Below are positions 1 to 64,000 of a stretch of DNA of 64,000 nt, one piece after another. The notes under the pieces are model-generated. The model searched no databases and had not been told where the DNA came from. It saw nothing but the letters and a program-made list of their open reading frames with translations. Made by a program: the position numbers and the translations under genes. Position 1 is the stretch's first letter, and each line of letters opens with the position of its first letter. Location: positions 3,787,042 to 3,851,041 of the forward strand of contig NZ_AP027732.1 in the NCBI RefSeq assembly GCF_030296615.1. The letters run 5' to 3'. The DNA comes from Frondihabitans sucicola. GTDB taxonomy: Bacteria > Actinomycetota > Actinomycetes > Actinomycetales > Microbacteriaceae.

Positions 1-3
1 CTC

Positions 4-990
<987 letters not shown>

Positions 991-992
991 GC

Positions 993-1271
993 GTGGCAGG
1001 CACCGTCGCCAGACGCGTCGTCGTCCGAGGACTCGTGCAGGGGGTCGGGTTCCGGTACTGGACCGTGCGCGAGGCGAGTCGCCTCGGCATCGTGGGCACC
1101 GTGACGAATCGCGCCGACGGCAGCGTCGAGGCCGTCGTCGAGGGACCGGCCGAAGCCGTCGAGCGGCTGGTCGGCTGGTTTCGCGACGGCGGCGCCCCGA
1201 GCGCTCGAGTCGATGCCGTCGAGGTCGCAGACGCCGAACCAACCGGGGCGAGCTCGTTCGACATCGTCTAG
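993..1271 (+). CDS. acyP: acylphosphatase
   Basis: A 92-residue acylphosphatase that hydrolyses carboxyl-phosphate bonds such as acetyl phosphate in the cytosol. The signature GLVQGVGFRYW is present, with catalytic Arg21, and the partner Asn39 lies in GTVTNRADG. The start is taken as GTG at 993, two bases after the reductase stop; an upstream in-frame extension exists but is only a shadow of the reductase gene. Length and domain are those of a complete single-domain enzyme. It forms a small operon with the upstream reductase and ends just before a long inverted repeat. Confidence 0.9.
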   Translation: MAGTVARRVVVRGLVQGVGFRYWTVREASRLGIVGTVTNRADGSVEAVVEGPAEAVERLVGWFRDGGAPSARVDAVEVADAEPTGASSFDIV

Positions 1272-1285
1272 TCGGAGCCGCGACC

Positions 1286-1365
1286 TAGGGTGTGTCTCTC
1301 ACGTCGCCGCGGGCCGTGTGTGTCCTGGATCGCGCGATCTGCGGCGACGTGGGAGACACACCCTA
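1286..1365. terminator. long inverted repeat between convergent genes
   Basis: The left arm at 1286-1310 and right arm at 1341-1365 match at 24 of 25 positions and flank a 30-nt loop. The element lies between acylphosphatase (plus) and the amidohydrolase (minus); the amidohydrolase stop codon sits inside the right arm. No T tract follows on either side, so a bidirectional, non-canonical terminator or 3'-end stabiliser is the best guess. Confidence 0.6.
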
Positions 1366-2338
1366 ACCGGACTGCCCGGTGAGCAACGCGCGCGGGTTCG
1401 CCGAGAAGACGGCGTGATTGAACACGCGACCCAGCTCAGGATCACGCGGCTGTCGGAAGGGCCGATCGGAGCCGTGCACGAGGGGCCGACCCCGACGATC
1501 CTGGCCATGGCGTCGATCGCGCGCTCGTCGTAGGCGCTGGTCTCGTAGAAGACGTTGGGGTCGGTCTTGGGCTGCCTGCCGCCACGCGACGAAGCCGCCG
1601 CGAGCGCGAGCGGGGCGAGCCCGGCCAGGGCGATGAAGGCGATGCGGAGCGCGGGGTGCTGCATGCGCCCGCCCTCGTTCCAGGTCGACCACGCGGCCTT
1701 GAGCTGCTCCGCCCTCGGCAGGGTGTCGGAGGTCGCGACGCCGTGATTCGGAGCTGCGACGACGTGGCGCGGGTGCACGAGGACCGGCTTGCGGGCCTCC
1801 TCGACGAGAGCCAGAACCGGTTTCAACCGTTCGAGGCCGGAGAGGGTCGCGAGGTGGGTCGCGGGAACCTGGAGCCCTACGACACGCTCGTGCGCCAGGA
1901 TCTCCTCCAGCCCGGCGAGATCGAACTCGACGACCGGCGTCGCCGCCCAGACGCGGAACGGGTCTCCGAGGGCGAGGGCCGACCGGTGCCAGATGGCGAT
2001 GAGGTCGCGGGCGTCGTCGGGCGGCAGGTCTTCGACGCGGAGGTTGCCCGGGAGCGACACCAGGACGTGGCCCTTGCCTTCGGCGAGCTCGCGCATCCGC
2101 CGTTTCTCGACGTTGTGCGCCGCCGGATTCACGGAGTAGGGCGACTCCCCTCGGTGAGGAGCGTCCACTCGTCGATCAGGCGCGGGACGACCGTTCGACT
2201 GCGCAGGGCGTCGAGGAAGGCGGGTGGCAGGAGGTGCTGGTGCAGGTCGATGCGCGTGGCGGCCGCTGCGGTCGGAGCCGCCGGGCTGGCCGGCGGTCGC
2301 GAGGTCGTCGTCGTCGCAGTCGTCCCCGCCTCGAGCAT
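1363..2338 (-). pseudogene. amidohydrolase, frame broken twice
   Basis: This is a metal-dependent amidohydrolase of the TIM-barrel family related to aminocarboxymuconate-semialdehyde decarboxylases and 2-pyrone-dicarboxylate lactonases. The N-terminal metal motif DLHQH and the late HGSDRPF segment, whose Asp is typical of the family, are in different frames. Reading passes through three frames, with breaks near 2150 (in a run of four C on the plus strand) and near 1496 (run of four G next to CC). Adding one base at each gives one protein of about 325 residues, the normal family length. The start is placed at ATG 2338. Sequencing undercalls are likelier than real decay. The substrate is unknown. 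Confidence 0.75.
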
Positions 2339-2408
2339 GACGTAAGTACACTCCCGGATCGGCCCGGCGGTCAAATCGTCTGTCGGAGGGCGGCCATACG
2401 CTTCCCCC

Positions 2409-3008
2409 ATGAACACGGAAGACGACATCGTCACGGGCGACGACGGCCTGGCCAGGCCCCGGTGGGCGGCGACCGATCCGCTTCTGCAGACCTATTACGA
2501 CACCGAGTGGGGCATGCCCGTCCGCGACGAGCGAGGCCTCTTCGAGAGGCTCAGTCTCGAAGCCTTCCAATCCGGGCTGTCGTGGTCGACGATCCTGAAG
2601 AAGCGCCCCGCGTTCCGGGCGGCATTCCGCGATTTCGACCCCGACGCCGTGGCGCGGTTCGACGACGCCGATCGGGCCCGGCTCATGACCGATGCCTCGA
2701 TCGTGCGCAACGGGCGGAAGGTCGACGCGACGATCGACAACGCCAGGGCGACGGTCGCGCTGCGCGACGAGGGCGGTCTCGCCGACTTCATCTGGTCGTT
2801 CCGCCCCGAGACCACGCCCGAGCCCCTGACCTTCGCCGACGTCCCGATCACCTCGCCCGAATCGGTCGCGCTCTCGAAGGCTCTGAAGGCGAAGGGGTTC
2901 CGGTTCGTCGGCCCGACGACCATGCACGCGCTGATGGAGGCCGTGGGCATCGTCGACACGCATCTCGTCGGCAGCCACCGCCGAGGCACGTCCGGCGTCT
3001 GGTCCTGA
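2409..3008 (+). CDS. tag: DNA-3-methyladenine glycosylase I
   Basis: A 199-residue helix-hairpin-helix base-excision glycosylase of the Tag family that removes 3-methyladenine from DNA. Diagnostic stretches are YYDTEWGMP near residue 31, the aromatic base-pocket region [11 protein letters not shown] and [13 protein letters not shown] near residue 158. The order and spacing match E. coli Tag over the whole length. In E. coli Tag a zinc ion is bound by two Cys and two His; here the first Cys is Arg, the first His is Tyr and the last Cys is Ser, leaving only the His of DTHLVGS. The zinc snap is therefore probably absent. It diverges from the amidohydrolase and precedes an APC permease by 56 nt. 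Confidence 0.9.
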
Positions 3009-3064
3009 CCGACGATCCGCCCGGCCTGGTCTTCAGGCCCCCGCGAAGCGAGTAGAACTATCCC

Positions 3065-5052
3065 GTGACCACCACCGACCGCACGGGCGCCACCGACGCA
3101 CTCGAACAGGGCCAGCGACCGAAGGCGCGGCGAGGGGCCTTCGCGCCTGGATGCTCGAGGGCGCGACCGATCGCATCGGGAACCACCCCGGTCCGCACGC
3201 CCGCGCGGTCGAGAAGACCCACTCGTGGTGGCGGGTCATGTGCCTCACCGGTGTCGACTACTTCTCCACGCTCGGCTACCAGCCCGCCATCGCCGCAGTG
3301 GCTGCCGGCCTGCTCTCCCCGTTCGCGACGATCGTCCTGGTGCTCCTCACGATCCTGGGCGCCCTACCCGTCTATCGTCGCGTGGCCCGCGAGAGCTTCA
3401 AGGGTTCCGGCTCGATCGCGATGCTCGAGCGGCTGCTGCCCTGGTGGGGCGGCAAGCTCTTCGTCCTGGTGCTCCTCGGATTCGCCGCCACCGACTTCAT
3501 GATCACGGTGACCCTGTCCGCAGCCGACGCCACGGCCCACGCCGTCGAGAACCCGTACGCCCCGCCGTGGTTCCACGGCGCCCAGATCCCGCTCACGCTG
3601 TTCCTCATCGCGCTGCTCGCCGTCGTGTTCCTCCGCGGCTTCAAGGAGGCGATCGGCATCGCAGTGGTGCTCGTCGGGGTCTACCTGGTGCTCAACGCCG
3701 TCGTCATCGCCACGGCACTCGGCCACGTCGCCGGCCACCCACAGCTCGTCGGCGACTGGTGGTCGGCGCTCACGACCCAGCACAGCAATCCGCTCGCGAT
3801 CATCGGCATCTCGCTCCTGGTCTTCCCGAAGCTGGCCCTGGGCCTCTCCGGGTTCGAGACCGGCGTGGCCGTCATGCCGCAGATCACCGGCGACGACACC
3901 GACACTCCCGACAAGCCCCTGGGCCGGATCCGGGGCGCCAAGAGGCTGCTCACCACGGCGGCGATCATCATGAGCTGCTTCCTCATCACGTCGAGCGTGG
4001 CGACCACCCTGCTGATCCCGCAGAAAGACTTCCAGTCGGGCGGCCCCGCCAACGGCCGCGCGCTCGCCTATCTGGCGCACCAGTACCTCGGCAACGGCTT
4101 CGGCACCGTCTACGACGTCTCGACGATCTTCATCCTGTGGTTCGCGGGGGCGTCCGCCCTGGCCGGCCTGCTCAACCTGGTGCCCCGCTACCTCCCGCGC
4201 TACGGCATGGCTCCGCAGTGGGCCGCCGCGGTCCGTCCGCTGGTCCTGGTGTTCACCGCCATCGGCTTCCTGATCACGATCCTGTTCCAGGCCGACGTCG
4301 ACAAACAGGGCGGCGCGTACGCCACCGGCGTGCTCGTGTTGATCACGTCGGCCTCCGTCGCCGTGTTCCTGTCGGCCCTCCGCAAGAAACAGCCGAAACG
4401 CACGGTCGGTTTCGCCGCCGCGGTGGCCGTCTTCGGCTACACGACGGTGCTCAACATCATCGAGCGTCCGGAGGGCGTCCGCATCGCCGCGCTCTTCATC
4501 GTCGGCATCTTCGTCGTGTCGATCCTGTCGCGAGTCCGTCGGTCGTTCCAGCTGCGGGCGACGAGCGTGTCCCTCGACGACGAAGCCCTGGCGTACCTCC
4601 AGGAGGACGCCGACGAGTACGGTGCCATCCGGATCGTGTCGAACGAGCCCGACGACGGCTCACGCCTCGAGTACAAGACGAAATTGGCCGACGAACGCAA
4701 GGCCAGCGGCATCCCGATGCGATCGCCGATCATCTTCCTCGAGGTGTACCCGGGCGACTCGTCGAACTTCGAAGAGGACCTCGAGGTCACCGGTGTCACC
4801 AAGCATGGCTACCGCGTCCTGAAGGTGCGCAGCGGCAACGTCCCCAACACGATCGCGACGATCCTGCTCGAAATCCGCGACGTCACCGGGGTCAAGCCCG
4901 ACATCTACTTCGAATGGACCGAGGGCAGCCCGATCTCGAACATGTTCAAGTTCCTCGTGACGGGCGTCGGCGAGGTCGCCCCGGTCACGCGCGAGGTGCT
5001 GCGCCGGGCCGAGCACGACCGTGCGCGCCGGCCCGACGTCCACGTCAGCTAG
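3065..5052 (+). CDS. APC-family amino acid permease
   Basis: A membrane permease of the amino acid-polyamine-organocation superfamily with about 12 membrane helices and a soluble C-terminal region of about 180 residues. An uninterrupted frame runs from ATG 3151. The likely true start is GTG 3065: its frame gives a plausible N-terminus for 16 codons, then breaks near 3108 in GGG. One extra G joins it smoothly to [14 protein letters not shown] in the downstream frame, giving 662 residues. The first helix contains [13 protein letters not shown], typical of this APC subgroup. Substrate is not predictable. Annotators who avoid the frameshift would start at 3151. A tandem repeat and a perfect inverted repeat follow. 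Confidence 0.88.
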
Positions 5053-5054
5053 CG

Positions 5055-5096
5055 CGCCCCAGCCGCCCCGCCCCAGCCGCCCCGCCCCAGCCGCCG
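5055..5096. repeat. three 14-bp tandem repeats
   Basis: Three consecutive copies of CGCCCCAGCCGCCC, the last with one change, fill the space between the permease stop and the following inverted repeat. No coding role is visible. Confidence 0.8.
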
Positions 5097-5162
5097 CAAA
5101 ACGTTTCCCGGACAATCAGACCGGCCGCGGCCGGTGGATATGTCCGGGAAACGTTTTGCGGC
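5093..5162. terminator. perfect 22-bp inverted repeat between convergent genes
   Basis: Arms at 5093-5114 and 5141-5162 are perfectly complementary over 22 bp. The 26-nt loop itself contains a perfect 16-bp palindrome (ACCGGCCGCGGCCGGT). It separates the plus-strand permease from the minus-strand small membrane protein and lacks a T tract. Probably a bidirectional terminator. Confidence 0.65.
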
Positions 5163-5171
5163 ACCCCGGGG

Positions 5172-5501
5172 TCAGCCGAGCTGCTTTCCCTCGCCGGCCG
5201 CCTTCTCGTCCGCCTCGCGGTCGAGGTTGCCCAGGATGTCCTCCTCGGGAACCGGGGCCAGGCGATCCCAGAGAAAGAACAGCAGCGCCAGCACGATCAT
5301 GCCGATGCCGGCCCAGAGGTTGATGGCGATGCCACCGGTCTGCTTCAGGTCGGAGGAGCCGTGGACGATCCCCAGGATCGTGCAGATGATGCCGTAGAGC
5401 AGGAACAGCCCGCCGAGGAGTCGACGCAGGTCGAACCGGCGAGTGGAGCGGACCAGGCGCGCGCGCTCGGCGGCGTCCGGGGTGGTGGTGGTTTCGGTCA
5501 T
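5172..5501 (-). CDS. small two-helix membrane protein
   Basis: A 109-residue protein with two predicted membrane helices (about residues 30-50 and 60-80), an RRFDLRRLL basic stretch before the first helix and an acidic, charged C-terminus. It starts 25 nt after the stop of the sodium:solute symporter gene, with a good AAGGAGAT ribosome binding site within that gap, so it is almost certainly co-transcribed. A similar arrangement suggests an accessory subunit or simply a linked integral membrane protein. I do not recognise a named family. Confidence 0.8.
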   Translation of the reverse strand: MTETTTTPDAAERARLVRSTRRFDLRRLLGGLFLLYGIICTILGIVHGSSDLKQTGGIAINLWAGIGMIVLALLFFLWDRLAPVPEEDILGNLDREADEKAAGEGKQLG

Positions 5502-5526
5502 GATCCGATCTCCTTCTAGGACGAAC

Positions 5527-7221
5527 TCAGACGAACGGCAGGTAGAGGACGACGCACAGGATCAGCGCGACGGTTCCGAGCAGGACGGGCGAGCGGTACC
5601 AGGCGGTGTCGCCCACGACGGCGTCCATCGACATGTCGATCTTGCCGACGCCGTAGACCAGCCCCTTCAGTTCCGAGACGTCCTTCGGCTTCGTGAACAT
5701 CGTCACGATCACGCCGACGACCAGCACGGTGACGAACGAGATGATCGCGCCGTAGAGCGTCTCGGCGGTCCCTGTGGCGAAGAGCGACGGGTCGTTGAGG
5801 TAGGCGATCCAGACGATGGTCGGCGCCGCGATTCCGGCGAGGTACGACCACAGCGCGGCCGCCGGGCTCATCCGTTTCCAGAGCAGCCCGAGGATGAACA
5901 CGGCGAACAGTGGCGCGTTGAAGAACGAGAACAGCGTCTGCATGTACGTCATGATGTTGCCGGCGCCTGCCGCGATGAACGCGGTCGCGATTCCGATCAG
6001 GACGCCGATGATCGTCACGTAGCGGCCCACCCGGAGGTAGTGCTGGTCGCTCATCTTCGGCTTGATGTAGCGCTGCCAGATGTCGTAGGTGAACACCGTG
6101 TTGAAGCTCGACACGTTGGCCGCCATGCCCGCCATGAAGCTGGCGAGGAGCCCCGTCACGGCGACGCCGAGGACGCCCTCCGGCAGGTACATCTGGATCA
6201 GCTTGGGGATGACGTCGTTGTACGACAGGTGCGTCGCGTCGGAGGTACCGGCGAGCTGGTTGCCGAGGACGGCGGCGCCGATGAGTCCGGGCACCACGAC
6301 GATGAACGGGATGAACAGCTTGGGGAACGCGGCGACCAGCGGGGTGCGGCGAGCGGCCGACATGTTCTTGGCGCTGAAGGCGCGCTGCACCTCGGTGAAG
6401 TTCGTCGTCCAGTACCCGAAGCCGAGCACGAAGCCCAGGCCGAGGACGATGGCGAGCCAGTTGGCGCCGATCGGGTTGGTGACGTTGCCGATTCCGGTTC
6501 CGGCCCAGGCCGACAGGTGCTTGACCGAGTCGGTCTTGGCGAAGGCGTCTTTCAGGCCGCCCCAGCCGCCGACGCGGTGGAGTCCGACGATCGTCAGGGG
6601 CACGAGACCGGCGATGATCACGAAGAACTGCATGACCTCGTTGTAGATCGCGCTCGAGAGGCCGCCGAGGGTGATGTAGACGAGGACGAACGCGGCCGAG
6701 ACGACGATGGCGACCCACTCGGGCCAGCCGAGCATGGCCTCGATCACGATCGCCATGGCGTAGAGGTTGATGCCGGCGATCAGCACGTTCGAGATCGCGA
6801 AGGCGAACGAGTTGACGGCGTGCGGAGCCTTGCCGAAGCGACGGAGCATGAACTCCGGGATGCTCCGGACCTTCGATCCGTAGTAGAACGGCATCATCAC
6901 GAGTCCGAGGAACACCATCGCGGGCACGGCGCCCACGAGGTAGTAGTGCAGCGTCGCGACGCCGATCTGCGCACCGTTGGCCGCCATGCCGAGGATCTCG
7001 GTGGCGCCGAGGTTCGCCGACACGAAGGCGAGGCCGGTGATCCAGGCGGGCATCGACCGGCCCGACAGGAAGAAGTCCATCGACGTGCGGACCCGCGAGC
7101 GAGCGATGAAGCCGATGCTGATCACGACTCCGAAGTAGACGATGAGCATCAGGTAGTCGACCCAGCTGAGGTCGAGTCTGATGCTGATGTCGGCAGCTCC
7201 AGCGAGGGCGGTCGTAGTCAT
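5527..7221 (-). CDS. sodium:solute symporter (SSS family, sugar type)
   Basis: A 564-residue Na+-coupled solute symporter of the SSS/SGLT family with about 14 membrane helices. The N-terminus has the family's DYLMLIVYFGVVISIGF helix, and the middle carries GFGYWTTNFTEVQRAFSAKN, a motif of sugar and myo-inositol-type members; FFLSGRSMPAW follows the first helix. The start is ATG 7221, preceded by GGAGA six bases upstream; a longer in-frame extension upstream has no support. The likely cargo is a sugar or polyol, but this is inference. It is the first gene of a two-gene operon with the small membrane protein. Confidence 0.92.
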   Translation of the reverse strand: MTTTALAGAADISIRLDLSWVDYLMLIVYFGVVISIGFIARSRVRTSMDFFLSGRSMPAWITGLAFVSANLGATEILGMAANGAQIGVATLHYYLVGAVPAMVFLGLVMMPFYYGSKVRSIPEFMLRRFGKAPHAVNSFAFAISNVLIAGINLYAMAIVIEAMLGWPEWVAIVVSAAFVLVYITLGGLSSAIYNEVMQFFVIIAGLVPLTIVGLHRVGGWGGLKDAFAKTDSVKHLSAWAGTGIGNVTNPIGANWLAIVLGLGFVLGFGYWTTNFTEVQRAFSAKNMSAARRTPLVAAFPKLFIPFIVVVPGLIGAAVLGNQLAGTSDATHLSYNDVIPKLIQMYLPEGVLGVAVTGLLASFMAGMAANVSSFNTVFTYDIWQRYIKPKMSDQHYLRVGRYVTIIGVLIGIATAFIAAGAGNIMTYMQTLFSFFNAPLFAVFILGLLWKRMSPAAALWSYLAGIAAPTIVWIAYLNDPSLFATGTAETLYGAIISFVTVLVVGVIVTMFTKPKDVSELKGLVYGVGKIDMSMDAVVGDTAWYRSPVLLGTVALILCVVLYLPFV

Positions 7222-7404
7222 AGGCGTCTCCAGAACGTCGTCGGCAAGAGGTGTTGCAGTGAGCAACACCAGCGGTCCGACGGGGGACGTTACTCCCCGC
7301 GCGACGATTGGTGAAATCGACGCGAAGTGCTGTACCTTCAGCGAAGACAACGCTGTCACAGTGCGGTGCGGTGTTGTTGCCCCTCTCACCGGCGGGTACA
7401 TCCG

Positions 7405-7424
7405 AAAAACGCAGTGAGGCGTTT
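7405..7424 (-). terminator. intrinsic terminator after the serine hydrolase
   Basis: On the minus strand a 6-bp stem (AAACGC/GCGTTT) with a 6-nt loop starts at the hydrolase stop codon and runs into TTTTT. It is one of the few T-tailed terminators in the window. Confidence 0.65.
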
Positions 7425-8017
7425 CAGGCTCCGAACGCCGGCAGCCCTTCGCACCACGCGAGCATCTCGGGCCACGGTCCGAAGCCGGTCGCCGGGGTGA
7501 TGTGCCCGGCGCCCTCGAGGTCGACGGTGCGCGCGGCGACGAACGGGGCGATGCCCGCTGCGCCGTGCGGGGCGAAGTCGTCGCCGGTGCCGAAGACGAC
7601 GAGAGCGTCGCTCGCTCCGAGGTCGAGCGGGGTCTCGTGATCCTGCTCGCTCGGCGTCCAGGCGAACTCGCGCACGGCCGCGATCTCTCCGACGATCGAC
7701 GCTTCCGGTGGCGAGACCAGCACGACGCGGTCGACCCGCGGCCGCGAGCCTCCCGACTGCTCGCGCAGCCAGAGCATCGCCGACGCGCTGTGGGCGATGA
7801 CCGTGATCGTGCCCTCGGTGAGCGTCGCGAGGTTGGCCAGAGCGGCCGTCCGCCAGAGTTCGAGGTCGGGGTGGTCGGCGTCGGGCAGCTGCGGGTACCG
7901 CACGTCGTGCCCGCGCGCGGTCAGCTCCAGTGACAGCCAGCGCTGCCAGTGCCCGGCCGGCCGATGGTTCTCGTAACCGTGCAGGATCAGGAAGCTCGAC
8001 GGGACAGGGACGACCAC
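7424..8017 (-). CDS. RBBP9/YdeN-type serine hydrolase
   Basis: A 197-residue small alpha/beta hydrolase of the RBBP9/YdeN type. The N-terminal FLILHGYENHRPAGHWQRWL strand-loop is characteristic. The nucleophile Ser is in AHSASA, which replaces the usual GxSxG elbow with HSAS; the acid is in FGTGDDFAP and the His in EGAGHITP. The start is GTG 8017, three bases after the SDR stop, so translation is probably coupled. It is the last gene of the pair and has an intrinsic terminator. Substrate unknown. Confidence 0.88.
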   Translation of the reverse strand: MVVPVPSSFLILHGYENHRPAGHWQRWLSLELTARGHDVRYPQLPDADHPDLELWRTAALANLATLTEGTITVIAHSASAMLWLREQSGGSRPRVDRVVLVSPPEASIVGEIAAVREFAWTPSEQDHETPLDLGASDALVVFGTGDDFAPHGAAGIAPFVAARTVDLEGAGHITPATGFGPWPEMLAWCEGLPAFGA

Positions 8018-8020
8018 GGG

Positions 8021-8752
8021 TCAGACCTTCCGCAGCGGACGCACCGAGACGACCTCGGCGACGGCAGTGTGCGGGAGGTCGACGACGAGCCGCACCGCGT
8101 CGGCGATGTCGTGGGCAGCGAGGTAGAGGTCGGTGTCGTACTCCCCGCCCTGCTTGGCCACGAGCCCGCGCTGCATGTCGCTGTCGGTCCGCCCGGGGTG
8201 CACCGAGCTGACCCGCACGCCGTTCGCGCGCTCCTCTTCGCGGAGTGCGTCGGCGAGCGCCCGCAGCGCGAACTTGCTGGCCGCGTAGACGCCGCCGCCC
8301 GGACCGGCCGCGAACCCGGAACCGGAATTGATCAGGATCACGGTGCCCTCGGCCTTCCGGAGCGCCGGCAGCGCCAGCCGGGTCACCTCGGCCACCGCGA
8401 CGACGTTGACCTCGTAGACGGAGCGCCACACTGCGCGGCTCGTGTCGGCCACGGCACCGCCGTCTTCGACGCCGGCCGAATGCACGACGACGTCCAGGCC
8501 GCCCTCCGGCACGGACGACAGGAAGCCGTCGAGCGGCTCGTCGCCGGCCAGCTCGACGGCCCAGGTCGACGCGGAGGTCAGCTCTGCGGCCAGCGCGTCG
8601 AGCGCGGCCTGATCGCGCCCGGCCAGGATCACGTGGTGGGTGCGGCCGAGGTCGAGGGCGATGGCTCGTCCGATGCCGCGGGTCGCTCCCGTGACGAGTG
8701 CGGTGGGAAGGGGCGACGTGTCGCCGAGAGAGGCAGTGCTGTCGAAGACCAT
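8021..8752 (-). CDS. short-chain dehydrogenase/reductase
   Basis: A 243-residue classical SDR. The Rossmann motif TGATRGIG is at about residues 21-28, the catalytic Tyr-Lys in YAASK near 157, and the catalytic Ser in INSGSG. The usual NNAG is HSAG here. Frame intact and length normal. It heads a two-gene operon with the serine hydrolase and lies downstream of the hairpin that closes the export operon, so it has its own promoter or depends on read-through. Substrate not predictable. Confidence 0.9.
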   Translation of the reverse strand: MVFDSTASLGDTSPLPTALVTGATRGIGRAIALDLGRTHHVILAGRDQAALDALAAELTSASTWAVELAGDEPLDGFLSSVPEGGLDVVVHSAGVEDGGAVADTSRAVWRSVYEVNVVAVAEVTRLALPALRKAEGTVILINSGSGFAAGPGGGVYAASKFALRALADALREEERANGVRVSSVHPGRTDSDMQRGLVAKQGGEYDTDLYLAAHDIADAVRLVVDLPHTAVAEVVSVRPLRKV

Positions 8753-8784
8753 GCGACCATTCTGGCGGCTGCACCCACCGAGTG

Positions 8785-8850
8785 CTTCTCCCGAAAAACG
8801 GACGTGAAACCACTGCCCGCTGTGGTTTCACGTCCGTTTTTCGGGAGAAG
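8785..8850 (-). terminator. perfect 29-bp hairpin closing the export operon
   Basis: Arms at 8785-8813 and 8822-8850 are perfectly complementary over 29 bp with an 8-nt loop. The hairpin begins one base after the stop codon of the DUF5666-like gene (stop at 8852-8854). Each arm contains a run of five A or T but no T tail follows. It would stop transcription of the four-gene export operon before the SDR. Confidence 0.7.
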
Positions 8851-8851
8851 G

Positions 8852-9459
8852 CTACTTGGCGCCGGCGCCGGCGCCGGCGCCGGCGCCGCGACCGAAGCCG
8901 CCTCGCAGCGCCGTGCCCTCCGAGATCGTCGTGGCGCTGATGTCGCCGCCGCTGCCGGCCGTGCCGATGGCCGTGATCGTCTCGCCGGACTTCAGCGCGC
9001 CGACGCTTGACGTGGCCGACCTGGTCACCTTGGTGCCGGACGTCGTGTCGATCGTCACCTGCTGTCCGGCAGCGGTCTTGACGACGACTTTCGATCCGGA
9101 GACCGAGACGATGGTTCCCGAGGTGAAGCCGCCGCCCGCGAAGCCGCCCGTACCGGCGGTGGCTGTCCCGCGCCCCGGGAGCTCGCCGCCACCGGTGCCG
9201 CCGCCGGTGCCCCCGCGCCGAAGCCCCCGAACTGGCGCCCGCTTCCGCTCGACGCCTGGGACGACGAGGCCGTGTGCTGGCCGATCGCGATGCCGCCGAC
9301 CAGGCCGATGCCGATGGCGACCACTGCGCCCAGCGTGGGAAGCAGCCACTTCGCGGTGCGTCGGCCGGGCGAACCAGGGCCACCGCCCGCGGCGGGGGCA
9401 CCGGTGGGCGCCGGGTACGGAACCTGCTCGGGAGTGGGAGGAGTGACGTCGTTGCTCAT
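8852..9459 (-). pseudogene. membrane-anchored DUF5666-like protein, one frameshift
   Basis: The N-terminal frame encodes a Pro/Gly-rich cytoplasmic start, a membrane anchor near residues 37-60 and a Ser/Gly linker. After a break near 9213 the second frame encodes a small beta-rich domain (GTIVSVSGSKVVVKTAAGQQ) resembling DUF5666. The break lies in a run of five C; six would restore one protein of about 202 residues. The C-terminus ends in four Gly-Ala pairs from a GCCGGC microsatellite (8858-8888). It is the last gene of the export operon and probably acts outside the membrane. Function of the domain is unknown. Confidence 0.75.
8858..8888. repeat. GCCGGC microsatellite
   Basis: About five consecutive GCCGGC units encode the Gly-Ala tail of the DUF5666-like protein. 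Such tracts are prone to slippage. Confidence 0.85.
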
Positions 9460-9503
9460 GCGAGAGCCTTTCGTGAGAGGAACGGGAGGGCGAAGAAGCG
9501 CGG

Positions 9504-10697
9504 TCAGATCGAACGGAGCGCCTGAATCGGGCGCATGGCGGCTGCGCGCGCCGCCGGGTAGACGCCGAAGAACACGCCGATCGCGACGGAGACGCCGAGG
9601 GCGAGCGGAATCGAGAAGCCCAGGATCACCGGTGTCGTCCCGTCGATCGTGAACTGCGCTCCGATGACTGCCAGCACGACGCCGAGGATCCCGCCGATCA
9701 GCGTGAGCATCGCGGCCTCCACCAGGAACTGGCCGAGGATCGCCGGCCTCGTCGCGCCCAACGCCTTGCGGATGCCGATCTCGCGGGTGCGTTCGGTGAC
9801 GGTCACGAGCATGACGTTGGTCACTCCGATCCCGCCCACCAGGAGACTGATCGCCGCGACCACGCCGAGGAGGACGGTGAAGCTCTTCGCGCTGGCCGCC
9901 TGCGTGGCGAGGAGGGTGCTCGCGCTCGACACCGTGAACGGCTCGTCGGCGGTCGTGGCCCCGAGCAGCTGGTTCAACTCGATGGTCGTCTCGTCCTCCG
10001 CCGCCGTGACGTCGCCCGACGACTTCGCCGCGACGAGCAGGCTCGACACGGCGCCGTAACCGCTGAACGACTCCTGCACCCGGGTGATCGGCGCGATCAG
10101 CTCGGAGTTCGGGTCGGTGAAGCCCGTGCTGGACTGCTCCGAGAGGATCCCGGTGACGGTGAACGGCGACCCGTCGACCGAGATCGACCGACCGAGGGCG
10201 GTGCCGGTCGGGAACAGCTCCGTCGCCAGAGTCTGGCCGACCACGGCGTCGCGCGCGCCGCTGGTCACGTCGCTCGTGGTGAATGCCGTCCCCTCGGCGA
10301 CGGTGGCGGTGGTCACGGTGAAGTAGTCGGGCGTCGTGCCGATGATGCTGATGTCCGTCTCCGAGGCGTTCGTCGACGACACCGTCTGAGTCGTGGTCGC
10401 CTCGGGCACGACGCTCGAGACGTGCCCGAGGCCCGCGTTCGCGAGCTGAGAGCTCGTCTCGGTCGTGATCTGCTGCGACGTGCCGGAGCCCTGGCCTCCG
10501 GTCGCCCGGACCGTCAGCGTGTTCGTCCCGAGCGAGTCGATCGAGGCCGCGACCTGCTGAGCGGAGCCGTTGCCGACGGCGAGCAGCAGGATCACGGCGC
10601 CGACACCGATCAGGACCCCGAGCAGGGTCAGGATCGAGCGGAGTTTGTTCGACAGAACGCCCTGCAGCCCCGAGAGCAGCACCTCGCCGAACCTCAC
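9504..10697 (-). CDS. MacB/FtsX-type ABC permease
   Basis: A 397-residue permease of the MacB/FtsX class: one membrane helix at about residues 20-42, an extracytoplasmic MacB_PCD domain of roughly 220 residues (with SLGTNTLTVRA at its start) and three C-terminal helices. The cytoplasmic loop TERTREIGIRKALGA between helices 2 and 3 is the family hallmark. It overlaps the ATPase gene by 4 nt and is followed after 44 nt by the DUF5666-like gene. With the ATPase and adaptor it forms a tripartite-like exporter as seen in Gram-positive bacteria, for peptides, lipids or antibiotics; substrate is unknown. Confidence 0.93.
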   Translation of the reverse strand: MRFGEVLLSGLQGVLSNKLRSILTLLGVLIGVGAVILLLAVGNGSAQQVAASIDSLGTNTLTVRATGGQGSGTSQQITTETSSQLANAGLGHVSSVVPEATTTQTVSSTNASETDISIIGTTPDYFTVTTATVAEGTAFTTSDVTSGARDAVVGQTLATELFPTGTALGRSISVDGSPFTVTGILSEQSSTGFTDPNSELIAPITRVQESFSGYGAVSSLLVAAKSSGDVTAAEDETTIELNQLLGATTADEPFTVSSASTLLATQAASAKSFTVLLGVVAAISLLVGGIGVTNVMLVTVTERTREIGIRKALGATRPAILGQFLVEAAMLTLIGGILGVVLAVIGAQFTIDGTTPVILGFSIPLALGVSVAIGVFFGVYPAARAAAMRPIQALRSI

Positions 10698-11454
10698 GAG
10701 CGCGCCCCCGCCGCCAGGCGACGGTCCGAGAGCGGCCGGTCGTGGATGATCCTGCCGTCGGCGATCGTCAGCACCCGGTGGCTGCGCTCGGCGACGTGCT
10801 CCTCGTGAGTGATGATGACGATGGTGCGGCCGTCTGCCGCGAGCGAGTCGAAGATGTCGAGGATCTCCCCGGTCGAGACGCTGTCGAGGTTGCCCGTCGG
10901 TTCATCGGCCAGGATCAGCGTCGGTGAGGTCACCAGGGCCCGCGCGATCGCGACCCGCTGCTGCTGCCCACCGGACAGGGCCTGCGGACGGTGGTCGGCG
11001 CGATCCGCCAGCCCCACTCCCGCGAGGGCGTCCAGGGCTCGTTCGCGTCGTTCGCGCCGGGACACGCCCGCGTAGACGAGCGGAAGCTCGACGTTCTGCT
11101 GCGCCGTCATGCGCGGCACGAGGTTGAACGACTGGAAGACGAACCCGAGCGCCCGGTTGCGCACCCGGGCCAGCTCGTTCTCGCCGAGGGTGCCGACGTC
11201 CGTCCCGTCGAGGAGGTAGCGCCCGGCCGAGGGGACGTCGAGGCAGCCGAGCACGTTCATCAGGGTCGATTTGCCGGATCCCGAGGGGCCCATGATCGCG
11301 ACGTACTCTCCGACTCCCACGGCGAGGTCGACGCCGCGGAGGGCGAAGACCGCGCCCTCCCCGGCGCCGTAGACCTGGTGCACGTCGAGGAGTTCGATGG
11401 CCGGGGCCGCCGCGATGCCCGGGAGCGGGGGAGAGCCACCGTGGGGTCGGACAT
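10694..11454 (-). CDS. MacB/LolD-type ABC ATPase
   Basis: The cytoplasmic ATPase of the exporter, with Walker [11 protein letters not shown]-loop FQSFNLVP, signature [15 protein letters not shown], Walker [13 protein letters not shown] and H-loop IITHEEH. The natural start is ATG 11454, overlapping the adaptor stop, but that frame breaks after MSDPTVALP in a run of five C near 11428; six C would give about 253 residues in one frame. The core domain is intact downstream, and no good start exists in its own frame before GTG near residue 30. A single-base undercall is the simplest explanation. Confidence 0.9.
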
Positions 11455-12830
11455 CAGCGGGTGCCTCCGCCGGTGCCGGTTCCGCCGCCGAGGCCGCCCG
11501 TCCCCGTGCCCGTCCCCGTACCGGTTCCGCCGCCGAAGCCGCCCGTCCCGGTGCCGGTGCCTGCGCCGCCCCCGAAGCCGCGGCGCCCCGTCCCCGTCGT
11601 GGTGCCGGTGCCGGTGCCGGTCCCCGTCGAGGCGCTGACGGTCCCGAGCACGATCGTTTCACCGGCCTTCAGCCCGGACGTGATCTCGGTGCCCTGGGTG
11701 CCGACGACCCCGGTCTTCACCGCGACCGCCGAGGTCTTCCCGTCGGCCACCACCTTCACAGTGGAGGTTCCGTTACTGGTCGTGATCGCCGCCGCCGGAA
11801 TGTAGAGAGCGTCCGAGCCGGACGTCTTGGTCGTGATCGACACGTCGGCCGTCTGCCCGATGCGGAGACCCGTCGGTACGGTGTCGAGGGTGATCGTGGT
11901 CGAGTAGGTCACGATCGAGTTGCTCGTGGTGCCGGTGGGAGCGATGGCGGTCACCTTTGCCGCGGCGGTCGTGCCCGACAGCGCGGGGAACGTGACGGCG
12001 GCTGCCTGGCCGACGGCGACGTCGGCGATGTCGGCCTCGGCCACGGCCGTCGTGACGGTCATCTTCGAGGTGTTCGCGATGGTGACGAACCCGGTACCGG
12101 AGGTCGACGAAGACGAGGCGGCCGAGCTGCTCGTGCCGGTGCTCGTGCTCGCGGATCCTGCCGTCGAATCGTTCGAGCTCGACGATCCTCCGGACGAGCT
12201 GCCCGACCCGCTCGACTGGCCGACCGTACCGCCGATCGCAACGACGAGGCCTGCGGCCGGCGACGTCAGGGTGGTGTCGTCGACGTTCTGCTGGTCGGTG
12301 CTGACGGCGGCCTGGTCGGCGGCGACCTTCTGCTGGTCGCTCAGGACGGTCTGCTCGGCGCTGTCGACGGACTGCGCGCCCGAGGACGACGAGCCGGACT
12401 GCCCGGAGCCGCCGCCGGTCGCGGTCGTCGCCGTGCCATCCTGCGCCGTCGTCAACGCGGTCTCGGCATTCGCCAGGATCGTCTGGTCGTCGGCGAGCGC
12501 GGTCTGGGCCGTGGCGAGAGTCGCCTGGAGGGCGGCGGGATCGAGGGTTCCGAGCTTCTGGCCGACCTTGACCGTCTGCCCGAGCCTGACGTCGATCGTC
12601 TTGACCGTGCCGGACACGGCGAACGCCGGGTTCGACTCGCTGACCGGTGCGATGTTGCCGGTGGCGGTGACGGCGCTCGAGACGACGCCCTGCTGGACGG
12701 TGGAGGTGAGCTGGGTTCCGGAGGAGGCCGAGGTCGACTTCGGAGCGATGAGATACCAGGCACCGACTGCGAGCAGGACGATGACGACGGCCAGGGCGAC
12801 GACGGCCCACGTCGTTCGGGAGCGTGACAT
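11454..12830 (-). CDS. HlyD/MacA-like efflux adaptor
   Basis: A 458-residue membrane-fusion adaptor: N-terminal membrane anchor (about residues 7-29), a lipoyl-like region beginning at TVQQGVVSSAVTATGNI, a helical hairpin at about 90-200 interrupted by Ser/Gly-rich stretches, then beta-barrel domains. The C-terminal 60 residues are almost pure Gly, Thr and a few Phe (repeats of GTGTG and GFGGG), an unusual secreted tail. It connects to the FtsX-type permease. It is the first gene of the operon. Its start codon ATG 12828-12830 abuts a perfect palindrome and has no obvious ribosome binding site at the usual distance. Confidence 0.92.
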   Translation of the reverse strand: MSRSRTTWAVVALAVVIVLLAVGAWYLIAPKSTSASSGTQLTSTVQQGVVSSAVTATGNIAPVSESNPAFAVSGTVKTIDVRLGQTVKVGQKLGTLDPAALQATLATAQTALADDQTILANAETALTTAQDGTATTATGGGSGQSGSSSSGAQSVDSAEQTVLSDQQKVAADQAAVSTDQQNVDDTTLTSPAAGLVVAIGGTVGQSSGSGSSSGGSSSSNDSTAGSASTSTGTSSSAASSSSTSGTGFVTIANTSKMTVTTAVAEADIADVAVGQAAAVTFPALSGTTAAAKVTAIAPTGTTSNSIVTYSTTITLDTVPTGLRIGQTADVSITTKTSGSDALYIPAAAITTSNGTSTVKVVADGKTSAVAVKTGVVGTQGTEITSGLKAGETIVLGTVSASTGTGTGTGTTTGTGRRGFGGGAGTGTGTGGFGGGTGTGTGTGTGGLGGGTGTGGGTR

Positions 12831-12848
12831 GGTTCGACAGTCGAACCA
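12830..12848 (-). promoter_or_regulatory. perfect 9+9 palindrome at the adaptor start codon
   Basis: TGGTTCGAC-A-GTCGAACCA is a perfect 9-bp palindrome around one base. It covers the position where the ribosome binding site of the adaptor gene should be and includes the first base of its start codon complement. It could be a repressor operator or an mRNA hairpin controlling translation of the export operon. No regulator gene lies beside it. Confidence 0.6.
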
Positions 12849-12941
12849 GGCCCTGTGCGTCGCCTTGCCGCACCATATGAATCGGATAAGACTGTCGGTC
12901 TCCGCCGGCGTCGTCTCGTGCGCAGCGTGCCGGACTTCCTC

Positions 12942-14342
12942 TCAGCGCTTGGCGGGAGTCGCCTCCGCGGCGCCGGTCGGCCACGACTTCGGGCCGTTCG
13001 AGCCGGCGGGGTATTCGTCGAGGGGCACCGTGCCGCTCTTCCACGCCTTGAGCACCGGCGCGACGATCCGCCAGCCCTCGACCGCCGCGTCGCCGCGCAC
13101 GGAGAGGGTCGCATCGCCGTCGAGGATGCCCTGGAGGACCTCGCCGTACGCGGGCAGGTCTCCCGGGTTGAAGTCGGCCTTGAGGGTTGCCCGATCGATC
13201 ACGTAGGGATCGCCCGGACCGTTCACGTTGAGCTCGAGCGACATCTCGTCGGGGGCGATGCAGATGCGGAGGCGATCGGCCGTCTTGAGCGTCTTGAACT
13301 CCGGGGGCACGTGACTCGGCGCTTTGAAGGTGACGATGATCTCGCGCCGATGCGAGGCCAGGGCCTTGCCGGAGCGCATCAGGATCGGCACGCCCGCCCA
13401 CCGCATGTTGCGCACTTCGACGACGACCTCGGCCAGCGTCTCGGTGCCGAGAGCAGGATCCACGCCGTCCTCGTTTTTGTACGCGGGAAGCTTCCTGCCG
13501 GCGACCGATCCTGCCGAGTAGCGAGCTCGGCGGCTGGTCGACGGGTCGTCGTTCCAGAGGTGCGTCGCGCGAAGCGCCAGCTGCTTCTGGTCGCGCACGT
13601 CTTCCGCGCGCAGGGTCGCCGGCGCCTCCATGACGAGGACCGCCATCACCTGCAGGAGGTGGCTCTGGATCATGTCGACGAGCGCCCCGGCGTGGTCGTA
13701 GTACCTGGCGCGGTTCTCGAGGGCGAGCTGTTCGTCGTAGACGATCTCGATGCTCTCCACGTCGCGGTTCGAGAGCATCGGCTCGATCAGGCGGTTGGCG
13801 AAACGGAGGCCGAGGAGGTTGAGCACCGTGGATCGGCCGAGGAAGTGGTCGACGCGGTGGATCCTGCTCTCCGGCACGATCGTGAGAAGCAGGGTGTTGA
13901 GGCGCTTCGCGCTGCGCTCGTCGGTGCCGAAGGGCTTCTCGAGCGCCAGCGAGGTCTTGTCGGGCAACTCGATCTTCGCGAGCTGGGCGCAGGCCTTCTC
14001 GGTGATCGCCGGCGGCAGGGCGAAGTAGAGAGCCGGCGGGTTGTCACACGCTGCGAGAAGCCCTTCGAGGTCGGCCTTGGCCGTCACATCGGCCTTGATG
14101 TACTTCGTGTTCTTGAGCGTGGCCGTCACGGCGGGGCCCTTGGCGCCCTCGCTGTCGAACGAGCTCTTCACGCGCTTCTTCCACTCGGCATCGGTGAGGT
14201 CTTCGACGCCCGACCCGATCAGCTGCACGCGCCGCTTCGGCTCGTGGGCGAGGAGCATGCCGAGCCCCGGCATGAGGAGCCGGGCGGCGAGGTCCCCCGA
14301 GGCACCGAGGATGAGCAGGGTCGAGGGGCGAGGATCAGGCAT
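12942..14342 (-). CDS. zwf: glucose-6-phosphate dehydrogenase
   Basis: A 466-residue NADP-dependent glucose-6-phosphate dehydrogenase, entry enzyme of the oxidative pentose phosphate pathway. The NADP-binding GASGDLA motif is at residues 13-19, the EKPFG substrate motif near 150, and the active-site helix reads RVDHFLGRS. In classical enzymes this last motif is RIDHYLGK(E), so Lys is replaced by Arg and Tyr by Phe; the catalytic Asp-His pair is kept. The start is ATG 14342 just before the Rossmann strand. It is not beside tkt/tal/opc genes, so it may be a second, divergent isoenzyme. It diverges from the cytosine permease. Confidence 0.9.
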   Translation of the reverse strand: MPDPRPSTLLILGASGDLAARLLMPGLGMLLAHEPKRRVQLIGSGVEDLTDAEWKKRVKSSFDSEGAKGPAVTATLKNTKYIKADVTAKADLEGLLAACDNPPALYFALPPAITEKACAQLAKIELPDKTSLALEKPFGTDERSAKRLNTLLLTIVPESRIHRVDHFLGRSTVLNLLGLRFANRLIEPMLSNRDVESIEIVYDEQLALENRARYYDHAGALVDMIQSHLLQVMAVLVMEAPATLRAEDVRDQKQLALRATHLWNDDPSTSRRARYSAGSVAGRKLPAYKNEDGVDPALGTETLAEVVVEVRNMRWAGVPILMRSGKALASHRREIIVTFKAPSHVPPEFKTLKTADRLRICIAPDEMSLELNVNGPGDPYVIDRATLKADFNPGDLPAYGEVLQGILDGDATLSVRGDAAVEGWRIVAPVLKAWKSGTVPLDEYPAGSNGPKSWPTGAAEATPAKR

Positions 14343-14423
14343 GCCCTGGATGCTAGGCCCGACGACCCGTCCGCGGCCAGGCTGTGTTTCGGCCAGGTAA
14401 AAGAACATTGCGTGAAGCGCAGG

Positions 14424-14451
14424 ATTGCGTTTCGAGCACGGAACGCGCAAT
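14424..14451 (+). promoter_or_regulatory. imperfect inverted repeat upstream of cytosine permease
   Basis: ATTGCG at 14424-14429 and CGCAAT at 14446-14451 are inverted copies, with further partial pairing inside. Another ATTGCGT copy begins at 14407. The element ends 12 bases before the permease ATG and could be an operator for the cytosine genes. No regulator is adjacent. Confidence 0.35.
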
Positions 14452-14462
14452 ACCCTGACGGA

Positions 14463-15902
14463 ATGGCCATCGTCGACGCCCCGCGCACCCGCCCCACCGC
14501 CATCGAATCCGGCGGTATCGAAGCGATTCCGGCAACGAGTCGACACGGCTCCCCGTGGCAGCTCTTCGCCACCTGGACGTCTCCGAACCTCGAGTTCGCG
14601 ACGATCTTCGTCGGCGTCATCGCCGTCGCGTTCTTCGGGCTCGACTTCGGACGCGCCATGCTCGCGCTCGCCCTCGGCTGCGCTCTCGGCGCTCTCACGC
14701 AGGGCATCCTGTCGACCTGGGGGCCGCGCGAGGGCCTCGCGCAGCTCGTGCTGAGCCGGACGGCGTTCGGCTACCGGGGCAACATCCTCCCCGCCGCGCT
14801 CAACACGGTGATGGCCGGCCTCGGCTGGTTCGCCGTCAACTCGGTCAGCGGCGCCCTGGCGCTGTCGTCCCTGACCGGCATGCCCACCGTCCTCGCGCTG
14901 CTGATCATCGTCGTCATCGAGGTCGCGGTCGCATTCGTCGGACACAACTTCGTGCAGGTGTTCGAGCGTTACGCCGCCTACGTCCTCGGAATCATCTTCC
15001 TGGTCGCGACGATCACGATCTTCGTGCACGCGGACTTCGGCTACACCCCGAAAGGCGGCGGCTGGAGCTTCGGCGGTTTCACGCTGACCGCCGCCGCCGC
15101 GTTCGGTTACGCCGCCGGCTGGAACCCGTACGCCTCCGACTACAGCCGCTACCTGCCCGCCGCGACGCGCACCAGGATCATCGGCTGGGCGGCCGGGCTC
15201 GGCAACTTCGTCTCCTGCCTCGTCCTGATGGCGGCCGGCGCTGCGGCCGCGACCATCGCCGGCTTCAACCCCGACGACCCGACCACGTCGTTCGTCGCGT
15301 CGATGCCGACCGTGATCCGCGACTTCACCCTCGTGGCCATCGCCGTCGGGGCCATCGCCGCCAACGCGCTGAACATCTACTCGGGCGCCATGTCGTTCCT
15401 CGCCGCCGGCGTCAAGATCCCGTTCGCCCTGCGCCGCGCCATCGTCGCCCTCGGCTTCGGCATCATCGGCTTCTTCATCGCGTGGAGCGCCCTGCCGAAC
15501 GCGGGCAGCACCTACGAGAACTTCCTCCTGGTCATCGCGTACTGGATCGCCCCGTGGCTCGGGATCGTCCTGATGGACCGGATCCTCCGCCGCGGCACCT
15601 CCATCGCGCAGCTCCTGTCGGATCGCGCCCGCTACAAGAATCCGGCGGGCATCATCGCGTTCGTCATCGGGGCCGCGCTCTCGATCTGGCTGTTCTCCAA
15701 CCAGACGCAGTTCCACGGGCCGCTGTCCGGAGTCAGCGCGACGTCCGAGGGCCGCGACCTGACGCCCCTGGTCGGTTTCCTCCTCGCGGGCCTGGTCTAC
15801 TGGGCCCTCTTCGCGGCGTTCAGACCGAAGCTCGGCGGGCCTCTCGGGGCGCCGGGCGCCGAGGTGCCGGTGGGGATCGACGCCGCCGACGACGTCGCGT
15901 GA
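14463..15902 (+). CDS. NCS1-family cytosine/purine permease
   Basis: A 479-residue nucleobase:cation symporter-1 permease with about 12 membrane helices. Typical stretches are SPNLEFATIFVG in helix 1, GYAAGWNPYASDYSRYLP (the conserved central motif) and ANALNIYSGAMSFL. The start ATG 14463 is preceded by a divergent promoter region of about 120 bp shared with zwf. The permease stop overlaps the GTG start of a cytosine deaminase, strongly suggesting cytosine (or a close analogue) as cargo. Frame intact. Confidence 0.93.
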   Translation: MAIVDAPRTRPTAIESGGIEAIPATSRHGSPWQLFATWTSPNLEFATIFVGVIAVAFFGLDFGRAMLALALGCALGALTQGILSTWGPREGLAQLVLSRTAFGYRGNILPAALNTVMAGLGWFAVNSVSGALALSSLTGMPTVLALLIIVVIEVAVAFVGHNFVQVFERYAAYVLGIIFLVATITIFVHADFGYTPKGGGWSFGGFTLTAAAAFGYAAGWNPYASDYSRYLPAATRTRIIGWAAGLGNFVSCLVLMAAGAAAATIAGFNPDDPTTSFVASMPTVIRDFTLVAIAVGAIAANALNIYSGAMSFLAAGVKIPFALRRAIVALGFGIIGFFIAWSALPNAGSTYENFLLVIAYWIAPWLGIVLMDRILRRGTSIAQLLSDRARYKNPAGIIAFVIGAALSIWLFSNQTQFHGPLSGVSATSEGRDLTPLVGFLLAGLVYWALFAAFRPKLGGPLGAPGAEVPVGIDAADDVA

Positions 15903-16369
15903 ACCGGACCCGCGAGAAGGTGTATCCGACCGACGCCGACAAACTGGCGGTGGCCCGAACCGAGGCCGAGCGCGGCCTCGCGACCGGCGGCATCCCTATC
16001 GGCGCGGCCCTGTTCGACGAGGACGGCCGACTCCTCGGCTCGGGTCACAATCGCCGGGTGCAGGACGGCAACCCCGCGCTGCACGGCGAGACGGCCGCGT
16101 TCCTGGCTGCCGGCCGACAGCGCAGCTACCGCCGGACCACGATGGTGACCACCCTCTCACCGTGCTGGTACTGCTCCGGCCTGGTTCGGCAGTTCGGCAT
16201 CGGCCGCGTCGTGATCGGCGAGGCGCAGAACTTCTTCGGGGGCGAGGACTGGCTGCGCGAGAACGGCACGGACGTCACCACTCTCGCGGATCCTGCGCTC
16301 ATCGCCCTGATGGGCGACTACATCGCCGCCCATCAGGACATCTGGTACGAGGACATCGGCGAGGACTAG
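15899..16369 (+). CDS. fungal-type cytosine deaminase
   Basis: A 156-residue zinc-dependent deaminase that converts cytosine to uracil. The zinc/catalytic motif HGE is at LHGETAA and the two zinc Cys in SPCWYC. The C-terminal end IWYEDIGED and the GEAQNFFGGEDWLRENG segment closely resemble yeast Fcy1 rather than the E. coli CodA amidohydrolase. The GTG start at 15899 overlaps the permease stop (GTGA), so the two are translationally coupled for cytosine salvage. Its stop codon overlaps that of the convergent beta-galactosidase by 4 nt (CTAG). Tight function call from family knowledge; not tested. Confidence 0.92.
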   Translation: MNRTREKVYPTDADKLAVARTEAERGLATGGIPIGAALFDEDGRLLGSGHNRRVQDGNPALHGETAAFLAAGRQRSYRRTTMVTTLSPCWYCSGLVRQFGIGRVVIGEAQNFFGGEDWLRENGTDVTTLADPALIALMGDYIAAHQDIWYEDIGED

Positions 16370-18394
16370 CTTCGAACCGCACCCGCCTGGACTCGGGCGA
16401 CGACGGCCACGCCCTGCGACTCGAGCACCAGACCCGAGGCGTCGGCACCCGTCAGGACGTCTGTCCCGGTCAGCTCGAGAGCGACGCGCTCGGGACCGTG
16501 GTTGATCGCCACGAGGTGAGAGCCGCGCCGCACGAACTCGACGCCGGGAACCCGGGGCAGGCGTTCCACCTCGAGAGTCGACAGCACCGTCTCGACGAAG
16601 CGGAGCAGGGTGTCGTCGTCGGGCTGGGTCGCCACGTACCACGCGGTTCCGGCACCTCTGTCGTTGCGGGTGATCGCCGGCTGCCCGTCGAGCACCCCGC
16701 CGTCGAACCACGCCGTGGCCTCCGCCGATTCGAGGCGCAGGTATTCGCCCCAGAGCACGGCGGCGCCGGTTCCGCCGATCGAGTCGCCGCGCAGTCCGAG
16801 CGGAGGGGGCGTGCGGCCGCCCGCTGCGGCCAGGTCGGGTGCCGCCGGTGGCGCGAACTCCTCCACCCACAGCCCGAGCGTCTCGCGAAGGGTGCCGAGG
16901 TAGCCTCCGAGCCGAACGTGCAGGTTCTCGTCGGTGATCGCCGTCTGGAACGTCGCGACCAGCGTGCCACCGAGCGCCACGTACGCGTCGAGGGCCTCGA
17001 GCTGCTCGTCGGAGGCCGCGATCAGCTCGGGAACGATCACGGCCCGATAGGGCGAGAGGTCGCTGGTCGGCGTCGTGAAGTCGACCGTCACCCCGGCCGA
17101 GGCGAGCGCCCGGTACCAGGCGAACACCCCTCGACGTACGAGAGACGAGCCGGCGCGGCCTCCTGCTCGAGTGCCCACCAGCTGTCCCAGTCGAAGACGA
17201 TCGCGACGTCGGCCTCGACCCGTTCGCCGACGAGGCCCGCCGACGAGAGGGCCGCGAGTTCCGCGCCGAGGGACTCGACCTCGCGGAAGACCCGGGTGTC
17301 GGTTCCTCCGTGGGGCAGCATGCCGGCGTGGAACTTCTCGGCCCCGGCCTTCGCCTGGCGCCACTGGAAGAACAGGATTCCGTCCGCGCCTCGGCCGACG
17401 CACTGGTACGACCAGGCGCGCATCTGCCCGGGCGCCTTCGCGGCGTTCCGCTCGCGCCAGTTGACGGCCCCCGGCGACTGCTCCATGAGCAGCCACGGGC
17501 GCCCACTACCGACGGAGCGCAGGAGATCCCGCTGCATCGCCGCGTAGACCGGGGAGACCGGGTCGGCAGGATCCGGGTACGAGTCGTCCGACACCACGTC
17601 GACCTCCCGAGCCCAGGCCCAGTAGTCGGCGCCCTTGAAGAACCCCATGAAGTTGGTCGTGACCGGCACGTCGGAGGAGGCGCGGATGATCGCCACCTCG
17701 GCGCGATAGCACTCGAGCAGCTCGTTCGCGGAGAAGCGGTCGAAATCGAGGAGCTGCGTCGGATTCCGGAAGGTCGGTGCGGCCCGCGGAGGCAGGATCT
17801 CGTCGAACGAGTCGTATCGCTGCGACCAGAAGGCGGTTCCCCACGCCTCGTTGAGGGCCTCGACCGTCTCGTAGCGATCGGCGAGCCAGCGCCGGAACGC
17901 CGCCGCGGACGCGTCGCAGTAGCAGTGACTCACGTGGCAGCCGTACTCGTTGTTGACGTGCCACAGGTCGAGCGCCGGGTGGGCGGCGTACCGCGCGACG
18001 ATCGCCGACACCAGACGCGCGGCGTAGCGGCGGTAGACGGGCGACGACGGGCAGTACGCCTGACGGCTTCCGGACGACAGGACGACGCCCTCGACCGTCA
18101 CGGGCAGCATCTCGGGGTGCTTCAGGGCGAGCCAGGGCGGCGGCGACGCGGTCGCGGTCGCCAAATCGACCCGGACTCCCCGGCGTGCAGCAGGTCGAGC
18201 ACCTCGTCGAGCCACGCGAAGTCGAACTCGCCGTCGCGCGGCTCGATCCTCGCCCAGGAGAAGATCCCCACCGAGACCAGATTGACCCCCGCGCGGTTCA
18301 TGAGCGAGACGTCTTCCCGCCAGACTCCGGCAGACCACTGCTCGGGGTTGTAGTCGCCGCCGTAGGCGAACGACGACCCCAGCAGAGCGCTCAC
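16366..18394 (-). pseudogene. GH42 beta-galactosidase, frame broken twice
   Basis: A GH42 beta-galactosidase spread over three frames. The first has GGDYNPEQW at the N-terminus, the second the acid/base Glu in HVNNEYGCH, a Cys pair in HCYCDAS and the nucleophile Glu in LLMEQSPGAVNW, the third the trimerisation and C-terminal beta domains. Breaks lie near 18177 and 17128, each in a run of four where five G (minus strand) would restore one frame of about 676 residues, the usual length. Start GTG 18394 overlaps the permease stop. It is the last gene of the LacI-controlled operon and probably cytosolic, cleaving imported galactosides. Confidence 0.88.
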
Positions 18395-19338
18395 TCCTTC
18401 ACGCTGCCCGAGGCGAGGCCGGTCTGCCAGTACCGCTGGAGGAAGAGGAATGCGACGATGAGCGGGACGATCGACACCAGCGAACCGGTGATGACCGTCG
18501 AGAACAGCGCCTGCGATCCGCCGCCGCCGGCGCTCGTCGCCTGCTGCTGCGCGAGCCCCACCGTCAGCGGGTAGAGGTTCGAGGAGTTGAGCATGATCAG
18601 CGGCAGGAAGTAGTTGTTCCACGTCGCGACCAGAGCGAAGAGGAACACCGTCACGATCCCGGGGCCCAGCAGGCGAAGACCGACCTGGAAGAAGATGCGG
18701 CCCTCGCTCGCGCCGTCGACCCTCGCTGCCTCGATCATGGAGTCGGGGATCGCATCGGCCGCGTAGACCCGCATCAGGAAGACCCCGAACGGACTCACCA
18801 GCGACGGCACGATGACGGCGATCGGCGTGTTCGTGATCCCGAAGTGGCTGAAGATCAGGTACGTCGGCAGCGCGAGCGCCGTCAACGGGATCATGATGGC
18901 ACCCAGGACGACGCTGAACATGATCTTGGCGCCCGGGAAGCGGTACTTCGCGAACGCGTAACCGGCCATCGTGGCCAGGAACGAGGCCCCGACGGCACTG
19001 ACCAGGGCATAGACGACCGTGTTGAGCGCCCAGTGCAGATAGATCCCGTTGCCCGTCGTGAAGACGTCCTTGAGGTTCTCCCAGAGGGAGAACTTCGCGC
19101 CGAACCAGTAGCCGAAGGTGGAGAAGAGGTCGGCATTGTCCTTGGTGGACGCGATCACCAGCCAGAGGATCGGCAGCACGAAGTAGAGGCCGCAGAGCCA
19201 GAGGAGGGCCGTCAGCAGTTTCGAGCGACGCTTCTCCGGGTTGTACGGCTTCACCTTCCTGACCTTCGCGAGGCCCTTCGCGTCGAGGGAGACCTGAGAG
19301 GCCGGCGCGACGGGCGCGCCCGATGTTGTCGTGGTCAT
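18391..19338 (-). CDS. sugar ABC importer permease (MalG type)
   Basis: A 315-residue inner-membrane permease of the CUT1 sugar importer class, six helices, with the cytoplasmic EAA motif [22 protein letters not shown] that docks on the ATPase. A long N-terminal cytoplasmic tail (about 40 residues) precedes helix 1. Start ATG 19338 overlaps the stop of the partner permease; stop overlaps the GH42 start. Together these suggest one tightly coupled transcript for uptake of galactosides. No ATPase gene is in this operon. Confidence 0.94.
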
Positions 19339-20285
19339 GAGTTCTTGGTTTCCCTTCGCTGCGTCGACAGCTGGACGACGTAGGAGACGACGGCGATGAC
19401 GATTCCGAGGAGGAAGGCGATGGCAGCCGCGTAGTTCACGTCCTGGTTCGTGAACGCGAGGTTGTAGGCGTAGTAGTTCGGCGTGTACGCGTTGTCGATG
19501 ACGTTCGGGGCGAGACCGTGCAGCAGGCTCGGCTCGTTGAAGGTCTGGAAGGTGCCGATGATCGAGAAGATCACCGTCAGCATGATCGCGGGGCGGATGG
19601 CCGGGATCTTGATGCTCCACGCGATCCGGAACTGACCGGCGCCGTCGATCTCGGCCGCTTCGTACAGCTCCGTCGGGATCGAGCGGAGAGCCGCGTACAT
19701 GATGATCATGTTGTAGCCGATGAACTCCCACGTGACGATGTTCATGATCGAACCGAGGATGGTACCGGCCGAGAGCAGGTCGGGCGGCGCGAAGCCGATG
19801 GCGCGGAAGACCTGCGAGATCGGACCGAAGTCGTTGCCGTAGATGTAGCCCCACATGAGCGTCGCCACGACGCCCGGAACCGCGTACGGGATGAAGATCA
19901 GGAGCCGGATGGCCCCCGCGCCCTTCACGCGCCCCGAGTCGATGGCGAGGGCGAAGAACAGGGCGAGGGCGAGCATGATCGGCACCTGGATGATGAGGAA
20001 CAACCCCATGCGACCGACGCCGGACAGGAAGGCCGGGTCGGTGAAGGCGCGGATGTAGTTGGTGAGACCCGCGAACTGCGAGCCGCCGACGAGGCGGGTC
20101 GCGAAGAGGCTGAGATAGCCCGAGTAGAACAGCGGCACCAGGAGCATCAGCACGAACACGAGCAGGAACGGTGCGACGAAGATGTACGCCGCCCTGTTCT
20201 GCCGCCGCTGGTTCGCGTTGCGCTTCTTCGGCGGCTTCACGCTTGTGGGTCGCACCCGCGCGGGTGCGACGACGGACTGCGTCAT
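19335..20285 (-). CDS. sugar ABC importer permease (MalF type)
   Basis: A 316-residue CUT1-type permease partner with six helices; the EAA motif is [22 protein letters not shown]. Cytoplasmic N-terminus is rich in Lys/Arg and Pro. Start ATG 20285 is preceded by AAGGAG. It lies downstream of the binding lipoprotein gene, separated by 59 nt that contain a strong hairpin, and overlaps the next permease by 4 nt. Frame intact. Confidence 0.94.
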
Positions 20286-20311
20286 GGAAACTCCTTCGTT
20301 CCGGGTGACGA

Positions 20312-20337
20312 GGCGGCGGGCCACTCGGCCCGCCGCC
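20312..20337 (-). terminator. intercistronic hairpin after the binding protein
   Basis: Perfect 11-bp arms (20312-20322 and 20327-20337) with a 4-nt loop, no T tract. Such hairpins between a binding-protein gene and its permease genes usually raise the level of the upstream mRNA segment. Confidence 0.65.
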
Positions 20338-20344
20338 GGCGCCG

Positions 20345-21707
20345 CTACTTGTTGACCGAGAAACCCTGCTGGGTTCCGTAGGTGACGAGATCCTTCTGCC
20401 AGGCGTCGAGGCCGTCCGAGAGGCTCGTCTTGTTCGCCAGCGCCTTGCCGACGGTCTCGTTGTAGCTCGAGTAGGCGTAGTCCATGTAGGGCAGCCACTG
20501 GAACTTGGTGTCGACCGTCGCGGAGATCGCGGCGAACTGCTTGTTGACCTGCTGACCGCCGTAGAACGCCGCCTTCTCATCGGTGAAGGCGCTGCTCTCG
20601 AGCGTCTTGGTCGAGGTCGGGAACAGGAACTGCTTGTTCGCGAACTGCAGCGTCGACTCGGTGTCGTTGTTGATGAACTTCGCGAACTCGTAGGCCGCGA
20701 TCGGGTTCTTCGACGTCTTCAGAACCGCGTCGCTCGACCCGCCCCAGTTGCCCGAGACTTTCGCCGACGTGGAGTACTGCGGCAGTGCGGCGGCATTCCA
20801 GAGACCGGAGGTCTTCGCCGCCGTGCCCTGCAGGAACGACGGACCCCACGCTGCGGTCAACCACCCGGCGTACTTGCCGTTGGCGAGTCCCTGGTACCAG
20901 TCGTCGGTGAAGTCCGGATCGGTCGAGATGCTGCCGTTGTCGATCAGCTTCTGCCAGTAGTCGGCGACTTTCTTCGCGTCGGCACTGTCGACCGCCACCT
21001 TCACGCCCTTGTCTCCGTCGTAGCCGAAGGGCTTGACGCCCGCCTGCCAGAGGAGACCGAGGAACTGACCGGCGTCGTTCGACGCCAGGTTGGACATGTA
21101 CGCGCCGGTCTTCGACTTGACGGTCGCCGCTTCGGTCGCGTACTCGTCCCACGTCGCCGGGGGCGTCGTGATGCCCGCCTTCTTGAGGATGTCGGTGCGG
21201 AACAGGTTGCCCATGGGCCCGGCGTCCTGCGGGATCGCCCAGACGTTGGAACCCTGTTTGACCTGGTTCCACACCCACGGCGTGTACTCGTCGCTCAGCT
21301 TGGACGCCCCGTACGGCGCGATGTTCAGGAGGCTGTCGGTCACCGTGAACGAGGGGATGTACTGGTACTCGATCTGCGCGACGTCCGGAGCCCCTTGCCG
21401 GCCTTCAGCGCCGTGCGGATCTTCTGGTAGTGCGGGGCCCCTGGCCGACGTTCTCGAGCTTGACCTTCACCTTCGGGTACTTCTTCTCGAAGAGGGCCAC
21501 CTCGTTCTTGATGTCGGGAACCCACGACCAGAAGGTCAGGGTCGTGGGTGTGTCCATCGCCTTGTCGATGTCGGCCTGGGAGACCGTCTTCGTCGTTCCG
21601 CCGGTACCGCCGGTGCCGCCGGAGGCGGAGCAGCCGGACAGGACCAGGGCCACAGCAAGGAGGCCGGTGCCCAGCGCCACTGCTGTTCTCGGTGCGTTCT
21701 TCCTCAT
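20345..21707 (-). pseudogene. sugar-binding lipoprotein, frame broken twice
   Basis: The solute-binding lipoprotein of the galactoside importer. The signal peptide ends in the lipobox LSGC, Cys26 if translation starts at ATG 21707, which has AAGGA eight bases upstream; the ATG at 21722 is less likely. Gly/Thr linker follows, then a CUT1 binding domain. Breaks near 21437 and 21392 each need one more G (runs of four on the minus strand) to give a single 454-residue protein containing the bridging stretch PHYQKIRTALKAGKG. So the gene is probably intact in the organism. First transport gene after the GH42 enzyme. Confidence 0.88.
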
Positions 21708-21756
21708 TGGATTTTCCTTCATGTTCGGGTTCGTCGATCGGCTGTGACGGACGAAC

Positions 21757-23976
21757 TCACCCGTCGACCAGGGCCAGGGAGGACCACGGTTCCAGGGAGA
21801 TCAGGGTGCCGGCGGGGTGCCGGACGGGGTCTAGGGAGGTCAGGTCGCTCACGTCGAGCGGCACCGTCACCTCGGACGGAAGGGCCGACCAGTTCTGCAC
21901 GAACCACGCCCGAGCGCCGCCGGGCAGCGAACCCGACGCGACCGTGACGGTCGCTCCGCGGGACCAGGCGCCGGCGATGGGCGACGGAACGGCGAAGCGC
22001 ACGATGTCGGCGGCGAGGTCGGCGTTCGGGACCGTGCCCACGTAGGTGATGCGGCCGGATCCTGCGCTGGCCGTGGTGATCGCGGGGAACCGCCCGAAGG
22101 CGGGGTGCTCGTACCGGGCCAGGACGTCGGCAGTCCCGGTGTCTCCGGTGTCGCCGACCCCTTCGGCCCCTCCGGCGTCACCGGTCCCTGCGGCCCCGAC
22201 GATCAGGCCGTCCGCCCAGTCGGTCGCGAGGGCCCCGGGGCTGAGGTCGAAGCCGTTCTCGGCCGTGAGCGCGAGGTCGGCGTCGAGGTTGGTGAACTCC
22301 TCGTACCAGACTCCCGCCGGAGCGTGCAGCTTGTCGGGGGCGACCGCCAGGCGGGCGCGGGCCTCCTCGTCGGCGTAGCCGGTCCGGATCCCGACGATCA
22401 GGTGGCCGCCGGCCTCGGCGTAGGCGGCCAGGAGGTCGAGCTCGGCGTCGGTCGCGATGTAGACCGCGGGAGCGATCAGCACCGGGAATCTTTCGGCGAG
22501 AGCCGCCGCGCCGAGGGCGGACGCCTGGTCGACGTGCAGGATCCTCGCCTGCGCGCCGGCTCCGACGACTCCGGCGTGGAACGCGTCGACGATGTGCTGG
22601 TAGCTGTCGCGGCGGCCGTTCTGACCGTCCGTGTTCAGCGGCGGTGTGAAATCGAAGGCGAATCGGCTCGAGGTCGACCATAGGATCGCCACGTCGGCGT
22701 CCGGCTCGTACCCGTCGAGTTCGGTGCCGATCTGCTTGAGCGCGGCTCCGATCTCGGCCACCTCCCGGTAGACACGGCCCGGCACCTGGCTGTGAGGCAG
22801 GACTCCGCCCCAGTACGTCTCGGTTCCGAAGTGCAGCGTGTGCCAGTGCCAGTACTCGATCTGGGCGGCGCCGCGCGCGATGAGCGCGAACGCCGACTGC
22901 ATCAGCTGACCGGGGTAGGGCGGATAGTTCTGGGTCGCGCCGCCGATCGACCAGGCGTTCGTCTCCGTGACGAGGAAGCGCTGCTGATTCGAGGAGAAGA
23001 GACGGTCGGCCTGACGGAAGAGACCCGCGACGCCCGTGGAGGTCCAGGGAGTCGGCACCTCCTTCACGTGATCCAGGGAGAGGTGGTCCTGCATGCCGTA
23101 GTAGGGGTTGCCCGCGGTAATGTCGAGGCGAGAGACGAGCTTCTCGTCGTCGAGCGCGGGTCGGGGATACGCGATGCAGGTCGTGACGAACTGGTCGGGC
23201 CTGCTGTACTCGCGGACGATGTCGGCCTGCCAGCCGATGAACTCCGTCGTGACCTGCGCCTGGAACTGGCGCCAGGCGAGGTCGTACTGCGGCTGGGCGT
23301 TCCCGTCCGGCGTCCAGAGCTCGGACCAGTCGGCGATGCGATGGGACCAGTAGACCAGCCCCCACTGCGCGTTGAGTTCCTCGACCGTGCCGTACTTCGC
23401 CTTCAGGTGCCGTACGAATCGTCGGAACGTCGACGGGTTGTGGAACAGCAGCATGCCCGGCTCGTTGTCGACCTGGAAGCCGATGACGGCAGGATGCTCG
23501 GCGTAACGGGCGATGATCGCGCGAATCACGCGCTCGGCGTGGAACAGGAACGCCGGGTGGCTGTAGTCGACCTCCTGACGAGCTCCCCACGGCGTCGGCT
23601 GCCCGGTCTTCACCTCCGCGGCGATCTCGGGATGGCTCTGCTGCAGCCACGGTGGGACCGCGTATGTCGGAGTGCCGAGGATGACCGAGATGCCGCGCGC
23701 GTGGGCGCCGTCGAGCACCGGGCGCAGCCACTCGAGATCGAACTCGCCGTCTCGGGGTTCCCAGGTCGACCACACCGACTCGCCGACTCGGATCACCGTG
23801 AAGCCGGCCTCGACCATCAGGTCGAGATCGACGTCGAGTCGATCGCTGAGTTGGTACTCGGCGTAGTACGCGGCACCGAAGAGCACCCGCGAGGGCGCTG
23901 TGGAGAATGCGGGCTCGGAGGAGGGGAGGGCGGAAGAGGTCGCTGCCGGAGGAGTGGCGGCGGGTTGCGTGGGCAT
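21757..23976 (-). CDS. GH42 beta-galactosidase
   Basis: A 739-residue GH42 enzyme hydrolysing terminal beta-galactosides. Acid/base Glu172 sits in QVDNEPGML and the nucleophile Glu338 in LVTETNAWS. The N-terminal 27 residues are Ala/Pro/Ser-rich without a signal peptide, so the enzyme is cytosolic. A Gly-Asp-Thr-rich insert near residues 600-620 is unusual. Start ATG 23976 is chosen for a GGAG site ten bases upstream. LacI-type operator repeats lie just upstream. It shares little sequence with the second GH42 of the same locus, so the two probably split linkages or chain lengths. Confidence 0.94.
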   Translation of the reverse strand: MPTQPAATPPAATSSALPSSEPAFSTAPSRVLFGAAYYAEYQLSDRLDVDLDLMVEAGFTVIRVGESVWSTWEPRDGEFDLEWLRPVLDGAHARGISVILGTPTYAVPPWLQQSHPEIAAEVKTGQPTPWGARQEVDYSHPAFLFHAERVIRAIIARYAEHPAVIGFQVDNEPGMLLFHNPSTFRRFVRHLKAKYGTVEELNAQWGLVYWSHRIADWSELWTPDGNAQPQYDLAWRQFQAQVTTEFIGWQADIVREYSRPDQFVTTCIAYPRPALDDEKLVSRLDITAGNPYYGMQDHLSLDHVKEVPTPWTSTGVAGLFRQADRLFSSNQQRFLVTETNAWSIGGATQNYPPYPGQLMQSAFALIARGAAQIEYWHWHTLHFGTETYWGGVLPHSQVPGRVYREVAEIGAALKQIGTELDGYEPDADVAILWSTSSRFAFDFTPPLNTDGQNGRRDSYQHIVDAFHAGVVGAGAQARILHVDQASALGAAALAERFPVLIAPAVYIATDAELDLLAAYAEAGGHLIVGIRTGYADEEARARLAVAPDKLHAPAGVWYEEFTNLDADLALTAENGFDLSPGALATDWADGLIVGAAGTGDAGGAEGVGDTGDTGTADVLARYEHPAFGRFPAITTASAGSGRITYVGTVPNADLAADIVRFAVPSPIAGAWSRGATVTVASGSLPGGARAWFVQNWSALPSEVTVPLDVSDLTSLDPVRHPAGTLISLEPWSSLALVDG

Positions 23977-24002
23977 CGTGCGGGAACTCCATCGTTCGAC
24001 CG

Positions 24003-24085
24003 TGTTAGCGGTAACATCTGTGTCGAGATGGACCATAGCCCGTTTTTGTTACCGGTCACAAGAGGCGATGCCGAACTGTTACCGG
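24003..24085 (-). promoter_or_regulatory. cluster of LacI-type operators
   Basis: Three related sites lie between the LacI stop and the GH42 start: TGTTAGCGGTAACA (24003-24016), TTGTTACCGGTCACAA (24046-24061) and the half-site TGTTACCGG (24077-24085). All fit the consensus TGTTACCGGTAACA typical of LacI-family operators. They probably let the adjacent LacI protein repress the beta-galactoside operon. Confidence 0.72.
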
Positions 24086-24104
24086 AGGCGAGCGCTCGGG
24101 TGCG

Positions 24105-25193
24105 TCAGCGCAGGGGTGGAGCCGTCGAGGCTCGCACGACCAGTTGCGGGCTGAACTGATACGGCAGCTTCGACGCCTGGGCGGTGGGACCCTCGATCAG
24201 TTCGAGGATCTGGAGGAAGGAGAGGCGCCCCTGGAGGTCGAAGTCGAGGCTGACCGTGGTGAGCGGCGGCTGGAAGTACGGCGCCTCGGGGATGTCGTCG
24301 AAGCCGACGACGCTCATGTCGCGGGGAATGGACAGCCCCCGCTCGGTGAGCGCGCGCATCGCCCCCAGCGCCATCTGATCGTTGGCGACGACGAGGGCCG
24401 TGGCCCCCTGATCGAGCGGCAGGTCGAGAGCCGCTCGATAACCGGATTCGGGCGACCAGTCGCCGAACCGCGTTGCGACCTCCCGGAGCCCGCGTGCCAC
24501 CGTGGCGACGTCGAAGGCCAAGCGGCGGTTTCGCGCCGAGATCCACGCCTCCGGGCCCGCGATCTGAAGCAGCCGGACGTGCCCGAGGTCGGCGAGGTGA
24601 TCGACCAGCATCCGGACGCCCTGACCGTTCCTGGTCACCTCGTGCTCGCCGATGCTGTCGTCGTCTTCTCCGGCGATGAACCACGGCACGGAGAAGCCCG
24701 CCCCGGAGAAGGCCTCGATCACCCCGTCCGTGGAGGCGAAGGCGATGATCCCGGCGAGGTCGCTCGAATCGGCGATCCGGAGAGCGCGCTGGATGTCGCT
24801 CTCGTTCAGGGGATCGAAGCTCACGATGTCGAGGAGGTACCCCGCCTCACGGGCGCCGCGGCTCGCGCCCTGCAGGATCTTGCCCGGGCCGACCTGCTCG
24901 ATCTCGTGCGTGAGCGCTCCGATGCGGTGCGACCGTGAGGTGGCGAGAGAGCGCGCCGTGAGGTTGGGACGGTAGTCGAGCTCGCGAAGAGCCCGCTCGA
25001 CCCGGTCTCGCGTCTCGGGCCGGATGCCCTGGTAGCCCTTCAAGAACCGGCTCACGGTCTGATGCGACACGCGCGCCACCTTGGCGACGTCGTAGATCGT
25101 CGCGGCACGCCGAAGCGGCGAAGCGGAAAACCTCGGCTGGGTGCCGGCAGACGGTTCGGGTTCGGTCGTCGCCGGAGAGGTGCCGTCGTCCAT
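24105..25193 (-). CDS. LacI-family transcriptional regulator
   Basis: A 362-residue LacI/GalR regulator. A 30-residue flexible N-terminus precedes the helix-turn-helix [22 protein letters not shown] (about 32-53, given here in part), the hinge helix is [12 protein letters not shown], and the periplasmic-binding-like domain ends with [17 protein letters not shown]. It is encoded directly upstream and in the same direction as the GH42/ABC operon, with operators in between. The inducer is probably a galactoside or galactose, by context. Confidence 0.94.
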
Positions 25194-25215
25194 GGCCTCT
25201 CCGTTCTGTGTCCTG

Positions 25216-25249
25216 GTCAGGTTATCGGCCGGACCCGGTCACACCTGAC
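25216..25249. promoter_or_regulatory. inverted repeat upstream of lacI-type gene
   Basis: GTCAGGT (25216-25222) and ACCTGAC (25243-25249) are perfect inverted copies around a G/C-rich centre that can pair further. It lies between the sedolisin stop and the regulator start. It could end sedolisin transcription or be an operator; I cannot decide. Confidence 0.35.
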
Positions 25250-25282
25250 AGCCGCCGCTGGACGAATGCCGCACGGCACCGC

Positions 25283-26855
25283 TCACCCGCGCAGGGCTGC
25301 CAGGAGCGACGTGCCGTTCGGCGAGCCGAGACCGGTGCAGGCGTCCCATCCGGGGCCCGCCCGAAAGGCGCCGTTGTCGCCGGAGGTGATGTCGCGAAAC
25401 GCCGACCCGAGGGGTAGAGCCTCGGCCCGAGGAGTCCGACCGGGGCTCCCAGCGACTGCGACAGGCGTGCTGCGAGTGCGGCCCACAGGGGTGCGACCGC
25501 GCTCGTTCCGCCGATGACGGAACGCTTGCCGTCGACGAGTACCTCGTAGCCGGTCGCAGGATCCGCGTTGCCGGCCACGTCGGGAACGCCTCGGCCGCTC
25601 TGCTCGCCCGTCGGCGGAACCCCGGCCGACGTCTGCCAGGTCGGGGCCGCGAACGTGTCGCTGATCCCGCCGCCGGTGGCGCCGCGCCCCGCTCCGTTGT
25701 TCCAGACCGTCTCGCTCGAGATGGCTCCGGCGGTCGCCTGAATGCTCGTGCCGCCGCAGGCGAGCAGGTGCGGACTCGAGGCAGGGAAGTCGACGTGCTG
25801 TTTTCCGTCGGTCGCACCGTCGGTGCTGCCGTTGTCGCCCGAGGCCGCCGTGACGGTGACCCCGAGGGCCGCGGCGTCGACGAGGGCGTCGTCGAGGGCC
25901 GCCCGCGCCTGAGTCGTCCACTGGTCTTCGCTCTGACCCCAGCTGATGCTCATCGCGGTGGGGGTCGGCGTCGCGTGCGCCGCCGCGGCGATCGCATCGA
26001 CGAACCCGGCGTCGGTGTTCGGGGCGAAGTAGACGACGATGTCGGCCTTCGGGGCGAGAGCGCCGATGACCTCGATGTCGAGGAGGACCTCGCCGTCGGC
26101 GCCGGACGGGTCGCCACCCGGCTGGTTGGCCGCCCCGTCGACCCCGACCGCGGTGACGCTCGGTGACCCCACGCCCAGCGGGCCGAAGTAGGCGTCGAGG
26201 TCGCTCTGGGCGAAACCGCCGCCGAGCTCGATGACGGCGACCGTCTGACCGGTGCCGTCCGTGCCCGCGGGGAACTCGTAGAGCTGCCCGAGCGCGACGG
26301 GGGTGAAGCTCACCGTGGTCGCCTCGGCCGGGGCGATGCGGAACTGCGCCCGAGCCTGGGGGCGGTCGTCGAGCCCGAGAACGGCGGTGACGACACCGTC
26401 GAGCGCCCGCGGAATGCTGAGGCCACCCGAGCGCTGCCGGTGCTCGACGCGCGATCCGGCGACGCCCGCGGGCGCCGGAGCCTCGCTGGACACCGCCTCG
26501 AGTTCGGTGCCGAAGACAGCGCCGACGACGCCGGCCGCGCCGGAGACCCGGACCCGGCGCGTCGCCGCGTCGCTCTCGACGATCGTCAGGCCGGCTCCCT
26601 CCAGCGTCTTCGTGACGAGGGCGATGTCTTCGGGGTCGGCGCCGTGGTCTCGGACGTACGCGGCGGCATCGACGGCGCCGGCGGTGACCGCGTCGAGATC
26701 GACGGGATTCTTGCGACGGAGGACGACCGTGGCCTCGATCGCCTGGTCGCTCGAGAGGGCGTCGCCGCCGGCTGGACCCCGGGCGCAGCGGGGCGTTCGC
26801 TGCCCGCCAGAGGGACGAGGTCGAGGTTGTCGTGGGGCTGGGTGGGATCGCTCAT
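25283..26855 (-). pseudogene. sedolisin (S53) protease, frame broken twice
   Basis: A serine-carboxyl peptidase of family S53. The pro-domain is found after the first break (LDAVTAGAVDAAAYVRDHG), the mature domain has Glu and Asp in GEVLLDIEV, oxyanion Asp in SISWGQSEDQW and the nucleophile Ser in GGTSAVAPLWA. Breaks near 26784 and 25408 each need one more G/C and together give 524 residues. Start ATG 26855 gives no signal peptide, in contrast to the second S53 protease in this window; export may be non-classical, or the enzyme stays inside. It diverges from a DUF805 gene. Confidence 0.85.
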
Positions 26856-26981
26856 GGCACCGGTGTACTCCGCGCCACCGACATCCCGGGCGAAGTCACC
26901 GCTTTCCCCTAGGCTCGGACCGATCACAGGGACGTGGGCCACTCGGGCGTAGCGTCCTCCATCACCGTCAAGGAGTAACCG

Positions 26982-27488
26982 ATGTCATCCTTTCCTCCCC
27001 CGCCCGCCTACCAGGAGCAACCGACGCAGCCCGCCGGAGAACCTCCGATCTGGGCCCCGTGGTACGGCATTTCGTTCGGCGGGGCACTCCGCCGATTCTT
27101 CAAGAAATACGCCGACTTCTCCGGTCGCGCGAGCCGCAGCGAGTACTGGTGGGTCGCCCTCGCCTACGGCATCCTCTCCGTCGTCCTGAACATCATCTCG
27201 TCGGTCTCCGGTGGCTATGGCTCCGTCATGGCGACGCAGTCGGGGAGCGTCTCGTCCACGTCGCCGAGCGCCGGCGCGGTCGTCGTCGGCATCATCTCCA
27301 TCATCATCGGTCTGGCGATCATCGTTCCCGGCCTTGCCGTCACCTGGCGTCGCCTTCACGACGCGAACCTCGCGGGGCCGTTCTTCTTCCTGATCTTCAT
27401 CCCGATCGTCGGCTGGATCATCGTCCTGATCATGACGATCCTCGGGTCGAACCCGGCCGGCCAGCGCTTCGACCGTCCGCGCGCCTGA
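26982..27488 (+). CDS. DUF805 membrane protein
   Basis: A 168-residue DUF805 protein with a Pro/Gln-rich cytoplasmic N-terminus of about 30 residues, then FFKKYADFSGRASRSEYWWV, the family hallmark, and three to four membrane helices. WRRLHDANLAGPFF is the second conserved stretch. Start ATG 26982 has AAGGAG nine bases upstream. Function of DUF805 is not established. A G/C-rich hairpin follows the stop. Confidence 0.92.
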   Translation: MSSFPPPPAYQEQPTQPAGEPPIWAPWYGISFGGALRRFFKKYADFSGRASRSEYWWVALAYGILSVVLNIISSVSGGYGSVMATQSGSVSSTSPSAGAVVVGIISIIIGLAIIVPGLAVTWRRLHDANLAGPFFFLIFIPIVGWIIVLIMTILGSNPAGQRFDRPRA

Positions 27489-27515
27489 CCGCTCGTCGAC
27501 ACCCGCACCACCACA

Positions 27516-27544
27516 GCGGCGCGGACCCTCAGGGTCCGCGCCGC
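27516..27544 (+). terminator. hairpin terminator of DUF805 gene
   Basis: Perfect 13-bp arms GCGGCGCGGACCC / GGGTCCGCGCCGC with a 3-nt loop, followed by TTCTC, a weak T tail. Confidence 0.75.
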
Positions 27545-27901
27545 TTCTCGCATACCTGATCCGATTACGCGAGTTACTCTCGTTTTACTCCTCCGCGAGG
27601 TCGGAGGAACGGGTCGGAGACGAACATGCCCCCGATCTCTCCGGGCACGTGGCCGGGGAGAGGATCGGGGGCATGTCGACGCCGAGAGGATTCTCATCAC
27701 TCGCCACTCGGATCAGGAGAAGGACGGTCGATTCGTCCTCATCGACGCAGAACGCCCGGTAACCAGCCGAGACGCACCTTCACAGTAGCGAAGAAAATCC
27801 CGGGCGCAGAGGATTCTTCCCGCCGGACGCCGATCGATCGTGCCGGAACGCGTGCTCGGAGGTCAGCGGGGCCGGAGCCGCGACCTGCGATAGTGGACGC
27901 C
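27545..27901. other. non-coding stretch with long inverted repeat
   Basis: About 357 bases without a convincing gene. It contains an inverted repeat at 27624-27676: arms beginning ACATGCCCCCGAT pair with ATCGGGGGCATGT and extend inward with small bulges to a GCACGTGG loop. The element lies between two co-directional genes. The rest shows nothing recognisable; an in-frame extension of the next gene runs through it but has no start support. Confidence 0.5.
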
Positions 27902-28105
27902 GTGAACTTCCTGATCGTCGCTCTGCTCGTGGCCGCCGTGATCCTGCTGATCGTGGTGCAGGGCGTCGCACGCCACCGTCGCCTCTCGAAGCGCGAGGCG
28001 TCGGGCCAGACGACCCTTCCGAAGTCCACCTGGATCGTGTTCGGAGCGGCCTGCGCGTTCTTCCTCTTCGCCGTCTTCGTCCTGCCGCACCTGCTTCGCC
28101 CATGA
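27902..28105 (+). CDS. small two-helix membrane protein
   Basis: A 67-residue protein with two membrane helices (about residues 3-20 and 45-62) separated by a basic loop ARHRRLSKREASGQ. GTG 27902 is preferred because it places the first helix at the N-terminus; GTG 27893 adds three residues. The stop overlaps the ATG of the next gene (ATGA), so the two are translationally coupled. No family recognised. Confidence 0.72.
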   Translation: MNFLIVALLVAAVILLIVVQGVARHRRLSKREASGQTTLPKSTWIVFGAACAFFLFAVFVLPHLLRP

Positions 28106-28859
28106 CGCCGACCGAGAGCCACACGGCTCGCTGGCGCGAGCTCACCGTCGGCCTGCTGCTGCCCGACGTCGCCTTCGGCGCCGCGGTCGACATCGAGGGG
28201 CTGCTGGTCGAACCGGAACTCCACTTCGCCGCGACCCCCGTCTCGAGTCGCCTCCTGCTGATGCCCCGCGCCGGAACGTTCTCGCGCCTCCTGCTCGAAT
28301 GGGAGAACCTCCCCGAGATCGGCGTCTTCACGGCGAGCACGATCACCGTCGCACCCCTGCTGCCCGATCAGATCGCGCGGCTCGAGACCTGGATGCGCGA
28401 CGTGGCGGTCGTCTGCCACGCCAACCGCGACCGGATCCGCGAGGCCTCCGAGCGCGCCGTCCGAGACGCCGCGGCCGGTCTCGACACCAGCCTTCCGCCC
28501 AACGAGGCGGCGCGCGCCCACGTCGTGTCCGCCCACGTCGGCACCAGTGTCGTCGGCCCGCAGCCGGGCTCGACGTTCGGAGTCGTCGACGTGGTCGGGG
28601 TGGTCGACTCCCCCGACGAGATGTGGTTCGTCGAGCACGAGACGGGCTCCTGCTCGGGCGTCGGATCACGCGCCACCGCGGCGACGAGGCCGCGCTCACC
28701 CAGCTGGTTCCCGTCGCCGACGGCGTCGGCCGGGCCGAACTGGCCGCGTGGTACGACCAGCACATCGCCCGCGAGGTGCTGTTCGACGACGTCTGGCAGG
28801 TGTACGTGCACCTCATCGCCGGTCTCGACGCCCCGGCGAGCATTCAGTACTTCGGTTAG
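28102..28859 (+). pseudogene. conserved hypothetical protein, one frameshift
   Basis: A soluble-looking protein of about 252 residues once a break near 28658 is corrected (GGG read where GGGG would keep the frame). It has alternating beta strands and helices, with DVVGVVDSPDEMWFVEHETGS before the break and AELAAWYDQHIAREVLFDDVW after it. No domain is recognised. Coupling to the upstream two-helix protein suggests a membrane-linked pair. It ends before a perfect 24-bp inverted repeat. Confidence 0.6.
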
Positions 28860-28917
28860 CGGCGGCCGACCCTCCGGCAACGCGTGCGGCCTGGGCGACC
28901 GGCCCGCCAGGGCCGCG

Positions 28918-28982
28918 GCACCGAGATCGCCGTTCGGCCCGCCCTCCGCGAAGGAGGACGGGCCGAACGGCGATCTCGGTGC
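28918..28982. terminator. perfect 24-bp inverted repeat between convergent genes
   Basis: Arms 28918-28941 and 28959-28982 are perfectly complementary; CCTCC/GGAGG pairs further inside around a GCGAA loop. It lies between the plus-strand hypothetical gene and the minus-strand membrane protein. No T tail. Confidence 0.68.
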
Positions 28983-28985
28983 GGG

Positions 28986-30592
28986 TCAGACGCTTTCGAG
29001 CCCGAAGCGGTCGATCTTCCGGTGGTAGCCGAGGCCGGCCAGACCGCCGACGAGGGCACCGCCCAGCGACAGGACTACGATCAGCCCCTCCGAGACGAGC
29101 GCTTCGACGCTTGTGAAATCGCTCAGCTTCAGACCGGCGCCGCTGCCCTGGAACACGGTCGCGGTGTGGTTCTGACTGGCGACGACGACGATCACGACCG
29201 CCGCGATGATCGACATGACGAGACCCCAGAGCCAGACCGCGAGGCCCTGCTTGAGCCCGGAGAACCGGGCCATCCGAGCCGCGACGAAACCGCCGACGAA
29301 GTACGACAGGAACAGGATCACGAGGAACACCACGAGCGCCGTGATCTGCAGCGTCTTGGTGTCGAACACCGAGCCGAGGAAGTGACCTTGGTGCTGGTTC
29401 CGTCCAGGACGGACGACTGCGCGAGTCCCGAGGCGACGGCGATGCCGCCGGCGATGACGTAGAGGAGCCCGGCGAGCCCGACGGCGGCGAGCCAGCCGAA
29501 GAAGCCCGACCCGAAGTTGATCCCGGCGAACTCCTGCTTCTGCCGGAAGGCCATCTCGTCGCGGAACGAGCGGCGCTGCGCGAGCTCCTCCGGCGTGAAG
29601 CCGTCGTCCCCGCCCGCGATCCCGTCCGTGAAGCCGAGGCTCTCGGCCGGAGAAGCCCCGAGATTCGTGAGCGGCGTCGTGCTGGTGATCGGCGTGGTGG
29701 CCGAGGTCGGCATCGCCTGGGTGGGCGGGGCGTACGGAGTCGGGGTCGCGCCGGTGACCGGCGGAGCGAATTCCGTGGGTGACGCGGGAGCGGGCGGCGG
29801 TGTCCAGGCGGACGTCGAGCGGCCTGCCGGGCCCTGAGTGATGCGGGTGTCGTCCAGGTCTCCCGTCTCGGAAGAAGTCGCGGCGGGCATCCGCTCGGTC
29901 GCAGGATCCAGGGGCTCACCCGCGCGGGCGGCCTCGGCTGCGCGCAGGGCGCTGTCGTCGTGGAGGGCCCCGGTCGACGCGGCCGCGGTCGCAGACCCGG
30001 CCGTCGTCGAGGGCTGGGAGAGAGGCGGCACGCCACTCGTCGCCGCGCCGTCCTGGCTGGCGTCGGGGGCAGCAGGCGACCCAGCGGCAGCGGGCTCGGC
30101 GGCAGCAGGCCCAGCGGCAGTCGGCTCGGCGGCAGCTGCGGGCTCAGTCGCAGCGGACTCGCGAGGGCTCGCCGGCGCGTCCGAGGAGGTCGGCCTGACG
30201 CTGGCACTCCACGCGGGAGCGGGGGACGAAGCCGCGGGAGCCTCGGTTCCGAGCGGTTCCTCGGCAGCGCCGGCCGGAGCATCCTGCGCGCCCTCGGTGG
30301 TCGACTCCCGGAACGTCTCCGTGGCCGCAGGCTCCGTGACGTCGGGCGTGGCGTCGACCGGCTCCGAATCGCCGAAGTCGGGCGGTGTCTCGCCCGTGCG
30401 ATCGCTGCCGGCGGGCGACTCCTCGCCCTCGGAAGCCGTCGGCTCGCCGAACTCCGGCGCCTCACGAACGGCGTCTTCGGCCCCGGGATCGGCCGCTGAC
30501 CCGGAGTCGTCGACGCCGCGGCCTCGGGCCGCCTCATCGATGCCGGGGTCGTTCGGCGACACGGGGTGTGCGGGCGTGTTCGGGTCCGTCAT
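28986..30592 (-). pseudogene. membrane protein with long disordered N-terminus, one frameshift
   Basis: The first roughly 340 residues are acidic and low-complexity, rich in Ala, Pro, Ser, Thr and Glu, including repeats of AAAEPTAAGPAAAEPAAA type. A conserved segment follows (EEMAFRQKQEFAG-like: RDEMAFRQKQEFAGINFGSG), then about four membrane helices, with GGFVAARMARFSGLKQGLAVW between the second and third. A break near 29384 (GG read where GGG fits) splits the helices; corrected length is 535 residues. The helical part resembles small YrzE/TIGR04086-like membrane proteins, weakly. Function unknown. Confidence 0.68.
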
Positions 30593-30780
30593 GATGGCTC
30601 CTCGTGATCGGTCTTCACGCGGACAGTACCCCCACAGGGGGCCGGAACCCGGCTCCCCCGCCGCCCGGTGACGAGCCCGTACCGCGACCCTCCGAAAACC
30701 ACCGACGTCGCACGGACGTCACACGCGGCGTCGGCCACTAGCGTGGAGACACCGATCGACGACGACGAGCATGAGGTTCC

Positions 30781-31637
30781 ATGAGCAACGCACCCAGCAT
30801 CCCGGCAACCGACCGCCCGCGCCCCGACGCCGAGATCGCCCGCTCCTGGCTCCTGGTCCCCGGCACCCGCCCCGACTCCTTCGATGCGGCGGCCGGCTCC
30901 CGCGCCGACCAGATCGTCCTCGACATCGAGGACGCCGTCGATCCGGCTCGCAAACCCGCGGCTCGCGACGACGTCGTGACCTGGCTCTCCGGCGGCGGCC
31001 AGGCGTGGGTCCGTATCAACGACCGCTCGACCGACTTCTGGTCGGACGACGTGGACGCCCTCGTCGGCCTGCCCGGCCTTCTTGGCGTGATGCTCGCCAA
31101 GACCGAGGCAGGCGAGCACGTGACCGAGACCTTCGACCGCCTGCACGGCGCCAAGCCCGTCCTGGCCCTCGTCGAGTCGGCGCTCGGCATCGAGACCTCC
31201 CCCACCATCGCCAGCGCGCGCGGCGCCTTCCGCCTCGCGTTCGGCTCGGGCGACTACCGCCGTGACACCGGCACCTCGAGCGACGACATGGCCATGGCCT
31301 ACCCGCGCTCCCGCCTCGTCGTCGCGTCGCGCATCGGCAACCTTCCCGGGCCCATCGACGGACCCACCGTCGGGTCCAGCCACGGCGTCCTGCGCGAGCA
31401 GTCCTCCGTCGCAGTGGCCCTCGGCCTCACCGGCAAGCTCTGCCTCGACATCGAGCAGTTGCCGGTCATCAACGAGGTCATCAGCCCGACGCCGTCCGAC
31501 ACGGCCTGGGCGCGCGACTTCCTCGCCGACTTCGAGAGCCGCGGCCGGATCATCCGTGACGGCAGCGACCTCCCCGCCTCGGTCGGGCGCAAAAGATCGA
31601 GCGCCTGGCGCGGGCCTTCGGCGTCACCCCCAACTGA
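30781..31637 (+). pseudogene. CitE-like HpcH/HpaI aldolase/lyase, C-terminal frameshift
   Basis: A CoA-ester lyase-like enzyme of the HpcH/HpaI/CitE barrel family. WLLVPGTRPDSF at residues 22-33, the Glu/Asp magnesium site in DQIVLDIEDAVDPARK and LALVESALGIETSP are diagnostic. The frame breaks near 31573 in CCCC; five C give the C-terminus RAQKIERLARAFGVTPN and 285 residues. Only about 20 residues are affected. Such stand-alone CitE proteins act on malyl-, citramalyl- or related CoA esters; substrate unknown. Confidence 0.85.
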
Positions 31638-31682
31638 GTCGCCTCGTCTCGGCCGGCGGGCCACCGGGCACCAAGCCCCCCT

Positions 31683-31767
31683 CCCGAAATCGAAGGGGAT
31701 TCTCCGCCGACACCCCGTCCAGCCCCGTGCCGCCGTCGCCCAGCGCAGAATCCCCGTCGATTTCGGG
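31683..31767. repeat. inverted-repeat element, copy 1
   Basis: Arms 31683-31703 and 31747-31767 match at 20 of 21 bp. The arm sequence CCCGAAATCGAAGGGGATT recurs at 32835 and 36491. It follows the CitE-like gene but the next gene is co-directional. Confidence 0.75.
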
Positions 31768-31809
31768 CAGGGTGCGGCGGCGGCGAGCCCGTCGTGGCAC
31801 GCTGAGAGC

Positions 31810-32091
31810 ATGCCCCACCGCCCCCGCCGCAGCGTCGTCCGGATGACGCTGCCCGAGGCCGAACGCATCGTCGCACTCGATCACGACGGCAAGCTCGACC
31901 GCGACGACGCCGACGTGTCGAAGGTCGTCTTCGAAGCCCACACCGTCGTCCAGCGGGCAGCCATGTGGGGCGGCGAACCCGGTCATCCGACGCGACGCCG
32001 CACGTTCTGGATCATCCTCGCCTGCGGCGTCTTCGTGGCCGTCTGGATCGCCGGACTGCTCATCCCGCTCCTCCTCGGCGTCGATCGCTGA
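31810..32091 (+). CDS. small single-helix membrane protein
   Basis: A 93-residue protein: a charged N-terminal half with MTLPEAERIVALDHDGKLDRDD, then one membrane helix at about residues 67-88. Met at 31843 is an alternative start. It ends 7 nt before the next gene and probably shares its transcript. No family recognised. Confidence 0.65.
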   Translation: MPHRPRRSVVRMTLPEAERIVALDHDGKLDRDDADVSKVVFEAHTVVQRAAMWGGEPGHPTRRRTFWIILACGVFVAVWIAGLLIPLLLGVDR

Positions 32092-32098
32092 CCCGGCC

Positions 32099-32770
32099 GT
32101 GACGATCCCCCCGCGCGGTTCAGCGCCCAGCTCGAAACGACCGAACACACGCTCCCGCGGGCCCCTGACGCCGGCGGTCCTCACGTCGCTGCTCCTCGCG
32201 ATCCTGCTCGTCGTCGGGGCTCTCGCCGCGGGCTTCGTCGCCCACGAACGCGCGACCTCGACCTCCCTCGCCCACGGAGCAGCCGCCGACCCTCCGTGGC
32301 CGGCCCCCACCGGCGCCGAGCGGCACGCGCGTGCGGACGCGGCCCACCTGCCGAACGTGTACGGGGCCAAGCTCGCCGAGCACATCCACACGCACCTCGA
32401 CATCACCGTCGACGGCCGCGCCGAAATCGTGCCCGGCCAGATCGGCCTCGACGAGAAGCACGGCTTCGCCACCGCGTTGCACACGCACAACACGTCCGGG
32501 ATCATCCACATCGAGTCGCCCGTCGAGCGTGACTTCACCCTGGGGCAGTTCTTCACCGAGTGGAACGTGCGTCTCGACGCCCGCCACGTGGGCTCCCGGG
32601 GCGGCGACATCGGCGAGACGCTGACCGTGTACGTCGACGGCGTCCGCAGGGCCGGCGACCCCGCGTCGATCCGCCTGCGCGACCTCGACGACATCGACCT
32701 CGTCGTCGCTCCCGCCGGCGTGCCGACGCACCCGCAGCCCGCCTTCGCCTGGCCGTCGAACTACCACTAG
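32099..32770 (+). CDS. membrane-anchored protein with HIHTHLDI motif
   Basis: A 223-residue protein with a basic N-terminus, one membrane helix at about 28-48, then an extracytoplasmic domain. The domain has a His-rich EHIHTHLDITVDG motif and HTHNTSGIIHIESP, then GQFFTEWNVRL. The clustered His residues suggest metal binding; similar proteins with these motifs occur widely in actinobacteria as conserved hypothetical proteins. GTG start 32099. It ends just before the second copy of the inverted-repeat element. Confidence 0.75.
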   Translation: MTIPPRGSAPSSKRPNTRSRGPLTPAVLTSLLLAILLVVGALAAGFVAHERATSTSLAHGAAADPPWPAPTGAERHARADAAHLPNVYGAKLAEHIHTHLDITVDGRAEIVPGQIGLDEKHGFATALHTHNTSGIIHIESPVERDFTLGQFFTEWNVRLDARHVGSRGGDIGETLTVYVDGVRRAGDPASIRLRDLDDIDLVVAPAGVPTHPQPAFAWPSNYH

Positions 32771-32834
32771 CGCGCCTGCCCGCCCGGCGCCCCGCAGCCC
32801 GCCCCGCCCCGCCCGGTCCCGAAGCCCGCCCGCC

Positions 32835-32925
32835 CCTCCCGAAATCGAAGGGGATTTTCGACCAGCACCCCGTTCCGCCGCAGAACACCGTCGCCGCCAG
32901 GAGAATCCTCTTCGATTTCGGGAGG
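32835..32925. repeat. inverted-repeat element, copy 2
   Basis: Arms 32835-32859 and 32901-32925 match at 23 of 25 bp. The arm sequence is the same as copies at 31683 and 36491. It lies between convergent genes. Confidence 0.78.
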
Positions 32926-32945
32926 AGAGGAGGAGGAGAGGAGGG

Positions 32946-33926
32946 CTACTCGTCCTCGACGCGGTCGTGCGCCTCCTGCATCGCCTCGGCGTGCTCGGTC
33001 TTGCCGTCGGCGATGAGCCCGTCGTCGTGCCGCAGCATCCCGAGCGCCTCGGTCGCCCGCCCCTTCACCGCGGAGAAGAAGGTGGCCGGCGTCGGCTTGT
33101 AGTCTTCGCCCTCGCGCCCGTCGCCGGCGTGCCGGAAGCTTCGCAGCACCCCGCCCTCGTCGTACTCGAGGGGCTGTTCGGCGTGCTCGACGCAGAGCTT
33201 GGCGACCTCCTCGGCGTGCGCGTGCATGACCGAGTGCCCCGCCCCCGGGATCTCCCAGAGCCTCGACGACGGCAGCAGTTCGCCGACCTGTTTCACCCAG
33301 TCGCGCGGAGCGACCGCGTCGAACTCGCCCCGGATCACGAGCGTGTCGGCCTTCACGTGCGGAAGGGCTCGCTCGATCGGGAACCGCATCATCTTGGGCA
33401 GGATCCGCGAGAACCATTTCGGACCGCAGAACAGATACGCCGTGAGCGCCAGCAGCTTCACCCGCCCGGGCTCGTGGGCGGCCGCCTGCAGGAAGCGGAC
33501 GGCTTGAAGCCCGATGCGCCGCTCGCGCGGGTTGATGACCGGCCCGATCAGCACCAGCGTGCTCAGCTCCTCGCGGCGGGCGACCAGGTCGACCACGACC
33601 TGCGTGCCCATGGAGTGGCCGACGACGACCGGATCGTCGAGTTCGAGCCGGTCGATCACGAGCCCGACGAGATCCGCGTACTGCCGGATCGTCATGGCGT
33701 CGTCCGGGTGCGGGACTCCCGCGAAGCCCGGCAGGTCGAGGGCGTGCACCGGACCGAACTCGTTCAGGTTGGGGGCGAGCCGTTCGAAGTAGTTGCTGGC
33801 GACGCCGATGCCAGGCACGAGCACGAAGGGCCGCGTGCCGCCCTGGCCGATCGTGCTCACCCGGACCGAGACCTCACCCGCGTCGATGCTGGTGACGGTC
33901 ACTTCGGTGGAGGAGTTCGCGGCCAT
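32946..33926 (-). CDS. alpha/beta hydrolase with CsbD-like tail
   Basis: A 326-residue protein. Residues about 1-265 are an alpha/beta hydrolase: oxyanion region LVPGIGVASNYF, nucleophile Ser in VVGHSMGTQ, acid in IRGEFDAVAP and His in PGAGHSVMH. The last 45 residues (FFSAVKGRATEALG, then DDGLIADGKTEHAEA) look like a CsbD stress-protein repeat. Such a fusion is unusual. The start is ATG 33926; the upstream extension lacks a ribosome binding site. Intact frame. Substrate unknown; the CsbD-like tail hints at a stress role. Confidence 0.85.
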   Translation of the reverse strand: MAANSSTEVTVTSIDAGEVSVRVSTIGQGGTRPFVLVPGIGVASNYFERLAPNLNEFGPVHALDLPGFAGVPHPDDAMTIRQYADLVGLVIDRLELDDPVVVGHSMGTQVVVDLVARREELSTLVLIGPVINPRERRIGLQAVRFLQAAAHEPGRVKLLALTAYLFCGPKWFSRILPKMMRFPIERALPHVKADTLVIRGEFDAVAPRDWVKQVGELLPSSRLWEIPGAGHSVMHAHAEEVAKLCVEHAEQPLEYDEGGVLRSFRHAGDGREGEDYKPTPATFFSAVKGRATEALGMLRHDDGLIADGKTEHAEAMQEAHDRVEDE

Positions 33927-33994
33927 CACCCCAGTCTGACAGGCGGCGAAACGGCGAGCGCAGGATCTCGGCGAAAAGATTTGTGCGCGCAGGC

Positions 33995-34022
33995 TTGACA
34001 TAGCGAACTATCACGATATATC
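33995..34022 (+). promoter_or_regulatory. padR promoter with overlapping operator
   Basis: TTGACA at 33995-34000 and TATATC at 34017-34022 form a -35/-10 pair with a 16-nt spacer. The palindromes TATC-AC-GATA (34009-34018) and GATATATC (34015-34022) overlap the -10. PadR proteins often bind ATAT-type palindromes in their own promoters, so autoregulation is likely. Confidence 0.7.
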
Positions 34023-34143
34023 TTTGAGCTATCGCCGAACGGAACATGCCGACACATCGACACGAACCATCGAACGGCGCGAGCGGCCCGGCCGATCGGC
34101 CCGCCGCCCCCACAATCCACAACTCCTACGAAAGGAGTACCCC

Positions 34144-34812
34144 ATGGGTACCCACTACGACAACCACTTCTCAGAACGTCCTCAGCGCAACCACCACGAC
34201 CAGCCGCAGCGCGGCGAATTCGGCCCCTTCGGCCGTGGCCGCGGCTTCGGCCCCGGCTTCGGCCCCGGCATGGGCCGCGGTGCGGGCCGCGGCGGCGCAG
34301 GCTTCGGCGGCGGCTTCGGTCCCGGCTTCGGCGCAGGCTTCGGCCCCGGCATGGGCCGCGGTGGCCGCGGCCGCGCTCGCAAGGGCGACGTCCGCCTCGC
34401 GATCCTGTCGCTCCTGGGCGAAGAGGCGGCCAACGGCTACGGCCTCATGAAGACCATCGCCGAGCGCACCGACGGCACCTGGCGTCCGAGCCCCGGCTCG
34501 GTCTACCCCACACTGCAGCAGCTCGTCGACGAAGGCCTCATCGCCGCCGCCGGCGAGGGCCGCCAGTCGACCTTCGAGCTCACCGAGGCGGGCACGACCT
34601 ATGTTGCGGCTCACGCCGACGAGATCGCCAAGGCCTGGAGCGACGCCGAGGCGCCGATCGATCCCCGCCACGACGAGTTCATCGGCAGCGCCGTCAAGCT
34701 CGCCGGCGTGATCAAGCAGTTCGCCTTCGACGCAACCCCCGAGCAGCGCAAGCTGGCGACCGCCAAGGTCGACGAGCTGCGCCGCGCGCTCTACACCATC
34801 CTCGCCGACTAG
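34144..34812 (+). CDS. PadR-family regulator with Gly/Phe/Arg-rich N-terminus
   Basis: A 222-residue PadR regulator. The winged helix (KGDVRLAILSLLGEE, then NGYGLMKTIAERTDG and PSPGSVYPTLQQLVDEGLI) spans about residues 79-155, with a C-terminal helical dimerisation part. Before it lies a 55-residue low-complexity tract of Gly, Phe, Arg and Pro with GFGPGFGPGMGRG repeated. Start ATG 34144 has an AAAGGAG site. It is monocistronic, with its own promoter and terminator. The target genes are not adjacent. Confidence 0.93.
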   Translation: MGTHYDNHFSERPQRNHHDQPQRGEFGPFGRGRGFGPGFGPGMGRGAGRGGAGFGGGFGPGFGAGFGPGMGRGGRGRARKGDVRLAILSLLGEEAANGYGLMKTIAERTDGTWRPSPGSVYPTLQQLVDEGLIAAAGEGRQSTFELTEAGTTYVAAHADEIAKAWSDAEAPIDPRHDEFIGSAVKLAGVIKQFAFDATPEQRKLATAKVDELRRALYTILAD

Positions 34813-34838
34813 CACTCGGTCTCAGAGGCATCACTGGA

Positions 34839-34867
34839 GGCCCCGCTCGACTTCGGTCGGCGGGGCC
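34839..34867 (+). terminator. terminator of padR gene
   Basis: GGCCCCG (34839-34845) pairs with CGGGGCC (34861-34867), with CGA/TCG pairing inside, 27 bases after the stop, followed by TT. Confidence 0.68.
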
Positions 34868-35051
34868 TTCGGTGCGCCCGGCGTCCTCTCGGTCCACCAC
34901 CAACCGAGCGGCACCCGATCCGAGCCGCTGACCCGCCTCGCACTCCGACGGACATTCGAGCCCGCCTCGGGACTACCGTGCACGTCGCGCGACCTTGCAC
35001 GATGTGAATCGTTGCCGGGCACGCCGTGAAAACTGCGGAGGGACGACCCGA

Positions 35052-36490
35052 ATGACATCGACGACAGACAATCCCGGCAAGGTCATGAGCCTGGTTCCGG
35101 CCAGGATGGACCGCCTCCCCTGGACCAGGTTCCATTGGTCGATCATCGTCGGACTCGGGATCTCGTGGGTGCTCGACGGACTCGAGATCCAGATCGTCGC
35201 GTCGAACGGCTTCTCCGAAGAGTTCCACATGTCGTCGGGTCAGGTCGGGGCCCTGGGCACGACCTACCTCGTCGGGCAGGTGGTCGGTGCACTCGTCTTC
35301 GGACGGCTCTCCGACAAGTTGGGTCGGCGGAAGCTCTTCATCCTGACCCTGATCATCTACCTGGTCGGGTCGGGTCTCGCCGGTCTCTCCCCCGCCGTCT
35401 GGTTCCTGTTCGCGATGCGCTTCGTCGCCGGCCTCGGCATCGGCGGCGAGTACGCCGCCATCAACTCGGCGATCGACGAGCTGATCCCCGCCAAGTACCG
35501 CGGTCGCGTCGACATCGCGATCAACGGAACCTACTGGGGTGGAGCCGCCCTCGGTGCCGCCACCAACTTCTTCTTCCTGAACCACGACATCTTCGCGGTC
35601 AACGTCGGCTGGCGCCTCGCCTTCTTCATCGGCCCGGTCCTCGGTATCCTCATCATCTTCCTGCGCCGGAACATCCCCGAGAGTCCGCGGTGGCTGATGA
35701 CGCACGGGCGCCAGAAAGAGGCAGAGGCCACCGTCGACGACATCGAGGGGCGCGTGACGCGCGAGGGAGGGGTCATCGAGCCCGTCGACGAGCGACTCGC
35801 CATGGAGGTCAAGGCGACCGACAGCATCCCGTTCCGCACGATCCTGCACGTGCTCTTCCGGCAGTATCCGAAGCGCACGTTGGTCGGCGCGACCATGATG
35901 ATCACGCAGTCGTTCCTCTACAACGCGATCTTCTTCACCTACGCGCTGGTGCTGACGAACTTCTACCACCTGAACTCGAGCAACGTGCAGTTCTACTTCT
36001 TCCCCTTCGCCATCGGAAACCTGGTTGGCCCCCTGGTTCTCGGCCCCCTGTTCGACTCCATCGGGCGACGGAAGATGATCTTCAGCACCTACGTGATCGC
36101 CGGTGTGGTCCTCGCGGTCTCGGCCGCGCTGTTCAGCGCCGACCTGCTCACCGCGACGACGCAGACGATCTTCTGGTGCGTCGCCTTCTTCTTCGCCTCG
36201 GCCGGCGCCTCGAGCGCCTACCTGACGGTGTCCGAGATCTTCCCCTCGAGATCCGGAGCCAGGCGATCTCGTACTTCTTCGCTCTGGCCCAGATCTTCGG
36301 CTCGGTCGCACCGCTCATCTACGGCATCCTGGTCGGCGACGGCACCGACCGCGGCCCCCTGACCATCGGGTACTACCTCGGTGCCGGCATCATGATCCTC
36401 GGCGGGGTGATCGCCGCGATCTTCGGGGTGGACGCCGAGCGCAAAGGTCTGGAGTCGATCACGCAGCCCCTCTCCGTCGTGCGGAAGTAG
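35052..36490 (+). pseudogene. MFS transporter (sugar/aromatic-acid type), one frameshift
   Basis: A major-facilitator permease with 12 helices. The signature GRLSDKLGRRKLF lies between helices 2 and 3, and GPLFDSIGRRKMIF is its repeat in the second half; RNIPESPRWLMTHGR begins the central loop. The frame breaks near 36243 in CCCC; five C continue it as IFPLEIRSQAISYFFA to 479 residues. EIFP-E-RxxA is a conserved sugar-porter motif, confirming the join. Start ATG 35052 has GGAGG ten bases upstream. Substrate unknown. Confidence 0.87.
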
Positions 36491-36583
36491 CCCTCCCGAA
36501 ATCGAAGGGGATTCTCGTCCAGCCGGGCCGCCCAAGCCGCTTATAGGGCCTCAGCGCGAAAATCCCCTTCGATTTCGGGGGGG
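36491..36583. repeat. inverted-repeat element, copy 3
   Basis: Arms 36491-36513 and 36561-36583 match at 22 of 23 bp and share the sequence of copies 1 and 2. It starts right after the MFS stop and precedes the convergent nnrE gene. Confidence 0.78.
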
Positions 36584-36615
36584 GCAGGGGGCAGGGGCAG
36601 GCAGGCGCGGCAGGA

Positions 36616-37320
36616 TCAGCCGTCGAGCCGGGCCAGCGGCTCGACGCCCTCGAGGTCGTCCGCGATGCCGATGTCGACGACGACCAGGCGGCCGACGAGG
36701 CCCGCGGCCGGTTGCAGCAGCAGGCCCGCCTTTGCGGCGCCGAACGTGACGGTCACGAGCGCGGGCAGCACGACCGGGTCGGGCACCGAGCCGTCGTCCG
36801 AACCGATGCCGGACGGCAGGTCGACCGCCACGACGGACGACGCACCCATCATCCGCATCAGCACGCGCGGGCGCACGGCCTCGACGACGCGCCTCGCGCG
36901 ACCGCGCAGCGCCGGATCAGCCCCGGAACCGATCCCGAGGATCCCGTCGACGACGACGTCGACGCCCTCGAGAAGCTCGGCGAAGGCTTCCGACTCGGGC
37001 TCCGCGTCTCGCTCGGCGACGAAGGCCCCCGCGGCCTCGGCCGCAGCGAGCCCCTGCTCGTGCACGCGATCGCCGGTGGTGACCACACGCACGTTCACCC
37101 CCGTCGATGCCAGGGCGGCCGACGCGAAGAGGGCGTCACCACCGTTGTCGCCGGATCCGGCGAGCACCAGGATCGTGCCGGGCTCGGATCCGCGACCGGC
37201 CAGAACCGTTCGGATCTCGGCTGCCAGCCCGGCAGCGGCCCTCTCCATCAACGGCTCGCCCGCCTCCAGGTGGGGAGCCTCCGCCTGGCGGATCTGGTTT
37301 GCCGAATATCCCAGGATCAT
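36616..37320 (-). CDS. nnrE: NAD(P)H-hydrate epimerase
   Basis: A 234-residue YjeF_N-domain protein that interconverts the R and S forms of damaged NAD(P)HX. GYSANQIRQAE at the N-terminus, VLAGSGDNGGDALFASAAL (nucleotide-binding Asn-Gly-Gly-Asp) and DLPSGIGSDDG are diagnostic. The dehydratase domain that is often fused at the C-terminus is absent, so a separate dehydratase is expected elsewhere. Start ATG 37320. It diverges from an alpha/beta hydrolase gene by 67 bp. Confidence 0.92.
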   Translation of the reverse strand: MILGYSANQIRQAEAPHLEAGEPLMERAAAGLAAEIRTVLAGRGSEPGTILVLAGSGDNGGDALFASAALASTGVNVRVVTTGDRVHEQGLAAAEAAGAFVAERDAEPESEAFAELLEGVDVVVDGILGIGSGADPALRGRARRVVEAVRPRVLMRMMGASSVVAVDLPSGIGSDDGSVPDPVVLPALVTVTFGAAKAGLLLQPAAGLVGRLVVVDIGIADDLEGVEPLARLDG

Positions 37321-37387
37321 CCGCCCATGCTGGCACGCGGCACGGGGAGAGCGCCGATGTCCTCCCGGTGTTCGCCAGAATGGTGTC

Positions 37388-38196
37388 ATGCGCTCGACCA
37401 CCCGTAACCCCGACGACGGAACCGAGATCGCCTACGAGACGGGCGGCGACGGCGATCCGCTGCTCCTCGTTCACGGGTCAGGGCTGTCGAAGGGCACCTG
37501 GCGGGGGCTGGGCTACCTCCGCGACCTCGAGCGCGACTTCACGGTCATCGCCCTCGATCTGCGCGGCCACGGCCGGAGCGGCAAACCGCACGAGGCCGCC
37601 GCGTACCGACCCGAGTGTTTCATCGGCGACGTCGAGGCGGTCCTGGACGACGTCGGCAGCGGGCCCGTCCACTACGTCGGCTATTCGATCGGCGCCAGGA
37701 TCGGCCTCCGCATGGCCTCCGCGACCCCGGAACGGCTCCTGACCCTCACCACGATCGGCGGCTCGTTCGAGGCCATGACCGACAAGATCGGTCTCACCTT
37801 CTTCCCGACCTGGCGCGAAGCCCTCGACTCCGGTGGCATGGACGCCTTCGTCACCGCCTGGGGCGAGTACCGGGGACGCGAGATCGATGCCGCCACGGCT
37901 CTGGCCTTCCGCCAGAACGACCCCGTCGCTCTGCGGGCGTACTTCGAGGGAATCGAAGCGGCATCCCCCTCGGCATCGACGGCGCCGCGACGATCGCGGT
38001 CCCGACGCTTCTCCTGGCCGGCACCGACGACCCCGACCGCTTCCGCCAGTCGCAGGAGGCCGCCAGGCGGATGGCCCACGCCAGCTTCTTCGAGCTGATC
38101 GGGCAGGATCACGGCTCCTCCCTCCTGCCCGTCGACGAGGTCACCGACCTGATCCGCACCTTCCTCGAGGTCCACTGCCCGTCCGCATCCGCCTGA
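37388..38196 (+). pseudogene. alpha/beta hydrolase, one frameshift
   Basis: A 269-residue alpha/beta hydrolase after correction. It has LLLVHGSGLSKGTW, ALDLRGHGRSGKP, nucleophile Ser in VGYSIGARIG, acid in LAGTDDPDRF and His in GQDHGSSL. The break is near 37970 in a run of five C; six C keep the frame. Family members include haloperoxidase-like and esterase-like enzymes; no substrate can be assigned. Start ATG 37388. Confidence 0.83.
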
Positions 38197-38260
38197 AACA
38201 CTCGGCGACGCGACAGGTCATGTTGGCCCGGTGTTAACGCGCGACGCCTACTCTGATCGC

Positions 38261-38560
38261 ATGACGGCACAGCTGAGGCTCGTGGAACGGCCGGACGGGG
38301 TCCGGGGCCCGATCGCGTCCGAGTCGGACGTGCACTTCTTCTGCATCGGGCGCGACCGCTGGACGATCTACGACCGCCGCGTCGATCCTGCGGCTCCCGG
38401 CGCCTTCCTCGGCCGCCTTCGGCGCGTCGCGGGTCTCTTCGAAGTGAGCTTCGCCGATCCGGATCGACCCCGCGCCTACTGCGCGAGCCTCAACGACTCC
38501 CGCTCGCAGTTCGTCGGGCACCAGGCGCCGGCCCGTCGTCCCGCGCTCCGCCTCGTCTGA
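38261..38560 (+). CDS. hypothetical protein
   Basis: A 99-residue basic protein, rich in Arg, with HFFCIGRDRWTIYDRR in the middle. Start ATG 38261 follows a clear upstream gap and the ORF ends 29 nt before the aminopeptidase gene. No domain or homologue recognised; codon pattern fits the neighbours. Confidence 0.6.
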   Translation: MTAQLRLVERPDGVRGPIASESDVHFFCIGRDRWTIYDRRVDPAAPGAFLGRLRRVAGLFEVSFADPDRPRAYCASLNDSRSQFVGHQAPARRPALRLV

Positions 38561-38589
38561 CGCCGCCCCGGCGTGGCAGTCTTGACGGG

Positions 38590-39879
38590 ATGACTCTCGA
38601 CCAGAATCCCCACCTCGCCTCCTTCGCCTCGTTCGTCACGGCGTCTCCGACCTCGTACCACGCCGCCGCGGAGGCGGCCAGGCGGCTCGACGAGGCCGGG
38701 TTCACCGGCCTGGACGAGCGCGAGGCCTGGCCGAGCGGTCCGGGCCTCCGGTACGTCGTCCGAGACGGGGCGGTCATCGCCTGGGTGCAGCCCGAGTCGC
38801 AGTCGGCGCTCACGCCGTTCCGCATCGTCGGGGCACACACCGACTCCCCTTCGTTCAAGCTCAAGCCGAACCCCGACACGGGCAGCTTCGGGTGGCAGCA
38901 GGCGGGCGTCGAGGTCTACGGCGGCCCGCTGTTCAACTCGTGGCTCGATCGCGATCTCGAGTTCGCCGGCCGACTGGTCACGAGCGACGGCGCCGTGCAC
39001 CTCGTGCGTACCGGCCCGGTGCTGCGTTTCCCGCAGCTCGCGGTGCACCTCGACCGCGGCGTCAACGCGGAGGGCCTCAAGCTCGATCCGCAGCGGCACC
39101 TGCACCCGATCGTCGGACTCGCCGGGCACTCGGGCCACGACATCCTGGCCTCGCTCGCGGCGTCGGCCGGGGTCGATCGACGGGACGTCCGAGGCCACGA
39201 CGTCCTGGTGGCCGACACGGCGGCGCCCTCGCTGCTCGGCTTCGACGGCGAGCTGTTCGCGAGCGGCCGCATGGACAACCTCACCAGCGTCCACGCCGGC
39301 CTCACCGCCCTGATCGACGGCGCCGCCGCGCTGCTCGAGAGCTCCTCGATCGCCGTCTTCGCCGCCTTCGACCACGAAGAGGTCGGCTCGGCGACCGTGT
39401 CGGGCGCCAGCGGGCCGTTCCTGGCCGACGTCCTGCGCAGGATCAGCGCGGGTCACGACGCCGACGACTCCGATCGGATGCGCGCGTTCGCCGCGTCCTG
39501 GTGCCTCTCGTCGGACGCGGGCCACGCCGTCCACCCCAACTACCCGGAGCGTCACGACCCGGCCAACCACCCGGTGCCGAACGGTGGGCCGCTGCTCAAG
39601 ATCAATGCTCAGCAGCGCTACGCCACCGATGGTCCAGGATCGGCCGAGTGGGCGCGATCCTGCGAACAGGCGGGTGTTCCGTTCCAGACCTTCGTCTCGA
39701 ACAACGCGGTGCCGTGCGGCTCCACCATCGGCCCGCTCACGGCGACGCGACTCGGCATCCGCACCATCGACGTCGGCGTCCCGCTCCTTTCGATGCACTC
39801 GGCTCGCGAGCTCTGCGGCTCGGACGACCCGGGGTACCTCGCGTCTGCCGCAGGGGCGTTCCTCGCTCCGGCCGCCTGA
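38590..39879 (+). CDS. M18 family aminopeptidase
   Basis: A 429-residue dinuclear-zinc aminopeptidase of family M18 (aspartyl aminopeptidase type), a cytosolic enzyme that trims N-terminal residues. Metal ligands are readable: His in VGAHTDSPSF, Asp in GRMDNLTS, Glu pair in DHEEVGSAT, Asp in SSDAGHAVHPNY and His in LSMHSAREL. Length is normal. Single gene with its own start ATG 38590. Confidence 0.94.
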   Translation: MTLDQNPHLASFASFVTASPTSYHAAAEAARRLDEAGFTGLDEREAWPSGPGLRYVVRDGAVIAWVQPESQSALTPFRIVGAHTDSPSFKLKPNPDTGSFGWQQAGVEVYGGPLFNSWLDRDLEFAGRLVTSDGAVHLVRTGPVLRFPQLAVHLDRGVNAEGLKLDPQRHLHPIVGLAGHSGHDILASLAASAGVDRRDVRGHDVLVADTAAPSLLGFDGELFASGRMDNLTSVHAGLTALIDGAAALLESSSIAVFAAFDHEEVGSATVSGASGPFLADVLRRISAGHDADDSDRMRAFAASWCLSSDAGHAVHPNYPERHDPANHPVPNGGPLLKINAQQRYATDGPGSAEWARSCEQAGVPFQTFVSNNAVPCGSTIGPLTATRLGIRTIDVGVPLLSMHSARELCGSDDPGYLASAAGAFLAPAA

Positions 39880-39889
39880 GCGGTCAGGC
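39874..39889 (+). terminator. short hairpin at aminopeptidase stop
   Basis: GCCTGA-GCGG-TCAGGC forms a perfect 6-bp hairpin that includes the stop codon. No T tail; weak evidence for termination. Confidence 0.35.
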
Positions 39890-40016
39890 CGACTCGATAG
39901 CGGGTGATCTTCTCCCGAGTCAACCCCTTCGCGAGACTTTGCAGGCACGCCCCGTTCTGACATTCTCATCTCATGGAACAGGTCCAGGCTCCTGAGGGGG
40001 AAGGTTCGGGCTCACG

Positions 40017-40223
40017 ATGACCAGCAGGTACTCCCGCGATCCGCGCGTGCCACCGGCGCAGGTCGGGCACCTCGGCAAGCACGGGCGCGTCGCGGCTCAC
40101 GGACCCGTCGGCCTCCCGCCGGCGGAGCGACCGAAGAAGCCGCCCGTCGATGCGGGGCCGACCTACGACGACTTCCTCGAGCACGACGAGGCCGACGATC
40201 GACTTCCCGGGAAGACGGGCTAG
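40017..40223 (+). CDS. small hypothetical protein
   Basis: A 68-residue hydrophilic protein, Pro- and His-rich, ending in an acidic segment YDDFLEHDEADDR. ATG 40017 overlaps the stop of a 15-codon mini-ORF that starts at ATG 39973. If the GGGGG at about 39996 were really six G, that mini-ORF would fuse in frame to give an 83-residue protein. No family recognised. Confidence 0.42.
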   Translation: MTSRYSRDPRVPPAQVGHLGKHGRVAAHGPVGLPPAERPKKPPVDAGPTYDDFLEHDEADDRLPGKTG

Positions 40224-40352
40224 CCCTCTCGACGGATGCCCCCGAATACGGAAATGTGGGGGAAGCGATGACTGACGTAGTCTCCTGAGAGGTTCTCACG
40301 TCATCCGGGAGAGACGCCACGCTGGGTGCGCGCCTCGAAGAAGGGGCTTCAC

Positions 40353-42067
40353 TTGACCACCACCACCGACCACGTGCCGACGTCCGGCGCCGCTCAGACC
40401 AACAGCGACTACGACCCCACCGTTCTCAAGGGCGTGTTCGAGCACCACTACACGTACGCGAACGGCATCGAGCGCAACATCCACCGCTACGCGAGCCGGA
40501 CGGCCCTCACCGATTCCGAGACGGGCCGCAGTTGGACGTACCGCGAGCTCGGCGAGACCACGGGCCAGCTCGCGGCCGGGCTGCGGGCCCACGGCGTCGG
40601 CACCGGCGACGTCGTCTGCTACCAGCTCATGAACCGTCCCGAGTTCGCGTTCCTGTACGTCGCCACGCAGGGGCTCCGCGCCGTGGGGTCTCCGATGAAC
40701 TTCCGGCTCGCACCGGGTGAGACCGCGTTCATCCTCGACGACTCGCGACCCGCGGTGTTCTTCTTCGAGGCGGCCGACGCCTCGCTCATCGCCGCAGCGC
40801 TCGAACTGTCCGACTTCCGCCCACCGGTGCTCGTCGCCGTCGGCGACGACGACCTGGCGGGCCTCGACGGCGTCCTGCGCTTCCCCGACCTCCTGGTCGA
40901 GGGTGCGCCGTCGTTCACGGCGCCGGAAGACGCCTCCACCTGGGACGAGACGACCCGTCTCTACACCTCGGGCACCACGGGGCGCCCCAAGGCCGTGCCG
41001 CTCACCAGCCTCAACGAGGTGCTGACGGCGCACGACGTGATCATCAACATGTCGCTCACGCCGAAAGACAAGACGATGAACATGTCGCCGTGGTTCCACC
41101 GGGGCGGCGCCTACTGCGCCGGCCCCAACACGGTCTTCTACGTCGGTGCCGAAGCCGTCACCCTGCCGCGCTTCGACGCGGGCCTCGTCATGGACCTCGT
41201 GGAGCAGCAGGGCGTCACCTACGTGATCGGCGCCCCGACCAACCTCGAGCGCCTCGCCGACGAGCAGGAGGCCAAACCCCGCGACCTCGCGACGCTCAAG
41301 GGCATCGTGACGATGGGCGCTCCGTTCGAGCGCACTGCCGCGCTGCGGTACCAGAAGGTGCTCACGCCCAACATCTCGAACGGCTACGGCACGACCGAGG
41401 CGTTCTGGAACACCTTCCTCCCCGGCGACGAGCTCACCACCTACGCGGGCGCCGCGGGGAGGGCTTCGATCGACGACGACGTGGTCGTCGTCGCCGTCCG
41501 AGCACCGGGCCCGGCGACCCGACCGACCAGGTCGCCACCGACGGCAAGGAGATCGGCGAGGTGGCCGTCCGCTCGATCAAGTCGGGCTACACCTACCGCG
41601 GCAATCCCGAAGAAGACGCCAAGAAGTTCCGGAACGGCTGGTTCTTCGCGGGCGACCTCGCCACCTGGAACGAGGACGAGGTCATCACCGTCGTCGGTCG
41701 CAAAGACGACATGATCATCTCCGGCGGCGAGAACGTGCATCCCGTGCAGGTCGAAGAGACCTTGGCGTCGCACCCCGGCGTCGCCGACTCGATCGTCTGC
41801 GGCCTCTCCGACACCGAGTGGGGCCAGGTCGTCGTCGCCTACGTCGTCAGGCGCCCTGGCCAGCTCGAGAACGAGCAGGCGGCGGCCGATGAGCTCGAGG
41901 CACACTGCCACGCGTCGGTCGATCTCGCCGACTTCAAGCGGCCCCGCTTCTACTCGTTCGTGCCGGAGCTGCCGTACACCGCCACCGGAAAGAAGCAGCA
42001 CTTCGTGATGCAGGATCGCTCGCCCCGCGACTTCGCCGACGGCCACTTCGTGAGGCCCCAGCGCTGA
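40353..42067 (+). pseudogene. acyl-CoA synthetase (AMP-forming), one frameshift
   Basis: An ANL-superfamily AMP-forming acid:CoA ligase. Core motif LYTSGTTGRPKAVP (A3) near residue 210, NGYGTTEAFW (A5) near 350, then after the break GWFFAGDLATWNED (A7), the hinge RKDDMIISGGENVHP (A8) and the catalytic Lys in TATGKKQ (A10). The break is near 41513 in GGGCCCGG and needs one added C or G; corrected length is 571. TTG 40353 with AAGGGG six bases upstream is preferred over GTG 40326. It would activate a fatty or aromatic acid; substrate unknown. Confidence 0.86.
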
Positions 42068-42215
42068 TCCTGCGCTCCCCGCGCGCGTGCGGTGGCGAGC
42101 CGGTCGGTTGAGGTCGACGGGCCGAATCACGAGACCTGGGAGCCCCCGGGTGGTACCTGGGGACGATGACCACCGGAGCGCGCCTTCGTAGGTTGGGGGT
42201 CATGGAGCGAACAGC

Positions 42216-43151
42216 ATGATCCACGCAGAGAATCTCACGAAGCGCTACGGCGAGCGCACCGCCCTCGACAAGGTGTCCTTCGACGTCAAGCCCGGTCTCG
42301 TCACCGGCTTCCTCGGCCCGAACGGTGCCGGCAAGTCGACCACGATGCGACTCATCGTCGGCCTCGACCGCGCCACGTCCGGCGACGTCACGGTCAACGG
42401 CCGCCACTACTCCGAGCACGCAGCGCCCCTCCGCGAGGTCGGCGTCCTGCTCGACGCGAAGGCGGTTCACCGGGGCCGCAGCGCCTTCGACCACCTGCTC
42501 GCCATGGGCGCCACGCACGGCATCGGCAAGAAGCGCGTCGACGAGGTCATCGCGCTGACCGGCCTCGAGTCGGTCGCCAAGAAACGCGTCGGCGGCTTCT
42601 CGCTCGGAATGGGCCAGCGCCTCGGCATCGCCGCCGCCCTGCTCGGCGACCCGGCGACCCTCATCCTCGACGAGCCGGTCAACGGCCTCGACCCCGAGGG
42701 TGTCGTCTGGGTTCGCAACCTGGCGCGGCACCTGGCGCGCGAAGGCCGCACGGTCTTCCTCTCCTCGCACCTGATGAGCGAGATGGCGCAGACCGCCGAC
42801 CACATCATCGTCCTGGGCCGAGGCCGGGTCATCGCCGACGAGTCGGTCGACACGATCATGGCTCGCGCGAAGGGCGACGGCGTTCGCGTCCGCACTCCAC
42901 ACGCCGCTCAGCTCACCCCGCTGCTCACCTCACCCGAGGTCAGCGTCACCGGTACCGCCGCCGACCTCCTCGAGGTCCACGGCCTGCCCTCCTCGCGCAT
43001 CGGCGAGATCGCGGCCTCGGCCGGCGTCGTCCTGCACGAACTCACCCCGCTCGACGGTTCGCTCGAAGACGCCTACATGGCTCTGACGGCTGACGAGGTC
43101 GAGTACCGCGACACGGCGACCGCCGCCCCGACCCCGGAGGTCGTTCGATGA
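42216..43151 (+). CDS. ABC-2 type exporter ATPase
   Basis: A 311-residue ATPase of the DRA/CcmA class. Walker A GPNGAGKSTTM, Q-loop region VGVLLDAKAVHRG, signature FSLGMGQRLGIAAALL, Walker B LILDEPVNGLDP, H-loop SSHLMSEM. The last 80 residues form the C-terminal extension usual in drug or lantibiotic immunity exporters. GGAG lies eight bases before ATG 42216. Its stop overlaps the permease start (ATGA). Confidence 0.94.
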   Translation: MIHAENLTKRYGERTALDKVSFDVKPGLVTGFLGPNGAGKSTTMRLIVGLDRATSGDVTVNGRHYSEHAAPLREVGVLLDAKAVHRGRSAFDHLLAMGATHGIGKKRVDEVIALTGLESVAKKRVGGFSLGMGQRLGIAAALLGDPATLILDEPVNGLDPEGVVWVRNLARHLAREGRTVFLSSHLMSEMAQTADHIIVLGRGRVIADESVDTIMARAKGDGVRVRTPHAAQLTPLLTSPEVSVTGTAADLLEVHGLPSSRIGEIAASAGVVLHELTPLDGSLEDAYMALTADEVEYRDTATAAPTPEVVR

Positions 43152-44023
43152 CAACCGCAACCGCAACCGCCCCCGCGCGCAGCCACGCCCCCTGTCGCGC
43201 CTCACCTTCGTCGGCATCCTCCGCTCCGAGTGGATCAAACTCCGCAGCCTGCGCTCGACGTTCTGGTGCTACCTGTTGATCCTGGTGCTCAACGTCGGCT
43301 TCGCACTCCTCATCGCGAGCGCCGGTGTCGGCACCAGCACGACCCGGGGCCCGGGGCAGCCACGGCGGGTGAGGCGGGCATGAGCGCTGCCACGACCGTC
43401 GTGACGCTGGGCCTCAACTTCACCGTGCTCATCTCCGCCGTCCTCGGCGCTCTGATGATCACCGGCGAGTACGGCACGGGCATGATCAAGTCGACCTTCA
43501 CGGCCGACCCGCGCCGTCTCGGCGCGATCTTCGGCAAGGGGCTCATCTTCGGCGTCGTGACCTTCGTGGTCGGCTTCGTCTCCTTGATCGTCTCGGCCCT
43601 CGTCGCCTCGCCGTTCCTCGACTCGTCGTCGAACATCTCGATCGACTGGTCGAACGGCACGTTCTGGCTCGCCCTCGTCGGCGGCGCGGGATTCCTCGCT
43701 CTCGCCGGGCTGCTCGCGATGTTCATCGGTGCGATCATCCGCACCAGCGCCGGTGGTATCGCGGCCGGCATCGGCCTGCTCTTCGTCGCCAACATCGGCA
43801 TGAGCATCGTCGTCGGTATCACCAACGCCACCTGGGCCAAGAACGTGACGACCTTCCTCCCTCGAACGCCGGCGGGCAGATGTTCGCCTACGGGTCGGGC
43901 ACGTCCAGCATCAAAGACGGCCTGGTCACCCTCGACCAGACCCAGGGGCTCCTCGTGATGATCGGCTGGGTCGTCCTCAGCGGCATCGTCGCGCTGGTCA
44001 TGGTCAAGCGCCGCGACGCCTAG
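43148..44023 (+). pseudogene. ABC-2 type permease, frame broken three times
   Basis: The membrane partner of the preceding ATPase. The frames are, in order, MTTATATAPARSHA, then LTFVGILRSEWIKLRSLRSTFW with the first helix, then MITGEYGTGMIKSTFTADPRR (the family motif) with four helices, then NAGGQMFAYGSG and the last helix. Breaks are near 43187 (CCCCC), 43356 (GGGG) and 43862 (CCC), each restored by one extra base, giving 292 residues. So three undercalls in under 700 bp, the densest in this window. Confidence 0.85.
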
Positions 44024-44059
44024 CGAACGGCGCCCCAGCAGCACCTGCGCGAACCCTGA

Positions 44060-44093
44060 GCCCGGCTCGGCGACACCTGTCGCCGGGTCGGGC
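44060..44093 (+). terminator. hairpin after ABC-2 permease
   Basis: Fifteen-base arms (44060-44074 and 44079-44093) pair at 12 positions around a 4-nt loop, followed by TTCGT. It ends the ABC-2 operon before the peroxidase gene. Confidence 0.6.
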
Positions 44094-44113
44094 TTCGTCG
44101 TACGCTTGAGCCC

Positions 44114-44611
44114 ATGAGCCTCTACGACCTCCCCGTCGAAACCGCGTCCGGCGACATCACGAGCCTCGGCGCCTATGACGACAAGCTGCTGCTCGTCGTC
44201 AACGTCGCCAGCCGCTGCGGCCTCACGCCCCAGTACGGCGACCTCCAGCAGCTCCAGGAGAAGTACCGCGATCAGGGCCTCCAGGTCGTCGGCTTCCCGT
44301 GCAACCAGTTCAACGGGCAGGAGCCCGGCACGAATGACGAGATCCAGGCGTTCTGCGTGGCCACGTACGGCGTCGACTTCCCGGTGTTCGGCAAGATCGA
44401 GGTCAACGGTGAGAACCGCCACCCCGTCTACCAGGAGCTCACGCAGACGACCGACTCGCAGGGCGAGGCCGGAGACGTGGCCTGGAACTTCGAGAAGTAC
44501 CTCGTCGCGCCCGGCGGCACGGTCGTCGCTCGGGTGCGTCCCCAGGAGAGCCCCGCCGCCGACGAGTTCGTCGCCCTGGTCGAGGCCAACCTGCCCGTCC
44601 GCGTCTCGTAG
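44114..44611 (+). CDS. glutathione peroxidase-like thiol peroxidase
   Basis: A 165-residue glutathione peroxidase-family enzyme that reduces hydroperoxides. Peroxidatic Cys35 is in VASRCGLTPQ, Gln in QFNGQEPG and Trp in VAWNFEKYL; the second Cys in GFPCNQFNGQ. As a Cys-type bacterial member it probably uses thioredoxin or mycothiol, since actinobacteria lack glutathione in general. Start ATG 44114. Convergent with the XRE regulator. Confidence 0.93.
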   Translation: MSLYDLPVETASGDITSLGAYDDKLLLVVNVASRCGLTPQYGDLQQLQEKYRDQGLQVVGFPCNQFNGQEPGTNDEIQAFCVATYGVDFPVFGKIEVNGENRHPVYQELTQTTDSQGEAGDVAWNFEKYLVAPGGTVVARVRPQESPAADEFVALVEANLPVRVS

Positions 44612-44648
44612 CCCGTCGGCGTCGGCGGGTTCGAGCAGGCCCGGGCGG

Positions 44649-44674
44649 GTCGGCGCCGACGCGCCGGCGCCGAC
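44649..44674. terminator. inverted repeat between convergent genes
   Basis: GTCGGCGC (44649-44656) and GCGCCGAC (44667-44674) are perfect inverted copies, with extra G/C pairing in the loop. It ends at the stop codon of the XRE regulator and may terminate both genes. Confidence 0.5.
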
Positions 44675-45552
44675 TACACCCCGCCGCCGACGGCCGACGC
44701 GGTGGCAGCCACCGCTGAGACGCGCAGGAAGTCCAGCTTCTCGGCTTCCGGCGTTCCCGAGGCGACGGTGTAGGCGACGATGCGCAGGTCGGAACCGGCG
44801 ACCGTGAAGACGTCGCAGTCGACCTCGAGGTCGCCGACGAGCGGATGCGACACCGTCTTGCGCTCGGAGACGTGCTCGGCGACGCACCCCACGGCCCAGA
44901 GCTCCCGGAAACGCCCGCTTCCGGCGAGCAGGTCGTCGACGAGTCGACGCACGGAGGCGTCGTCCGGGTAGCGTCCCGTCACCCGGCGGAGGTCGGCGGC
45001 GAGCGACTCCTCGAAGTGCTCGATTCCGCCCGTCTGACCGGGACGGCCGACGCGCGTGACGCCGCTGCCCGCGATGCCGAACGTCGAGCGCAGAAGATTG
45101 CGCTCCGGCCCGAAGACGTCGTCGGGCTCGCCGATCAGCGCGCCCCAGAGCGGGCTCCAGGCCAGGAGGTCCCAGGACGCCGTGAAGACGGCTATCGGCG
45201 ACTCCCCCAGCCTCGCCACGAGCCGCTGCACGCCCGGGGGAATGTGCCGCGGAACCTCACCGGCCCCGGGCGGCAGGAGGCCCGCGACTCGGAAGAGGTG
45301 GTCGCGCTCCTCGTCGCCGAGCTGCAGGGCCCGCGCGAGTGACGCGACGACCTGGTCGGACGGGTTGCGCGCTCTGCCCTGCTCGAGTCGCACGACGTAG
45401 TCGACGGACAGTCCGGCGAGCTGGGCGAGTTCCTCTCGGCGGAGGCCGACTGCCCGCCGCTGCGGCCCGGACGGCAGCCCGACGTCGAGCGGCGAGAGCT
45501 GCGCCCGCCACGACTTCAGCAGGGTCGCGAGTTCTCCGTGTGTGGAAGGCAT
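44674..45552 (-). CDS. XRE regulator with MmyB-like ligand domain
   Basis: A 292-residue regulator: helix-turn-helix at about residues 32-70 (LRREELAQLAGLSVDYVVRLEQG), then an MmyB-like ligand-binding domain (TASWDLLAWSPLWGALIG; GRFRELWAVGCVAEH; HPLVGDLEVDCDVF). Such proteins are common in actinobacteria and usually control a divergent SDR gene, as here. Intergenic space to the SDR is 101 bp and contains CCTGGTACTGGGCG and CCTAGG, candidate binding sites. Frame intact. Confidence 0.94.
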   Translation of the reverse strand: MPSTHGELATLLKSWRAQLSPLDVGLPSGPQRRAVGLRREELAQLAGLSVDYVVRLEQGRARNPSDQVVASLARALQLGDEERDHLFRVAGLLPPGAGEVPRHIPPGVQRLVARLGESPIAVFTASWDLLAWSPLWGALIGEPDDVFGPERNLLRSTFGIAGSGVTRVGRPGQTGGIEHFEESLAADLRRVTGRYPDDASVRRLVDDLLAGSGRFRELWAVGCVAEHVSERKTVSHPLVGDLEVDCDVFTVAGSDLRIVAYTVASGTPEAEKLDFLRVSAVAATASAVGGGV

Positions 45553-45653
45553 CTGTCCATTGTGAGCCGGGCGACGTGATCCTGCCTGGTACTGGGCGTC
45601 CTAGGGAGGAGGCGGGCCTTCTCGCGCCCAGGCCGCGAGCGCAGGATCGAGAC

Positions 45654-46346
45654 ATGACAACAACACTCATCACCGGCGCCAACAAGGGCCTCGGCTACGA
45701 AACCGCTCGCCGACTGCTCGAGGCCGGGCACACCGTCTGGATCGGAGCCCGCGACTCCGCCCGCGGCCAGAAGGCCGCCGACGAGCTCGGCGCTCGCTTC
45801 GTCCAGCTCGACGTGACCGACGACGCCTCGGTCGCCTCCGCCGCCGCCACCGTGTCCGCCCAGGGCGGCCTCGACGTCCTCATCAACAACGCCGGCATCA
45901 CCGGGCCGCAGAAGGACGCCGCCGACCTCACCGGCGACGACGCCCTCGCCGTGTTCTCGACCAACGTGCTCGGCGTCGTTCGCACGATGAACGCGTTCCT
46001 GCCGATCCTGCGTTCCTCCGAGAATCCCACCGTGGTCAACGTCACGAGCGGTCTCGGCTCGTTCGAGGCCGTCCACGACCCCTCGCGCGTCGAGTCGCAG
46101 GTGATCGCGCCGCTGTACACCTCGTCGAAGTCGGCTGTCACGATGCTCACGGTGCAGTACGCCAAGGCGCTGCCCGACGTTCGGATCAACGCGGCCGACC
46201 CCGGCTACACGGCCACCGACCTGAACGGCAACTCGGGCCACCAGACGGTGACCGAGGGAACCGACGCGATCGTCGAGCTGGCGCTGCGTGGCGCGGACGG
46301 CCCGACCGGAACGTTCATCGATCGCTCGGGGGTCGCGCCCTACTGA
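45654..46346 (+). CDS. short-chain dehydrogenase/reductase
   Basis: A 230-residue classical SDR. ITGANKGLGYETARRL carries the TGxxxGxG motif, NNAG is at NNAGITGPQ, the catalytic Ser at VTSGLGS and Tyr-Lys in YTSSKSA. NADP preference is suggested by ARD after the second strand. Divergent from an XRE/MmyB-like regulator that probably controls it. Start ATG 45654. Substrate unknown. Confidence 0.92.
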   Translation: MTTTLITGANKGLGYETARRLLEAGHTVWIGARDSARGQKAADELGARFVQLDVTDDASVASAAATVSAQGGLDVLINNAGITGPQKDAADLTGDDALAVFSTNVLGVVRTMNAFLPILRSSENPTVVNVTSGLGSFEAVHDPSRVESQVIAPLYTSSKSAVTMLTVQYAKALPDVRINAADPGYTATDLNGNSGHQTVTEGTDAIVELALRGADGPTGTFIDRSGVAPY

Positions 46347-46378
46347 CCGGTCCGGCGGCGAGCCGGTAGATTCGTGCC

Positions 46379-47002
46379 ATGACCCGGACCCCTCAGATCA
46401 TGGCCGTCTACCGACTCGTGTTCGCCGCCTTCGGCCTGGTCGCCGTGATCAGCCAGTTCGGGGTGACCCTGTCGAAGCACTACAGCATCGTCAACTTCTT
46501 CTCGTACTTCACGAACCTCGGCAATCTCATCGCGATCGTCGTGCTCGTGATCGGCGCCGTCCGCCTCCTGCGAGGAACCCCGTCGACTCGCGGATGGGAG
46601 ATCGTCCGCTTCTGCAACACCGTCGACATGGTGTTCGTCGGCCTCGTGTTCAACATCCTCCTCGCCGGAACGGACGTCGGCGACGTCATCCCCTGGGTGA
46701 ACGTGGTCGTCCACATGCTGATGCCCGTCGTGGTCCTGGTCGACTGGATCATCCTTCCGCCGTCGGTGCGCTTCCGATTCGTCACGGCGCTCGTCGGGCT
46801 GGTGTTCCCCATCGCCTACAGCGTCTACTCGCTGGTGCGCGGCGCCATCACCGCCTTCTACCCGTATCCCTTCTACAACCCGAAGGCCGTCGGCGGCGCC
46901 TTCGGGGTGACGCTCTATCTCGTGGCGCTGATCATCGGGCTGGCGGTGCTGTCGTTCCTGGTGCTGCTCGTCGCCCGGGCCAGGACGAAGCAGCGAGCCT
47001 GA
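46379..47002 (+). CDS. Pr6Pr family membrane protein
   Basis: A 207-residue integral membrane protein with six helices. NFFSYFTNLGNLIA in helix 2, NVVVHMLMPVVVLVDWI in helix 4 and ITAFYPYPFYNPKAVGG between helices 5 and 6 are the conserved family stretches. Function of Pr6Pr proteins is not established. Start ATG 46379, 32 nt after the SDR stop, so possibly co-transcribed. Only six bases separate its stop from that of the convergent HAD gene. Confidence 0.9.
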   Translation: MTRTPQIMAVYRLVFAAFGLVAVISQFGVTLSKHYSIVNFFSYFTNLGNLIAIVVLVIGAVRLLRGTPSTRGWEIVRFCNTVDMVFVGLVFNILLAGTDVGDVIPWVNVVVHMLMPVVVLVDWIILPPSVRFRFVTALVGLVFPIAYSVYSLVRGAITAFYPYPFYNPKAVGGAFGVTLYLVALIIGLAVLSFLVLLVARARTKQRA

Positions 47003-47008
47003 GGTGCG

Positions 47009-47668
47009 CTACCGGGCGCCCAGCACGATCTCCGCGACCTCGACGATCGAGTCGACCACGTGGATCGCACCGGCCTCTTCGAGCACCGTGACCGGCGCGT
47101 ACCCGCCGCGGACGGCGATCGGCACGTAACCGGCCGCGACCGCCGAGCGCATGTCGTACGCGGTGTCGCCGACGTAGAACGCGCGTCGGCGTCGCCCGCG
47201 GTGGCCGGTCAGAGCGGCGACCTTGTCGGCGACCGGAGCTTCGACGGAGTCGAACAGCCGCGGCACTCCCAGCGACGAGAGGTCGAACTCGACGGCCGCC
47301 CGGGCCGCAGCCGAGACGACACCGAGCCAGACCCCCGCGGCAGACAGGGCCGAAAGGGCCGGTGCCGTGCCCGCTCGGAGGCTCGTCCGGTGGGCCGCCA
47401 TGTAGCAGTTCCAGTCGTCCTCGGCCTGCCCGAGGAGAGGCGACGGTACACCGAGGTCTCGGAACATCTCCCCCATCGGCAGCCGGAACGTCGCCGGGAA
47501 GTCGGCCCTCGACACCTCCGGCAGGCCCTGTCGCACCAGCGCCGCACCGAGGGCCTCCCGGGCCCGGTCGTCGTCGGTCACGACGGTGCCGTTCCAGTCG
47601 AACAGCACCATCGCCTCCGAGCCCCCGACCTCGAGCGGATCGGGGCGTGTCCGGTCCACGACCGTCAC
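47009..47668 (-). CDS. HAD-superfamily hydrolase
   Basis: A 219-residue HAD phosphatase-like protein. Motif I is LFDWNGTVV: the nucleophile Asp is present but the usual second Asp is Asn, a variant seen in some actinobacterial HAD proteins. Motif II Ser is in GVVSAAA, motif III Lys in VADKVAAL and motif IV in YVGDTAYDM. GTG 47668 overlaps the stop of the ABC ATPase (GTGA). As last gene of the RpiR operon it probably acts on the imported substrate, perhaps a sugar phosphate. Confidence 0.88.
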   Translation of the reverse strand: MTVVDRTRPDPLEVGGSEAMVLFDWNGTVVTDDDRAREALGAALVRQGLPEVSRADFPATFRLPMGEMFRDLGVPSPLLGQAEDDWNCYMAAHRTSLRAGTAPALSALSAAGVWLGVVSAAARAAVEFDLSSLGVPRLFDSVEAPVADKVAALTGHRGRRRRAFYVGDTAYDMRSAVAAGYVPIAVRGGYAPVTVLEEAGAIHVVDSIVEVAEIVLGAR

Positions 47669-48774
47669 GCGGCGACCACCGAGGTCGCCTGCACCGAGAG
47701 GCCGGACGACATCGCGTCGCCGAGCCGCAGGCCCGAACCTCGCGAGTAGACGTGCACGTCGCCGGCTGCGGCACCGACCGTCACCGTCTCGCCGATCCGC
47801 GGGGTGCGGTCGAGGCTGCTGCGGAACGCCACGGCCGCCCCGGACGGCGTCACCACCTGCACGACGCGGTCGGCTCCCGTCGGCTCGACGAGCGCGACTC
47901 GCCCCGACAGGCACCAGGCCGAAGGATCCGGGTCGAGTCGCAGGTGCTCCGGTCTGACCCCCACCGTGAGCTGCCCCGCGACCGAAGAGGCCGATCCGCG
48001 CACGCTGCCGAAGGCGCTGTGGCCACCGGCGTCGTCGACATCGAGCAGGTTCATCGGCGGAGTGCCGATGAAGGAGGCGACGAAGAGCGAGGCGGGTGCC
48101 GCATAGAGCTCGTCCGGCGTGCCGACCTGCTCGAGTCGCCCGTGGTTGATCACGGCGATGCGATCCGCCATCGCCATCGCGTCGAGCTGGTCGTGCGTGA
48201 CGTTGATCCCGGTCGCTCCGATCGAGCGCAGCAGCGAGGCGATCTCCAGCCGGAGCACCGCGTGCAGTTGCGCGTCGAGGCCCGAGAGGGGCTCGTCCAG
48301 CAGCACGATGCCGCTCTTGCGCGCGAGCGCCCTGGCCAGCGCGATGCGCTGTCGCTGCCCGCCCGACATCTCCTTCGGCTTGCGCTCGAGCAGCGCCTCC
48401 ACCTGCATCCGCCGCGCGATGTCGGTCGCGCGAGCGGCCGCCTCCTGCTTCGAGAGTCCGAGCCCGTGCCGCAGCCCCAAGGTGATGTTCTCGCGAGCCG
48501 TGAGGTGCGGGTAGAGCGCGAAGTGCTGGAACACGATGGCCGCATCGCGCTCGTGCGGCGCCACGCCGTCCTGGTCGACGCCGCTGAAGCGGACGCTGCC
48601 GGCGTCCTGGTCCTCGAGCCCCGCGACGATCCTGAGCAGGGTCGATTTTCCGGAACCCGACGGCCCCAGGATCGCGACGTTCTCGCCGTCGCCGACGGTC
48701 AGGTCGACGCCGTCCAACGCGATCACGCCCCCGGCGTAGCTCTTACGGATTCCGTGCAGTTCGACGGTTGCCAC
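47665..48774 (-). CDS. MsiK/UgpC-type sugar importer ATPase
   Basis: A 369-residue CUT1 importer ATPase: Walker [11 protein letters not shown]-loop FQHFALYPH, signature MSGGQRQRIALARAL, Walker B IVLLDEPLSGLD, H-loop VTHDQLDA, followed by a C-terminal TOBE/regulatory domain (VGVRPEHLRL). GTG start 48774. It is the only CUT1 ATPase in this window and sits in the same operon as its binding protein and permeases. It may also serve the other two importers, which lack an ATPase gene. Confidence 0.94.
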   Translation of the reverse strand: MATVELHGIRKSYAGGVIALDGVDLTVGDGENVAILGPSGSGKSTLLRIVAGLEDQDAGSVRFSGVDQDGVAPHERDAAIVFQHFALYPHLTARENITLGLRHGLGLSKQEAAARATDIARRMQVEALLERKPKEMSGGQRQRIALARALARKSGIVLLDEPLSGLDAQLHAVLRLEIASLLRSIGATGINVTHDQLDAMAMADRIAVINHGRLEQVGTPDELYAAPASLFVASFIGTPPMNLLDVDDAGGHSAFGSVRGSASSVAGQLTVGVRPEHLRLDPDPSAWCLSGRVALVEPTGADRVVQVVTPSGAAVAFRSSLDRTPRIGETVTVGAAAGDVHVYSRGSGLRLGDAMSSGLSVQATSVVAA

Positions 48775-48778
48775 GGCG

Positions 48779-50094
48779 CTACTCCTTCCCGACGATGGCG
48801 TCGATCGACGTCACGGTCTGCTTGACGGTCTGAGCCGTGTCGGAGCCCGACTGCACTTTCTGCGCCATGGTCTTGATGAGGTCGTTCACCTGCGACGTGT
48901 CCTTCCCGTCGAATCCACCCCAGGGCGAGAGCTTCTTGTCGTAGCTCCACGCGTAGGTGAGCTGCTTCGTCGCGGAGGACGACGACAGGAGCTGCTTCCC
49001 GGCGGTTTGGTCGACCGGGATATAGCTGTACGACGTGCCACTGGCCGCCGCGGAACCGGCGGGCGAGAGGAGGTCGGCCACCAGAGCGTTCGAGAACGCC
49101 GCGGCGCACGACTTCTGGCTCAGGACGATCCAGCCGTTGCCGCCGGCGGGCAGCGCACCCCGGGCGGTGCCGGTGAGACTCGGCAGATCGACGGCGTCCC
49201 AATCGAACTTCGATCCGACCGCCTTCTGGATGGAGGCGATGACCGACGTCGTGTAGACGAGGAACGGCGTCTTGCCCGCCTCGAACGAGGCCATGGCGTC
49301 GAGGCTCCCGATGCCCTGCTCGAGGTTCTGCTTCTTGAGGTCCTGCCAGATGGAGAGCGCCTTGACTCCCGTCTTCGAGCCGAAGCCGGCGGAGCCGTCC
49401 TTGCTGACGAAGGTCCCGCCCGACCCCTGGACGAACGCCTGCGAGAACCAGTCCGAGAGGCTGTCGGTCGGAATGCTCACCGACGGCTTGCCGGTGCTCT
49501 TCGTCACGAGGGCCGCCGCTTCGACGAGATCCGCTTCCGATCTGATGTCGGACGCCTTGCCACCCCCGCAGCCGTCAACGCCTTCTGGTTGACGAGGAGC
49601 ACGGGTGCCGAGATCTGCGACGGGGCCGCGTAGACGGTGCCGTCGACGGTTCCGGCGGTGAGGAACTGCTTCTGGTAGGTCGAGTCGAGCGCGTCGACGT
49701 CGATCGGGGCGGGCTTGTAGGTGTCGACCCAGAACTTGAGCTGTCCGAGGCCGGTCATGATGACGTCGGGGCGCTTGCCGACGGCGATGTCGCCGACGAT
49801 GGTCTTGGTCAGGTCGCCGTAGTCGGCTGTCGACTGCGGGGTGGCGTTGACCGTCAGCCCGGGATACTTCTTCGTGAGGGCCGCGACGGCGACCTTCATC
49901 TGCTCGGAGGCCTGCAGACCGAACGTGACGTTCAACGTGGTCTTCGCCGGTGAGCAGCGTGCGATGTCGGCGGCCGAGGCGACCGTGGATCCGGAGCCCG
50001 GGCTGGCTGCGGAGGAGGCCGAGCAGCCGGTCAGGGCGAGGCTGCCGGCCGCGAGGACGCCTGCCGCGGCGACGATCTTCTTCGAAAAACGCAT
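48779..50094 (-). pseudogene. sugar-binding lipoprotein, one frameshift
   Basis: The binding lipoprotein of the RpiR-linked importer. Lipobox LTGC places the lipidated Cys at residue 24, followed by a Ser-rich linker and a two-lobed CUT1 binding domain. The break near 49566 is in five C (plus strand); six would link NQKALTAAGG to KASDIRSEADLVEAAALV and give 438 residues. GGAG is seven bases before ATG 50094. Located after the permeases, unlike the usual order. Confidence 0.87.
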
Positions 50095-50153
50095 GGGGGT
50101 GTCTCCAAAAGGGGTGAGTGAGAGGTGGGGTGGAGGGGAGGAAGAAAGAGGAC

Positions 50154-50972
50154 TCAGCCGGGGATCTCGGCGCCGCTCATGCCCTGCACGAACCGGCGTT
50201 GCGCGACGAGGAACAGGATCACGACGGGCGCCGTGACGATGACCGCTCCGGCGGCCAGCGCGGGGTAGTCGAACCCGGTGTCGCCCTGCTGGAAGATCGC
50301 CAGCGCGAGAGGCGGGGTGATGGTCGAGGGACTCCTCGCGATGAGGAGGGGCCACATGTAGTCGTTCCAGTGTGTGAAGACGGAGAACACGCTGAAGGCC
50401 GCGATTCCGGGGCCGGCCATCGGGACGACCACGCGGCGGAGCGTCTGGAAATGCCCCAGCCCGTCGGTGCGGGCCGCTTCCAGGAGGCCGTCGGGGATCG
50501 ACATCATCTGCTGGCGCAGCAGGAAGATCCCGAACGCGCTCGTCATGAACGGCACCACCAGGCCGGGCAGGCTGTCGGCGAGGCCCGCGAGATTCACCCC
50601 GATGAAGAGCGGGATGAGCGTCACCTGCGTCGGCACCAGGAGGCAGCCGAGCACGACGCCGAGGGCGACGTTCCGACCGCGAAACGGCACCTTGGCCAGG
50701 ACGTACGCGGCGGGGACGCAGGTGACGAGCTGGAGTAGCACGATCGAGAGGGTGACGATGATCCCCGTCGCCACCGACTGACCGAGGTCCGCCTTCGTCC
50801 AGGCCCGGGCGAAATTGCCGAAGTCGAAGCTGGAGAGCCAGAACCGGCCGCTCGCGACGTCCGCGGCGGGAGCGAGCGACGTGCGGACCATCCAGACGAA
50901 CGGGAAGAGGGAGACGACCACGGCGACGGCGATCAGGATCCAGCGCGACGCGTGCAGAACACGGGCGTTCAT
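50154..50972 (-). CDS. sugar ABC importer permease (MalG type)
   Basis: A 272-residue CUT1 permease, six helices, EAA loop EAARTDGLGHFQTLRRVVVPM. Start ATG 50972 overlaps the stop of the partner permease (4 nt). A 59-nt gap separates it from the binding-protein gene. Frame intact. Confidence 0.94.
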   Translation of the reverse strand: MNARVLHASRWILIAVAVVVSLFPFVWMVRTSLAPAADVASGRFWLSSFDFGNFARAWTKADLGQSVATGIIVTLSIVLLQLVTCVPAAYVLAKVPFRGRNVALGVVLGCLLVPTQVTLIPLFIGVNLAGLADSLPGLVVPFMTSAFGIFLLRQQMMSIPDGLLEAARTDGLGHFQTLRRVVVPMAGPGIAAFSVFSVFTHWNDYMWPLLIARSPSTITPPLALAIFQQGDTGFDYPALAAGAVIVTAPVVILFLVAQRRFVQGMSGAEIPG

Positions 50973-51925
50973 CGCGCGCTCCCGGCCAGGACTCGGCGCT
51001 GGAGCAGACCGATGCCGACCAGCACGACGAGCAGGAGGAACGACAGCGCCGAGGCCGAACCGAGGTCGTAGTAGCTGAAGCCCAGCTTCCACGTCTCGGT
51101 GAGAATCGTCTCGCTGGACCCCTGCGGGCCGCCCTCGGTCATCACGTTGATGGTGTCGAACACCTGGACCGAGCCCAGGATCGTCACGACGCTGGCGAAC
51201 ACGACGGTCGGCTTCATGATCGGCAGGGTCAGTCGAGTGAGCTTGGCGAACCCGCGGATCCCCTCGGCGCGAGCGGCCTCGTTGATGGTGCCGGGCACCG
51301 TCGCGAAGCCGGCGAAGAAGATCATCATGGCGAAGGACGCCGCGCGCCAGACGCCCACCAGCGCCACCGTCACGAGCGAGGTGCTCGTGTCGCCGAGCCA
51401 GTTGACGCTGCCGACGCCCACGATGCCGAGCAGCTGATTCACGACGCCGCCCTGGAAAGCGAAGATGTAGTCGAAGACCACCGCCATGGCGACGAGGTTG
51501 GCGGTCAGCGGCAGGAACAGAGCGGTGCGGATCAGCGCCCGCCCCCGCGTCACGGACTCGGCCAGCAGCGCGAGACCCAGGCCGATCACGAGGCTGGGGA
51601 TGATCGTGATCACGGAGTAGAACACCGTGTTGCCGATGGCCTGCTGAACCGTCGGATCGGTCAGGACGCGCGAGAAGTTCGCGAAGCCGACGAAGCCCCA
51701 GGAGCCTCCCGCGAGCGGGATCGAGAAGAAGCTGCCGATCAGCGACAGCACGGCCGGTGCCACGACGAAGACGGTGATGCAGAGGCCGGCGGGCAGGAGG
51801 AACAGGATCGGCACGAGGGGCGAGCGACCCCGGTTCCGGCGACGGACGGTCCGAACCGGCGGCTCCCCGAGCGAGGGTGCGGCAGCCCGCGGCGGTGCCG
51901 ACAGCTCCGTCTCGGTGGCCGTCAC
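50969..51925 (-). CDS. sugar ABC importer permease (MalF type)
   Basis: A 318-residue CUT1 permease partner, six helices, with EAARAEGIRGFAKLTRLTLPI as its EAA motif. A 40-residue basic cytoplasmic N-terminus precedes helix 1. GTG start 51925 overlaps the stop of the metallophosphoesterase (GTGA), so translation of the importer is coupled to that enzyme, which implies a shared substrate. Confidence 0.93.
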   Translation of the reverse strand: MTATETELSAPPRAAAPSLGEPPVRTVRRRNRGRSPLVPILFLLPAGLCITVFVVAPAVLSLIGSFFSIPLAGGSWGFVGFANFSRVLTDPTVQQAIGNTVFYSVITIIPSLVIGLGLALLAESVTRGRALIRTALFLPLTANLVAMAVVFDYIFAFQGGVVNQLLGIVGVGSVNWLGDTSTSLVTVALVGVWRAASFAMMIFFAGFATVPGTINEAARAEGIRGFAKLTRLTLPIMKPTVVFASVVTILGSVQVFDTINVMTEGGPQGSSETILTETWKLGFSYYDLGSASALSFLLLVVLVGIGLLQRRVLAGSAR

Positions 51926-54138
51926 GAGACGACCCCCTGCAGTGTCGCGCTCGGGGAGCGCACGGCTCCCCGGCGACCGCCGACGAGAGCGCGATGACGT
52001 TGCCGTCGACGCCCACGGCGAGCAGCCGCTCGACGCCCCGGGAGTCCGTGGTGTGCAGCAGCCCGGCCGCGATCGACGACGCCAGCTGCGTCGTCCCGAG
52101 CTCGGCCCCCTCCAGGGAGAACCGCCGGATCACGCCGTCCAGGCCGGGCAGGACGAGGCTCGTCGCCGACGAGGCTCGGCGGTGCGATCACGGGGTGCGG
52201 CGTCTTGGTGTACGACGCCATCGGGAACGGGGCGTCGCCGGTGATGTCCGCGTTCCAGAGCGTCTCTCCCGTCGTCCTGTCCAGCATCCTGATGCCCCTG
52301 CCGGTGACGGTGACCACATAGCCGAGATCGGTGACGAGCGGCGTCGCGGGGCTGAAGCCGCCTTCGTGCGGCTGGACCCAGCGGGTGCGACCCGTGGCGC
52401 GGTCGACGACGGTGGTGTGGCCGTGGGCCGGCATCAGGACGGCGTCCGTCGCCGGATCGAAGGCGGCGGTTCCCATGATCAGCAGGCGCTTGAGCTCGAA
52501 GAACGTGTCGGTCGCCTGCGGCTCGCGTTCCCAGACCGACTCGCCGGTGCGAGCGTCGAGGCCGATCGGACTGGCGGGTGTCGGCCAGAAGCCCATCACC
52601 AGCAGCTCGTCGACGATCAGCGGTGCCGCGTGGTTGACGAGGTTGTGGTGCGGGCTGAGGTCGGTCCGACGCCAGATCACCTCGCCGGTCGCGACGTCGA
52701 CGGCGCGGAGGTCGGACTGGTCGCCGAGGTAGACCATGCCCGAGGCCACCGTCGGGGCGCCCCAGGCGAAACGGCGCAGCGGGTCGGACGACGGAAGACG
52801 CCAGACGACCTCGCCCGAGCGCGCATCGAGGGCGGTCAGGTCGCCCGAGACCTCGGCGGCGAGGACGACGTCGCCGGCCGGAGCGGGGGTCGTCTTGACG
52901 GCGCTGGAGGTCGGAGTGCGCCAGAGCAGCTCCCCGGTGGCCAGGTCGAACGCTTCGACGCTCCCGGCCGCTCGATCCTCGATCTGGCCGCCGGCGAAGA
53001 CGACGTCTCCCTGAACACTGACGCGCTGCCGATGACCGGCTCCGGCGAGCCCGGCCTGCCAGAGGACATGCTCGTCGGTCGACGTCCCCGTCGACGCGGC
53101 GAAGGTCGAACGACTCACGTCGGTGAGGGCGCTCGGGGCCGGCACCGACAGCAGCGTCTGCGTCTTCATCGTGATCCTGCTGCCGTCCCAGGTGACCCGC
53201 CGGAATGCCGGCGGCGAGTAGTCGAGGCTGGCGAAGAAGCTCGTCGGGCTGTTGACGTGCAGGGTTCCGTCGACCTCGACGACGCGGCTGGTGTGCCAGT
53301 GCCCGGAGAACGCCGCGACCGGCCGCCACGGCAGCTCGTCGACGATGGAGAAGTTGGGTTGGTCGTGGAAGAGCAGGATGTACGGACTCCCGACCTCGAG
53401 TCGGGCCAGGTCGGCTTTCACCCAGGCGTTCTGCGTCTCGTGGTCGAGACCGAGCTCGTGCGTGTGCCAGTCGAGGGCGACGACGTGCAGGCCCGCGACG
53501 TCGAAGCTGTACCAGCGCGGACCGAGGTAACGCTCGTAGAGCTCCGGGGTGCCCGTGTTGGTCAGGTAGTCGTTGCGGCTGACGAGGCTGCCGTGGTGAC
53601 CGTTCATGTGATCGTGGTTGCCGGGGATGACGTGCGTCGGCACCGGGCTCGACGCCAGCACCTCGACGTAGGCCTCGTACTCCTCGGCCAGGCCGTGGTC
53701 GACGAGATCACCGGTGATCATGATGCTCTGGGCTTCGGGGGCGAGCGCGTCCAGACGCGCGAGGAAGTCGGTGAGCTGCGCCGGCAGGCTGCCCTCGCGG
53801 TAGAGACCGAAGCCCTCGCCCTGACCGTCGAGGTAGCTCTGCACGGTCATGTGCGTGTCGGTGAGGTGCACGAACGTGTAGGGCAGCGACTGGGGCTCGG
53901 CGTCGAGGACGAAGACGATCTCGCCGTCGTCTTCGGGGGTGCGCTGCCACCACGGCGCCGCCGTGAAGCCGGTGGGACGGGTCAGGACGACGAAGGAGCC
54001 TTCGACGGCCTGGCGGAGGAGGGAGAACCGGCCGTCGTCGTCGGTGACCGTGTTCACGGCGCCGGTGGAGACGACGACGCGGGGCGCCGGGCTGCCGTCG
54101 CGGTACTCGACGCGACCGGTGAGGGTGTTTTCGGGCAT
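51922..54138 (-). pseudogene. metallophosphoesterase fused to PQQ-like propeller, two frameshifts
   Basis: Three parts: a carboxypeptidase-regulatory-like beta domain (about 1-85), a calcineurin-like phosphoesterase (about 86-300; metal ligands in LTDTHM, TGDLVDHG, PGNHDHMNG, LFHDQPN and FSGHWH) and a PQQ-like beta propeller (about 360-730; ALDARSGEVVWRLP and DLATGELLWRT repeats). No signal peptide, so it should be cytosolic although propellers of this type are usually exported. Breaks are near 52168, beside a short direct repeat, and near 51975 (four G; five fit). It overlaps the importer gene. Confidence 0.85.
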
Positions 54139-54167
54139 GGGAATCCTTAGGAAGGGTGCGGAGGGGG

Positions 54168-55073
54168 TCAGATGCGGTGCTCGATGAGCACGTCTTCGGT
54201 GAGGGCGAGGTGGGCGGTGCTCGTGGCACTGCGGCGGGAGACGCTGACGAAGAGGGCGTCGAGCACGGAGAGGTGCACGATCCTGGAGGCCATCGCCTCC
54301 ACGCGGTAGGCGGTCTCGGCGCTGCCGGCGACGACGCTGAGGTCGCTGAGCTCGGTGAGCGGCGAGCGGGAGAAGCTGGTCAGGGCGACGGTGGTCGCCC
54401 CGGCGGACTGGGCCGCGCGGGCCGTCGCCAAGGTCTCGAAGGTCGACCCGGTGTGGCTGATGGCGAAGAACACATCACCTGCGCCCATCATGCGCGCGGT
54501 GACGTGCTGCGTGTGGACGTCCGGGGCGAAGCTCGCGTCGATGCCCAGGGTGACCAGCCGGTAGGCGGTGTCGAGAGCGAGCGGCGCCGATGTGCCGACA
54601 GCGCCGAAGACGACGCGGCGGGCACCGATGAGGGCGTCGACGATGCGGTCGAGGGCTGCCGCGTCGAGGGTGCGCGACGCCTGCGACACGGCCCTGGCCG
54701 TCGCGTCCATGACCTTGTGCGCAACGTCGGACACGGTGTCGTCGGCTGTGATGTCGCCGAGAAGTCGCTGGTCGTTCGGGATGGACTCGCTCGCGAGCCG
54801 GATCTTGAGGTCTTGATAGCCGCGCAGTCCGACGCTGGCGCAGAGGCGCACGACGGTGGCCGGCGAGGTCTCGGCGAGGGCTGCCAGCTCGGAGACCGAG
54901 AGGTGGATCACGGCCATCGCATCGCGCAGGACGGCGTCGGCGACGCGCCGCTCGGCGGGCGAGAACGACGGCAGCGCGGCTCGGATCCGCTCCCGGATGC
55001 CGGTCGGAGCAGCGGGGGTGGACGACTCGGTCGATTCTGCCGGGACGAGCGTCGTTCCGGAACGATTTTTCAT
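54168..55073 (-). CDS. RpiR/MurR-family regulator
   Basis: A 301-residue RpiR-type regulator: N-terminal helix-turn-helix (about 30-105; SVSELAALAETSPATVVRLC) and a SIS sugar-phosphate-binding domain (about 130-270; VFGAVGTSAPLALDTAYRL, AISHTGSTFETLATA). SIS domains sense phosphosugars, so the inducer is probably a phosphorylated sugar or amino sugar. Start ATG 55073. It is the first gene of the operon and 29 nt upstream of the phosphoesterase, so it probably also regulates itself. Confidence 0.93.
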   Translation of the reverse strand: MKNRSGTTLVPAESTESSTPAAPTGIRERIRAALPSFSPAERRVADAVLRDAMAVIHLSVSELAALAETSPATVVRLCASVGLRGYQDLKIRLASESIPNDQRLLGDITADDTVSDVAHKVMDATARAVSQASRTLDAAALDRIVDALIGARRVVFGAVGTSAPLALDTAYRLVTLGIDASFAPDVHTQHVTARMMGAGDVFFAISHTGSTFETLATARAAQSAGATTVALTSFSRSPLTELSDLSVVAGSAETAYRVEAMASRIVHLSVLDALFVSVSRRSATSTAHLALTEDVLIEHRI

Positions 55074-55138
55074 CACGCGACAGACGCTAGGCAGCCATCG
55101 TGAACGGGGCGCCGCGCGAAGGTTAACGACGGATGTTG

Positions 55139-55165
55139 GTTTCATGACGAGCGAAATCCTGAAAC
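55139..55165 (-). promoter_or_regulatory. candidate RpiR operator
   Basis: GTTTCA (55139-55144) and TGAAAC (55160-55165) are inverted copies 15 bases apart, upstream of the RpiR gene in the divergent space. RpiR family sites are commonly TGAAA/TTTCA inverted repeats, so this fits, but it is short. Confidence 0.42.
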
Positions 55166-55232
55166 GAAATTCCAGGATCGCGACGGCTCGGGAGTGGTTT
55201 GCGATCCCGCTTTTTGCCGCCAGAATGAGGAC

Positions 55233-55532
55233 GTGACGAAGAAAATCGATACCGCCCTGAAAGATCTGACGAAGGCTCTCGAAAAGCACGCGCAGATCGT
55301 CGGGCTGAAGCCCGTTCCCCTCAAGAAGGCCGGGCGGGCGGCTGCGGAGCTCCGCAGCGCGGCTTCGGCCTACGCCAACATCGTCGAGGCCAAGACCGGC
55401 CAGACGAACCCCTTCATCGACTTCCTCGACCAGGCGACCATCGAGTCCCTGGTCCACGAGCGCGACGCGATCGCGAAGCGCAAGGCGGCGGAAGCCGACG
55501 GCATCGCGAAGGCCGACGCCGCCACCGAGTAG
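55233..55532 (+). CDS. small conserved hypothetical protein
   Basis: A 99-residue, helical, Lys/Ala-rich protein (ALKDLTKALEKHAQIVGLKP at the start, TGQTNPFIDFLDQATIESL later). GTG 55233 with GAGG seven bases upstream. It is a likely cytosolic helical bundle. Divergent from the RpiR operon, convergent with the next gene, ten bases apart. No family recognised. Confidence 0.72.
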   Translation: MTKKIDTALKDLTKALEKHAQIVGLKPVPLKKAGRAAAELRSAASAYANIVEAKTGQTNPFIDFLDQATIESLVHERDAIAKRKAAEADGIAKADAATE

Positions 55533-55542
55533 GGCGGATCGG

Positions 55543-55905
55543 CTACGGTCGCTCGTCGACCATAGCGACGAAGCGGCTCCCGATTCCGTCGACCTCGTGG
55601 CGGGCGAATCCCGCGGTCGGCTCGGGGACCTGCTCCGGCGAGTGGTAGTCGCACGACAGGTAGGTCCAGTCGGGCCACCACTTCTTCGGCCTGGCGTCTT
55701 CCGCGAAGCCGCAGACGACGCACTCGAGGTGCACCCACACCTTCTTCTTTCCGGTGCGATTGGCCCGCGACTGGATCAGCCACGCGGGTGGATCCTGCTC
55801 GATCGCCTCGAGCTCGTGCTCGGTCATCCGCGACGGGAGTCCGTGCCTGGTCGCCATCTCGAGGGGGATGTCGAGCCGGAGGGCGGCGTCTCGTCGTGTG
55901 AGCAT
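55543..55905 (-). CDS. small conserved hypothetical protein with Cys pair
   Basis: A 120-residue protein. The N-terminal half has a helix-turn-helix-like pattern (RRDAALRLDIPLEMATRHG) and EAIEQDPPAWLIQSRANR; the second half has LECVVCGFAED, then WWPDWTYLSCDYH, a possible Cys/His metal site. Only three Cys and a few His are available, so zinc binding is uncertain. Family not recognised. Confidence 0.7.
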   Translation of the reverse strand: MLTRRDAALRLDIPLEMATRHGLPSRMTEHELEAIEQDPPAWLIQSRANRTGKKKVWVHLECVVCGFAEDARPKKWWPDWTYLSCDYHSPEQVPEPTAGFARHEVDGIGSRFVAMVDERP

Positions 55906-55978
55906 CGAACCAGCCTACGGGCAGACGAGAAGCGCGGCGCCCCGAGGGGACGCCGCGCTCCGTCGTGATCCGGTGGTG

Positions 55979-57966
55979 CTACTTCAGTTTCGCGATGGCC
56001 TTGAAGAACGCCGCTCCGCTCGGGGTTCCGACGCCGGTCTCGTCGTCGTAGCCCTTCTTCGAGTGGATCGTCGACGACTGGGTGTCGATCGTCTGAAGCT
56101 GGTACTTCAGGCCGTCCGTCTTGTCGAGGCCGTTCACGAAGTCGGTCCGCACCTGGTACACCGGCGACTTCGCGCTGGGAGCGACGATGTCGTGGAGTGC
56201 CGGGGTCGCGGCCAGCTGGTAGTACAGCGGGTTGGCGAAACCGAACTTCTTGTGAGCCGACTGCTCGGCCACGGCGAGGACGCCCGCCATCAGGGGCGAC
56301 GAGAGGCTCGTGCCGCCGATGCGGTACTGGTCCCAGTAGGTGCCGTCCGGGAACTCCTGCGTCTGACCGACGACCATGCCGGTGTTGGGGTCACCCGCCA
56401 TGGAGATGTCGGGCAGCGTCCTCATCGGGTCGGCCGTGCCGTACGCCTTCGAGATGGAGTCGGGGACGATCCCGCGCTGGTACCACGGCTGAGCGAACAG
56501 CTGGCTGGTACCACCGGTTCCGCCCGAGCTGTAGACGCCGGGGAGCGGCGACCAGGTGTTGCCGCTGAGCTGCGAGTAGGCGTTCTGCCAGCCGTATTCG
56601 CCGAGCCACTGGTCCTTGTTGCCGATCTGGACGCTCGTTCCGCCCACGCCGGTCACCAGGGGAAGGTCGGCGGGGAACCCGAGGGTCTTCGCCGCGAGGT
56701 CGGTGCCGCCGGCGGTTGCGTCGCCGTTGTCACCGGTGGAGAAGTTCACCGTGATGCCCGTGAGAGCCGCCTCGGTCGAGTACTGCGTGTAGAAGTCGAT
56801 GTACGACTGGCCGAGGTCGGCGAGGTCGTCGACTCCGTCCGACCACGAGTTGGTGATGATGTCGCCATAGTGGTTGTCGATCGACGCCGCCCAGGCCTCG
56901 TCGAGACCGGTCACGCAGTCGGCACCGCCGACGTAGACGACCTTCGCGCCCGGAGCCATGGCGTGCACGGCTTCGACGTCGAGTGTCTCTTCGCCGTACC
57001 AGCCGGAAGCTCCGCACAGGTCGGTGTTCGAGTAGCCGCTCGACGAGGGCGTGATCTGGCTGAACTGGCCGTTCTTGAACTGCGGCTGCCCGTGAACCTT
57101 GCTGTACTTCTGGGCGTCCTGGAGGATCGTCGGCGACGCGTACGCGTCGGTGATGACCACGGTCACGCCCTTGCCGTCGATGCCCTTCTTGAGCTGCGAC
57201 GAGACGCCGTAGGCGCCCTGCAGCTGCTGGGGGCCGTAGCCGCAGACCGCGTAGGGCTGCTTCTTGCCGCCCACGGCCGGCTGAGCGGTGGCCGTCTTCT
57301 GGCCGTAGTAGGCCGAGCAGGGCTGGACGCCCGTGCGCGAACCGACACCCGGTCCGGGTTCGGTGTCGGCCGGCTTCTTGAGCGTGCTCGCCTGGTCGAG
57401 GCCGACGACGCCGTTGACGGCGCCGACGATCTCGGCGGACGTGCCCGAGGGCAGCGACAGGTCGGTCGTGTTGGTCTGCACGGTCTTGCCCTGGTACGAG
57501 TACTTGGCGAGCGTCGTGCTGAAGGTCTTCTCGACCTGCGCCGTGGTACCGGAGGCCTTGACGTACTGACCGCTCGGCAGCGTCTGCCCGACGGCGAAGC
57601 CCTGCGACTTCAGCCAGCCCTGGACGGCCTTGACGTCAGACGCGGCGGGAGCGTAGCTCGCATTGAACTGCTTGTTCGTGAGGAACTTGCCGTACGACGC
57701 GCTGGACGGGTCGGAGACGGCCTGGACCTGCGCCTGGGCTGCTGCGGCGTTGCGCAGGTTCAGCAGGATCCCGAAGCTCACCTTGGTCGTGGACGCCTGG
57801 TTCGCGACCTTCTTCGCATGGCCCAGCCAATGGGGGCGCTGTTGGGTAACACGTGGTGCGCGGGAGCGGCGTTGGCCGGCGCGGACAAGCCGGTGAGACC
57901 GGCTAGGGCCGCGGCCGCCACTCCGGCGACGATGATGGGACGGGATCGGGATGTAGAACCACGCAC
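55979..57966 (-). pseudogene. secreted sedolisin (S53) protease, one frameshift
   Basis: A secreted S53 serine-carboxyl peptidase. GTG 57966 with GGAGG upstream starts a signal peptide ending near ANAAPA. A break near 57822 (GGG where GGGG fits) leads into the pro-domain (YGKFLTNKQFNASYAP), then the mature domain: Glu and Asp in GEETLDVEAVH, Asp in NSWSDGVDD, nucleophile Ser in GGTSLSSPLMAG. Corrected length is 662. Unlike the first S53 gene in this window it is clearly exported. Probably degrades extracellular protein at low pH, as known for the family. Confidence 0.88.
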
Positions 57967-58322
57967 GTATGCCTCCGATAAGGACTGGGTGGGAATCCGC
58001 TATGAATTACGGTGGTCGTATCGGATCACCCCCGAACGAGGCACGTCAAGTCGGCATTTGTGCATGGCGCGCATTTTTTGCGCGGACTGGCAGCATCACG
58101 AAGGGATTCGGCGGCCTGATGACGATTCCGTGCGCGCCGTGGCAAATATCTTCACCTCGGTGACCCGTTTCGCCACCCGTCTCACCCATCCGCGGCGCGG
58201 CGACGCTCGCCTTGCCGGCTCCTCGCTGGTACGGCGGCTGCAGCGTGGCCCTCGGAGCGCCTCGGGCTTCGGGCTACCCCTGCCTGTCCGCCGTCCTAGA
58301 CCCGCGTGACTCCTTTGTCAGT
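57967..58322. other. intergenic stretch, nothing recognised
   Basis: About 356 bases upstream of the sedolisin. It holds the sedolisin promoter presumably, and a GCGC-flanked run of six T at 58073-58079. Base composition is visibly less G/C-rich than neighbours toward 58100-58340. ORFs in it lack start signals and codon bias. Confidence 0.5.
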
Positions 58323-58334
58323 ATGATATTCAAC

Positions 58335-58523
58335 ATGTTTGGAAACGAGATTCTTCTTGCAGGAGCTATCGGTGTACTGGTGGTCGTGGCGGTCGCCGCG
58401 GGCGTGATCATGAATGCGCGGCGGTTGATCATTCGCCGGAGGACGAAGTCGCAGACACCGGCAAGCAAAAGGCGTCCTGCAAATCGACCTTCTAGTCAGG
58501 GTGAATCGACCAACAGTTATTAA
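58335..58523 (+). CDS. possible small membrane protein
   Basis: A 62-residue ORF: one membrane helix (about residues 5-25, LLAGAIGVLVVVAVAAGV) followed by a very basic tail (RRLIIRRRTKSQ) and a polar end. ATG 58335 or 58323; neither has a clear ribosome binding site. Its codons are less G/C-biased than the rest of the window. May be real and acquired, or chance. Confidence 0.35.
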   Translation: MFGNEILLAGAIGVLVVVAVAAGVIMNARRLIIRRRTKSQTPASKRRPANRPSSQGESTNSY

Positions 58524-58841
58524 CCTTCGCAGTGCTACGTGCGCTAACGGTCTCGGATCGTGCAGTCTCCCCAATCCGAAAGGAATCGCCCGAGCGACTC
58601 AGAATTCCGGAGGCCCCGCGTGGGCCCGCCTGACCTACAAGGCGGTGGCAGGACCAGTACACGCCTCTGGCGAGTTCGGGATTCGCGTCAGCGGTACATC
58701 CGTCAGCGCGTACTAGCGCCTCGAAGCAGGATCACGACCGGCGATCTCCCGCGTGCTTCTGGGCCGGCGAGGGCGCGGCGCGGCGACACCGGGAACGCCG
58801 GCCGACACCGGACATCGCCGGTGTCGGCGGCGTTTGCGGTG
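58524..58841. other. intergenic stretch with 3'-end hairpin
   Basis: About 318 bases without a convincing gene. At 58794-58834, eight bases after the surface-protein stop, GCCGACACCGG pairs with CCGGTGTCGGC around ACATCG and the stem extends outward to 17 bp with one bulge: probably the 3' end of the alpha-glucoside operon. The rest shows nothing recognisable. Confidence 0.55.
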
Positions 58842-60116
58842 TCAGGAGCGAACGCGAGCGCGACGACGTAGGAAGACGAGCGCGAAGCCGGCGAGGAGGA
58901 GCAGGACGCCGGCAGCGACGGGCAGGGCAGGCGACGACCCCGTGAACGCCAGCTCGCCGGACGTCGCCGTGCCGGTGGCGGTGGGGTCGGAAGGGGAAGC
59001 GGACGCCGAAGGGGTCGGCGTCGGCGCGGACGACGGCGGCACCGCCGCACCGGCGACGAGCGTGAACTGCCGAGCCGCAGAAGGCAGCGACAGGATCTGC
59101 GTCGTGGATGCGTGGGCGTCGGCGGCGGACAGCAGCTCGGCGTCGGCCGTCCAGACACCCGGCGCGAGCGGCGTGGTGGCCGTCCAGGCGCCGCCGGCCA
59201 CGACGATGCCAGTGGCCTCGATGGAGCCGGGCTGCTGGTTCGCGTAGGCCTTCGCAGCCGCGTCGACCGGGAGGAAGAACACGGCGACCGCGGGGCCACC
59301 GGTGGCGGTCCCGCTGACCGAGACGTGCGATCCTGCCGGCGTGGCGACCGTGGCGCCCGCAGCGGGCGAGACGATGACCGGAGCCGGCGCCGCAGCCGGA
59401 AGCGCGACCGTGACCAAGCGAGGCACGAAGACGGTGCCGTCGGAGTCGGGGCCGCCGAAGGTCACCTCGGTCGACGTGAGCACGGCGTTCTGCGACAGCA
59501 CCGGGAAGGTCGCCGTGAAAGACCACGTTCCGGCGGACCCGACGGCGATCTCGGCGACGGCGCCCAGCTCGTCACCCGACGGAAGCACTCGCGATCCTGC
59601 CGGAGCTGTGCCGGTGAACGTCACGGTGCGCGACGGAACGCGCGCGTGGTCCGCCGGCGACGTCACGACGAGGCGTTGCGACGTCGCGGTCGCCGACACG
59701 ACGACGGCGACCTGGGTCGATTCCGCCGGCGTCCCCTCCGTCGTGGCAGTCAGAGTGTGCGGTCCGACCGCCGAAGCACGCACGAAGACGTTGGCATTCC
59801 AGGAGCCGTCGTCGTTCACGGTCGCGTAGCCGATCGGGCTCGCCGCACCGTCGAGCGTCACGTCGATGCTCTGCCCCGGCTGCCCCGTCCCGGCCACGGG
59901 CGACGAGCCGATCAGCACTGTGTCGCCAGCCCGCAGCGACGTGATCGCGAACGGCAGCGGCGCCGCCTGCGCCGCCGACACGAGACCACCTCCGAGAACG
60001 AGGATCCTAGCCGACAGGAGCAGGAGGCCGGCGCGTGCCAGCGAACGAAGGTGGGTCGCAGGAAGACCATAGGGCCAGAAGACGACGTTCGCTCGCGATC
60101 GCGGAGAGCGGGTCAC
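58842..60116 (-). CDS. surface protein with LAFTG sortase signal
   Basis: A 424-residue exported protein. Basic N-terminus, signal helix (about 24-50, ending near AAQAAPLP), then Ig-like/bacterial beta domains (FAITSLRAGDTVLIGSSPVAG; SATSQRLVVTSPADHARV-like segments), a Pro/Ser/Thr linker and C-terminal LAFTG at 389-393, a membrane helix and RRRARVRS. LAxTG is the class E sortase motif in high-GC actinobacteria, so it is probably attached to peptidoglycan. GTG 60116 lies five bases after the permease stop, so it belongs to the alpha-glucoside operon. Role unknown; substrate capture is one guess. Confidence 0.82.
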   Translation of the reverse strand: MTRSPRSRANVVFWPYGLPATHLRSLARAGLLLLSARILVLGGGLVSAAQAAPLPFAITSLRAGDTVLIGSSPVAGTGQPGQSIDVTLDGAASPIGYATVNDDGSWNANVFVRASAVGPHTLTATTEGTPAESTQVAVVVSATATSQRLVVTSPADHARVPSRTVTFTGTAPAGSRVLPSGDELGAVAEIAVGSAGTWSFTATFPVLSQNAVLTSTEVTFGGPDSDGTVFVPRLVTVALPAAAPAPVIVSPAAGATVATPAGSHVSVSGTATGGPAVAVFFLPVDAAAKAYANQQPGSIEATGIVVAGGAWTATTPLAPGVWTADAELLSAADAHASTTQILSLPSAARQFTLVAGAAVPPSSAPTPTPSASASPSDPTATGTATSGELAFTGSSPALPVAAGVLLLLAGFALVFLRRRARVRS

Positions 60117-60121
60117 CCGGG

Positions 60122-61117
60122 TCAGCCCTTGACCGCGCCACCGAGGCCGGCGGAGCGGAGGAAGACCCGCTGGAAGACGAGGAACAGCACCACGGGGATG
60201 AGCGTCGAGATGGCGAGGGCCGCCAGGAAGACGTCGAGCTCGGTGGTGGACTGGATGCTCGGCAGACGCACGGACAGCGGCTGGAGCGCAGGATTCGGCA
60301 GCACGAGCAGGGGCCAGAGGAAGTCCTTCCACGACGCGATGATGGCGAACACCGACACCACGCCGAGGATCGGCTTCGACATCGGCAGCACGATCGACCA
60401 GAACAGCCGGAAGGTCCCGGCGCCGTCGGTTCGCGCGGCCTCGAACACCTCGCGCGGCAGGCTGTCGAAGAACCGCTTGACCAGCAGGATGTTGAAGGCG
60501 TTCGCCCCCGCAGGCAGCCAGACGGCCCAGAACGTGTTGATCAGCGACGTGTGGAGGAGCGGCGGGTTCAGCACGGTCAGGTAGAGCGGCACCAGCAGCA
60601 CGATCGCGGGGACGAACAGGGTCGACAGCACGAGCGCTTCGACGACCCACGCGTACTTCGGCCGCAGAACGCTCAGCGCGTAGCCACCCGTGGTCGCGAC
60701 CAGCAGCTGGACGAACCAGGAGCCCGCCGCGATGATCACCGTGTTGCCGAAGTAGAGGTCGATGTGCACGGTCGACCAGGCCGTGGCCAGGTTCGCCCAG
60801 TCGATCCCGTGCGGAAACAGCGCCAGCGGCGTGCGCAGGGTGTCCTGCGTCGGGGTCACGGCCGACTTGGCGAGCCAGAGCATCGGGCCGAGACCCAGAA
60901 CGACGAGTCCCGCGAGCAGCAGCCCGTGGAGGACCCGGAGCGGGCGGCGGATGCGGGCGCGGCGCCAGTCGGCGACGCTGACGATCCCGCGATCCTGCTG
61001 CTCTTCGGGCTTCGACCGGCGGCGGGGCCGCCGGCCACCGAGGGCGACAGGGGTCTCGGTGGCGACGAGGGCGGCAGGATCCTGTGTCTCGGGCAGGGTG
61101 GGAGAGGTGAGGGTCAT
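60122..61117 (-). CDS. sugar ABC importer permease (MalG type)
   Basis: A 331-residue CUT1 permease with six helices, EAA motif EAARTDGAGTFRLFWSIVLPM and a long basic cytoplasmic N-terminus of about 65 residues. Start ATG 61117 overlaps the stop of the partner by one base (TGATG). Frame intact. No ATPase in the operon. Confidence 0.94.
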   Translation of the reverse strand: MTLTSPTLPETQDPAALVATETPVALGGRRPRRRSKPEEQQDRGIVSVADWRRARIRRPLRVLHGLLLAGLVVLGLGPMLWLAKSAVTPTQDTLRTPLALFPHGIDWANLATAWSTVHIDLYFGNTVIIAAGSWFVQLLVATTGGYALSVLRPKYAWVVEALVLSTLFVPAIVLLVPLYLTVLNPPLLHTSLINTFWAVWLPAGANAFNILLVKRFFDSLPREVFEAARTDGAGTFRLFWSIVLPMSKPILGVVSVFAIIASWKDFLWPLLVLPNPALQPLSVRLPSIQSTTELDVFLAALAISTLIPVVLFLVFQRVFLRSAGLGGAVKG

Positions 61118-62067
61118 CAGACGCTCCAGCGTTTCGTGAGGCGGAAGTACAGCACCGACAGGATCCCGAGTACGACGGCGAGCATGATGCTCAGGGCCGT
61201 CGCCGACCCGTAGTCACCGCCGGTCGAGTTCTGGAACGCGTACTGGTAGATCAGCAGCAGGACGGTAAGCGTGGCGTGGTTCGGGCCGCCGCCGGTGAAC
61301 AGGTAGGGCTCGAGGAACACCTGGGCGGTGCCGATGATCTGCAGGATCAGCGTGACGAACAGGATGCCGCGCAGCTGCGGCAGCGTCACGTGCCAGATCT
61401 TGCCCCAGACGCTCGCGCCGTCGACCTCGGCCGCGTCGTAGAGCTCGGGCGGCACACTGAGCAGCGCCGCGAGGTAGATGATCACGGTGCCGCCGGCCGC
61501 CGCCCAGGTGGCTTCGAGCACCAGCGAGGGCATCGCCGTCCCGGCGTTCTGGAGCCACGGCTGGGGCGGGATCCCCACCCAGCCGAGAATGGTGTTGAAC
61601 ACACCGGTGGCGCTCCCGTCGTAGAAGAACTTCCAGAGCAGGACGCTGACCACCGGCGGGACGACGACCGGGAGGTAGGCGAGGGCCGAGTACAGGCCCT
61701 TGGCCTTGCGGACCTCGCTCATCAGGACGGCCATGATCAGCGGGAGCGGATAGCCGAAGATCAGCGCCAGGACGGCGAACCAGATGGTGTTGACGATCGC
61801 CGTCCCGAGCAGCGGGTCGTGCAGCACGTGGGAGAAGTTCGCCCAGCCGACGAAGACCGGTGCGGTCACCAGGTTCGTCGTCTGCACGCTCATGACGGCA
61901 GCGCGGATGATCGGCCACCACGAGAACAGGCCGAAGACCAGCAGCAGGGGCAGGAGGAACACGAGGTTGCCGAGGCCTCCGCCGCGCAGCCACGTCACGG
62001 GTGTCCTGCGCCTGGCGGCCGACCTGGTCGGCGTCGCCGTCGACGGCCTGTTCTCGAGGGTGGTCAT
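61117..62067 (-). CDS. sugar ABC importer permease (MalF type)
   Basis: A 316-residue CUT1 permease, six helices, EAA-type loop DAAEVDGASVWGKIWHVTLPQ. It follows the binding-protein gene by 4 nt and the MalG-type gene overlaps it. Start ATG 62067. Confidence 0.94.
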   Translation of the reverse strand: MTTLENRPSTATPTRSAARRRTPVTWLRGGGLGNLVFLLPLLLVFGLFSWWPIIRAAVMSVQTTNLVTAPVFVGWANFSHVLHDPLLGTAIVNTIWFAVLALIFGYPLPLIMAVLMSEVRKAKGLYSALAYLPVVVPPVVSVLLWKFFYDGSATGVFNTILGWVGIPPQPWLQNAGTAMPSLVLEATWAAAGGTVIIYLAALLSVPPELYDAAEVDGASVWGKIWHVTLPQLRGILFVTLILQIIGTAQVFLEPYLFTGGGPNHATLTVLLLIYQYAFQNSTGGDYGSATALSIMLAVVLGILSVLYFRLTKRWSV

Positions 62068-62071
62068 GCGA

Positions 62072-63439
62072 TCACTTGTCCAGGATCTGCTGGATCGACG
62101 TGTTCGCCTGCGACAGCAGCTGGTCGACGTTCGCGTTCTTGTCGGTCAGCACCGCCTGCACGACCGGGTCGAGAGCACCGTAGAGCGCCTGCGTCTGCGA
62201 GGCCGGCTCGGGGATGATCGCCTGGTCGAACTCCTGCGAGACGTACGGCTTCATCTGGTCGACGGGAACGTTGACGTAGCTCTTGATCCAGTCCTGCGTC
62301 TCCTTGTACGTCTTCTGGTCGAAGACGGGCACCTGCGGTGCGCCGACCGGCTGCTGCGAGGCGGCCTGGGTCTTTGCGTCGCGGACGGCGTCGCTCTTGG
62401 TGATCAGTGTCGACATGTAGTAGAAGTCGATCCACTTGACGCTGGCCTTCTTGGCCGCGTCGTCCGCCTTCGCGCTGACGACGGCGAGCGTGCCGCCGCC
62501 GAGAGCCCCGGCGTCCTTGCCCTCGAGGGGGACGACGGTCTCGCCGTAATCGGCCGGCTTGATGGCGTTCTGCGAGACGAGCGAGCCGTAGTTGCCGCCG
62601 CCCGAGATGTACATGCCGATCTTGCCCGCGGCGAAGTCCTGGTTGATGCCGTTCCAGTCGTAGAGGAAGTTGCCTCCCATCGAGTCGTCGGTCCAGCGCA
62701 TCGTCTTGAGGTCGGTGAGGGCCTTCTTGAACGGTTTGGTGTCGACGGTGGCGGTGAACTTCTTGCCGCTCTTCGTCTCGGCCCGGCCGCCCAGCGCGTA
62801 GGCGGCGCTGGTGAGGATCCAGCCGCCGGTGTTCGACTGCGTCATCGTGGCGTAGCCGGCCTCACCGGTCTTGTCGGCGATGGCCTTGGCGTCGGAGCGG
62901 ACCTCGGCCCAGGTGGTCGGCGGCTTGTCGGGGTCGAGACCCGCCTTGGTGAACAGGGTGCGGTTGTAGTGGAGCGCCTGGCCGTACGCGGCGATCGGGA
63001 CGGCCTGAATGTTGCCGGAGGCGTCCTCGCCGTTCTTGACGACGGCGGGGTTGAACTTCGACGCGTAGGGAAGGGCCTTGACGAGCGACGAGATGTCGGC
63101 GACCTGCTTCTGCTCGATGAGCGAGCGACCGTCGGTGAACGGGATCGTGAACACGTCCGGAAGCGTGCCGCCGGCGAGCTCGGCCGAGAAGGTGGTGCCC
63201 GTCCAGGTGTACTCGCGGCTCTTCACCGTGATGGTGGGGTTGGCCTTCTCGAAGAGCTTGACCTGCGCGTTGAACGCGTCCTGCGCGGGCTTCTTCAGGC
63301 CCGCGTCGATCGCGACGACGATTGTCGTCTTGCCGTGGGCGGACGACCCGCTCGTGGACGACGACGCGCACCCGGAGAGGGTGCCGACCGCCGCGAACAG
63401 CACGGTGGCCGCTGCGATCGCTTTGAGGGATGACTTCAT
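62072..63439 (-). CDS. sugar-binding lipoprotein
   Basis: A 455-residue CUT1 binding lipoprotein. Lipobox LSGC with Cys24, then a Ser/Gly linker and the two-lobed domain (AFNAQVKLFEKANPTITV; WTDDSMGGNFLYDWNGINQDFAAGKIGMYISGGG in the cleft region, cited in part). Frame intact, unlike the two other binding proteins here. The GH13 gene upstream suggests alpha-glucosides or maltodextrins as cargo. Start ATG 63439. Confidence 0.93.
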   Translation of the reverse strand: MKSSLKAIAAATVLFAAVGTLSGCASSSTSGSSAHGKTTIVVAIDAGLKKPAQDAFNAQVKLFEKANPTITVKSREYTWTGTTFSAELAGGTLPDVFTIPFTDGRSLIEQKQVADISSLVKALPYASKFNPAVVKNGEDASGNIQAVPIAAYGQALHYNRTLFTKAGLDPDKPPTTWAEVRSDAKAIADKTGEAGYATMTQSNTGGWILTSAAYALGGRAETKSGKKFTATVDTKPFKKALTDLKTMRWTDDSMGGNFLYDWNGINQDFAAGKIGMYISGGGNYGSLVSQNAIKPADYGETVVPLEGKDAGALGGGTLAVVSAKADDAAKKASVKWIDFYYMSTLITKSDAVRDAKTQAASQQPVGAPQVPVFDQKTYKETQDWIKSYVNVPVDQMKPYVSQEFDQAIIPEPASQTQALYGALDPVVQAVLTDKNANVDQLLSQANTSIQQILDK

Positions 63440-63490
63440 TGTCAGTGTCTTTCTGTGTGGTGGTCGGAACTGCAGGGTGATGGTGTCGGG

Positions 63491-64000
63491 TCAGGCCCGG
63501 GTTCGGAGCCAGACGGTGGTGTCGGACGGCAGGAGATCGCCGTCCAGCGGGGAGGACGAGAGCAGGATCGCGGAGTGCTCGGGCAGCGAGACCGCCTCCG
63601 CGCCGAGATTGGTCACCACGACGAGGTCGCCTCGGCGGAAGGCCACGACGTCGGTCGCCGCGGTCACCCAGGCGAACTCCTCGCCGATCAGGGACGACTC
63701 GGTCGCGCGCAGGTGCAGCGCCCGGCGGTAGAGCGAGAGCATGGACTCGGGATCCTGCTCCTGCTTCTCCACGGTCAGGCTCCGGAAGACCGCCGGCTGC
63801 GGCAGCCAGGGCTCGCTAGCCGCCCCCGCCGGGCTGAAGCCGAAGGGCGCCGTCGTGCCCGACCAGGGCAGCGGGACGCGGCAGCCGTCGCGCCCCGGGT
63901 CGACGCCGCCGGAGCGGAAGTGCATCGGGTCGTCGAGGCGCTCGAGCGGGATGTCCTCGACCTCGGGGAGGCCGAGCTCGTCGCCCTGGTAGAGGTAGAG
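63491..64000 (-). CDS. GH13 alpha-glucosidase, C-terminal part
   Basis: Partial gene: 170 residues to the stop, running off the window end. YQGDELGLPEVEDIP is the late barrel motif of GH13 alpha-glucosidases (oligo-1,6-glucosidase/trehalose synthase group), followed by PMPWS-like RVPLPWSG and the C-terminal beta domain (LVVVTNLGAEAV). It is 51 bp upstream of the binding-protein gene, in the same direction, and probably hydrolyses the imported sugar in the cytosol. Confidence 0.88.
   Translation of the reverse strand, partial: LYLYQGDELGLPEVEDIPLERLDDPMHFRSGGVDPGRDGCRVPLPWSGTTAPFGFSPAGAASEPWLPQPAVFRSLTVEKQEQDPESMLSLYRRALHLRATESSLIGEEFAWVTAATDVVAFRRGDLVVVTNLGAEAVSLPEHSAILLSSSPLDGDLLPSDTTVWLRTRA

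Follow-up and report, generated by a model that had tools for sequence, protein, structure and literature searches.

The window analysed here is a 64,000-nucleotide stretch of the Frondihabitans sucicola genome, and a reading-frame and Pfam check of it identified seven genes, all on the minus strand, between positions 47009 and 55073. The order begins with an RpiR-type regulator (54168..55073, minus; HTH_6 and SIS domains with a conserved SIS loop), followed by a cytosolic phosphoesterase-propeller fusion protein (51922..54138, minus; Metallophos and PQQ_2, read in two frames), permease 1 (50969..51925, minus; BPD_transp_1, UgpA-like), permease 2 (50154..50972, minus; BPD_transp_1, UgpE-like), a binding lipoprotein with the lipobox LTGC (48779..50094, minus; SBP_bac_1 and an alignment with ten relatives, again in two frames), an ATPase (47665..48774, minus; ABC_tran and TOBE_2, UgpC-like) and a HAD hydrolase with the motif I FDWNGT (47009..47668, minus; HAD_2), the permeases and the ATPase being assigned by Pfam and NCBIfam profiles. 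Each gene scores above a Pfam cut-off, permease 1 barely so (26.6 versus 26.4 bits). The earlier note had described this same order of overlapping or closely spaced genes, and the spacing agrees: 29 bases lie between the regulator and the phosphoesterase, 59 between permease 2 and the lipoprotein, and 4 between the lipoprotein and the ATPase, while permease 1 and permease 2, as well as the ATPase and the HAD gene, overlap by 4 bases. Upstream of rpiR, a motif search placed a palindromic candidate operator for the regulator at 55159..55175, with no strand assigned.

Two of the genes change frame in this copy. In the lipoprotein gene the switch is near 49,555; in the phosphoesterase gene it is near 52,150, where the C-terminal part moves to the frame opening at 52133. 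The copies of most relatives are uninterrupted, one locus (L021) being an exception. Both changes are probably sequence errors rather than real decay, because the completeness of the genome is low (92.18% versus 99-100% in six congeners) and because five more binding-protein genes, among 54 matches in the genome, are split into two adjacent partial matches (one of the five was inspected at its locus). An earlier reading of the frame change in the phosphoesterase gene, as the site of a 16-base duplication, was dropped.

Conservation and distribution of the gene set

The earlier note had proposed checking whether other genomes keep the genes together, and they do: all seven genes occur in the same order and on one strand in 20 of the 24 CUT1-type loci found with Herbiconiux queries. 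One locus (L015) is a 3.5-kb contig holding three of the genes, and another (L065) has the HAD gene on the opposite strand, before rpiR. Six genes are present in L066, where the HAD gene was not found and the contig ends about 1.25 kb beyond the ATPase match, and in L067, where they are accompanied by a HAD of an unrelated type with DWD.

A scan of named genomes with short exact patterns, which returned 13 of 20 candidates and is not a census, found at least 13 loci that carry the fusion protein, and the whole set is present in all 12 named full-length loci retrieved with it, an association beyond what chance would give. The loci lie in Curtobacterium, Herbiconiux, three Cryobacterium, Arthrobacter, Mycetocola and Microbacterium album, with further ones in Microbacteriaceae VKM Ac-2854, a Microbacteriaceae metagenome-assembled genome, Demequina and two Prescottella. 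The full-length fusion is absent from all six other genomes of the genus, in which a single weak, propeller-only match was seen. Beyond the genus it was matched in 4 of 397 other genomes of the family (E<=1e-20), 4 of 393 of the class (E<=1e-60) and 4 of 395 of the phylum (E<=1e-30), in samples that overlap and include the non-CUT1 types described below. Outside the operon little recurs: comparison of ten loci with 11 neighbours in the window, based on a simple choice of open reading frames, returned only ABC genes (in three and two loci) and a LysR-like pair (in two loci).

In a tree of the fusion protein, the window groups with Curtobacterium, with Prescottella (Nocardiaceae) and with G1308, a genome from Prescottella's family (support 100/99). 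Because the tree joins the window with these Nocardiaceae sequences, a transfer between orders is likely.

A proposed route for a small phosphodiester

Together, the seven genes would form an operon that handles the catabolism of a small phosphodiester by itself, a reading that we consider reasonably probable, its activities, regulation and ligand class being deduced from sequence. The lipoprotein would capture the diester outside the cell via its phosphate, the CUT1-type importer would carry it inward, and the cytosolic two-metal phosphoesterase would cut it, its beta-propeller probably recognising the substrate. The HAD hydrolase would then strip the phosphate from the resulting monoester, and the RpiR protein would sense this phosphomonoester through its SIS domain and control the operon by way of the palindrome that precedes rpiR. 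We favour a phosphodiester because of the metal ligands and the GpdQ-like relative of the enzyme, the phosphate grip of the lipoprotein, and the neighbours of distant copies. The earlier note had suggested a phosphorylated sugar, a phosphodiester or a cell-wall fragment as the substrate; a phosphate-bearing ligand and a diester-type enzyme fit the sequence, while evidence for wall fragments is lacking. To our knowledge, no activity is known for any member of the gene set, and a literature search retrieved no title or abstract opening that describes it.

The phosphoesterase-propeller matches Metallophos (46.2 bits) and PQQ_2 (140.7 bits), with its N-terminal MetallophosN match below the cut-off (28.8 versus 35.6), and the absence of a hydrophobic N-terminus from its sequence makes the cytosolic location given in the earlier note reasonable. 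All 32 loci, including nine distant ones, keep the two-metal ligands D, H, D, N, H, H, H, H. The nearest solved relatives are the entries 2dxl and 2zo9, titled 'Phosphohydrolase' (E 1.7e-7 over about 70 residues), which we take to be GpdQ, a glycerophosphodiesterase; purple acid phosphatases follow as weak matches (E 0.0052). A structural model of the fusion protein (pLDDT 79.2, pTM 0.84) matched BamB and other propellers in a fold search. Plasmid records annotate the protein as 'PQQ-binding-like beta-propeller repeat protein' only. Relatives were also seen in Phocaeicola and in haloarchaea.

The HAD hydrolase (HAD_2, 50.7 bits versus a cut-off of 23.8) carries FDWNGT in 21 of the 21 loci where it was found. 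Motif I of phosphatases in the HAD family carries a second Asp, and in the operon's protein an Asn (DWN) stands in its place. The enzyme may thus, judging from its motif, be a slow or unusual phosphatase, and its step is the weakest of the proposed pathway.

The N-terminal piece of the lipoprotein matches SBP_bac_1 (40.9 bits), and the C-terminal piece alone has no Pfam match. In PMC12718374, two Tyr and two Ser residues (Tyr64, Ser143, Ser266 and Tyr342) are described as holding the phosphate in UgpB, a grip also reported there for the glycerophosphocholine binder of M. tuberculosis and for a uridylyl-guanosine binder of Thermus, with glucose binders lacking it. When the corresponding columns were placed by alignment to E. 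coli UgpB, which has all four residues, and to the Thermus protein, a placement inferred from motifs, all 23 loci had Y, S and Y at the first, second and fourth of them. The third column is T in 19 loci, S in one and P in three, the Pro loci being distant, such that the full grip (Y, S, T/S, Y) is present in 20 of the 23. Paralogues in the same genome serve as an approximate control, with many gaps at the first column, some over-long frames and two identical rows: among the best 30 of 54 matches, one of which was dropped for a wrong-strand reading frame, all 29 usable sequences have at most one of the four residues.

Other contacts of UgpB have no such counterpart. In pairwise alignments, which are weak, its Trp clamp falls in a gap and its Glu contact to glycerol has no acidic equivalent, and for this reason glycerol phosphate itself is an unlikely ligand; a different phosphate ester would be expected from the sequence. 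The best sequence match in the PDB is the Thermus dinucleotide-binding protein (E 2.8e-9). The model of the binding protein is of middling quality (pLDDT 73.6), and in Foldseek the Thermus protein ranks behind two others, an uncharacterised binder and GacH, which binds acarbose/maltose. VIA-align scores UgpB, the glycerophosphocholine binder and maltose binders as a tie (Z 30.6, 30.5 and 30.1), and given this tie the fold ranking was not used to choose a ligand. In our judgement, glycerophosphodiesters with unusual head groups are the best candidates, followed by sugar phosphodiesters and then dinucleotides.

The grip residues as such would also suit a monoester, as those of UgpB hold the phosphate of a mono- or diester alike (PMC12718374). 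The genes could accordingly pair an importer with a phosphatase for the use of a phosphomonoester such as a sugar phosphate, with the phosphoesterase serving as a phosphatase or in another role and no diester involved, and both the weak similarity to purple acid phosphatases and the naming of RpiR/SIS proteins for phosphosugars are consistent with this. We nonetheless regard it as improbable, since one of two enzymes that remove phosphate would be superfluous, the contacts that UgpB makes with glycerol phosphate are missing, and the nearest solved relatives of both the enzyme (presumably GpdQ) and the binding protein handle diesters.

The predicted regulator scores over the Pfam cut-offs for HTH_6 (65 bits) and SIS (60 bits), and all 23 loci keep its SIS loop SH[TS]GST; the protein falls below all NCBIfam cut-offs for the named types MurR, HexR and AlsR (HexR, 158.6 of 296). 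A palindrome with the consensus GTGAAACTAAGTTTCAC is common to the loci, 28-139 bases before the aligned rpiR start. A motif search covering 20 of the 24 loci gave a total score of 241.5, versus 124-141 in 11 shuffles (two-base blocks, equal seeds). Because the search assigns a site to every locus and the loci are related, the total score, and not the number of sites, counts as evidence; the sites of L030 (7.1) and L067 (4.5) are weak. Position 55159..55175 is the only match in the window with 9 of the 10 core bases, and its sequence, TGAAACNNNATTYCA, has one exact match in the genome, at this operon, and four one-mismatch sites. One of the latter, at C1:195722, was set aside as an operator; it falls within the beginning of another gene for a binding protein.

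Relatives of the regulator (E<=1e-40) were matched in 13 plasmid records, and the same search with the genome's other RpiR protein matched seven. Neighbourhoods were examined in ten of the 13, with enzyme families checked for ten enzymes, and a phosphoesterase gene lies near the RpiR relative in nine of the ten, a count that includes the fusion enzyme and EEP-family proteins. Four Thermus records have a GDPD gene nearby, three of them with HAD-IIA and two with CUT1 importer genes in the stretch examined; the remaining three Thermus records have HAD-IIA under the RpiR match. In Rhizobium and Phyllobacterium the neighbours are a metallophosphoesterase, a HAD and a BMP-type importer; Microbacterium paraoxydans has an EEP-family gene there, and Rhodococcus and Dietzia have the fusion enzyme. 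In the Pseudonocardia record, where insertion sequences surround the RpiR relative, no phosphoesterase gene was found near it.

Distant copies and phosphonate genes

Distant fusion proteins are 28-36% identical to the one of Herbiconiux, and their genomic settings correspond to clades in the tree. In G942 and G1343, which belong to one family, the fusion lies beside an SBP_bac_6-type ABC importer and is followed by a HAD of the PF12710 type. 2-Aminoethylphosphonate models are among the best-named matches of the G942 importer, all under the cut-offs, and polyamine, iron and other models score nearly as high. For the importer's binding protein the top match is 5t1p (E 2.7e-55), ahead of binders for iron and polyamines and of one for pyridoxal phosphate. 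In G782, a branched-chain-type ABC ATPase precedes the fusion and a Peripla_BP_6 protein follows it, while G868 is a short contig with nothing telling beside the fusion. In L027 and L028, half-sites weakly similar to those of the candidate operator separate the divergent genes.

The earlier note had not foreseen that some distant copies are linked to phosphonate genes. In Rhodococcus NJ-530, Dietzia and G485, fusion enzymes at 28-31% identity are encoded divergently from MetE-, YaaH-, PhnY- and PhnZ-like genes. The PhnZ of G485 scores 245.4, above the cut-off of 214.6, and those of Rhodococcus (213.6) and Dietzia (212.4) fall just under it; no RpiR match was found in the stretch of G485 examined. 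A MetE-YaaH-PhnY-PhnZ-like set is also present in G453, on another contig than the fusion enzyme, and in G927 the enzyme is about 15-17 kb away from PhnI and PhnJ and about 12 kb away from an HD gene. Of 7 non-CUT1 genomes or records, 4 have a PhnZ-like match, and 1 of 26 overall is above the cut-off.

These neighbourhoods raise the possibility that the ligand is a phosphonate monoester, from which the enzyme would free the phosphonate, with the phosphorus being recovered by other enzymes. For the operon in the window, we find this distinctly improbable: among 19 genomes with the CUT1-type operon, none has a PhnZ above the cut-off (weaker matches occur in two, both Prescottella), and the operon has a HAD hydrolase instead. 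An ordinary sugar importer beside unrelated housekeeping hydrolases, with the signs of phosphate binding being coincidental, is very improbable, for although fold scores do not separate the binder from maltose binders and the permeases and ATPase score under the Ugp cut-offs, the phosphate-grip residues are kept, unlike in the own-genome paralogues, 20 of 24 loci keep both hydrolases beside the importer, and hydrolases recur with a non-CUT1 importer.

Alongside the phosphodiester operon that we favour for the window, a broader and more doubtful proposal is that the phosphoesterase-propeller is the common core of a family, as yet without a name, that hydrolyses phosphodiesters and phosphonate esters inside the cell, and in which the importer and the second-step enzyme vary with the ester, often via an RpiR sensor. 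The pairings would be a CUT1 importer and a HAD for phosphodiesters, as in the window, an SBP_bac_6-type importer with another HAD, and PhnY/PhnZ for phosphonate esters, for example those borne by polysaccharides. If this were true, the second step would be swapped with the phosphorus chemistry, giving a modular system for scavenging organophosphorus esters. The analysis of the operon as a whole predicts how a set of actinobacteria would use organic phosphorus diesters, gives a testable function to a fusion protein that plasmid records name by its propeller only, and offers candidates for phosphonate-ester breakdown, which a marine-polysaccharide study postulates as a key step (PMC5649143).

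Comparison with known systems

The E. coli ugp locus, which contains ugpB, A, E, C and Q, resembles the operon in combining a CUT1 importer, a phosphate-gripping binder and a cytosolic phosphodiesterase gene at one locus. Unlike in ugp, the predicted diesterase is a two-metal phosphoesterase-propeller and not a GDPD, a HAD hydrolase and an RpiR regulator are included, and the Trp clamp and the acidic glycerol contact are absent. The Ugp models score below their cut-offs (UgpA 110.2 of 335, UgpE 102.7 of 297 and UgpC 351.4 of 432 bits), and Pfam finds no GDPD-type UgpQ among the seven genes. By model scores, clamp and GDPD alike, the operon fails to qualify as a Ugp system.

Two further likenesses concern single proteins. 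The Tyr, Ser and Tyr columns of the lipoprotein align with those of the Thermus uridylyl-guanosine binder (7c0f-7c1b), but the two are only about 21-22% identical over the fold, and F79 and N81 of the Thermus protein, which are mutated in those entries, align to Gly. The enzyme keeps all eight metal ligands of GpdQ-type (class III) phosphodiesterases (2dxl, 2zo9 and 3d03), and differs from them in its extra N-terminal domain and its C-terminal propeller of the eight-bladed type.

The agrocinopine acc operon imports a sugar phosphodiester and cleaves it inside the cell. The same is reported for xanthosan, compared here, like agrocinopine, by description only; according to PMC12807533, its transporter XanT is TonB-dependent and its esterase XanP is a 2H phosphoesterase, unlike the importer and enzyme of the window. 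PhnY/PhnZ clusters are related through the distant fusion enzymes and RpiR relatives that belong to them, whereas the operon in the window has a HAD and no PhnY or PhnZ. The operon, which most likely serves to take up and dismantle a small phosphodiester, would work like ugp plus ugpQ and like the plant-associated sugar-phosphodiester systems, but with other parts.

Split binding-protein genes and operon neighbours

The SBP_bac_1 family, to which the operon's binding lipoprotein belongs, has 54 matches in the F. sucicola genome versus 18-32 in six congeners, although the former count is inflated in part by split genes. Besides the operon's own, five more genes of this family each show up there as two adjoining partial matches (contig C1 194752-195602, 1322199-1323061, 2762153-2762823, 3685008-3685801 and 4169671-4170518). 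Together with a genome completeness of 92%, these suggest that frame errors are numerous in the assembly. A second importer set, comprising two permeases and an SBP_bac_1 protein, lies about 5 kb from the operon (window 60122-63439, minus strand). Upstream of the operon, at window 55979-57781 on the minus strand, lies a gene for a Pro-kumamolisin (S53-type peptidase), which is not a common neighbour among the ten loci compared.

Plasmid settings of RpiR

On Rhizobium and Phyllobacterium plasmids, RpiR is grouped with a BMP-type ABC importer, HAD and one or two metallophosphoesterases (L115 6221-13649; L117 5275-14160). On a Microbacterium paraoxydans plasmid (L114 1823-9773), a two-piece RpiR, a binding protein, a tyrosine-type phosphatase and a metallophosphoesterase stand in a row, beside another RpiR that is accompanied by an EEP-family gene.

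A candidate phosphonate-ester pathway

MetE-like, YaaH-like, PhnY-like and PhnZ-like genes form a conserved cluster, plasmid-borne in part of the cases, from which the phosphoesterase-propeller gene diverges in the Rhodococcus NJ-530 and Dietzia loci (L027 7465-15005; L028 7491-15005), where RpiR and an additional 2OG oxygenase are present, and in L116 (9344-16059). Cluster and phosphoesterase-propeller are candidates for encoding a phosphonate-ester pathway.
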